Shown piece by piece: positions 1 to 35,718 of a DNA stretch of 35,718 nucleotides (its first letter is position 1; each line of letters opens with the position of its first letter). The position numbers and the translations under genes are program-made. The DNA lies in the NCBI GenBank assembly GCA_947471985.1, contig CANIZL010000071.1, forward strand, positions 1 through 35,718. Direction: 5' to 3'. A model generated the notes under the pieces. That model worked only from the letters and a program-made list of their open reading frames with translations. It did not search any database and was not told the DNA's origin. Source of the DNA: Verrucomicrobiota bacterium (GTDB taxonomy: Bacteria > Verrucomicrobiota > Verrucomicrobiia > Limisphaerales > UBA9464).

Positions 1-1
1 A

Positions 2-19
2 GAGCCCATCTGAAAACTC
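2..19 (+). repeat. IS left terminal inverted repeat
   Basis: GAGCCCATCTGAAAACTC. It matches the reverse complement of 934-951 at 17 of 18 positions; the difference is A versus G at the eighth base. This is the transposase-binding end of the IS. Confidence 0.9.
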
Positions 20-135
20 ATTGCTTGAGAATAGTGGGTTAAAATCGTTAAAATACTGAGCAAATCGCGCGTTTATGTTTGACATGAGCCTGAGGTTGAG
101 TTGGTCAACTTTCCGCGGCAGCGGCTGTCGGGGCG

Positions 136-918
136 ATGAAAAAATCGATTTTCGCGACCGACCTTACGGATGCTCAATGGGCATTTCTGGAAGACATGCT
201 GCCAAAGCCGGCACGCACGGGTAGGCCTCGCACGAATCTCAGAACGGTGATCGATGCCATCTTGTATGTTGCCAAGTCGGGGTGCCATTGGCATCTGCTT
301 CCCAAGTCCTTTCCGCCGTACAAAACGGTCTTCCATATCTTTTCTGCCTGGGCGCGGAAAGGGGTCCTGGCTGGAGTCCACGATCGCCTTCGGGCCTTTG
401 CTCGAGAACGCGAAGGTCGAGACTGTCGGCCTACTGCCGCGATCCTTGATAGTCAAACCGTGCGCTCGGCGGGGTTGGCGACGGAAGCCGGTTACGACGC
501 GGGCAAAAAGACCAAGGGGCGAAAGCGGTTCATCATGGTCGATACGCTCGGACATATCCTGGCAGTTCATGTTACGCCAGCCGACCGTCCAGAGCGGGAG
601 GGCGCCAAGGAGTTGCTGGACGATGCCTTGGTGCAGCACAGCTGGCTTCGAAAGCTCTGGGTTGATGGAGGCTATAGCGGTCAAGATTTTGCCCAGTATG
701 TGAAGCAACTGCGGCCGAAACTGGAGGTGGAAGTAGTAAAGAGATCGGATACAGCTCAGGGTTTTGAAGTGATACCGAGGCGTTGGGTAGTAGAACGAAC
801 CTTCGGTTGGCTGATGCAATGCCGTCGCCTCACCCGGGATTACGAACGTACCGTCGAAAGCGCCACTGGGTGGATTCATACTGCCATGATACGAATCATG
901 CTGCGTCGACTCGCGTGA
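136..918 (+). CDS. IS5-family DDE transposase
   Basis: A 260-residue transposase that would cut and join the ends of the surrounding IS. The N-terminal part (about 1-85) has the usual IS5 layout, with a GRPR patch near 29-32 and the SGCHWHLLP segment near 48-56. The catalytic triad is visible: D105 in ILDSQTVRSA, D177 in VDGGYSG and E220 in RRWVVERTFGW, followed by the RRLTRDYE segment. One frame is open from ATG to TGA, whereas many IS427-type elements split the gene into two frames. It fills almost the whole element and ends 15 bases before the right inverted repeat. It appears intact and probably functional. Confidence 0.95.
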   Translation: MKKSIFATDLTDAQWAFLEDMLPKPARTGRPRTNLRTVIDAILYVAKSGCHWHLLPKSFPPYKTVFHIFSAWARKGVLAGVHDRLRAFAREREGRDCRPTAAILDSQTVRSAGLATEAGYDAGKKTKGRKRFIMVDTLGHILAVHVTPADRPEREGAKELLDDALVQHSWLRKLWVDGGYSGQDFAQYVKQLRPKLEVEVVKRSDTAQGFEVIPRRWVVERTFGWLMQCRRLTRDYERTVESATGWIHTAMIRIMLRRLA

Positions 919-933
919 TTGCTGGGGTTCGGG

Positions 934-951
934 GAGTTTTCAGACGGGCTC
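934..951 (-). repeat. IS right terminal inverted repeat
   Basis: GAGTTTTCAGACGGGCTC, the reverse complement of 2-19 with one mismatch. It is followed directly by TA (952-953), the likely target duplication, and then by host coding sequence. Confidence 0.9.
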
Positions 952-1000
952 TAAGGAATGGCGTACCGGACGCCCGTCAGGCCCCGGCGCAGCGTCCTCA

Positions 1001-3628
1001 GTGCCAAGTTTTGACGTCAGTGGACTGGTGCCAACGACGATCGAGGTGAGCAGGCTGATTCGTTCCACCAACGGCAGCGATGCCTTCCGCCAGTCCAAGG
1101 ACATCAATGGACGTTTGCTGGCCGACATCCGGAAGTATGAGGCGGGTCTGGAGTCGGAGTCTGTGATGAGCGCCTGGGTCATTCCGCGGATGGAGACGAT
1201 TTTGATCGGCATGCTGGGGGCGGGAAACGAGAAGGTTTATCGCGGTCGGAATGGCTGGCTTTACTATCGACCCGATCTGGACGTATTGACCGGACCCGGA
1301 TTCCTCGAACCCCGGGTGCTCCAGCGGCGCCGCCAGAGTGGCAATGAAATCAGGCAGGCGCCTCAACCGGATCCGGTATTGGGAATCAAGACGTTCCGCG
1401 ATCAACTACGGCGGCGGGGTATTGAACTGCTGGTGGTTCCGACCCCGAACAAGGCGATGATCTATCCGGGCGAGTTTGCCCGTGGCGCCGCGGTTCCGGT
1501 GCCGCTTTACAATGCTTCGGATGTTGAATTCAAGCGGCGCCTGACCCGCGAAGGCATCGCGTACCTCGATCTGGCGCCGGCCATGGTGGCCGCCAAGGGA
1601 TCCAGACCGCTGTTTTTGAAGACGGACACCCACTGGTCGCCGGATGGATGCGAGTTGGTCGCGCGGGAATTGGCGCGGTTCATTCAATCGCGCGACCTGC
1701 TGACTCCGGTGGTGTCGGCGGGATACGTCCGTGGCTCAATGGGTGTCGAGCAACAGGGAGACCTATGCGCTATGCTGAAAATGGCCCGCTGGGAACAGTT
1801 CTACCCTGCCGAACGCGTGACGAACCATCCGGTGAGCGATGCCGCCGGCCGTCCTTGGGGACCATCCAGCTCGGCGGACGTTCTGCTGCTCGGTGATAGT
1901 TACTGCAACATTTACTCACTGGATGGCATGGGGTGGGGCACCGGCGCCGGATTGGCGGAGCAGCTAAGTTTTGTGCTTCAAAGACCCCTGGATACCGTGC
2001 TGATCAATGACAACGGTGCCTATGCCAGCCGACGGCAATTAAGTCGATTGCTGTTGCAGGATCGAAAGCGATTGAACGGGAAAAAGCTGGTCATTTGGGA
2101 GTTTGCCGCCCGCGAGCTGGTATCCGGCGATTGGAAGTTGGATCTCGAATTGCCGACGGATGGCCCCGATACGTTCGATGCCACCGCGGTCTCCCATGGC
2201 CCGATGCAGATCAGCGGTGTGCTGCGGAAGGCGGCTTCTGCCCCGCGCCCAAGAACGGTGCCCTACAAGGACTGCATTGTGGCGCTGCATCTCGTCGATG
2301 TGCGATCCACGGATCCACGTGCGGTGGTGGATACAAACGTCGTCGTATACGTCTGGGGGATGCGGGACAATCAGCTTGAGCCGGCGGCCGGTTGGCTGCC
2401 CGGGCAGCGTCTGTCCTTGAAGGTCGTACCCTGGGGTGACGTGGAACCGCAGATGGGTAAGTATAATCGGGCCGAGTTGGATGATGCCGGCCTGACGATG
2501 CTGAAGGACTATTGGGTGGTGGACGACTCCAAACTTCCCGCCGTGACTTCTCTGGCGTCGGGCGCGTCATCGAAAGAACTCCCCAATCCGGCACCAGCGG
2601 AGCCAATGAAGCGTAACGGGGTATCCAGTCCGGTACCGGATGTGGTTCCCGCCGGCAACACCTTTATGAAGGAACTTGCCGCCCGGGCCGACGAATTGGC
2701 GGCGGAGAATAGATCGGTACTGCGGGGGAACGACGGTTGGCTGTTCTATGGTCCGGAGCTGCGAAGTTTGAGCGTTGGACGTTTCTGGGGCACAAACGCC
2801 GTGCGCGTGAGTCGGTGTTCCAACCCGGCAAATGCCGATCCACTGGCGGCGATTTTGGATTTCGATGCCCAGGTAAAGTCGGTGGGCGCCGAATTGCTCC
2901 TGGTGCCGATCCCTGGCAAGGCGGCGGTATACCCCGACAAAATTGCGGATTTTTCGATGGTACGTTCAGGGGCCAAACAAGATCGGGTGGATGGCACCCT
3001 GCGGGAATTCTACGAGCAATTGCGGCGGAGCGGTGTCACGGTCTTGGATCTGACGGACGAAATGATCGCTCATAGGGATGATGCCGGTGGGGCAATGTTT
3101 TGCCGTCAGGATACCCATTTTTCGCCCCGGGCGGTGGCATGGGTGGCGGCCCAAATCCGAGCGGCGGTGACCAATCGCCCCTGGCTGGATACCCGACCAG
3201 GGAGGCGCTACAACCTCCAGGAGAAGGAGATCACCTTGAATGGCGATTTGTGGGGCTTGCTGGGGGATCCTTCCCTCGCCAAGGAGAAGGTCACGGTGCA
3301 GGTGGTGACGGGTCCGGATGCCGCTCCCGTGGGGACCTCGCGTGATAGCCCGGTACTCCTGATGGGTGACAGCCACACCCTGATCTACAGTGCGGGGGAG
3401 GACCTGCAGGCAACTGGCGCCGGTCTGCCGGAACATCTGGCCGCGGCGTTTGGATTTCCGGTGGATCTGATCGGGATTCGCGGGTCGGGTGCGACCCCCG
3501 CGCGGGTAAGCCTGCTGCGCCGGCGCGATAACCTGGCGGGCAAGAAGTTGATCGTTTGGTGCTTTACGGTCCGGGAATTCACCGAGAGCACCGTCGGTTG
3601 GGCGAAGGTTCCCGTGGTTCGACCTTGA
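1001..3628 (+). CDS. Tandem AlgX/AlgJ-like SGNH protein, 5' end lost to IS
   Basis: Probable extracytoplasmic O-acyltransferase or esterase acting on exopolysaccharide, built from two SGNH units joined by a beta-rich segment. Unit 1 (about 75-380) has the GRNGWLYYRP entry motif, D209-T-H211-W and G298-D-S300. Unit 2 (about 565-865) has GNDGWLFYGP, D704-T-H706-F and G789-D-S791. Both keep the Asp-His and Ser expected of AlgX/AlgJ relatives. The linker (about 395-510) resembles the N-terminal part of the protein encoded at 3704-5160. The GTG at 1001 is only the first usable start: the frame is open across the IS junction, host codons run from 953, and no signal peptide or membrane anchor is present. 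The IS has therefore removed the real N-terminus, and the gene is probably inactive or mis-exported. The start is an artefact; the family call is firm. Confidence 0.8.
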   Translation: MPSFDVSGLVPTTIEVSRLIRSTNGSDAFRQSKDINGRLLADIRKYEAGLESESVMSAWVIPRMETILIGMLGAGNEKVYRGRNGWLYYRPDLDVLTGPGFLEPRVLQRRRQSGNEIRQAPQPDPVLGIKTFRDQLRRRGIELLVVPTPNKAMIYPGEFARGAAVPVPLYNASDVEFKRRLTREGIAYLDLAPAMVAAKGSRPLFLKTDTHWSPDGCELVARELARFIQSRDLLTPVVSAGYVRGSMGVEQQGDLCAMLKMARWEQFYPAERVTNHPVSDAAGRPWGPSSSADVLLLGDSYCNIYSLDGMGWGTGAGLAEQLSFVLQRPLDTVLINDNGAYASRRQLSRLLLQDRKRLNGKKLVIWEFAARELVSGDWKLDLELPTDGPDTFDATAVSHGPMQISGVLRKAASAPRPRTVPYKDCIVALHLVDVRSTDPRAVVDTNVVVYVWGMRDNQLEPAAGWLPGQRLSLKVVPWGDVEPQMGKYNRAELDDAGLTMLKDYWVVDDSKLPAVTSLASGASSKELPNPAPAEPMKRNGVSSPVPDVVPAGNTFMKELAARADELAAENRSVLRGNDGWLFYGPELRSLSVGRFWGTNAVRVSRCSNPANADPLAAILDFDAQVKSVGAELLLVPIPGKAAVYPDKIADFSMVRSGAKQDRVDGTLREFYEQLRRSGVTVLDLTDEMIAHRDDAGGAMFCRQDTHFSPRAVAWVAAQIRAAVTNRPWLDTRPGRRYNLQEKEITLNGDLWGLLGDPSLAKEKVTVQVVTGPDAAPVGTSRDSPVLLMGDSHTLIYSAGEDLQATGAGLPEHLAAAFGFPVDLIGIRGSGATPARVSLLRRRDNLAGKKLIVWCFTVREFTESTVGWAKVPVVRP

Positions 3629-3660
3629 ACCGTCCGTAGCCTCAACGACACAGGCCGGGG

Positions 3661-3690
3661 AAAAATGATCCCGTGCACGGGATCGTTTTT
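3661..3690. terminator. Bidirectional rho-independent terminator
   Basis: A 13-bp stem (AAAAATGATCCCG paired with CGGGATCGTTTTT, one G-T wobble) with a TGCA loop. It gives a U tract in both directions and sits between two convergent SGNH genes, so it can end both transcripts. Confidence 0.85.
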
Positions 3691-3703
3691 GGCCGATGTC
3701 CGG

Positions 3704-5160
3704 CTATTGGAGCTTGAATGTCGCGATGCTGTCCAGATAACGCTCGCAGTACAGTATGACGAAGTAGTTGGGTTGATACTTCTGAATCAGGCTTTCGTTA
3801 ATAATGAAGTTTTGCTTGATATAAATATCATTGAAATTTGCGAATGAAGAAGCCATGAAGGGCTTGATGTAGTCGAAGAAGGAGTCGTGGACCATCAGGA
3901 TCGACGGCTTGGATGGGCGTTTGGCAACGTCGTCCGGTTGGGATGAGGCCAAGCAAGAGGGTTGGTCGTTGTCCTGGCCCAGGTCGTCAATACACTCGAG
4001 TCGGGCCAGGACATTGTCCCCGGCGCTGCGCCGTGCGGGTAGGACCAGATCTTGGTAGGGTACTGGAGTAAGTTCCGGATGCTTCGGTGCGAGTCGCTTC
4101 ATCAATTCCAGATAGTAGAGATAGGCCCCATAATAATTCCAATGGGTACCAGTCTTGTAGCAAACCTTGGATTTGTCCGGCACCTCAAAAACTTGAGGAG
4201 CGAATATAGTGGAGATTCCCAGCTGCTGGAAGTAGTCATTATAGACCGAGCCGTAGGTCCGGCCACCGGCTCGGGGTGATCGCAGATGCGCCGGGAACTC
4301 ATTGGTCAGGATATTGGCCCGGATCGGCACGATCATCACGATCAATTCCACTCCCCGCTGTTTGAGCCAGTCGCGCAACTGTGATATTTTTTGGCCTTCG
4401 GTGCCGTTCGTGAGATTCGTCTTGAGGACAGCCGGATCCGTCGCCGCAATCTCTAGAAAACGATCCGACGCGTAGAAGATATATCCCGATTTGCCGACGA
4501 TGACGTTGGAGTAGTTCTTTCCGTTCCAAAGGTTCGCGGGTTTCACCATTTCGGCTGCCTTCAGGACTTGGATCGAGTGGACCAGAAACAGGGGATTTGC
4601 GTAGTCGCCAATCGTGTCGACGACCTGGATCTTGGCGAGACGCCCATCGGTGGCCTTGTCAGCCGGCTCGAAAAGGTCGAGGCGTAGTTCGACGATGTCT
4701 CCGGGCTTCATGCCGAATTTGAGCACCTTGCCGGCGCGCTTGGCGAAGCGGGCCGCGAGCAGGATTTTCTCCAAACTGCTCTTATTGGCGTGGGCCTTGT
4801 TGGCGGCCAACAAGGTTTGGACGTTGTAATCGGCGCCGTTGGTCCGGATCTGCAGCAAGTCGTATTGATCATACACCAAACAGTCCGGATATGTGTCTTC
4901 CGCTTTGAAATTCACCTCCGAAACCTGGCGGACACGGGCCAAAACAACTGCCGCGTTGGACGATACCAATCCAGGAAACTCCCGGACGTCAATGGCCGTA
5001 GGTCCGGGCTGGGCAAGCTGTGCCCGGGCGGGAACGGCGACAGTTGCTGTCGAGTCGCCCGGGGGGGGGTGCCGGTCGCCGCCGCGGCCAGCAGGCGGAG
5101 GACAAAGGTCAGAAGCAAGCCGGGGAACAGGCGCCGGAGAAGCGTGGGAGAGTGTCTCAT
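3704..5160 (-). CDS. AlgX/AlgJ-like SGNH protein, frameshifted near its 5' end
   Basis: Secreted SGNH acyltransferase/esterase-like protein, probably for exopolysaccharide. The ATG at 5160 begins a signal peptide (MRHSPTLLRRLFPGLLL...) preceded by AAAGGG. The mature part is in another frame, from near 5060 down to the stop at 3704; without correction it opens only at a TTG at 4969 (421 residues). The two frames join if the 9-C run (plus-strand G run 5061-5069) had ten bases, giving TPPPGDSTATVAVPA and about 485 residues. In 421-residue numbering there is a beta-rich N-terminal domain (about 10-135), a GKSGYIFYASDR entry (about 159-170), T275-H276-W277 with Gly at 274 where Asp is usual, and D362-S363 in MVHDSF. 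The run could be a phase-variable switch, a real mutation or a sequencing error. It converges on the tandem SGNH gene. Confidence 0.75.
5061..5069. repeat. G9 homopolymer at frameshift site
   Basis: Nine consecutive G on the plus strand, read as C9 in the antisense gene, just after its signal-peptide segment. The reading frames before and after differ by one base at this point. Homopolymers this long are prone both to slippage in the cell and to sequencing error. Confidence 0.9.
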
Positions 5161-5382
5161 TTTTGCCCTTTCGAGCCTATATTGCGCCAGCATCATTACC
5201 GCCAACCGCTCCGCGGCAAATGAATCGAGGTCCGCCGGTAGATTAAAGGGTCGAATCGATCCAGCGTTTGACGACTGTTTCGCCGGTTACGGGGGGGAGA
5301 TGGCATCGACGCTTCCCGGCGGATCGATCTTCGGCCGGGTTGCATCGCAGGGCTCCTGCAAGCGGAATACGGCAGGGACCGG

Positions 5383-6819
5383 TCATCGTGCCGTTCCAGT
5401 TGAATTGGTCCCGTTCGGTGGCGGGGTCCAGGCCGCCGGCAGGGGCTTGGCAACGGTCAGGGAATTGGTGTCGCCGAAGCCCCGGAGTTCCCGGGTGAGC
5501 AGTCCGGTCAGGCGTGCTTGCTGGGCGCGATATCGGGGTTGGTCGGCCAGGTTGTGCCTCTCGAAGGGATCGGCGCGGAGATCGAAAAGCTGCGTGCGAT
5601 CCACTTGTGGGTAGCGAATGAGTTTCCAGCGATCATCCCGCACGGCGCGTTGTCGGTCGCGATAGGCGAAGACCAGTTCGGTGCGGGCTGAATGGGATGG
5701 ATGACGGAGCGCGTCGCTGAAGTCGCGGCCTTCGCTGGTGGTTGGACCCTGGACACCGCAGAGTTTTCCCAAGGTGGGCAGGACGTCGAAGAGATAGCAA
5801 AGCGCGTCGGTGGTGCGGCCCGCCGGAATGCCCGGGCCCGTAATGATCAACGGCACGCGCACCGAGTGTTCGTACAGGTTTTGTTTGCCGATGAGTCCGT
5901 GGCTACCGCGGGCCACGCCGGAATCCGCGCAATAAACGATGAACGTATTCTTCGCCTGCGGTGAGGCGTCGAGGGCGTCGAGTACCCGGCCGACCTGCGT
6001 GTCCAGAAACGAGATGTACCGATAGTACTCGGCCAGCATGCTGCGGATTTGTGCCGGTTGCCGGGGCCACGGCAGCAATTGTTCGTCGCGGACCGTCATC
6101 TCGCCGTTGTCCCACGGATGCACCGGGAGGAAATTGGCGGGCAGCGGAATCTGCTCCGGCGTGTAGTGGATCGGGAATCCCGGTGGCACGATGTGTGGAT
6201 CGTGCGGGGCATCGAACGGCACGTAGCAGAAAAACGGTGTGTCCCGCGGTTGCTGCAGAAAGCGGATGGCCTCGTCCGCGAAGACTTCGCAGGCGTGTTT
6301 CGGTGCGAGCTTTGCGGGAGAGATTTTGCCGTCGACCAGATCGCTCAGGTGGGCTTGCAGGGGATCCGTCATTCCACCGGTGAACATCGAGCGGGCGATT
6401 TGAAAACTCGGGGCGATGGACGTCTCACCGTTGTGCCATTTGCCGGAGACAAAGGTGGTGTATCCCGCCCGGCCGAACGCCGCCGGCCAGGTCTCGTCGC
6501 GCAACAGCTTTTCATCGATGCGGAAAAGCGGGCGGGCCGACAGCAGCATCGCGCGGGAGGGCACGCAGGTGGCGCCGTGGTTGCCGCCCTGCATGTAGGC
6601 CCGGCGAAACGACACGCCGCGGCGAACCAGGCGATCGAGGTTGGGCGTCTGGATGACCGGATTGCCCAGCGCGGCGATGGTGTCGGCCCGTTGGTCGTCG
6701 GCGAAGAAGAAGAGGATGTTGGGCCGGACCGGCGTGCTGGCGGCCGGCGCCGGCAGCAGCGGCATCCCCACGAGCAGCAGCAGGTGCCAGGTGATTTTGC
6801 GGAGCCACGCGGGAATCAT
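5383..6819 (-). CDS. Secreted type I (formylglycine) sulfatase
   Basis: Hydrolyses sulfate esters, probably on sulfated polysaccharide, in the periplasm or outside the cell. The ATG at 6819 was chosen because it gives a clean signal peptide (MIPAWLRKITWHLLLLVGM...) ending near PAPAAS; a longer frame to 6891 adds 24 residues with no such signal. From 6819 the length is 478. NILFFFADDQRAD supplies the metal-binding acidic pair at 41-42. C85 in CVPSR is the cysteine converted to formylglycine. Further family segments are GKWHNGE, the FVIPFDAP-like FCYVPFDAPHDPH, and DSGVARGSHGLIGKQNLYEHSVRVPLI in the second half. It is divergent from the dehydrogenase gene at 6951, and the pair may share one control region (6820-6950). 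Substrate is unknown, and a partner formylglycine-generating enzyme is not in the window. Confidence 0.93.
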   Translation of the reverse strand: MIPAWLRKITWHLLLLVGMPLLPAPAASTPVRPNILFFFADDQRADTIAALGNPVIQTPNLDRLVRRGVSFRRAYMQGGNHGATCVPSRAMLLSARPLFRIDEKLLRDETWPAAFGRAGYTTFVSGKWHNGETSIAPSFQIARSMFTGGMTDPLQAHLSDLVDGKISPAKLAPKHACEVFADEAIRFLQQPRDTPFFCYVPFDAPHDPHIVPPGFPIHYTPEQIPLPANFLPVHPWDNGEMTVRDEQLLPWPRQPAQIRSMLAEYYRYISFLDTQVGRVLDALDASPQAKNTFIVYCADSGVARGSHGLIGKQNLYEHSVRVPLIITGPGIPAGRTTDALCYLFDVLPTLGKLCGVQGPTTSEGRDFSDALRHPSHSARTELVFAYRDRQRAVRDDRWKLIRYPQVDRTQLFDLRADPFERHNLADQPRYRAQQARLTGLLTRELRGFGDTNSLTVAKPLPAAWTPPPNGTNSTGTAR

Positions 6820-6950
6820 TGTGGCGGCAGGATAACCGGGGGGCGTGGCGGGCGAAAACAACATGTGCTTGAGCGTCGGCCGATTGGGCATGGGCCAACC
6901 GTCGCAAAACCGCCTCGCCTCGCGACGCGGGGTCGTCCATCCTCGGCCGC

Positions 6951-9839
6951 ATGATCCAAGTTAGTGCCAGCGTGTCCGGGCGTCGTCCTGAGGCAGGATC
7001 CCGGCGGGTGACCGGGTGGCGTTCCATTTTATGGACCTGCTTCGCGGTGAGTGTCGTATCGACCGTCGCTCGGGCGGCGGCGGGTAAAGAGGCCCCGGCG
7101 GCCGGGGTGGTGCTGCTTGAAGGTGAGGGCCTGCGGGTCGGGCGCCACACGGGCAACGTGGCGCCGCAGGATCTGCGGGGCTTCGGGGAAGGCGCCTGGA
7201 GCGGCAATGCGCATCTTTGGTGGACCGGCGCCAAACCGGGGGAGGAACTGGAGGTGCTCGTGCCCGTGGCCGTGGCCGGAACGTACCGGCTGGGCGCGGG
7301 CATGACCCAGGCCATCGATTACGGAATTTTCAGCTTCTCCCTGGATGGACAACCGCTGGAGGGTTCCGTGGATTATTTCCATGACGGAGTCCTCCACACC
7401 GGAACGCGGCCGTTGGGCGGCGCCGTCCAGTTGACGGCCGGTGAACATCGCCTGGGCATCAAAGTTATTGGTGCCAACGCCAAGGCGATCCCGGGTTACA
7501 TGTTGGGGTTGGATTATCTGGTTCTGGTGCCGGGTGCGACGGCCGACTGGGCCGCAGTGGGACCACGCTTGAATCCGCCGGGTCGGCCCGCCGCCGCGGA
7601 ATTGAAGATGGGTAATGCGGCGGATGTTCCCCCGCGCACGTCGATCGAACAACAGGCGGCTTTCACCGTGCCGCCGGGATTTGTCATCGAGTTGGTGGCG
7701 AGCGAGGAAACCGGTTTGCCCAAGCCGGCCATGACTGTTTTCGACGACGCCGGACGGCTGTGGTCGGTGACGGCAACGGATTATCCGCGGGACAACGACC
7801 CGGGCATCTGGACGCGCCCGGGAAACGACCGCGTGGTGATCATTGATCAACCCTGTACGCCCGGGCCCCATGCGGTTCGCACGTTTGCCGACGGGATGGT
7901 GATGCCGTTGTCGGTACTGCCGTATGGGCGCGGTGCCTTCGTGGCCCAGGGACCGGAGATTCTGTTTCTGGAAGATCGCGATGGCGACGGACGGGCGGAC
8001 ACGCGGAGCGTGCGCCTGCGGGGCTTCGGGGTGCAGGATACCCACACGTTGCCGCATCAGCTCACGCGCATGCCTGGTGGACGCATCGTCTATTCCCAAG
8101 GCGTGCTCAACAATGGCCGGGTGACCGATGCCGGCGGGCGCACAATTGATTTCAACAAGACGCAGATTGCGACCTTCCGTCCGGACGGCACCGGACACGA
8201 AGTGATCGGTGCGGGATTGAACAACATCTGGGCCTGGGCCGTTTCCCGCGAGGGACGCGTGTTTATTCACGAGGCGAATGATTTCGGTTACAGCGTCGTG
8301 CCATTTGAGGAGGATTCGACGTATCCCAGTTTCATTCTCACCAAGCTGCACCCCGCGACCCCGATGCATCCGCCGACCGCGCCCGGTCTGGAGTTGGGAG
8401 CGACCGGATTTTCCGGACTGGCGATCGCCGACGATCGGGCGGGATCCTATCCGGCTCCGTGGCACGGACTCATATATGTTTCGAATCCCGTGCTGGGTCG
8501 CGTGCACGCCGTGGCGATGGAGCAGGCGGCGAATGGTGTGTACTCCTTCAAAAAAGCGGGAGACCTGGTGACCTGCGCCGATCCGATGTTTCGGCCGGTG
8601 GCGATCACCTTCGGTCCGGATGGTTGTCTCTACATTACGGATTGGTATAACCGGATCATCTCCCACAACGAGGTCGCGCGGGATCATCCGGGCCGGGACA
8701 AAACCCGTGGCCGCATCTGGCGCGTACGGCATCAGAGCCAGACGCAGCGCCGCGTGCCGGATCTGACGCGCGTGGCAACGACCGAACTGCCGGCGCATCT
8801 GACGGCCGACAACACCTGGGAGATGCGGGCCGCGTGGCATGAGATCGCGAATCGCGGTGCCCGGGAACTGGCGCCGGCGTTGAAGACCCTGATCCGGGAT
8901 GCGCAGCGAGGGGATGACGTTCGGATCCAGGCGCTCTGGGCCTTGGAGGATACGGGCAACTTTGATGCAGTGTTGTGGCGGGAATTGCTCGCGCACGCGA
9001 ATGCGAACGTGCGTCGCGAAGCCGTCCGGGCGATGTCCGCCCTGAAGGTGCCGGCGGCGGAGGCTTTCACGCTCGTGCAGTCCTTGGCCGGCGAGACGGC
9101 GTGGACGGTGCGTTATGAAGTGCTGCGGTTCTTCCGGCGGACCGGGGCCACGGCGGAGCAGTTGGCGTGGTTGAAACGCTGGAGCGACGGCCCGGCGGAG
9201 CAACAGAAGGTGGAAGGGTGGAATGGACCGTATCTGGCGTTGGGCGGATCGTATGAACGCGCGTTTCAGGATCATCTTTGGTCGCGAATCAACGACACCA
9301 CCGCCGCGGTTGCGGACAGTGATCCGCGGTGGGATCAAATTCTGGCCACGCAACCGGCGCGGTCATCCGAGGCGACGGCTCGGATCCAGGCGAAGATCGC
9401 GTCCGTGAAGGCAGCCTTGGTTGCGGCGGGTGATCGACCGGCCGAGGCGGGCCGGGTTCTGGTACAGACCACCTGTCTCGCGTGTCATCGCATCGGCACC
9501 AAGGGTGTGTCGTTGGCACCGCCGCTGGATGGATCGGCGAGCCGCGATGTGGATGCGCTGATCACGGCCATCGTGGATCCGGATGCGGCGATGGAAAACG
9601 TCTTCCGGCTTTACCGGGTGGAATTGAAGAACGGCATGAAGGTGGAGGGCTTCCGGAAGAGCGTGGATGCGCGGCAACTCACGCTGATGTTCATGGGCGG
9701 CGGGACGCGGAGCATTCCCGTCGCGGAAATTCAGAATGCCGGCTACGTGCAGGGCAAATCGGTCATGCTGCCGTTGGCGGCGGGTTTGAGTGACGGACAG
9801 GTGGCGGACGTGATTCGCTACTTGAAGTCGCTGAAATAG
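6951..9839 (+). CDS. PVC-type membrane-bound dehydrogenase with HEAT repeats and cytochrome c heme domain
   Basis: A large secreted redox protein typical of Planctomycetes and Verrucomicrobia, thought to oxidise sugars or alcohols; the exact substrate is unknown. Parts in order: signal/anchor about 25-42 (SILWTCFAVSVVSTVARA); a beta-sandwich carbohydrate-binding-like domain about 50-195; a propeller-type dehydrogenase domain about 235-590, starting at FTVPPGFVIELVASEE and ending at GRIWRVRHQ; helical HEAT-like repeats about 605-760; and a C-terminal heme domain with C842-LA-C845-H846 and a downstream RLYRVELKNG segment typical of the PVC heme-binding family. The length of 962 is usual for the family. 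The gene is divergent from the sulfatase, suggesting joint use on a sulfated glycan. It appears intact. Confidence 0.9.
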   Translation: MIQVSASVSGRRPEAGSRRVTGWRSILWTCFAVSVVSTVARAAAGKEAPAAGVVLLEGEGLRVGRHTGNVAPQDLRGFGEGAWSGNAHLWWTGAKPGEELEVLVPVAVAGTYRLGAGMTQAIDYGIFSFSLDGQPLEGSVDYFHDGVLHTGTRPLGGAVQLTAGEHRLGIKVIGANAKAIPGYMLGLDYLVLVPGATADWAAVGPRLNPPGRPAAAELKMGNAADVPPRTSIEQQAAFTVPPGFVIELVASEETGLPKPAMTVFDDAGRLWSVTATDYPRDNDPGIWTRPGNDRVVIIDQPCTPGPHAVRTFADGMVMPLSVLPYGRGAFVAQGPEILFLEDRDGDGRADTRSVRLRGFGVQDTHTLPHQLTRMPGGRIVYSQGVLNNGRVTDAGGRTIDFNKTQIATFRPDGTGHEVIGAGLNNIWAWAVSREGRVFIHEANDFGYSVVPFEEDSTYPSFILTKLHPATPMHPPTAPGLELGATGFSGLAIADDRAGSYPAPWHGLIYVSNPVLGRVHAVAMEQAANGVYSFKKAGDLVTCADPMFRPVAITFGPDGCLYITDWYNRIISHNEVARDHPGRDKTRGRIWRVRHQSQTQRRVPDLTRVATTELPAHLTADNTWEMRAAWHEIANRGARELAPALKTLIRDAQRGDDVRIQALWALEDTGNFDAVLWRELLAHANANVRREAVRAMSALKVPAAEAFTLVQSLAGETAWTVRYEVLRFFRRTGATAEQLAWLKRWSDGPAEQQKVEGWNGPYLALGGSYERAFQDHLWSRINDTTAAVADSDPRWDQILATQPARSSEATARIQAKIASVKAALVAAGDRPAEAGRVLVQTTCLACHRIGTKGVSLAPPLDGSASRDVDALITAIVDPDAAMENVFRLYRVELKNGMKVEGFRKSVDARQLTLMFMGGGTRSIPVAEIQNAGYVQGKSVMLPLAAGLSDGQVADVIRYLKSLK

Positions 9840-9870
9840 GGCGTCCGCGCGGTCGTTTCCGCCGGGGTGG

Positions 9871-10356
9871 TCAAACCGCGTTCAGTCTCCAGAGGGTAAA
9901 ATTGAGCGCGGTGGCGAACGTGACCCAGGCCAGATACGGCGCCAGCAACCACGCCGCCCCGGGGCGCACCCGATGGAAACGCAGAAGCGTAATGAGAATG
10001 GCCGTCCAGAGGGCGACGATCTCGACCAGTCCCCAACCCAGCGCGTGGGCGCCAAAAAAGATCGGCGTCCACGCGGCGTTCAAGGCGAGTTGAATCGCGT
10101 ACCACGTCAGCGGTCCGCGTTGCGCACGGAAGCCGCCGCGTCGCCATACGAGCCACGCGGCGATGGCCATGAGGGTGTAGAGCAGCGTCCAGGCGGGACC
10201 GAAGATCCACGACGGCGGATTCCAAGCGGGCTTGTTAAGCGCCGCGTACCAGGCGCCCGGCGCGATGAACGCCGAGCACGCCGGCGCGGCAAACGTCACC
10301 AGCACGAATGCCAGCAGGGTCAAGGTGGAGCGAAGCGGGGAAGCAGGCGAAGTCAT
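9871..10356 (-). CDS. tspO: TspO/MBR family membrane protein
   Basis: A tryptophan-rich sensory protein with five membrane helices that binds porphyrins and other hydrophobic ligands; its bacterial role is mostly in stress and tetrapyrrole control. The family core is plain: WYAALNKPAWNPPSWIFGP, then WTLLYTLMAIAAWLVW, and ALNAAWTPIFFGAHALGWG. Starting at the ATG at 10356 gives 161 residues, the usual size; an upstream TTG at 10416 would add 20 residues without helping. It converges with the dehydrogenase gene with a 31-bp gap. Next upstream on the same strand is the DUF374 acyltransferase gene, 90 bp away. Confidence 0.92.
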   Translation of the reverse strand: MTSPASPLRSTLTLLAFVLVTFAAPACSAFIAPGAWYAALNKPAWNPPSWIFGPAWTLLYTLMAIAAWLVWRRGGFRAQRGPLTWYAIQLALNAAWTPIFFGAHALGWGLVEIVALWTAILITLLRFHRVRPGAAWLLAPYLAWVTFATALNFTLWRLNAV

Positions 10357-10446
10357 GTCGAGGGCGGCGAAAACGGAGCCGCCAAGGAGTACTACCGTCG
10401 ATGTGGGAAACCGCAAACGCGCGACTGCGAAAGTCCGCTGCCGGAA

Positions 10447-11169
10447 TCAGTCGTGCGTCATGGCCCGCAGCACCTTTTCCAATTCCTGACGCAGCTGTTC
10501 GCGGGTGGCTTCCGTGGCGTCGGCCGGGACCCGCAGGGCTTCGCCGAACTCCACGTCGCAGCGGCTGAACGGCAGGGGAATTTGGAAACGATCCCAGCTG
10601 CGCAGGCACTTCTTCCAGCTCAATCGGTAGCAGGCCGGCACGATGGGCAGGCCGGTCAATTGGGCGGCGGCGATGACCCCCGGCTGCAGTTGATAAACGG
10701 GACCGCGGGGTCCATCGGGTGTCAGGGCCAGGTCATGCCCGGCCCGGGCCGCGCCCACCAGTTCCCGCAGCGCCGGTCCGCCGCGACGACTCGACGAGCC
10801 CCGAATGGGAATGACCCCGAATAGTTCCAGGACGTGGGCCAGGAGTCCGCCATCCCGGCTGGCACTGACCAGGGCGGCCATTCGTCGATCGGTCTGCGTG
10901 GCGGCACGGACGTAGCGCTGGTGAATGATGAGGCAGAGGGCGAGGCGATTGTGCCAGATGACAAACAAGGCGGGCTGTTGGGCGCCGCGGGAAAATAATC
11001 CGGAGCGGTCGGTGATCCGCCAACGGAGCGTAAAGGCGACCAGATGGATAAGACCCCAGACGAGTCGTGCTGCGAGGCGCCCGTGCCAGCGGGCTTGGGC
11101 AGGGACGATCGCACCCGATCGCGGCGAAGGTGCCGGGTTGCTGGGAAGATCGCCCGGCGGGGAGGTCAT
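10447..11169 (-). CDS. DUF374-type lysophospholipid acyltransferase family protein
   Basis: A 240-residue inner-membrane-associated acyltransferase of the LPLAT superfamily, DUF374 branch; likely transfers an acyl chain to a lipid or lipid A-like acceptor, acceptor unknown. Visible features: a hydrophobic N-terminal helix (RLVWGLIHLVAFTLRW); VIWHNRLAL, the His of the family motif; SASRDGGLLAHVLELFG; the PIRGSSSRRG segment; and LTPDGPRGPVYQLQPGV followed by TGLPIVPA. The ATG at 11169 is preferred because upstream sequence in this frame overlaps ruvA and has no acyltransferase character. The gene lies 34 bp downstream of ruvA on the same strand and may be cotranscribed with it. Confidence 0.88.
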   Translation of the reverse strand: MTSPPGDLPSNPAPSPRSGAIVPAQARWHGRLAARLVWGLIHLVAFTLRWRITDRSGLFSRGAQQPALFVIWHNRLALCLIIHQRYVRAATQTDRRMAALVSASRDGGLLAHVLELFGVIPIRGSSSRRGGPALRELVGAARAGHDLALTPDGPRGPVYQLQPGVIAAAQLTGLPIVPACYRLSWKKCLRSWDRFQIPLPFSRCDVEFGEALRVPADATEATREQLRQELEKVLRAMTHD

Positions 11170-11203
11170 TCGACTGGAGGGGTGAGCAGGGATGTCGGTG
11201 CAA

Positions 11204-11821
11204 TCACGGCTTCTTGAGGCAGGCGCGGACGATCTGCTCGGTGGTGGCGGTCGCTCCGAGCATGGCCACCGCGGCGCGGACGGCTTCGAAGGCTTCGATC
11301 GGCTTGAATCCCAGTGCGGCCAGGGCGGCGGCGGCATCCGTGAGATGCCCCTCCGCGGCGGTGCCGGGTTTGGCCGCCCCCGGTCCACCCGGATGACCGG
11401 CACTGCCGGCGCCAAAGCTGGCGAGTTTGTCCTTGAGTTCGACCACGATGCGTTCCGCGGTCTTCTTGCCGACCCCGGAGATGCTGCTGAGCGCCTTGAC
11501 GTCGCCACTGCGAACGGCGGCCCCGAACGTCGCGACATCCAGTCCGCTGAGCACATTCAACGCGATCTTCGGGCCGATGCCGCTGACGGTATCGATCAGG
11601 AGCCGGAAGAGTTCCCGTTCCGAGGACGTCATGAAGCCGTAGAGCACGTGGGCGTCTTCGCGAATGGCGAGGTGCGTGAGCAGTTGCACCTCGGCGCCGG
11701 GCGCCGGGAGTTTGTCGAAGGAGGACAACGGAATGAGGACGGCATAGCCCACGCCATGGACTTCCAACACCACCCGGGTGGGCAGCGATTCGACCAGGCG
11801 ACCGCGCAAGAAGGTAATCAC
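11204..11821 (-). CDS. ruvA: Holliday junction branch migration protein RuvA
   Basis: RuvA binds four-way junctions as a tetramer and loads the RuvB helicase. The 205 residues have the standard layout: OB-fold N-terminal domain (about 1-64, MITFLRGRLVES... VEVHGVGYAV type), two helix-hairpin-helix units (LIDTVSGIGPKIALNVLSG and LSSISGVGKKTAERIVVELKDKL), and a flexible linker rich in Gly/Pro/Ala before the C-terminal RuvB-contact domain (about 155-205, TDAAAALAALGFKPIEA). Translation starts at GTG 11821. ruvB and ruvC are not in the window, but ruvX is encoded at 21314. The gene is divergent from the propeller protein gene at 11917. Confidence 0.97.
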   Translation of the reverse strand: MITFLRGRLVESLPTRVVLEVHGVGYAVLIPLSSFDKLPAPGAEVQLLTHLAIREDAHVLYGFMTSSERELFRLLIDTVSGIGPKIALNVLSGLDVATFGAAVRSGDVKALSSISGVGKKTAERIVVELKDKLASFGAGSAGHPGGPGAAKPGTAAEGHLTDAAAALAALGFKPIEAFEAVRAAVAMLGATATTEQIVRACLKKP

Positions 11822-11916
11822 GCCCGCGGAGTAAAGCGCATCGTCGGGGGGGATGAAATTCGAGATTTCACATCTGACATTTGATCCCCAGTCACGCGGT
11901 GAGTTCCCTTGGTCGA

Positions 11917-14235
11917 ATGAGTTCTCCTGTTCGCCGGCTGCTGGCTGTCCCGTTGGGCTGGACGTTTTGCCTGGGTGTCGTCGTCGCCGTGCCCGCGCTC
12001 GCCCGGGCCGAACTGGCGCGGACCTTCCGGTCGGAGCGGCCGGTGGCGGATGAGGTTTTTGAGCAGCCGGTGGTCACCCGCATCCCCTCCGCCCAGCCCG
12101 TCCGCGCGGTCGCGTTGGACGGGGCCGGAAGCGTTTGGGCGGGCACCGACGTCGGGTTGTTCCGGGTGGACGGCACCAATTGGGTGGCGATCCCCGGCGT
12201 GACGGGTGGTGTTCGTCGATTGGTGCGGACCGGGGAACAGGTGTGGGCGATCACGGCGCAGGGCCTCGAGCAACGCCGGGGCGAGCAGTGGGCGCGGGTC
12301 GGAACCGACCCCGTGGTCGATCTCTGTCAGGACGGCGACGCGACGATCGCCGCTACGGCGCAAAAGCTGTTTCGGGTGCGCGAAGGGGTGCTGGAACCGC
12401 TGCCCGGCAAGGACTGCGCCTTTCCCATCACCCGCGTCGTGGCGCACACCGGCGGGCTCTACGTCCACGGCGCCGGACGGATTTCCACTTATAGCCGCGG
12501 CCGATTCGGAGCGCAGGATGTCTACGATTTCTATTCCGATCAGGCGTGGGATTTCGGCGCCCTGCCGTCCCCGCGGACGCGGGATGTGGTGAGTGCGGGA
12601 TCGCAATTGCTGATCGCCACGGATCGGGGCGTGGGGGTGTTGCGGGGAATGTCGCTCACGGCCTGGCGGGGCGGGGACGGCCTCCCCTACGAAGACATCA
12701 CCTGCGTTGCCGCGAACGGTGCGGACGATGTGTGGTTGGGGACGTCCCACGGGTTGGTTCGTCACCACGCCGGTCGATGGGATTACTTTGCGGGCGACCG
12801 CTGGCTGCCGGGGCAAAACGTGGCGGCTATTGCGGTGGACGGATCCCGCATCGCGGTGGCGACCGATGCCGGTTTGAGTTTGATCCGCCTGGAGCCGTAC
12901 ACGTTGGCGAAGCAGGCGGCCTATTACGAGCAGCACTTGGAAACCTGGGGACAAAAGCGCCTGGGATTGACGCACAAGTTGGAATGGGATGAGGCCCGCG
13001 GGGAGTTCGTGCGGGAAATGGGAGATAACGACGGGGGCTATTCCGGCGATTACCTCGCGGCGCAATGTTATCGTTACGCGGTGACGGGGGATCCCGCGGC
13101 GCGGCGCGAGGCGACGAATACCTTCTACGCATTGCGCTGGTTGGAGGTGATGACCGGGGTCCCGGGTCTCGCGGCGCGGGCCGTTTGGGCCAAGGGCGAA
13201 ATCGGCCACAAGGCCCTGCACGGATCCGGGGGATTTCCCGCAGAGTGGCATGACACGAAGGACGGGGCCTTCGAATGGAAGGGCGATACCTCGAGCGATG
13301 AATTGTGCTCGCACTTTTACGCCGTGGGCCTGTTCCTCGATCTCGTGGCCCAGGGCGATGAAATTGGTCACGCGAAGACCCATCTCGTGCGGCAGGCCGA
13401 TCACCTGATCCGCAATGGCTGGCAGTTGTGGGATCTGGACGGAAAGCCCACCCGCTGGGGGCGCTGGGACCCGGAGTATTTGCGGACGGATGAGGGGCGG
13501 TATGATCGGGGCTTGCAGGCGGTGGAATTGCTTTCCTTCATTCGGACGGCGGCGGCGCTCACCGGGGAACCGCGTTTTACGAAGGCGTACCAGCAACTCG
13601 GGGAACTCGGCTATCCGGACTACACCCTGCGTCAGCGCGCCACCGCGCCGCCGGAAAGCATTCTGCACTTTGAAGATCAACTCGCATTCTGGTGCTACTG
13701 GAACCTGCTGCGCCTGGAGCCCGATGCCGAATTGCGATCGCTGTATCGACGCAGTTTTGAACGGAGTTACGAGATCGTGCGCGTGGAGCAGCAACCGTGG
13801 CTGAACTTTATTCACGCGGCGCTGACCGGGGACACCGGCGAAGTGGCGGTCTCCGTGCAGCAATTGCGCGAATGGCCGTTGGATCTGCGGGTGTGGAGTT
13901 ATCAGAACTCGCATCGGACCGATCTCCGCACGCCGCCCGGTTATGTCGCGCTGAAAGCGGGCGCGGGTGCGGCCGGTGGCCTGCGCCCGTTTTCCGCCCG
14001 GGAACGGGAACCGATGCGCTGGGACGGTTGGATGATGCAGGCCGACGGCGGCGCCGGCGGGCGGGATGTGGTGGAGCCCGGCGGCTGGCTGCTGGCGTAT
14101 TGGATGGGCCGGTACCACGGATTCATTGCGGCGCCCACCACCACCCGCCCGGAATTGCTGGAGGTGCAGCCGGGTGAAGTTCCCGCGGGAGGTGCCCGCC
14201 CTTACGCGGGACCGCCCCGACCGCCCGTCGAATGA
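11917..14235 (+). CDS. Secreted two-component-regulator-type propeller fused to an alpha-toroid-like domain
   Basis: No specific function can be assigned. From the ATG at 11917 (772 residues) a signal peptide is clear (MSSPVRRLLAVPLGWTFCLG... ALARA). About 40-325 form repeated beta-propeller blades with motifs such as SVWAGTDVGLFRVDG, DVWLGTSHGLVRHHAGRW and IAVATDAGLSLIRL, the pattern of the periplasmic sensor of hybrid two-component systems in glycan-using bacteria. After about 330 the protein is helical, with repeated aromatic/acidic segments (GDNDGGYSGDYLAAQCYRYA, WDLDGKPTRWGRWDPEY, QPWLNFIHAAL), resembling six-hairpin/alpha-alpha-toroid glycan enzymes. There is no transmembrane helix after the signal and no kinase or DNA-binding domain. 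It may be a secreted glycan-binding or degrading protein. An upstream TTG at 11881 is an alternative start. Confidence 0.75.
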   Translation: MSSPVRRLLAVPLGWTFCLGVVVAVPALARAELARTFRSERPVADEVFEQPVVTRIPSAQPVRAVALDGAGSVWAGTDVGLFRVDGTNWVAIPGVTGGVRRLVRTGEQVWAITAQGLEQRRGEQWARVGTDPVVDLCQDGDATIAATAQKLFRVREGVLEPLPGKDCAFPITRVVAHTGGLYVHGAGRISTYSRGRFGAQDVYDFYSDQAWDFGALPSPRTRDVVSAGSQLLIATDRGVGVLRGMSLTAWRGGDGLPYEDITCVAANGADDVWLGTSHGLVRHHAGRWDYFAGDRWLPGQNVAAIAVDGSRIAVATDAGLSLIRLEPYTLAKQAAYYEQHLETWGQKRLGLTHKLEWDEARGEFVREMGDNDGGYSGDYLAAQCYRYAVTGDPAARREATNTFYALRWLEVMTGVPGLAARAVWAKGEIGHKALHGSGGFPAEWHDTKDGAFEWKGDTSSDELCSHFYAVGLFLDLVAQGDEIGHAKTHLVRQADHLIRNGWQLWDLDGKPTRWGRWDPEYLRTDEGRYDRGLQAVELLSFIRTAAALTGEPRFTKAYQQLGELGYPDYTLRQRATAPPESILHFEDQLAFWCYWNLLRLEPDAELRSLYRRSFERSYEIVRVEQQPWLNFIHAALTGDTGEVAVSVQQLREWPLDLRVWSYQNSHRTDLRTPPGYVALKAGAGAAGGLRPFSAREREPMRWDGWMMQADGGAGGRDVVEPGGWLLAYWMGRYHGFIAAPTTTRPELLEVQPGEVPAGGARPYAGPPRPPVE

Positions 14236-14323
14236 GGGGGCGGATCGGGGCGGGAGATGGTCGCGGGGATCCGCGGGAAGGTCCGACGGGCCGCCGCGGC
14301 CATGGTGCGGAACCGGCCGGGGC

Positions 14324-15838
14324 TCAGCGCACGGTGACGTTGACCTTGAGCTTCTCGAGCAGGCTGCCTTCCGCCCAGGCCAGATTGACCAATGCGATGT
14401 TGTAGTCGGTCAGCGCCGAGATGCTGTCCCGTTGCGCGTTCACCAGATCGCGTTGGAGGGAGAGAACCTGGAAGCTCGTGCTCTTGCCGTTCTCCAACTT
14501 CTTCTGCTCGGCGTCGAGGGCGGCTTCGGCAAAGGCCTGGGCGGCCTTGGTGGCGCCGACCCGCTCAAAGGAGGAGCGGGAGACCAGGATGTAGTCGTCC
14601 ACCTCCCGCATGATGGATTGCTCCAGGTCCTTGTAATTCAGCAGGGCGGATTCGATGCCGAGGCGTTCCGTCTTGAGCCGATCCTTGGCGAGGCGACGGG
14701 TGAGCGGGACGCTGAGTTCGATGCCGAAGCTGAAATTCGGATTGCGGCGGTCGGACAAATCGCCCAGCACCGCGCCGACCGCGCGCTGGTTGCCCGAGAG
14801 ACCGAAGGAGCCGGTGAGGTCCAATTCCGGATAAAGCTGATTCTTGGCGTAGCGCAGGGAGATGTGCCGCTTCGCCAGATCGATCTTTTGGGTAATGATC
14901 GCCGGCCGTTGCGAAAGGGCCTTGTGCCAGCTGTCCTGCCGGCTGAAGGCCTCGGGAATGGCTTCCAGCACGGCGGTGGGTTCGTAGCTCGTGCCGTCCA
15001 GCCCGCCGAAGTCATCGCTGATCAGGCGCTTCATGCCGTTGACCGCGCGGTCGAAGTTCTGCCGGGCGAGAATGAGATCCGCCTTGCGGGCCGCCACCTG
15101 GGCTTCGGCCTGCTTTTCTTCCAACGGAGCCATGGCGCCGACTTCCACGCGCTTCTTGTTCTCCGCCAGGGAACGCTCCGCCAGGTTCAAGGCGGATTCC
15201 TGAACGCGAATGGCATCCTTGGTGGCGATGAGGCCGTAGTAGCCCACCGCCACGTTGCGGGTCAGGCCGAGAATCTCATCGCGGACACTTTCCACACTCT
15301 GCTTCAACGATTCCTTGGCGAGGGCAATGTTCAGCCGGGTGCCGTCGATCCAGAAATTCTTGAGGACCGGCTGGCGCAGGGACAAGGCCGCCGAGTCGTT
15401 GTAGCCGGAATTGACCAGGGAGATGGGATTGTTGTTGGCGTCGAAAGCGAACTGCTTGGAATTGTTACGAGCCAGATTACCGTTCAGACCGTATTGCAGG
15501 CCGTACGGCGTCAGGCCATTCAGGCCCATCGAGTAGGAATCGCGCCAGGTTTCACCGGCCTGGGGGGTGAACGCGCCCAGGTTCGTGGAGGTCTGCCGCG
15601 GGATCGTGCTGAAGGTCTGCCCGACGCTGGAGTTAAAGGTGGGATCGTACCCGCTGTAGGCCGAATGCAGGTTGATCTGGGCGAGTTGCGGGTCGTACCG
15701 CGAAATTCGCAGGCTCAGGTTTTTCTCAATGGCCTGCCGGAGACAGTCGTCGAGCGACACGGACTTCAACTCCGCCGCGGTGGCGACGGTGGTCGTCAGG
15801 GCGGCAACCCACAGGGAGGCGGACAAACGGGACAACAT
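14324..15838 (-). CDS. TolC-family outer membrane efflux protein
   Basis: A 504-residue outer-membrane channel that would work with an inner-membrane transporter and an adaptor in efflux or type I secretion. A signal peptide (MLSRLSASLWVAALTTTVATA) is followed by the usual opening VSLDDCLRQAIEKNLSL. Two homologous halves follow, each rich in long coiled-coil helices: about 165-260 (RNVAVGYYGLIATKDAI... NKKRVEVGAMAPLEEKQAEAQ) and about 390-495 (NYKDLEQSIMREVDDYI... KLENGKSTSFQVLSLQRDLV). The second half includes the typical end TDYNIALVNLAWAEGSLLE. It stands alone: neither adaptor nor pump is adjacent. It converges with the propeller gene. Confidence 0.93.
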   Translation of the reverse strand: MLSRLSASLWVAALTTTVATAAELKSVSLDDCLRQAIEKNLSLRISRYDPQLAQINLHSAYSGYDPTFNSSVGQTFSTIPRQTSTNLGAFTPQAGETWRDSYSMGLNGLTPYGLQYGLNGNLARNNSKQFAFDANNNPISLVNSGYNDSAALSLRQPVLKNFWIDGTRLNIALAKESLKQSVESVRDEILGLTRNVAVGYYGLIATKDAIRVQESALNLAERSLAENKKRVEVGAMAPLEEKQAEAQVAARKADLILARQNFDRAVNGMKRLISDDFGGLDGTSYEPTAVLEAIPEAFSRQDSWHKALSQRPAIITQKIDLAKRHISLRYAKNQLYPELDLTGSFGLSGNQRAVGAVLGDLSDRRNPNFSFGIELSVPLTRRLAKDRLKTERLGIESALLNYKDLEQSIMREVDDYILVSRSSFERVGATKAAQAFAEAALDAEQKKLENGKSTSFQVLSLQRDLVNAQRDSISALTDYNIALVNLAWAEGSLLEKLKVNVTVR

Positions 15839-16096
15839 GATTTTCAGAGCGTGCTAGTACTTCTTCGGTGCGTCAACGCGGCCCGCGGCCTGTTTTCGGG
15901 ATCCGAGCCCCAAAACGCCGACCGTGATCCGCCGCCGGTGCACCGGGAAGCGACAGAGTTGCAGGGATGACCCGTTGGGGTTCCCGACGGTTTCAGGGAA
16001 TTGTGACCGGAGTTCCGCGGGCCGTATTCAGAAATCGCGGCCCGGGCACCGCGGAATTGTTCTTCCGACGCACGGAAAACGAAGGCCCGATGGGCG

Positions 16097-16939
16097 TCAA
16101 ACGGCCACCGGGGCCTTGATGCCGGGATGCGGATCGTAGCCATCGAGGGTGAAATCCTCGTAAACGAATTCGCTCAGCTCGCGTCGCGCTGGATTGAGCC
16201 GCAGTTGCGGCAGCGGGCGCGGAGGGCGGCTGAGTTGCAAATCGGCCTGTTCCAGGTGGTTCGCGTACAGGTGGACGTCGCCGAAGGTGTGAATGAAGTC
16301 GCCGGGCTTCAGGCCGGTGACCTGGGCGACCATCAACGTCAGGGCGGCGTAGCTGGCGATGTTGAAGGGCACGCCCAGAAAAATGTCCGCGCTGCGTTGG
16401 TACAGCTGGCAACTTAGCTCGCCATCGGTGACGTAGAATTGGAACAGCGTGTGGCAGGGGGGCAGGGCGACGAGGTTTTGCTCCCGCGGATTCCAGCCGG
16501 TGATGATCAGGCGCCGGCTGTCGGGGTTCCGTCGGATTTCCTGCACCAGCCAGGCCAGCTGATTAAGGCCGTTGCGTTCGTAGGTGCCATCCGGATTCGG
16601 TGTGCCACCGAAGTTGGTCCATTGATGTCCGTACACCGGTCCGAGGTCCCCGGCGGCCCGTCCAAATCGGGCACAGGCTTCCGGTGTGGCCCATTCGTCC
16701 CAGATGGTCACCCCGCGCTCCTGCAGCCAGCGCACGTGCGTTTCCCCGCTCAGGAACCACAGGAGTTCGTACAGCACGCTCTTCAGGTGCACCTTCTTGG
16801 TGGTCACCAGCGGAAAGCCGTCCGCCAGCCGGTAACGCGTTTGCGCACCAAACAGGCTGTAGGTGCCCGTGCCGGTCCGATCCGCCTTGAAGCGACCGTG
16901 CTGTCGGACCTGTTGCAATAAATCGAGATACTGACGCAT
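16097..16939 (-). CDS. thyA: Thymidylate synthase
   Basis: Makes dTMP from dUMP using methylenetetrahydrofolate. The 280-residue protein (ATG at 16939; a TTG two codons upstream is less likely) has the nucleophile C162 in [12 protein letters not shown]. Also visible are [11 protein letters not shown] near the N-terminus, [33 protein letters not shown], and [18 protein letters not shown], which contacts dUMP. The C-terminus ends KAPVAV, matching the family's mobile tail. No dihydrofolate reductase gene is nearby. It is divergent from the TMEM175-type gene. The 258 bp between it and tolC (15839-16096) holds no gene. Confidence 0.97.
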
Positions 16940-17051
16940 ACCCAAACGGCTGAACCGACCGGGACGATGGGGGGCGAAGGCCGCGGGGCAAGTGCGGGCC
17001 TGAATTCGCTCGCTTCCGCCCCGATCCGGGGGCTACTTGCCGGTTCGGAAT

Positions 17052-17636
17052 ATGGGCAAAGGAAGATTGGAGGCCTTCAGCGATGGCGTACTGGCGATCA
17101 TCATCACGATCATGGTGCTGGAATTAAAGGTGCCGCACGGATCGGATCTGGCGGCGTTGCTGCCGCTCTGGCCGGTGTTCCTGAGTTATCTGCTGAGTTT
17201 TCTCTACGTCGGGATTTACTGGAACAATCATCATCACTTGTTGAAAGCCGCCCGCCGGGTGAACGGGGCCATCATGTGGGCCAATCTGCATCTACTGTTC
17301 TGGCTCTCCCTTATTCCGTTCGTCACGGGTTGGATGGGGGAAAATCACTTCGGCCCGGTGCCCACCGCGGGCTACGGCGTGGTGCTGTTGCTGTCGGCGG
17401 CGGCCTATTACGTCCTGCAGACGGCCATTCTCGCCGACAACGGACGCAGTTCCCCTTTGGCCCGGGCCTTGGGGGCGGATCTCAAAGGCAAGCTATCGCC
17501 GGTGTTTTACCTGGCCGGGATCGCCTTGGCCTTTCGCTGGCCCTGGGTCGCGGGAGCGTTGTATGCGCTGGTGGCCCTGATCTGGTTGATCCCGGATCGC
17601 CGACTCGAAGCGGTGATCGACGAGACGCCGGAATAG
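17052..17636 (+). CDS. TMEM175-family (DUF1211) potassium channel-like membrane protein
   Basis: A six-helix membrane protein; bacterial TMEM175 relatives form tetrameric potassium channels. The diagnostic first-helix motif is present near the N-terminus: RLEAFSDGVLAIIITIMVLE, which includes the FSD motif. Next come PLWPVFLSYLLSFLYVGIYW and NNHHHLLKAARRVNGAIMW, then further hydrophobic helices. The ATG at 17052 gives 194 residues and puts the R-x3-FSD motif close to the start, as is normal; a TTG at 17037 is an alternative. It converges with the ABC permease gene with a 33-bp gap. Confidence 0.9.
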   Translation: MGKGRLEAFSDGVLAIIITIMVLELKVPHGSDLAALLPLWPVFLSYLLSFLYVGIYWNNHHHLLKAARRVNGAIMWANLHLLFWLSLIPFVTGWMGENHFGPVPTAGYGVVLLLSAAAYYVLQTAILADNGRSSPLARALGADLKGKLSPVFYLAGIALAFRWPWVAGALYALVALIWLIPDRRLEAVIDETPE

Positions 17637-17669
17637 GTGGCGGACCCCCGCTGTCCTCCTCCGCCCCGA

Positions 17670-19157
17670 TTATCGCTTGGGCGTCGCCTCGGTCAGCAGG
17701 ACGCGCATGGGCAGCCGCAGGCGATTGCTGAGCCAAGAACTCAGGATCAGTGGTACGAGGAATCCCGCGCAGCAGAAATACATCAGGGGGAGTGAAAGGC
17801 CGGTGCCCAACAAAAAGTTCTTGGCAAAGGCGATCGTGGGGCGCTCCTCCCGCAGTCCCCACCAGAGCCCGCCGAGCGACATGGTCCGGCATTGCAGCAG
17901 CGTCAGCAATCCTCCCATCAGACAGCCCACGAAAGCCAACCCCATCTCGGCTCCCTGATTCTGAAACAAAATACCGCCGCCGATCACCAGGAAATCCAGT
18001 CCGTACAAAACGAGGAACGGGCCCAGGAAACAGTTGTCCAGATGCCGGGCCTGGGCGCTCCAGACGGCGCGGTCGGTGACCGGCGTGCTCAAAAGCAATT
18101 CCAGGGTTCCCACCCGACGCGCTTCGTTCAGGGGCCCCACGGCTTCCCAGGCGTAGAGGCCCTTGAGGATCAATCCGACCGCGAACCCGGTGCCGACAAA
18201 CGTGCCCAGTGCCGTACCGGCATCGGCGTTCACCAGGAAAATCAGGAAGCCAAGACCGGGCAGAAACACCGCTCCCCACGCCCACCGCCGGGCCTGCGAA
18301 TGCCCGGCGAGCAGGAGTTGCACGGCTTGGACGGGCAGACGTTCCGGGTCCGTGGCCGTCAATACGCGGCGGCGTCGCCACCGGGTTCGGATGGTGTCGC
18401 GGGTCCTTTCATTGCTCCCCCGCCAGCGCCGTCGTACGCCGGCCGCCGCGGTGCTCAGGGCGATCCAACCCGTGAGATGTCCCAAGGCGAGCTGTCGCCA
18501 AAAATGGCCGCCCCGGTAGGACCGGTCGTCCGCGCCGTTGAGGCATTCCAGCGGGGACAGCGCCGCCCACGCCTCGGTCCCGGGCGGGTTCCCGAGCGTC
18601 ACCAGCAGGGGCCAGAACAAGAGCGCGGCCAGCACGATGGCCGTGCCGGCCACCACGGCTCCGGGTCGTTGCCCCCACGCCGACACCGCGAGGCCCACCG
18701 TCAACGAAACAAACAACACGTTCAATCCCACCAACAAAAAGCGGAGGATCTCCGCCCCGGTGAATCCGCCCAGGATCCAGGACAGGGCCAGGACCGGAAA
18801 AAGCGCCAGCAGGGCACACGCCGCATGGATGCCGGCCCCGACGAGTTTGCCGGCGAGGAGGTCGAAGGGCCCCAGCTCCGTGAGGTGGAGCAGTTGGAGG
18901 GTGCCGTCCCGGTGCTCCGCGGCGATGGCGTCGGATGTCAGGAACAATCCCGCCAGACCCGCGAGCAGCAGGCTGAGGCCACCCACCATGCCAAAGAGCC
19001 CCGTGCCCGAGCCCCGGGCGCCCGTCAGTCCCGTCAGGAGCAGGAAAAAGCCCGCCAGTACCGCCGCGCTCAACGCCACGCCCCAACGCATGCGGTACGT
19101 GCCCCGGCGATGCGCCGCGGCGATCAGTTCACGATGCGCGACCGGAAGGAAAGGCAT
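17670..19157 (-). CDS. ABC-2 type transporter permease
   Basis: A 495-residue inner-membrane protein with about eleven hydrophobic segments, most clearly WGVALSAAVLAGFFLLLTGL near the N-terminus and LSLPLMYFCCAGFLVPLILS near the C-terminus. Short loops hold the permease-type features EHRDGTLQLLHLTELGPFDLLAGKL and RRVGTLELLLSTPVT, repeated motifs typical of ABC-2 permeases coupled to an ATPase. No ATPase gene is next to it. The ATG at 19157 overlaps the TAA of the glycosyltransferase gene by one base (TAATG), which suggests translational coupling. Upstream codons in this frame lie inside that gene and are not permease-like. The exported substrate is unknown. Confidence 0.82.
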   Translation of the reverse strand: MPFLPVAHRELIAAAHRRGTYRMRWGVALSAAVLAGFFLLLTGLTGARGSGTGLFGMVGGLSLLLAGLAGLFLTSDAIAAEHRDGTLQLLHLTELGPFDLLAGKLVGAGIHAACALLALFPVLALSWILGGFTGAEILRFLLVGLNVLFVSLTVGLAVSAWGQRPGAVVAGTAIVLAALLFWPLLVTLGNPPGTEAWAALSPLECLNGADDRSYRGGHFWRQLALGHLTGWIALSTAAAGVRRRWRGSNERTRDTIRTRWRRRRVLTATDPERLPVQAVQLLLAGHSQARRWAWGAVFLPGLGFLIFLVNADAGTALGTFVGTGFAVGLILKGLYAWEAVGPLNEARRVGTLELLLSTPVTDRAVWSAQARHLDNCFLGPFLVLYGLDFLVIGGGILFQNQGAEMGLAFVGCLMGGLLTLLQCRTMSLGGLWWGLREERPTIAFAKNFLLGTGLSLPLMYFCCAGFLVPLILSSWLSNRLRLPMRVLLTEATPKR

Positions 19158-20353
19158 TAGGACAACGCCGTTGGACGGCCGCGTCCGGTCAAAGGCAGGT
19201 ACAGGTTGGCATATTGGGCGGCCACCGGGCCGGCCGCCCGGTGCTGCACCGAAGCCCGGATCTCCGCGGGCGTTGCCGTCCCACCTTCGCCCCGCAGGAT
19301 CGCCGTGAGTTGCCGGGTTAGATCCGCAACATCGTCCGGGACGAAGTGGCGGCCATTCACGCCGGGGCGCACGATGTCCACGTTGCCGCCGCTCGCACTG
19401 ACCAAGGCCGGGCGTCCCAACGCCAGGGCCTCCATCAGCGCCACCGAGCACGGCTCATTCGTCGAGGGCAGCACGAACCAATCCGCCCCGGCCACCGTCT
19501 CGACGATGGCGTTGGTCGGGCCGCGGAATTCCACGGAATCGGTCAATCCGAGACGCTCGCGGGTGGCGTGCAGTTCGGCGGCGTAGCGACGTCCCTCTTC
19601 GTCTTCCAGGGTGGGGCCCCAGAGATCGAGGCAACCGCGGGCACGCAGGTCCGCCGGCAGTTGGCCCCATGCTTCGAGGAGTCGATGCCAATTCTTCCAA
19701 CGGACCAGATTGCCCACGCCGACGAAACGAATTCGTCCGGTCACCGCGCCCGGTCCCGGTGTGAGTGGGGCGGTAAAGAAACGATCGCCGGCGCAGGCGG
19801 AGATGATGTCCACCTCCGGCGCGTCCGCGAGGTCGTAATGCCGGGCCATGTTCGGGGTCAGCAGGACCATGGGCAGGTGCAGTCGTCGCACTGCCGTGCG
19901 ATACATCCCGGTGCGGCGGGCGTAGGTGTGATTGGTGAACACGGCCGCCGGTCCGACACCCCCGGCGCGTCGTCGTCGGGCCAGCCAGACCGTCAAAGGA
20001 AACGCCCCGCGGGAATGGCCGTGAACGACATCGAAGGTCTCCGCTTCGAGGAGCCGACGCAATCCGGGCCAGGACCGCCAGGCGGCCATCAGCAGCCGGA
20101 GGTGCGACGTCGCCTCATCCATCGCCGCCGGATTTCGCCGCAGATCCAACGGCGGCGGACGGCATTCGACGAAGGAATCATGGACCCACACCGAGGGTTG
20201 GATGCGCGGGGTGGCAGGATCCGCGGCGGCGGCGCCCGCCGACTGCAGCGCCCGCAACACGGAGAGAATGCCCCCCTGATCCGAGCGGGCGCCGACCAGG
20301 TGAAGGACCTTCAAGGTCGGTGGCGCGGACGCGGACGGATGCAGAAGTGCCAT
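19157..20353 (-). CDS. GT4-family glycosyltransferase
   Basis: A retaining GT-B glycosyltransferase that moves a sugar from a nucleotide donor onto a glycan or lipid acceptor; donor and acceptor cannot be read from sequence. The N-terminal Rossmann-like half starts KVLHLVGARSDQGGILSVLRAL and includes FDVVHGHSRGAFPLTVWL. The C-terminal half has FVGVGNLVRWKNWHRLLEAW, then SVEFRGPTNAIVETVAGADW and the GT4 donor-site motif EPCSVALMEALALGRPALVS, followed by GGNVDIVRPGVNG. The ATG at 20353 gives 398 residues; a TTG at 20365 is possible. It is the first gene of a coupled pair with the ABC permease and is divergent from nagB. Confidence 0.92.
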   Translation of the reverse strand: MALLHPSASAPPTLKVLHLVGARSDQGGILSVLRALQSAGAAAADPATPRIQPSVWVHDSFVECRPPPLDLRRNPAAMDEATSHLRLLMAAWRSWPGLRRLLEAETFDVVHGHSRGAFPLTVWLARRRRAGGVGPAAVFTNHTYARRTGMYRTAVRRLHLPMVLLTPNMARHYDLADAPEVDIISACAGDRFFTAPLTPGPGAVTGRIRFVGVGNLVRWKNWHRLLEAWGQLPADLRARGCLDLWGPTLEDEEGRRYAAELHATRERLGLTDSVEFRGPTNAIVETVAGADWFVLPSTNEPCSVALMEALALGRPALVSASGGNVDIVRPGVNGRHFVPDDVADLTRQLTAILRGEGGTATPAEIRASVQHRAAGPVAAQYANLYLPLTGRGRPTALS

Positions 20354-20501
20354 CAGGTGCGCCAACTAGAGACCGCGGGCCAATCGCGGGCAAGCCATCA
20401 ACGCAGTTCCCGTCGACCGGGGGGGCAATGCAGGATCGACGAATGATGCACCGACCGGCTTGCCCACCATCGTCCCCTCGGGCCATGCTTCGGCCGATTT
20501 C

Positions 20502-21290
20502 ATGAGCATTCAGGATTCCCCGGTGCGGTCATTCCGCTGCGATGCGTTGCCGGTTCATATCTTTCGCGGTCAGGACGAACTCGCGGCGTACATGGTCGCG
20601 GCGGTGCGGGACACCCTGGCCGCGGCCATCCAGCGGCAGGGCACGGCCGCGGCGATCCTGGCCACCGGGAATTCGCAGCTCCGCTTCCTCAAGCTCCTGG
20701 CCACCGCCGGCGGGGTGGATTGGTCGAAGGTTACGCTGTTTCACATGGACGAGTACCTCGGCGTCCCGGCCGATCACCCGGCGTGCTTCCGCCGCTACAT
20801 GCGGGAGAAGGTCGAGTCCCTCGTTCGTCCCCGGGTGTTTCATTACCTCGGCGGCGATGCCGATCAACCGCTCGACGAATGTGCGCGCTACACGGCGCTG
20901 CTGAGGGCGCAGCCCATCGATCTGTGCTGTCTCGGCATCGGCGAGAACGGGCACCTGGCCTTCAATGATCCACACGTCTGCCAGTTCGATGATCCGCACT
21001 GGGTGAAATTGGTGAGTCTGGATGTGCCCTGCCGGATGCAGCAGGTGAAGGAAGGTCATTTCCCGGACCTCGCCGCGGTCCCGCCCTATGCGTACACGCT
21101 CACGCCCACCGCGCTGCTGTCGGCGCGCCGGGTGCTGTGCCTCGCGCCGGAGATGCGCAAGTCCGTGCCGGTGCAAACCGCGCTGGAAGGTCCGATCAGC
21201 GAGCAGTGTCCGGCCTCCGTGCTTCGTTGCTATCCGCAGGCGGAGTTGTTGCTCGATCTCGACTCCGCTTCGCGGCTCAAAACTGCCTAG
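20502..21290 (+). CDS. nagB: Glucosamine-6-phosphate deaminase (NagB/SugE-like isomerase fold)
   Basis: Converts glucosamine 6-phosphate to fructose 6-phosphate and ammonia, linking amino sugars to glycolysis. The ATG at 20502 gives 262 residues, the usual size. Family motifs: AAILATGNSQLRFLKLL (phosphate loop), VTLFHMDEYLGVPADHPACFRRYM with the catalytic Asp region, and LCCLGIGENGHLAFNDP, where the ring-opening His is present and Glu stands where E. coli NagB has Asp. YAYTLTPTALLSARRVLCLA is a further conserved stretch. The GENGH variant is also known in 6-phosphogluconolactonase-like relatives, but the MDEY and FNDP motifs favour deaminase. It begins the plus-strand cluster and is followed 23 bp later by ruvX. 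Confidence 0.88.
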   Translation: MSIQDSPVRSFRCDALPVHIFRGQDELAAYMVAAVRDTLAAAIQRQGTAAAILATGNSQLRFLKLLATAGGVDWSKVTLFHMDEYLGVPADHPACFRRYMREKVESLVRPRVFHYLGGDADQPLDECARYTALLRAQPIDLCCLGIGENGHLAFNDPHVCQFDDPHWVKLVSLDVPCRMQQVKEGHFPDLAAVPPYAYTLTPTALLSARRVLCLAPEMRKSVPVQTALEGPISEQCPASVLRCYPQAELLLDLDSASRLKTA

Positions 21291-21313
21291 GTCGTCGCTC
21301 ACCTTATTATCGC

Positions 21314-21730
21314 ATGCGCATTCTCGCCCTGGATCACGGAACGGTGCGGATCGGCGTCGCCCTCAGTGACGACCTCAAAATGATGGCGTCCCCCCGCGAT
21401 TTCATTCCCGCCGAGCCATTCAATGAGCTCGCGGAAAAACTCAAGGTCCTCGTTCGCGAGCAGGAGGTCGAATTGGTGCTGATTGGCATGCCCCGCAACA
21501 TGGATGGCACCTATGGCGAAGCGGCGGCCAAGGTCCGCTCGTTCATTGCGGCGCTGAAGGATGTCTTGATGGTGCCGATTCGCACCTGGGATGAGCGACT
21601 GACGACCGTCTCGGCCGCGAAGCAACTCCGCAGTGGCGGGATGAAATCGAAGGATCAAAAGGGCCGGGTCGATTCCGCCTCGGCGGCGGTGCTGTTGCAG
21701 GGCTATCTCGACAGCCTGACGCTGGGATGA
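21314..21730 (+). CDS. ruvX: Putative pre-16S rRNA nuclease / Holliday junction resolvase YqgF (RuvX)
   Basis: A 138-residue RNase H-fold nuclease. In E. coli YqgF is needed for maturing the 5' end of 16S rRNA; relatives were first described as Holliday junction resolvases. Motifs: LALDHGTVRIGVALSD with the first catalytic Asp, LVLIGMPRNMDGTYGEAA, TWDERLTTVSA with a conserved Glu, and RVDSASAAVLLQGYLD with the last Asp. The ATG at 21314 was chosen since ALDHGT must lie near the N-terminus. Its TGA overlaps the truA start (ATGA at 21727), so the two are probably translationally coupled. Confidence 0.93.
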   Translation: MRILALDHGTVRIGVALSDDLKMMASPRDFIPAEPFNELAEKLKVLVREQEVELVLIGMPRNMDGTYGEAAAKVRSFIAALKDVLMVPIRTWDERLTTVSAAKQLRSGGMKSKDQKGRVDSASAAVLLQGYLDSLTLG

Positions 21731-22623
21731 ATCCCGCGGGCACCGCGACGGAGGCCGGGGACGGCGAGGGGGATTTGCCGGCGGGCCTGGGTGCAAACCG
21801 GAAGGACAGCCGCGATGCGGCCGCCCCGACGCACCAAAGGCTCCGACTGACGGTGGCGTACGATGGGGCGGGTTTTCTCGGCTGGCAGGTGCAGCGACAG
21901 TCGCCCACCGCCCAGGAGGTCCTGGAGGCCGCGCTGGCGAAGGTGTTTCCGAGCGCGCCCCACGTGGTGGGATCGAGTCGCACCGATACCGGTGTCCACG
22001 CCCGTGGGCTCTCGTTGCATTTCGACGTACCACACGCCGAATGGCGGATGACGCCGCGGAAGCTGGTCCTGGCCTTGAACGCTCACCTGCCGGAGGACCT
22101 CCGGATCATGGACTCAGCCGCCACCCCGCCGGAGTTTCACGCGCGGTACGATGCCCGCGGGAAACAATATCGGTATCAACTGTGGAACCATGTGGCGATG
22201 GACCCGGTGTTGCGCCGCACGGCCTGGCATGTGACCCGTCCACTCGACGTGGCGGCGATGAAGCGGGCGGCGCAGACTTTGGTGGGGCGCCACGATTTCC
22301 GGAGTTTTGCCGCCAACCCGGGTTATGCCCGCGCTTCCTACGTGCGGCACGTGACCCGGTGCGACGTCCGGCGCAGTGGACCCCTCTTGACGGTGCTGAT
22401 CGAGGCCGACGGTTTTCTCTACAAAATGTGCCGGGGCATCGTGGGCACTTTGGTTCAGGTCGGGATCGGTAAATTTACGCCGGATGAGGTTCTGCCCATG
22501 CTGGAGCAGTGCGATCGACGCGTGGCCGGCATGAATGCCCCCGCGCATGGATTGACCCTTTGGAAGGTGTACTACCCCCCGCAGAAACGGCGATCGAAAC
22601 CGGTTCCGGAGGACGCCGCATGA
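21727..22623 (+). CDS. truA: tRNA pseudouridine(38-40) synthase TruA
   Basis: Converts uridines 38-40 in the tRNA anticodon stem-loop to pseudouridine. The 298 residues include the catalytic Asp87 in SSRTDTGVHARG. Other family segments are RLTVAYDGAGFLGWQVQ, FHARYDARGKQYRYQLWN, LVGRHDFRSFAANPG and IEADGFLYKMCRGIVGTL. The first 38 residues are a polar, Gly/Ala-rich extension that most TruA proteins lack; a start nearer RLRLTVAYDG (about codon 38) has no ATG, so the ATGA overlap with ruvX is the best start. It ends in an ATGA overlap with trmL. Confidence 0.95.
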   Translation: MNPAGTATEAGDGEGDLPAGLGANRKDSRDAAAPTHQRLRLTVAYDGAGFLGWQVQRQSPTAQEVLEAALAKVFPSAPHVVGSSRTDTGVHARGLSLHFDVPHAEWRMTPRKLVLALNAHLPEDLRIMDSAATPPEFHARYDARGKQYRYQLWNHVAMDPVLRRTAWHVTRPLDVAAMKRAAQTLVGRHDFRSFAANPGYARASYVRHVTRCDVRRSGPLLTVLIEADGFLYKMCRGIVGTLVQVGIGKFTPDEVLPMLEQCDRRVAGMNAPAHGLTLWKVYYPPQKRRSKPVPEDAA

Positions 22624-23096
22624 ACGTGGTGTTGGTGTGTCCCGAGATCGCCGGCAACACCGGCAACATTGCCCGGCTATGTGCGGCGACACGTTCTCCG
22701 TTGCACTTGATTGATCCCCTGGGCTTCCGACTCGACGACAAGGAACTGGCGCGGGCGGGCATGGATTACTGGCAACTGGTGGACTGGCACCGCTGGTCGA
22801 ACTGGCCGACGTTCCGGTCGGCGCAGCCCGCGGACGCCCGCTTCTGGTTCGTCGAACAAGGCGGGGCGCGGGGCTATCACGAAGTTGCGTACGGGCCTAA
22901 GGATTACCTCGTCTTTGGACGGGAGACGGCGGGTCTGCCGCGCTTGCTGCTGGAAGCGCAGCGGGACGCCTGGGTGAACATTCCCATGCCGAACCCGGCG
23001 GCCCGTTCGCTGAATCTGGCGAATTGTGTCGCGCTGGTCCTGTTCGAGGCCCTGCGACAGAACGGATTTGCGGACGCACCGGCGGCGGAAACCTGA
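22620..23096 (+). CDS. trmL: tRNA (cytidine(34)-2'-O)-methyltransferase TrmL
   Basis: A SPOUT-class methyltransferase that 2'-O-methylates the wobble base of certain leucine tRNAs using SAM. Its 158 residues match the minimal SPOUT size. The knot motifs are visible: VLVCPEIAGNTGNIARLC, DYLVFGRETAGLP and VNIPMPNPAARSLNLANCVALVLFEALRQ. Its ATG overlaps the truA stop by 4 bases. It is the third tRNA/rRNA-maturation gene in a row, so the upstream part of the cluster is a housekeeping operon onto which the exosortase genes follow after 111 bp. Confidence 0.95.
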   Translation: MNVVLVCPEIAGNTGNIARLCAATRSPLHLIDPLGFRLDDKELARAGMDYWQLVDWHRWSNWPTFRSAQPADARFWFVEQGGARGYHEVAYGPKDYLVFGRETAGLPRLLLEAQRDAWVNIPMPNPAARSLNLANCVALVLFEALRQNGFADAPAAET

Positions 23097-23207
23097 CGGG
23101 CCCGCGGTGGGTTGCCGCCACCAAACGGGGGGCCGCCGTGGACTCGCCCGTCGCCCCCCTTTCACTCAACCTTGTCTCCCGGGCCCTTTCCGGCTATCGC
23201 AGAGGCG

Positions 23208-24158
23208 ATGGTTTCTGCGGGTACCGGCGATTCCGACGGAAGGGAGTGTCCACCAGCGGCCGGTTTGCCGCCGGCGGCCTGGTATTGGTGGCTGCCGGCG
23301 CTGACGGTCGTGGCGTGGTGGCTGGCCGATTTGCGTTATCAATGGGCGTCGCTACCCGAATATCGGTTCGGGCCCTTGGTGGTGGTGCTCGCCGGTTTCC
23401 TGGCCTGGGAACGCTGGGCAAATCGTCCGCGGACGGACGTTCCAGCGCCTGTTTGGCACGTGCTGGGACTGGCGTTGCTGGGGTTACCGTGGGTTTTGCT
23501 GGCGGAATTGTGGAAGCACGGGGTGGCTCGCGCGGCGGCGCCGTCCTTTGCCTTGAGCCTCGGCTGCACCTGCTTTTTGCTGGCCCTCGCGTTGGCGGTG
23601 TCGGGATGGCGCACGGTCCGGCATTTCTTTTTCCCGCTGTTGTTCTTCTTCATCGCTGTGCCGCTCCCCAACACGCTTCGCGAGCCCGTGGTGCTCGCGC
23701 TCCAATCCTTGGTCGCCTCCGTCAATGTCGAGGTCCTCAAGTTGATGGGCATTCCCGCCGTGAAGTCCGGGCATCTGATCACTCTTTCGCAAACCCAGGT
23801 GGGCGTCGACGAAGCCTGCGCGGGGATCCGCAGTCTCCAATCCTCCATCATGGTGGCCCTGTTTGTGGGCGACCTCGTGATTCGCCGGACCGGGTGGAAG
23901 ATTTTCTTCGGCCTGGCCGGTGTAGGGCTGGCGGTGCTGGGTAACTTTGTGCGTTCCCTGCGACTCTCCCTGGCGGCCCATTCCGGGGGCGCGGAGGCGT
24001 TGCACGCCGTGCATGATTCCACCGGTTCGCTGGTCATGTGGGTTACGTTGATCGGGCTCGCCCTGGTGGCGTGGTGGGTGACCTTGCTGGAACGTCGCGC
24101 GGCCGCGTGGCAGGCCCAAGGTCGGAAGTCTGGCGACCGTACCAAACTCCCTGCGTAG
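23208..24158 (+). CDS. Exosortase (exosortase/archaeosortase family)
   Basis: A multi-pass inner-membrane transpeptidase-like enzyme that sorts proteins bearing a C-terminal tripartite signal, usually linked with exopolysaccharide production. The ATG at 23208 gives 316 residues with about eight hydrophobic helices; a TTG at 23112 would add an unlikely Pro-rich leader. The proposed catalytic residues are present: C204 in VDEACAGIRSLQ, R249 in GNFVRSLRLS and H269 in HAVHDSTGS. The loop FFIAVPLPNTLREPVVLALQ is also typical. I cannot assign the subfamily, and no protein in the window ends in a recognised sorting motif. The NusG-like gene follows after 2 bp, so the pair is cotranscribed. Confidence 0.9.
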   Translation: MVSAGTGDSDGRECPPAAGLPPAAWYWWLPALTVVAWWLADLRYQWASLPEYRFGPLVVVLAGFLAWERWANRPRTDVPAPVWHVLGLALLGLPWVLLAELWKHGVARAAAPSFALSLGCTCFLLALALAVSGWRTVRHFFFPLLFFFIAVPLPNTLREPVVLALQSLVASVNVEVLKLMGIPAVKSGHLITLSQTQVGVDEACAGIRSLQSSIMVALFVGDLVIRRTGWKIFFGLAGVGLAVLGNFVRSLRLSLAAHSGGAEALHAVHDSTGSLVMWVTLIGLALVAWWVTLLERRAAAWQAQGRKSGDRTKLPA

Positions 24159-24160
24159 CC

Positions 24161-24658
24161 ATGGTCAATCAAGAGTTGGTCCGTTGGCACGTCGCCCATA
24201 CCCGGCCGCGATGCGAGAAGAAGGTCGCCGAGAACTGCGAACGCGACGGGCTGGAAGTCTGTCTGCCGCTCTATCGCAGCGTGAAGAAGTATCGGGGCAA
24301 GGCGGTGGCCTTCAGCAAGCCGCTCTTTCCGGGGTACCTCTTTTTTCGCGCCGGCGGCTCCCAGTCCGCCCGGGTACGTCAGAATAATCAGGTCGCCCGG
24401 GTGCTGGTCCCGCCCGATGAGGCGGAATTTGCCGGACAATTGGCCGATATTCTCCGGGCGCTCGAAACGGATCGCGAAATCCGGCTGGCCCCGCAGATCC
24501 GGGACGGCATGCGCGTGAAGATCGTCCGCGGTCCGCTGCGGGGCATGGATGGTTTGGTGGAGCGGCGCTCCGGTTTGCTGGAGGTTTATCTCCGACTCGA
24601 CTTCATCAGTGAATGCGCCGCGGTGCGGGTCACGGCGGACGAACTCGAGGCTGTGTAG
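24161..24658 (+). CDS. NusG-family (UpxY/RfaH-like) transcription antitermination protein
   Basis: A specialised NusG paralogue of 165 residues, expected to bind RNA polymerase and help it through terminators in long exopolysaccharide operons. The NGN domain (about 1-95) opens with RWHVAHTRPRCEKKVAENCE and has KPLFPGYLFFRA. A KOW-type C-terminal domain (about 112-162) carries IRDGMRVKIVRGPLRGMDGL. It is shorter than housekeeping NusG and sits next to an exosortase, which is a common arrangement. No operon for it to act on lies downstream: a terminator follows 115 bp later. Its C-terminal half recurs as a fragment at 25115-25374. Confidence 0.9.
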   Translation: MVNQELVRWHVAHTRPRCEKKVAENCERDGLEVCLPLYRSVKKYRGKAVAFSKPLFPGYLFFRAGGSQSARVRQNNQVARVLVPPDEAEFAGQLADILRALETDREIRLAPQIRDGMRVKIVRGPLRGMDGLVERRSGLLEVYLRLDFISECAAVRVTADELEAV

Positions 24659-24772
24659 CGCGGCCCGCAGCATGGCGCCCTGCTCCGGCAGAATCCGCCC
24701 GCAGAAGGGAAAGAATCGGCGGTCGGCATCGGCAATCGCACCCCCACGAGGTTTCTGCTCACCAGCAACGAC

Positions 24773-24807
24773 TGAAAGGTAACAGTTCTGTTGCCTTTCA
24801 ATTTTTG
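24773..24807 (+). terminator. Rho-independent terminator after the exosortase/NusG-like pair
   Basis: A 13-bp stem (TGAAAGGTAACAG with CTGTTGCCTTTCA, one wobble pair) and a tight loop, followed by ATTTTTG. It likely ends the nagB-to-NusG-like transcript. Confidence 0.8.
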
Positions 24808-25023
24808 CCCGATTCGACGGCCCTCGGCACTGTCGCCGGCGGCTGCGCCGGGATCCCTAACAACCTGGTGCGAGTGGGTCTGGCCTGCATTGCCACGGAA
24901 GCCGGCCTCAATTGTTGAATTCACTTTTCGGCGGGATTGGCGGCCTGAGTGGGCGTCGAAGGGCGCCCCTTGGGTCAAGCCGATGAATCCGCTGCCCCGA
25001 ATCCCGTTATCAATCCCCCTATC

Positions 25024-25114
25024 GATGCCAGGCTCCCTGTGCCGCCGTTGATGAAGACCGGAAAAATCGTCCGTAACGAATGGCCTAATTTTCCGTAGGA
25101 GGGGGTGAAGTCGG
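25024..25114 (+). repeat. 91-bp dispersed repeat, copy A
   Basis: Starts GATGCCAGGCTCCCTGTGCC and ends TTTTCCGTAGGAGGGGGTGAAGTCGG (read in two parts, the last 26 bases identical to copy B). About 85 percent of its 91 bases match 26510-26600. Its right edge is joined directly to the truncated NusG-like fragment. It may be the end of a small mobile element or a REP-type sequence; no transposase is adjacent. Confidence 0.8.
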
Positions 25115-25374
25115 GGGTGCTGGTGCCACCCGATGAGGCGGAGTTTGCGGAGCAGTTGGCGGATAGTCTCCGGGCGCAGGAAACCGATCGGGAAATCAGG
25201 CCGGTACCGGAGATCCAGGATGGGATGCGGGTCAAGATCACCCGCGGCCCACTGCGCGGTATGGACGGACTGGTGGTCCGGCGGTCCGGGTTGTTGGAGG
25301 TTTATCGGCGACTCGACTTCATCAGCCAATGCGCCGCGGTGCGCGTCACGGCGGATGAATTGGAGGCGGTGTAG
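25115..25374 (+). pseudogene. Truncated NusG-like copy (C-terminal half only)
   Basis: Encodes the last 85 residues of a second NusG-like protein, from VLVPPDEAEFA to the stop, with 11 amino-acid differences from 24400-24658. The KOW segment IQDGMRVKITRGPLRGMDGL is kept, but the whole NGN domain that would contact RNA polymerase is missing. A GTG at 25105, inside the upstream repeat, would open an 89-residue frame, so a short KOW-only protein is possible, though decay is more likely. Similarity ends at the stop codon on the right and exactly at the 91-bp repeat on the left. Confidence 0.8.
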
Positions 25375-25544
25375 CCGACGGTCCGGGGGAGGAAGCGTTC
25401 AACTGGCCGCGTTGGGCCACCCCGGTGGACTGCGGTGAGTGGTCGTTGCTGTGATCATCAGGCCAGGCTGCACGCCATGGCCGCAGAAAGCCGGACTTTA
25501 CGGAGCCACTCAGAAAAGCGCCCCGCGCACCCATCCCTATGAAG

Positions 25545-25583
25545 ATGAAGAAACCGGCGCCGGCGGGGGGCCGCGGCGCCGGT
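25545..25583 (-). terminator. Rho-independent terminator for the small secreted protein gene
   Basis: A 9-bp GC-only-core stem (ACCGGCGCC with GGCGCCGGT, 25553-25561 and 25575-25583). Read on the minus strand it is followed by TTTCTTCAT. It lies 29 bases beyond the stop of the gene at 25612. Confidence 0.65.
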
Positions 25584-25611
25584 GAATGAGACAGAGTTTG
25601 ACCTGGGGCAA

Positions 25612-25977
25612 TCAGCGGGTAACGGACAGCTTGGTGGCTTCCTTGGTGGTCCAGACGTAGCGGGCTTCGACCCAATCCCCGACTTTAATTTCGCTCAGGC
25701 TGCAGTTGACGTTGTTCAGCGAGATGCTGGTGGATGTGCTCACCACCAACGCGCCGGAACCGTAATAGGAGGCACCCACCGTGATGGTTCCCGCGGCGTA
25801 ATCGATGGCCGTGGCGTATCCGGTGACGCGGGATTCAACGACTTTGACGGAGCTGCTACTGGAGGTTGTCGTGCCCTTCGCGAGGGCTTCGGTCGTGGCC
25901 ACGGCCGCGGTGCCGGCGAGAGCGATGATGGCGATGAAAAGACTGCGACGGGCGCTGCTGATTTTGGAGCTGAACAT
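25612..25977 (-). CDS. Small secreted protein, DUF5666-like
   Basis: Function unknown. The 121 residues start with a signal peptide (KISSARRSLFIAIIALAGTAAVA... EALA), then a serine-rich linker (TTTSSSSSVK). A single beta-rich domain (about 48-121) runs from VTGYATAIDYAAGTITVG to IKVGDWVEARYVWTTKEATKLSVT, the pattern of DUF5666/OB-like domains, where the GDxVEAR segment is typical. It is a single-gene unit with its own terminator downstream and about 700 bp of non-coding sequence upstream. Alternative: an unrelated small beta-barrel secreted protein. Confidence 0.75.
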   Translation of the reverse strand: MFSSKISSARRSLFIAIIALAGTAAVATTEALAKGTTTSSSSSVKVVESRVTGYATAIDYAAGTITVGASYYGSGALVVSTSTSISLNNVNCSLSEIKVGDWVEARYVWTTKEATKLSVTR

Positions 25978-26509
25978 AGAATTTCGATTAGAGCGTTTTT
26001 CGAGTTCATCTCTGCGGCAACCGTTTCAGTTCCGCATTGAACTCAACACCCCAATAGCTGGGGGCGTGCCAAGTTTTTGAGGCCCCCCGGTCGATGCTCG
26101 ATTTCCCCGGTTCCGGTGCGGTACCGAGGGCGGAATTAATCCGTGTTTGCTGGGAAATTTGTGGTTTTTGATCGCCAAAAATTCTTCAAAGGAGCGGACG
26201 ATCATCGGGAGTGTGATGCCTCCGGAGGGTGCGCCCGGGCGCGCCCTGTTCCGCTGCCGGAACAACGGAATGAATTTGATTCGGAACGGTTCCGATCGCG
26301 GAACACCGGAACACCGGACCAGGGACGATTCGGTCGGGGATGGGTCCGCGGGTGCATTTGAAATGCGTCACCCGCGCGTTGGTGCACCCGGCGAGAGCGG
26401 GTGTCGATTTGCCGACGGCGAGATGACCGAACGAGTTGTGGCGCGATTGGATTGCCGCCGTGGGCCATCGCTGCAGCACTCAATGAATGGTTCTCGCCGC
26501 GTTAGGCCC
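25978..26509. other. Intergenic stretch with short repeats, no gene seen
   Basis: No frame here has a recognisable product or coding character. It should hold the promoter of the minus-strand small secreted gene, but no clear -35/-10 pair is visible. It contains a perfect 13-base palindrome CGGAACGGTTCCG (26282-26294), soon followed by a tandem GGAACACCG pair (26300-26317). Confidence 0.6.
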
Positions 26510-26600
26510 GGTGCCAGGCTCGCTGTGCCACCTTTGATGCAGATCGAAAAAATTATGCGTAACGACGGGCCGAATTTTCCGTAGGAGGGGGTGAAGTCGG
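26510..26600 (+). repeat. 91-bp dispersed repeat, copy B
   Basis: Second copy of the repeat at 25024-25114, same orientation, about 14 differences, last 26 bases identical. It begins GGTGCCAGGCTCGCTGTGCC, whose GGTG...CACC edges form a short imperfect inverted pair. It lies 80 bp before the comM start. Confidence 0.8.
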
Positions 26601-26680
26601 AGTCGGGTGGCTCGCGAGCGGGCTCCCATGGGGGGATCCACCCGCGGTGTTTCACCTGTCCTCCGGGTTCGGCAACATCC

Positions 26681-28207
26681 GTGCTCGCTCAAATATACAG
26701 TGCCGCCGTTCAGGGTATCGACGCCTACCTCGTCGAGGTCGAAGTCGATGCCGGTTATGGCAATACCCTCCTGAGTTTGGTCGGCCTGCCCGACGCCGCC
26801 GTGAAGGAATCCCGGGATCGGGTTTGTACGGCCATGTCGAACAGTGGGTACAAGTTCCCGATGGGTCGGACGACCATTAATCTCGCCCCGGCGGACGTTC
26901 GGAAGGAGGGGCCGGGGTTTGATCTGCCTATCGCCCTGGGCATCCTCGCCGCCTCGGAACAAATCGAATCCCATCGACTCGCCGAGGTCATGGCGGTGGG
27001 TGAATTGGCGCTTACGGGTGCGGTGCGACCGGTGAAGGGTGTGCTCTCGATTGCTCTGCGGGCCCGGGCCGAGGGCAAGCGGTTATTACTGGTGCCGCAG
27101 GACAATGCGGCGGAGGCGGCGGTGGTGGAGGGGCTGGATATCATTCCGATCCAAAACCTGCGCGAAGCGGCCTTCTTCCTCGAAGGCCAGATCGACATTG
27201 AACCCTTGCGCATCGACACCGCGGCCTTGTTTGCCGAGCCACTGGATGACGAACTGGATTTGGCGGATGTGAAGGGGCAGGAGTCGGTAAAGCGCGCCTT
27301 GGAGATCGCCGCGAGCGGTGGACATAATCTGTTGTTGCTGGGTGTTCCGGGCACCGGCAAGAGCATGCTGGCCAAACGCCTGGCGACGATCCTGCCGCCG
27401 CTGACGCTCGACGAAGCGTTGGAAACCACCAAGATCCACAGCATCGTCGGCAAGCTCCAGCCGGGGCAGGCCTTGGTGACCCGGCGACCCTTTCGTTCAC
27501 CGCATCATACGGCTTCGGATGCGGGATTACTGGGTGGAAACGCCAACCCCACGCCCGGGGAGATTTCCCTCGCCCATCACGGCGTGTTGTTTCTCGACGA
27601 ACTCCCGGAGTTCAAGCGCACGGTTTTGGAAACCATGCGCCAACCCCTGGAGGATGGAAAGGTGACCATCAGCCGGGCCGCCGGTACGGTAACGTATCCC
27701 GCGCAATTCATGCTGGTGGCGGCGATGAATCCGACCCCGGATGGAAAAATGCCGCATGAAAGTCGCTGTTCACCGAGAGAAATGCAGGCGTACCTCGGGC
27801 GCATTTCCGGTCCCTTGCTGGATCGCATTGATCTCCACGTGGAAGTGCCGCCGGTAAAGTTCACCGAAATGCGGGAGGGGCGGCCGGGAGAAGCCTCGGT
27901 TGTGGTTCGCGAGCGGGTGATGGCCGCGCGGGCGATCCAACGGCAACGATTCGCCCACAAACCCCGCATCACCTGCAATGCCCGGATGGGCAGCACGGAG
28001 ATGCGGCAATTTTGCGCCGTGGACGCAACCACTGCGGAACTTTTGAAACATGCGATGACGGATTTGAACCTCTCCGCCCGGGCTTATGACCGTGTGCTGC
28101 GCGTGGCCCGGACCATCGCGGATCTGGCCGCGAGCGAACGAATTCTCGCCGAGCACATGGGTGAGGCGATACAATACCGTAGTTTAGACCGGAGGTTGTG
28201 GGGCTGA
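26681..28207 (+). CDS. comM: YifB/ComM family Mg-chelatase-like AAA+ ATPase
   Basis: ComM is a hexameric helicase that promotes branch migration during natural transformation. The GTG at 26681 is chosen since the protein then opens VLAQIYSAAVQGIDAYLVEV, the usual N-terminus; length 508. The Lon-protease-like ChlI domain spans about 1-190. The ATPase core has Walker A GVPGTGKS at 221-228 and Walker B VLFLDE at 302-307, plus RRPFRSPHHTASDAGLLGG. The C-terminal Mg-chelatase domain (about 400-505) includes LNLSARAYDRVLRVARTIADL. The usual CPCG cysteine cluster near 352 is replaced by NPTPDGKMPHESRCSP. Residues from about 353 to the end recur at 33636-34102. It is followed at 22 bp by the TOPRIM gene, whose frame continues from the comM TGA without another stop. 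Confidence 0.95.
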   Translation: MLAQIYSAAVQGIDAYLVEVEVDAGYGNTLLSLVGLPDAAVKESRDRVCTAMSNSGYKFPMGRTTINLAPADVRKEGPGFDLPIALGILAASEQIESHRLAEVMAVGELALTGAVRPVKGVLSIALRARAEGKRLLLVPQDNAAEAAVVEGLDIIPIQNLREAAFFLEGQIDIEPLRIDTAALFAEPLDDELDLADVKGQESVKRALEIAASGGHNLLLLGVPGTGKSMLAKRLATILPPLTLDEALETTKIHSIVGKLQPGQALVTRRPFRSPHHTASDAGLLGGNANPTPGEISLAHHGVLFLDELPEFKRTVLETMRQPLEDGKVTISRAAGTVTYPAQFMLVAAMNPTPDGKMPHESRCSPREMQAYLGRISGPLLDRIDLHVEVPPVKFTEMREGRPGEASVVVRERVMAARAIQRQRFAHKPRITCNARMGSTEMRQFCAVDATTAELLKHAMTDLNLSARAYDRVLRVARTIADLAASERILAEHMGEAIQYRSLDRRLWG

Positions 28208-28228
28208 CTCCAGGGGTCGAATCAGAGT

Positions 28229-29029
28229 TTGTTCGTCTCAGTTGGTAACCAGGCGCCGCCGCCGGCCAAGCAAACCGCTGTGTCGCCGAGTGGATCACAT
28301 CCGAGCCAGATGCCCGTTGTTGTCAACGAGCCTCTGGACTTCGAACTCAAGGGACTCGACCAGAGTCACCCCTACCTTTTGGACCGAGGCTTCAGTCCGG
28401 AAACCATCGCCTATTTCGGCCTTGGTGTCGCGGCGCGAGGATCCCTCAAGGGACGTGTCGCGATTCCGCTCCACGACACCGATGGTCGCCTTATCGGCTA
28501 CGCCGGGAGGCAGATTGGTGACTCGACGGTATCCGACAACAACCCCCGCTACCTGTTTCCCTCAAATCGGGAGCGAGAAGGGGTCGTTCGGGAATTCAGG
28601 AAATCCGATTTGGCTTACAACGCCTCCATGTTGAAAAGTCCCGCGCAGGAGGTTATTGTGGTTGAGGGGTTTATGAACCTCTGGTGGTTGCATCAGAACG
28701 GGCTAACCCAAACTGTTGGGCTGATTGGTAGTGAGTGCTCAGATCGTCAGGGGGAATTGCTGGTCTCACTTCTGGCCCCTGCTGGCCGAGTGTGGATCCT
28801 GCCTGGTGGTGACTCGATTGGAGAGTCATGGGCAGACAGTATCCTAAAGCGGCTCGTTCGGGAAAGGCTCTGTCGGCTGATTCGGCTGCCAGAGGGAAGA
28901 CAACATGGCTTGACGGACGACGGATACGATATCCTGACCCGGGATCTCTGTCGGCTGATTCGGCTGCCAGAGGGAAGACAACCGTCGGAATGCAAAATTG
29001 ATGAGTTGGAAGCATGGTTGAAGCAGTGA
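28229..29029 (+). CDS. DnaG-like TOPRIM protein lacking the CHC2 zinc finger
   Basis: Resembles the catalytic part of CHC2/TOPRIM primase-like proteins. The first 35 residues are Pro/Ser-rich. VNEPLDFELKGLDQSHPYLLDRG, FGLGVAARGSLKGRVAIPLHD and GRLIGYAGR (about 35-100) match the primase-core N-terminal subdomain, and EVIVVEGFMNLWWLHQNGL begins the TOPRIM domain with its conserved Glu. The DxD metal motif has become PGGD (WILPGGDSIGE), so catalytic ability is doubtful. The N-terminal zinc finger of the family is absent. The only start is TTG at 28229, and the frame runs back to the comM TGA. A 26-residue insertion holds a duplicated LCRLIRLPEGRQ. It may be a working comM partner or a decayed remnant; the open frame of 266 residues favours some retention. 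Confidence 0.7.
   Translation: MFVSVGNQAPPPAKQTAVSPSGSHPSQMPVVVNEPLDFELKGLDQSHPYLLDRGFSPETIAYFGLGVAARGSLKGRVAIPLHDTDGRLIGYAGRQIGDSTVSDNNPRYLFPSNREREGVVREFRKSDLAYNASMLKSPAQEVIVVEGFMNLWWLHQNGLTQTVGLIGSECSDRQGELLVSLLAPAGRVWILPGGDSIGESWADSILKRLVRERLCRLIRLPEGRQHGLTDDGYDILTRDLCRLIRLPEGRQPSECKIDELEAWLKQ
28868..28982 (+). repeat. Internal 37-bp repeat, 78-bp period
   Basis: The same 37 bases occur at 28868-28904 and 28946-28982 in the TOPRIM gene. The spacing of 78 bp is exactly 26 codons, so the frame is kept. The downstream copy of the gene has only one unit. Confidence 0.9.
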
Positions 29030-29033
29030 ATAG

Positions 29034-29064
29034 GGAGCGACTCGAAGGGGTCGCTCCTCTTGCC
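29034..29064 (+). terminator. Hairpin terminator after the TOPRIM gene
   Basis: GGAGCGAC (29034-29041) pairs with GTCGCTCC (29050-29057), followed by a weak U-rich tail (TCTTGCC). The same hairpin follows the second TOPRIM copy, where the T run is better. Confidence 0.65.
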
Positions 29065-29151
29065 TTGAAGTAATAGGTGCGTATCGTCGTACAAACTTCT
29101 CATTTTTGGCGGGCCGGTTCAGATTCCTACGGAAGGTGTCTGTAAATTAGC

Positions 29152-29463
29152 GACTTCTACCACGCCATGGAACACGCCGGGGAGGTTCTCAGCGCGTCGA
29201 TCGGCAAGCGCCATCCGGAGTTCAAGGCCCGCCTGCGTCGGTGGGCTAAGCGACTGCTGTAAGCCGGAGTTGAATCCCTTATCCAACAGACTCGCAAGGA
29301 GTGCACCGGCCGTGCCTGTGCCCCCGCGGTCGAATCGGCTTTGGGCTACTTCGTCCCCAACCTCCCTCGCGTGCAGTACGGAAGCCGTCGCCTCGAGGAA
29401 TTCTGGAGACACCGCCTCAACCACCACGTCGCTCGCAATGACTCCCTCGCCCTCGCTGCCTAG
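29152..29463 (+). pseudogene. Transposase-like remnant with internal stop
   Basis: One frame of 104 codons reads DFYHAMEHAGEVLSASIGKR... RLRRWAKRLL, then a TAA, then AGVESLIQQTRKEC... ALGYFVPNLPRVQYGSRRLEE to a TAG at 29461. DFYHA-x-EH and ALGYF-x-N-x3-R-x-xY are patterns of ISKra4/ISL3-like DDE transposases (family assignment from memory of the motifs, uncertain). No start codon, no N-terminal half, and no terminal repeats are visible. It marks the left part of the 4.6 kb between the duplicated segments. Confidence 0.5.
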
Positions 29464-29491
29464 CCGAAAAACTCTGTCCCACAACCGTGGC

Positions 29492-29520
29492 TTGACAACG
29501 TTGTGTTAATGGTTTTTAAT
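29492..29520 (+). promoter_or_regulatory. Sigma-70-type promoter
   Basis: TTGACA (29492-29497), 17-bp spacer, TTTAAT (29515-29520). It lies just upstream of the secreted-protein gene, in AT-rich sequence, and is the best promoter match in the window. Transcription would start near 29527. Confidence 0.55.
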
Positions 29521-29615
29521 GAGCAAGATGAACAATCGAGATGAAAAATCATGTTACTGGTTTTTGCACCCAATCGTATCCTAGGATTCATGCTGATCTT
29601 TTACTTAAAAAGTTC

Positions 29616-31259
29616 ATGCGCTGGATACAGCTTATACTCCTTTCTGTTGCCGGAGACGGTATTATTCAAGCGCAAGATTTGGGTCCGATCGTATGGGGAG
29701 TAAAATATAACGTCACGGACTACGTAGCAAGGCCAGTAACCGGTGGATCTGACAATACACAAGTATGGACTATTGAAAATGGTTTCCCCGATCTGCCTCC
29801 CGGCTCAATCACAAGATTTCAAAAACGAACATACAATCAAAGTCAAACTTCGGGTGTGTCGTCCAGCGAGGTGCGAACACGCAAATTTTATACGGATGGC
29901 ACGAGCCGGGAAACATTTGTAAGGACACCAACCGCTCCAGGCGTTGACTACGACATTCAGCCGTCCTCAGAAATTGAGGCGTATGAACTTGGGTACTGGA
30001 ACTATCAGAGACCCGTATACGGTGGAACTGAAACCAGAACCCATACGACGTCGATCGAATATCGATCAATCAACGACTGTCCATCTAGCCGGTTCGATCA
30101 AGTGTTGATCACGGTTACGATTACCGCTACCGATTTAGATGGAAACCCAATACCGTACAATCAAATCTCTATTGGTGGACTTACCTGCAATGCCAATGGC
30201 CAGATTCGCATTGTGGCAAATCTTGGCACAACCATTCCCCTTACCCCAACGGTAGCCGTCCCGGCTTACAAATTTTATCAATATGTAAATTCCGAGCGGA
30301 TCGCTGTCGCTTTTCAAGGAATTGCCAACGCCACTTATGACTTGCCGTGTGGCACCAAGCTCATTCCAATGCTAGCAAAATCCAAGACAGAATACTGGAC
30401 TTTGGGGCCTCCAGACCTGAATTGCACATGGGGTGTTGACTCGGGGGTAACTGGCGGTTGGAGGTCTAGTACCACCCCACCTGTCGAAATTCTCTACAGT
30501 CAGTCAACTGGGTGGGTCGGGGCCGTTCACACCTATAAAACCGCTGGACAAAAGCGAACAACAGCGACGGGGACAATCTACGGACAGCCCATTGCTGTCT
30601 ACAGAGACATCAATATCATCAAACCAACTTCCGGATTTATCTCAACGGATTTTTCCGGAATAACCGTTGGAAATCCAGGCAATTATTACCTAACTAAACG
30701 GCTCGGCAGGCTTCCCGAGATGGTTTTCGTACCCCAAGGGTCGTATCTCCGCGAAGGTTGGCAGGCAAAGGGGTTGGTCCCGGCGCCATTCCAGCAAGGT
30801 TCCGTGTTTTCCTGCCAAGTAATTAAGTCAGCCAGTGCGGATTATCTAGGTGGCACAGGAGGAGTACCGGTATATAAGGTCATGCCCGGCGTACCTGCGC
30901 TTGACGGAACTGTTTTCAAGCCGTCAAACATTTATTCTTTGGTGAATATTGCGACAGTTGGTTCAGATTCCCCGAACATCAACCTTTTCACAAGCCTTTA
31001 TACCTATGAAAAGTTCGATATAAATATTGAAGTAACATTCTTTTACGCACCGGAATCTGGAGCGGATGCAATGACATTTGCCGTTCCGTTCGCAAAAAGC
31101 ACATTTTCAATCAAAGTTGCCGCAACCCAACCAGCACTTGGTTCGGACAACTGGACGCCGGTTTCTGGGCTGTCTGCAAATATCCCGGGCACTCCTATCG
31201 ATACCTCTGTCTATCCAACGTGGGATTCAGTGGCAAATCCGGCGGTTCTCAATCCATAG
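29616..31259 (+). CDS. Secreted protein of unknown function
   Basis: I do not recognise a family. From the ATG at 29616 the 547 residues start with a plausible signal peptide (MRWIQLILLSVAGDGIIQA); a longer frame from the ATG at 29541 is possible. The rest is beta-rich, high in Thr, Ser, Tyr, Gly and Asn, with few long helices and several cysteines (for example SSRFDQ preceded by NDCP, GGLTC, DLPCGTK, DLNCTW). A segment LITVTITATDLDGNPIPYNQ resembles an Ig-like or carboxypeptidase-regulatory beta domain. Base composition is clearly more AT-rich and codon use less biased than in the flanking genes, suggesting transfer. A good promoter lies upstream, and the membrane-anchored protein gene follows after 35 bp, so the two form a likely unit. 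Confidence 0.65.
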   Translation: MRWIQLILLSVAGDGIIQAQDLGPIVWGVKYNVTDYVARPVTGGSDNTQVWTIENGFPDLPPGSITRFQKRTYNQSQTSGVSSSEVRTRKFYTDGTSRETFVRTPTAPGVDYDIQPSSEIEAYELGYWNYQRPVYGGTETRTHTTSIEYRSINDCPSSRFDQVLITVTITATDLDGNPIPYNQISIGGLTCNANGQIRIVANLGTTIPLTPTVAVPAYKFYQYVNSERIAVAFQGIANATYDLPCGTKLIPMLAKSKTEYWTLGPPDLNCTWGVDSGVTGGWRSSTTPPVEILYSQSTGWVGAVHTYKTAGQKRTTATGTIYGQPIAVYRDINIIKPTSGFISTDFSGITVGNPGNYYLTKRLGRLPEMVFVPQGSYLREGWQAKGLVPAPFQQGSVFSCQVIKSASADYLGGTGGVPVYKVMPGVPALDGTVFKPSNIYSLVNIATVGSDSPNINLFTSLYTYEKFDINIEVTFFYAPESGADAMTFAVPFAKSTFSIKVAATQPALGSDNWTPVSGLSANIPGTPIDTSVYPTWDSVANPAVLNP

Positions 31260-31294
31260 TTCCCCCCGTAATCGCGGCTCTCGCCCGTCCGCAT

Positions 31295-32341
31295 ATGTCG
31301 CAGATCCGAAACAAACTGATTTTTTCCTCCTGGCTCTGTGCATTCGGGGGGAGTCTGTGTGTCCAGGCTGCCTCCAAGACGGAAGTGTCTGGCAACGATC
31401 AGATTTACGACGAACCACAGATGCTGGATCAGGAACGTTTGGAGGAAGACATACGCCGGGATAGCCGCGGCGAGCCACGTATGGTCGTGAATACGATCCT
31501 TGATGTTGCCCAAAGGGTGAGACCTCAGGTGGGGTTTGAATCCAGTCCGGGAGTATTCATCCGAGTGGCGATGAACGGAACATCGTTTCCGATCGGACAT
31601 CCTCCTCGTTTGTTCGTGTTTCTGGAAAATCCGGGTGCACAACCACTGATGGTAATGGGCAGCGGATCCATGATCTGGGACTTCCTTGAGGTACAGCTCC
31701 ATGACTCCAAGGGAAAGGAGGTCAAACCGACGGTTTTGTATGAGTTTCGGCAGGCACAGAGTGAATTTCCACTCGCACTGCGTGCCGGACTACGCCCGCA
31801 TCCGGATAATTCGAATTATTTGTTTGCCGGAAAGATAGAGGACGCCTTTGGATCCCTCGCGCCAGACACGTACACGTTGGAGGTCAAAGTCCACCCGTCA
31901 CGTCTGTATTTTTTAAAGCAGCCGGTTTCTCCACCGGCAACCCAGAGATTTGCCTTTGAAATTCGCAGGGACAAGCACCCATATTGGACAAATGCGTTAC
32001 CTGACGACACGGCTGGATATCGGAAGCTCGCTGAAGATTGGGTGAATGAACGTCACGACGAGCTGATTCTGGACCGTGCCAAAGCCGAAATTGGTTTGCC
32101 CACAGCCGCCAGCCAACGAGCTCAATTGCTGGAACAATTGACTGCGTCACCAGAGCCAGCGGCAACATCGAGAATGTCTTTGCCGGTAATTGAGCATAAA
32201 GTGGCAAATACGGAGGTCACGCCTCAGGCGGATGCGTTGGAGTCTGGGCGGCCGCGATCTTTTCGGAGGCCGGCAAGTCTCGTGATGATATTGTCCGGCA
32301 TGGCCGGCGGGATCTACTGGATCCTCCGGAGAAGAACGTGA
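31295..32341 (+). CDS. Exported protein with C-terminal membrane anchor, unknown function
   Basis: Unrecognised family. The ATG at 31295 gives 348 residues with a signal peptide (IRNKLIFSSWLCAFGGSLCVQAA). A beta-sandwich-like region (about 80-240) contains FIRVAMNGTSFPIGHPPRLF, VFLENPGAQPLMVMG and LAPDTYTLEVKVHPSRLYF, broadly like BsuPI/Ig-type domains. A helical segment follows (YRKLAEDWVNERHDELILDR). The C-terminus is a membrane helix with a basic end, SLVMILSGMAGGIYWILRRRT. This helix-plus-Arg tail looks like part of an exosortase signal, but no PEP or VPDSG-type motif precedes it. It is probably held on the membrane with its body outside, and cotranscribed with the secreted protein gene 35 bp upstream. 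Confidence 0.65.
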   Translation: MSQIRNKLIFSSWLCAFGGSLCVQAASKTEVSGNDQIYDEPQMLDQERLEEDIRRDSRGEPRMVVNTILDVAQRVRPQVGFESSPGVFIRVAMNGTSFPIGHPPRLFVFLENPGAQPLMVMGSGSMIWDFLEVQLHDSKGKEVKPTVLYEFRQAQSEFPLALRAGLRPHPDNSNYLFAGKIEDAFGSLAPDTYTLEVKVHPSRLYFLKQPVSPPATQRFAFEIRRDKHPYWTNALPDDTAGYRKLAEDWVNERHDELILDRAKAEIGLPTAASQRAQLLEQLTASPEPAATSRMSLPVIEHKVANTEVTPQADALESGRPRSFRRPASLVMILSGMAGGIYWILRRRT

Positions 32342-33101
32342 GCAGTGACGAAGCGTGGGGCGGGAACCCCGGACTTTCGGGCCTATCCTTTGGTTTCATC
32401 GTCCGCGGTGGCAATATTGCTTCGCGAATCAAAACCACCCATCGGTTCCCCCGTAGGTATTGCAGGCATGATTCCACGACGGCTTCGGTGATACCATTCG
32501 TGAATCAACATCCCTCTAAGGCCCAGCGCTGATGCCACCCGACACCGCACGAGCGCGAGTTGTGTTGGCAGAGGTCCTGATCGTTGGTGGACACAGTACT
32601 GATAGATGGGATGAGAGCTGGTGGACAGCCAACGCGAACTTTTGTAGGTCCATGAGGCCATGAAAAACAAAAGGAAAGTTCGATCGCTCAAGCCGGCGGA
32701 GCGCCCGTCGACGGGTTCTACGGAAGTGGCGGAGCCGTGTTACAGCGCTCCTGGGCCTAGTATCGTTCTGGGAGCCGGCGCCGCAAAAGCTGTGAAATCC
32801 CGACTGTGGACTTTCAACCTCCCTTGACGCACACCCCACTGCCATGCCGAGTGGCTTTTACTGAAACTCTGCCACCTAAGGATGGCTGGAACTGATTGAT
32901 GGCCTGGATCGCCGGATGCGTCTGCACACCGGTCAGCATCCTTCCGCTTGGGTGTGGCCGGTCCGGTCTGGAAGGGCGGCTCGACGGCCCGCCCCCTCCG
33001 CAGATGACGATTTTGCAGGTGGTTAATCCGGTCGATTTTCGGTGGGGTGTCGAGAGAGTTGTTGGAATACTCTGTTTGGGCGTTCGAGAGTTTGTGGATG
33101 C
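32342..33101. other. 760-bp stretch without a supported gene
   Basis: Several short frames are open on both strands, but none shows a family motif, signal peptide or consistent codon use. On the minus strand one frame is open for about 100 codons (32383-32691) without a recognisable domain. It may hold decayed sequence between the membrane-anchored protein and the HTH gene. Confidence 0.5.
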
Positions 33102-33623
33102 TCAGGTTGGAAGCTTGCCGAGAAAGGTATCGACACTGAGCCGCCCTTGACCAATTGGCCGATGCTTGCCGCATTCCCACTCACGGAGGGTTCTCGGGTG
33201 GATTCCGAGTTGGTTGGCGAGTGCTTCTTGGGTCAGTTGGAGTTCCAAACGTGGTAGTTTCAGCGCCCGTCCAGTGGCCTCCGCCGGTGTTAAATAGGCA
33301 ACGTGGTTGGGTTCGTTGGTTTTGACGGCTACGAGCTTTGGATCGGGGATCGTTTGGAACGGATCGTACCCCAGGTAGGCGGAAATCGAATTCCTTTGAG
33401 CCCATGCCGGGTAGATCCGGTCACCTTCCCATTTGCTCAGGGTGACCATGCTAACCCCCAGAATTCGAGCGGCCTTGGACTGGTAGATGCCGAGTTGGAG
33501 GCGACGACGGCGAAGGTGTCCGCCAATGGTCGTGGGTTCGGTTGGGACGAGGATGCCGCGGCTCCGCCGTGGCAGGAAGTCCCGGCGAGAGGTGTGCAAA
33601 ACTCTCTCACAAAGGGGCAACAT
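33102..33623 (-). CDS. XRE-type regulator with two HTH domains
   Basis: A DNA-binding regulator of 173 residues. HTH 1 (about 32-86) reads TTIGGHLRRRRLQLGIYQSK, then AARILGVSMVTLSKWEGDRI, with a following YLGYDPF segment. HTH 2 (about 119-170) reads ALKLPRLELQLTQEALANQL, then GIHPRTLREWECGKHRP. Both have the Q-x3-A...GV/GI...T-x2-W/E-W-E layout of XRE proteins. The ATG at 33623 was chosen because codons further upstream in this frame belong to the antisense of the comM fragment. That start is only a few bases from the edge of the duplicated segment, so the original N-terminus may have been changed by the rearrangement. Targets are unknown; the promoter at 29492 is a candidate. Confidence 0.78.
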   Translation of the reverse strand: MLPLCERVLHTSRRDFLPRRSRGILVPTEPTTIGGHLRRRRLQLGIYQSKAARILGVSMVTLSKWEGDRIYPAWAQRNSISAYLGYDPFQTIPDPKLVAVKTNEPNHVAYLTPAEATGRALKLPRLELQLTQEALANQLGIHPRTLREWECGKHRPIGQGRLSVDTFLGKLPT

Positions 33624-33635
33624 CGCGCACGCCCG

Positions 33636-34102
33636 ACGGAAAAATGCCGCATGAAAGTCGCTGTTCACCGAGAGAGATGCAGGCGTACCTTGGGCGAATT
33701 TCCGGTCCCTTACTGGATCGCATTGATCTCCACGTGGAAGTGCCGCCGGTGAAATTCACCGAGATGCGGGACGGGCGGCCGGGAGAAGCCTCCGCTGTGG
33801 TTCGCGAACGGGTCATGGCCGCGCGGGCGATACAACGGCAACGATTCGCACACAAACCCCGCATCACCTGCAATGCGCGGATGGGCAGCACGGAGATGCG
33901 GCAATTTTGCGCCGTGGACGCCACGACTGCCGAGCTCTTGAAACATGCGATGACGGATTTGAACCTCTCCGCCCGGGCCTACGATCGAGTTCTGCGCGTC
34001 GCCCGAACCATCGCGGATCTGGCCGCGAGCGAACGAATCCTCGCCGAGCACATGGGTGAGGCGATACAATACCGTAGTTTAGACCGGAGGTTGTGGGGCT
34101 GA
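33636..34102 (+). pseudogene. comM 3' fragment (C-terminal domain only)
   Basis: Encodes residues about 353-508 of ComM, from DGKMPHESRCSP to DRRLWG and the TGA, without the ChlI domain or Walker motifs. Against the intact gene I count 28 base differences in 467, of which 26 are synonymous and two change residues (E to D in MREG, V to A in SVVV). There is no stop or frameshift. A frame happens to be open upstream to 33542, but that part is antisense to the HTH gene and not ComM-like. Confidence 0.92.
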
Positions 34103-34123
34103 CTCCAGGGGTCGAATCAGAGT

Positions 34124-34846
34124 TTGTTCGTCTCGGTTGGTAACCAGGCGCCACCGCCGGCCAAGCAAACCGCGGGGCCGCCGGGTGGATCAAATCAGGG
34201 CCAGATGCCCGTTGTTGTCAACGAGCCCCTGGACTTCGAACTCAAGGGACTCGACCAGAGTCACCCCTACCTTTTGGACCGAGGCTTCAGCCCGGAAACC
34301 ATCGCCTACTTCGGCCTTGGTGTCGCGGCGTGAGGATCCCTCAAGGGACGTCTCGCGATTCCGCTCCACGACAAAGAGGGTCGCCTTATCGGCTACGCAG
34401 GGCGGCTCATCGATGACTCCCAGGTATCCGCCGACAATCCCCGCTATTCGTTCCCCGCAAATCGGGAGCGGGATGGGGTCGTTCGGGAATTCAGGAAATC
34501 CGAGTTGGTGTACAACGCCTCCAGATTGAAAAATCCAACGCATTAGGTTATTGTGGTGGAAGGGTTTATGAACGTCTGGTGGTTGCATCAGAGCGGACAA
34601 ACACAGACCGTTGGACTGATCGGAAGTGAGTGCTCAGTTCGCCAAGGGGAACTATTGGCTTCATATCTGGCGCCGGCCGGGAGGCTATGGATCCTTCCTG
34701 GCGGTGACAAAATTGGTGAAGATTGGGCCGAAAGCATTCTGAAGCAGGTGGTGAATCAGCGGTTTTGCCGGCTGATTCGGTTGCGGGAGGGAGGGCAGCC
34801 GTCGGAATGCAGTGTTTCGGAGTTGGTAGCGTTGTTAAAGCCGTGA
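34124..34846 (+). pseudogene. TOPRIM gene copy 2, two nonsense codons
   Basis: Aligns codon for codon with 28229-29029, except for the 26-codon insertion of that copy: both have 240 common positions and no frameshift. A CGA to TGA change gives a stop at 34331-34333 (after YFGLGVAA), and GAG to TAG gives a stop at 34544-34546 (before VIVVEGFMNVWW). The last 97 codons are open again from an internal GTG near 34553. Many differences from copy 1 alter residues, unlike in the comM part. PGGD replaces the DxD motif here too. Confidence 0.9.
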
Positions 34847-34850
34847 ACCA

Positions 34851-34881
34851 GGAGCGACTCGAAAGGGTCGCTCTCCTTTTT
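34851..34881 (+). terminator. Rho-independent terminator after TOPRIM copy 2
   Basis: GGAGCGAC (34851-34858) pairs with GTCGCTC (34867-34873), followed by TCC and five T (34877-34881). It is the counterpart of the hairpin at 29034. Confidence 0.75.
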
Positions 34882-35591
34882 ACTAGTCGAATGCATTCGC
34901 AGGCTCTGAGATTATCTATCACCCGGTAGTTACTCCTGATCCCCGACGATGATAGGCGAATTGAGAGCTATTCCCCTCTTAACGGTGTAGATCTGAACAA
35001 ACAATGCCGACGCCCGTCTGATTACACGGGCCGTCGGCGACAGTTGTCGGTTTCAAAAAAATAGCCTTCTGGCATGGACAATCCAAGCGGCAAAACGAAT
35101 GCCACAATCCAATCTCGCGTAGGCAGAATACCAGTCACACTACAATCAGCTACAAAACCTCACAGGAATAAATCCCTCAATTGAAGTGCAGCGGCGAGGT
35201 CGCGCGGGGAATCGTTTACGTAGCGGCGGGATGGTGCGGGGGCGAGTAGTGATGCGCGCAGTGGCGCTGGTTCGACGTCGTCGTCGACCTGAAATGCCGG
35301 CCTGAAGGGGAATTGAATTTCGGTGCATCGGCCAAAATCACCGACCGGCGCCATTCAAAGAAAGCATTTCACCTGACGGATACATACGATGTTTGCATAA
35401 CACTAAAGAAAATCATTTCGCCATCCGTAACGCATATCGGAGAGCAGCGAATTCGACCGATATGTGTCAAGGCCGCTATAGACTGGATCATCACCACTCT
35501 CTTTTCGTGTACAGGTTTAGAATCAAGTCGTTTCCAAGCGCCCGAAAAACAAGAATTACCCACTGCGCGCGGCAACGGTGTCTGTCTAGTT
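34882..35591. other. 710-bp stretch without a supported gene
   Basis: AT-richer at both ends, with a GC-rich core near 35180-35350. Short frames exist (for example minus strand 35160-35354) but none shows a domain or signal. It holds the inverted repeat at 35006-35038. Confidence 0.5.
35006..35038. repeat. Strong inverted repeat
   Basis: GCCGACGCCCGT (35006-35017) pairs with ACGGGCCGTCGGC (35026-35038), a 12-bp stem with one bulged C and an 8-base loop. A smaller CGACA-GT-TGTCG hairpin and a run of seven A (35055-35061) follow. It is not a standard terminator on either strand, since the plus strand has A rather than T after it. Confidence 0.6.
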
Positions 35592-35717
35592 TCACAGGTA
35601 AGCTTTCATTGCAATGCGGAAGTGGCTCAGGGCGGCCGTCCAGCGCAGAGCGCGGATAATTCCGTTGCGCAGCGCCCGGATAAACTGGGCGGTCAATTGC
35701 ACGATTGCCGGAAGTTT
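35592..35717 (-). CDS. Possible 3' end of a gene leaving the window
   Basis: The frame is open from the window edge to a TGA at 35592-35594 and would encode LPAIVQLTAQFIRALRNGII... HFRIAMKAYL. Third positions are GC-rich as in real genes of this genome, in contrast to the AT-richer sequence just beyond the stop. At 42 codons no family can be named. Confidence 0.3.
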   Translation of the reverse strand, partial: KLPAIVQLTAQFIRALRNGIIRALRWTAALSHFRIAMKAYL

Positions 35718-35718
35718 C

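Follow-up and report, generated by a model that had tools for sequence, protein, structure and literature searches.

The locus examined here raises the question of why a genome that carries an intact comM gene should also hold, 5.9 kb further on, a second copy of the 3′ end of that gene. The window, which denotes the whole 35,718-bp stretch of Verrucomicrobiota DNA analysed, contains a complete comM (copy A, 26591–28207, forward strand; this start is that of the listed open reading frame and may differ from the true start codon) encoding a YifB/ComM Mg-chelatase-like AAA+ ATPase, recognised by the Pfam models Mg_chelatase, ChlI and Mg_chelatase_C and by NCBIfam TIGR00368 (628 bits). Directly 3′ of comM, on the same strand, lies a TOPRIM/DnaG-like gene (copy A, 28229–29029; DNAG_N, 1.9e-07; TIGR01391, 7.6e-17, under the cut-off of that model), which holds an internal 37-bp tandem duplication. 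Duplication of this comM/TOPRIM segment, as claimed in the initial annotation, is confirmed by alignment within the window, where 27734–28897 matches 33629–34792 over 1164 bp at 88.1% identity with zero gaps. A second match of 108 bp at 79.6% (28949–29056 against 34766–34873) is found past the small tandem duplication in TOPRIM copy A. The downstream copy comprises an orphan comM 3′ end whose frame is open from codon 382 to the stop (copy B, 33629–34102, forward strand), and a TOPRIM gene (copy B, 34124–34846, forward strand) that translation reveals to be a pseudogene, its frame being interrupted by stops at 34331 and 34544. Two forward-strand open reading frames of 572 and 373 amino acids (29541–31259 and 31220–32341) occupy the space between intact comM and the orphan; neither has a match in family searches, and they may represent cargo or donor flank, the G+C content of the former being 0.478 compared with 0.634 upstream of comM. 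No tRNA or Rfam RNA was found within the window, the insertion site discussed below included.

Across the final 467 bases of comM (27741–28207), copies A and B differ at 29 positions, 27 of them synonymous and two replacing an amino acid (E/D at 27877 and V/A at 27900). The two replacements and the gaplessness reported initially therefore stand, whereas the totals given there, 28 differences with 26 synonymous, do not. A dN/dS test on both copies, which had been proposed and is here performed by a counting method over 156 codons, yields a dS of 0.267, a dN of 0.006 and a ratio of 0.022, upholding the mostly synonymous pattern; random substitutions produce on average 7.4 synonymous changes in 28, with a maximum of 17 in 5000 draws. 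The changes private to copy B are 11 synonymous and 0 replacing. Similar constraint extends to related genomes: among 17 scored 3′ ends, orphan or split, only one (copy C, described below) has an in-frame stop and 14 deviate at 0–2 of approximately 70 conserved columns, the remainder being that of genome G253 with three deviating columns, copy B with four, all also present in A, and copy C with five. The dN/dS of the G253 orphan is higher than that of functional pairs of similar dS. Mostly, the orphan 3′ ends look as constrained as working comM, and they would therefore have diverged inside complete genes and parted from them recently; the synonymous excess would then mean only that both 3′ ends sat in working comM until recently. 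The similarity of A and B is also mosaic, with zero differences from 28144 to 28240 and, within TOPRIM, a dS of 0.09 for the first 90 codons and 0.76 beyond. An earlier proposal that the ends were homogenised by gene conversion is borne out to the extent that a probable conversion tract is present, but this tract is short.

The left edge of the A/B repeat is sharp, at 27734, and coincides with an AC dinucleotide in comM codon 382 (27734–27735, forward strand), which this edge and the comparison of junctions indicate to be the probable crossover point of a family of elements. A third comM 3′ end, copy C, is located in this genome on contig C121 and has a left flank in common with B that is absent from A (C121:4225–5299 against window positions 33032–34106, 90.7% identity), the 24 bp preceding the AC being identical in B and C. 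Both are joined at this one dinucleotide to the same foreign end, at which a double-HTH gene starts. In the window this gene (33102–33623, reverse strand; HTH_3, 4.6e-12) has its likely start codon at the right end of the element, which, together with the AC, is placed by the line-up of junctions at 33606–33630 (forward strand; tctcacaaaggggcaacatcgcgc followed by AC) as an attR-type scar. The block common to B and C ends close to the stop codons of the HTH gene and of comM. Copy C, which carries an in-frame TGA, appears to be the scar of another insertion of the same element family. A match between the starts of the window and of C121, considered as a sign that the contigs adjoin, was rejected, the sequence being a dispersed repeat with matches at 10 places.

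Among the 320 genomes of the order that were searched, 18 junctions of this kind could be lined up from 17 genomes spanning several families, and all 18 have the same kind of right end followed by AC and the comM 3′ end. Of 46 HTH-profile matches, 17 are homologs at the comM codon-382 junction, in 16 genomes, and the other 29 lie elsewhere, so that the HTH family extends beyond comM. One genome, G108, keeps only ~48 bp of comM at the junction, and at three places the HTH end with its AC adjoins another conserved sequence. An order-wide scan with the right-end motif at two mismatches proved too loose, with reversed-pattern controls matching in many genomes, and is excluded from these counts.

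The opposite end of the element is represented in G047, G088 and G102, where comM is broken at codon 382 and a serine recombinase gene (open frames of 505–529 amino acids) follows directly. The G047 enzyme, of 504 residues, contains the Pfam domains Resolvase (PF00239) and Recombinase (PF07508). Among the 30 recombinase loci returned, those at least 69% identical to it stand at a matching left comM junction in 10 of 10 cases, nine with a recognisable comM 5′ part and one with a ~36-bp remnant, and none of the other 20, one of which has no flank, was seen at such a junction. AC is present at nine of the 10 left junctions, G181 having AG. Around the AC, the ends of the element are arranged as inverted arms, which in G250 agree at 15 of 23 positions, a level reached by 27 of 100000 shuffles; right arms match the left arm at 12–17 of 23 positions, and the repeat at element junctions is 2 bp. 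In G250 the whole element resides on one contig and measures 10,224 bp; when its flanks are joined, a 508-residue ComM results that gives a gapless alignment, and the gene past the G250 comM 3′ end stands directly after comM in G248. Together with its position, the domain content of the family recombinase suggests that it would perform the insertion into comM. Relatives of this recombinase family are also found at comM codons 148 and 311, and the view that comM is a hotspot for insertion gains support within this order from the serine recombinase at codon 382, the mechanism differing from that of AbaR. The G047 stretch encodes a TrwB/TraG-like coupling protein, and no transfer gene was detected among the four larger open reading frames and the HTH frame scanned in the G250 element. 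A phage identity was rejected, as viral contigs scanned for the recombinase by a pattern-based method gave no match; plasmid matches all fall under 60% identity, with 45 of 3165 records reaching 80% coverage.

Because the junctions are shared, the recombinase stands at the left junction and the complete G250 element yields a gapless ComM on joining of its flanks, the fragment in the window is best read as an attR scar. Copy B and the preceding HTH gene would then be the remains of a large-serine-recombinase element of a family that inserts at the AC of codon 382 and splits comM, a reading to which we assign a probability of roughly 0.8. Neither a recombinase of the comM-element family nor a left end was found in this genome, so the insertion is read here from right ends only. 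The course of events may have been that an element inserted at the two-base AC site and split the gene, and that comM was later made whole through recombination with a diverged comM–TOPRIM allele; this recombination would have taken away the left part of the element, with its right end and the old 3′ half staying behind. A comM spanning codon 382 occurs together with the scar in eight genomes, this one included, in a count that omits G204, G121, G122 and further genomes with at least two ComM C-terminus matches. This pairing argues that comM was restored after insertion, and bacteria seem to mend comM after such elements strike. The 320 genomes searched list no other member of this genus, so the empty, uninserted state cannot be seen. 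The central idea of the initial annotation, that the fragment diverged within a complete comM and was then brought beside the local gene by recombination, is supported by the dN/dS of 0.022 and by the comparisons among relatives.

How comM was made whole could also be explained in another way. It may tentatively be proposed that serine-recombinase islands of the Verrucomicrobiota evolved cassettes bearing a comM 3′ end as their left end, whose insertion at the AC rebuilds comM, mending the gene that the parent element destroys, and displaces the resident 3′ end; A, B and C would then represent a two-cassette array. Islands that target tRNA and tmRNA genes rebuild their target and shift its resident 3′ end beyond the insert. 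In favour of such cassettes, the A–B unit has an AC at either limit, opens with the comM 3′ end and TOPRIM and closes with the HTH gene, comM precedes the scar on one contig and in the same orientation in five genomes, G292 contains a minimal unit of 1.07 kb, and the conserved sequence beside the HTH end at three places probably represents the left end of a following cassette. However, the recombinase gene, rather than a comM 3′ end, occupies all 10 left ends with this recombinase type, and the family recombinase was found neither in this genome nor between comM and the scar in G172, G292, G283 and G215. The intact gene, moreover, has a native-like 3′ end in G253 and probably in G292, the opposite of what is predicted. 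Trees had suggested the orphan as the native 3′ end in G253, G283 and G249, but finer comparison identifies it as the foreign copy in G253, where its reading as a displaced native end was withdrawn, and the same probably holds for G292. Conserved comM neighbourhoods failed as a guide to the native flank of this genome, since at the loci compared few genes of the window or C121 had a match in the vicinity of comM. Restoration from a donor allele is itself weakened as a general rule, because a downstream gene common to both copies is found only in this genome, with no similarity in three of three others tested (G292, whose flanks overlap, was excluded). It explains the anatomy about as well as does an island with a replacement comM 3′ end. 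The latter had been suggested initially, and its anatomy fits in five genomes, but tests of which copy is native or foreign conflict among relatives. If the cassettes exist, comM would be broken and mended cyclically with one orphan 3′ end left per cycle, and the number of scars would equal the past rounds of conflict between mobile element and DNA uptake.

The initial view that the fragment cannot be functional is plausible. It is improbable that the orphan 3′ end is instead a working gene whose product, a ComM C-terminal domain on its own, might act on ComM, and that selection has kept it together with the divergent HTH gene. The 11 private changes of B, all synonymous, the 16 of 17 scored ends without a stop, the 14 with at most two deviating columns and the ending of the B/C block near the HTH and comM stops would suit this idea, but the TGA in C, the short comM stretch in G108, a remnant only 59% identical in G121 and the elevated dN/dS of the G253 orphan speak against it, and recent parting from a whole gene predicts low dN/dS equally. 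Duplication in tandem at this locus with later divergence of the copies, and without any mobile element, accords with two same-strand copies 5.9 kb apart that both contain comM 3′ and TOPRIM, yet is highly unlikely given a dN/dS of 0.02 in a fragment without the ATPase domain, a left flank of B and C that A lacks and a left edge that falls at this one dinucleotide, behind an element end of one type, in 17 genomes from several families; neutral decay of such a duplicate is ruled out by the dN/dS and the junction shared across families. Misjoining of a strain mixture in a metagenome bin is hardly credible, for although the assembly consists of 180 contigs, is probably metagenome-derived and has copies differing by a strain-like 6% in comM, the same junction type recurs in 17 assemblies, with comM on the same contig in five.

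The attR scar reading places these elements beside several known systems. The SCC elements of staphylococci employ Ccr serine recombinases and target rlmH/orfX. In common with these, the comM elements have a large serine recombinase and a single coding-gene target, and CcrB is the best NCBIfam model for the G047 recombinase (8e-41). This enzyme nevertheless scores under the cut-offs (CcrB 140.3 of 900 bits, CcrC 106.4 of 900, CcrA 56.1 of 700), the listed open reading frames showed no second recombinase next to it, and its target is split mid-way, at comM codon 382, whereas the SCC target is trimmed at its end. Serine recombinase elements that split a coding gene also include the fdxN element (recombinase XisF) and the Listeria comK prophage; XisF is the third-best NCBIfam match of the G047 recombinase (6e-30), although its score of 104.6 compares with a cut-off of 375. 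AbaR/Tn7-like islands in comM generate a 5-bp target duplication, in contrast to the 2-bp repeat at the comM-element junctions. Passages in PMC11472951 and PMC4774983 describe recurrent interruption of comM, in the Proteobacteria that they name, by AbaR/Tn7-like elements, IS and others; repeated breakage of comM by mobile elements is thus shared, but the present elements differ from those described there in their serine recombinase, 2-bp site, occurrence in Verrucomicrobiota and scars beside intact comM. As sections of PMC3146451 report, Dehalococcoides ssrA islands carry a serine recombinase beside attL and occur as many tandem islands at one gene, some without their own integration module. 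A recombinase at the left end, tandem islands and units devoid of an integration module are features in common with the comM elements, but, according to those sections, ssrA islands repeat the final 20 bp of ssrA, whereas ~470 bp of 3′ coding sequence remain in the comM scar and the gene that is hit serves DNA uptake.

Portions of PMC4774983 and PMC11472951 cite the breakage of comM by mobile elements as evidence that these disarm natural transformation, which could otherwise delete them. Recovery of comM through recombination is discussed in part of PMC11472951, a survey in which such salvage is given as no commoner than chance. At the loci described here, recovery leaves a readable scar, in which a comM that runs across the site is accompanied by the right-hand element end and a further comM 3′ end, and insertion and repair of comM can therefore be counted in genomes. 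A serine-recombinase family with a defined comM target could, in addition, become a tool for site-specific integration. Among the genomes outside the scar count, G204 has an HTH-like stretch right behind comM, G121 holds its comM remnant 0.9 kb past comM, and G122 combines a left end with an apparently intact comM.

The duplication claimed by the initial annotation is borne out in the window, which is an entire contig (C71, 35,718 bp) of the genome under study (G000; 6.38 Mb, 180 contigs, completeness 96%). The 3′ end of the intact comM, together with the TOPRIM gene directly after it (copy A, 27734-28897), aligns without gaps over 1164 bp, at 88.1% identity, to an orphan comM 3′ end downstream (copy B, 33629-34792). 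The mostly synonymous pattern also stands, although its exact counts do not: across the last 467 bases of comM, 28 differences had been given, 26 of them synonymous, and a recount yields 29, of which 27 are synonymous and two replacing, where random changes produce on average 7.4 synonymous in 28. The proposed dN/dS comparison of A with B returned a dS of 0.267 and a dN of 0.006 over 156 codons. With two replacing changes, and a Poisson upper limit of about 6, B has been unconstrained for at most about the last seventh of its own half of the divergence. Gene conversion, offered earlier as a possible origin, retains a place for some of the resemblance between A and B, around 28144-28500, which looks like the product of a later event. 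Other repeats occur nearby, namely direct repeats just upstream of comM (24399-24659 with 25115-25375, and 25023-25114 with 26509-26600; 82% and 86%) and a perfect 37-bp duplication in the TOPRIM gene (28868-28904 and 28946-28982, spacing 78 bp).

A third comM 3′ end of G000 (copy C) is located on another contig, C121:4822-5299, and begins at the same base as B. Since the match extends further left (C121:4225-5299 against window 33032-34106, 90.7%), B and C have a common left flank that is absent from A. This flank is a gene on the minus strand in which HTH_3 occurs twice, and its likely start codon lies five bases from AC, the dinucleotide at comM codon 382 where we infer the crossover. Copy C contains a single in-frame TGA and stops at the comM stop codon, after which comes an AI-2E transporter gene instead of TOPRIM. 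Private changes (synonymous/replacing) number 14/2 in A, 11/0 in B and 21/2 in C. Window positions 1-149 are a dispersed repeat with which C121 also opens, in identical sequence; it has 10 matching places in the genome and several contigs start inside it, so the adjacency of the two contigs is not deducible from this common end.

The duplicated end is most readily interpreted as a recombination scar (an element right end with its HTH gene, AC and a comM 3′ end) of a family of comM-targeting serine-recombinase elements, and the comM of G000 as having been made whole again after the element. The original observation is thus real and more informative than had been supposed, and the point to follow is a cycle in which comM is broken and repaired. 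When the HTH protein was used to query 146 genomes of the order, homologues abutted comM 3′ ends starting at ComM residue 371-382 in G047, G102, G088 and G043; in the first three, the remaining comM (residue 23-29 to 382) lies on a different contig. At the left junction of these three genomes, the comM sequence ...CCGAC gives way to AGGTTTCGTTGCCTTTTTGTGA; next comes a serine recombinase gene, entered C-terminus first, whose open frames span 505-529 aa. At the right junction, ...AAAAGGCAACATCGCGC (variable) precedes AC and the comM 3′ end. Both element ends carry inverted arms flanking the 2-bp AC, and inverted arms around a 2-bp core are the expectation for a serine integrase attP.

A ComM C-terminus query found a match in 275 of the 320 genomes of the order; genomes with extra matches were inspected in part, and the counts of junctions and scars are lower bounds. 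AC is present in all 18 right junctions lined up, from 17 genomes (G000 twice), one of which, G108, retains a comM remainder of only about 48 bp. An HTH alignment search at E 1e-12 gave 46 matches in 28 of the 320 genomes, 17 at the codon-382 junction (16 genomes) and 29 elsewhere; G172 has the right end without a match at this threshold. An element end is found at codon 382 in at least 21 of the 320 genomes, 17 with a right junction plus G181, G122, G286 and G290. At about 8400 in L287 (G268:C87), a comM 3′ end is fused at AC to the interior of a serine recombinase gene, at the contig end. Further scars are possible in G204 (L332), where an HTH-like stretch immediately follows comM, and in G121 (L329), where a decayed remnant of a comM 3′ end lies 0.9 kb beyond the gene.

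A complete element of 10,224 bp is contained in a single contig of G250. From comM residues 26-382, the order is recombinase (with an internal TGA), type I restriction-modification genes (HsdM- and HsdR-like; G250:C82:40235-44243; L393, L281), an internal HTH end, kinase, hemerythrin, a right-end HTH gene with internal stops, and the comM 3′ end. The joined flanks encode a ComM of 508 aa, 76% identical to the window protein in a gapless alignment. The gene after this 3′ end directly follows comM in G248 (79.9% over 1270 bp), so the G250 3′ end occupies its native position. At the internal end of G250, and in G253 and G043, what comes after the HTH end and AC is not comM but a conserved AGGTCAGTTGCATGAACTTGTGATTGCATG with small variations (L281:2876, L277:715 and L257:9779). 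This is probably where another type of cassette has its left end, and the arrangement suggests tandem cassettes. Tandem serine-recombinase islands at one gene are described, in excerpts of PMC3146451, for Dehalococcoides. Mobile-element insertion in comM is recorded in Acinetobacter, Aggregatibacter, Mannheimia, Francisella and Pseudomonas syringae (excerpts of PMC4774983 and PMC11472951); no description of a comM-targeting serine-recombinase family was found by full-text searches of an open-access library, judged mainly by titles and the beginnings of abstracts.

A comM spanning codon 382 accompanies a scar in at least eight genomes, including G215, whose comM is truncated where the contig stops, and G043, whose comM contains a run of N. 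In G000, G172, G292, G283 and G215 the scar is on the same contig and strand as comM, the repeat lying 1.1 to 11.9 kb downstream; in G249, G253 and G043 the two are on separate contigs. The comM-type recombinase was not found in a search of the G000 genome, nor between comM and scar in G172, G292, G283 and G215. Five genomes (G047, G088, G102, G302, G250) have a split comM with a recombinase end and no further C-terminus match, and G284, G288, G297 and G108 were counted in neither class. An extra comM remnant downstream of the scar in G172 (residues 489-537) and the two scars of G000 suggest repeated events.

Two routes of restoration fit these arrangements. A diverged allele with its own flank may have recombined in via the comM 5′ part, replacing the left part of the element; TOPRIM follows both A and B in G000, as if donor and native flanks were homologous, yet the two flanks are without detected similarity in G172, G283 and G215 (1.1 kb available in the last). 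Alternatively, the cassettes themselves may begin with a comM 3′ end. In A. baumannii, rescue of comM through recombination has been considered and was not found above chance (PMC11472951). Comparisons of native with foreign ends rest on relatives, the genomes searched including no other member of the genus of G000. Trees at first pointed to a native orphan in G253, G283 and G249. For G253 this was dropped on closer comparison with G250: the intact 3′ end tracks G250 as does the 5′ part, the orphan is foreign, and the recombinant tract is in G248. The orphan of G292 likewise looks foreign, and those of G283 and G249 lean weakly towards native.

Orphans compared with the comM 3′ end of their own genome in six relatives gave dS values of 0.5 to 1.4 and dN/dS of 0.07 to 0.14. 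For 17 orphan or split ends set against the functional gene nearest by dS, ratios were 0.02 to 0.40, compared with 0.045 to 0.575 (medians 0.17 to 0.21) for functional pairs; B and C fall under the functional-pair range, and the G253 orphan, with 0.318 at a dS of 0.49, exceeds the ten functional pairs of comparable dS (0.045-0.231). Deviations at conserved columns affect 0 to 2 sites in 14 of the 17 ends, three in G253, four in B (all common to A) and five in C; functional genes average 0.57 such sites and have at most 4. Together, these low ratios and few deviations indicate that most orphan ends are functional-type alleles, from other lineages or the recent past. A function of the orphan fragment itself would be compatible with this constraint, which would need none. 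Such ends can also decay, as G108 and G121 show.

The G047 recombinase has Pfam Resolvase and Recombinase matches, and its top NCBIfam models (CcrB, CcrC, XisF) each score far under cut-off. Recombinases of this kind were found in 57 of the 320 genomes at E 1e-30. Among the 30 loci listed, all 10 that are 69% or more identical to the G047 enzyme sit at the codon-382 left junction, nine with AC and G181 with AG; in G253 the comM 5′ part is reduced to about 36 bp. The other 20 comprise four at tRNA-Ser(CGA) genes (L373-L376, sharing about 55-61% identity with the comM type), one at comM codon 148 (L379, G080:C20), one at codon 311 (L383, G208:C79), 13 at CCCTCACCC-like sites and one without flank (L389). 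Three comM codons are therefore targeted by related recombinases in the order. The 13 (L377, L378, L380-L382, L384-L388, L390-L392) all have their ends at CCCTCACCC..TAAC-like sites, which appear to be a recurrent target of related recombinases.
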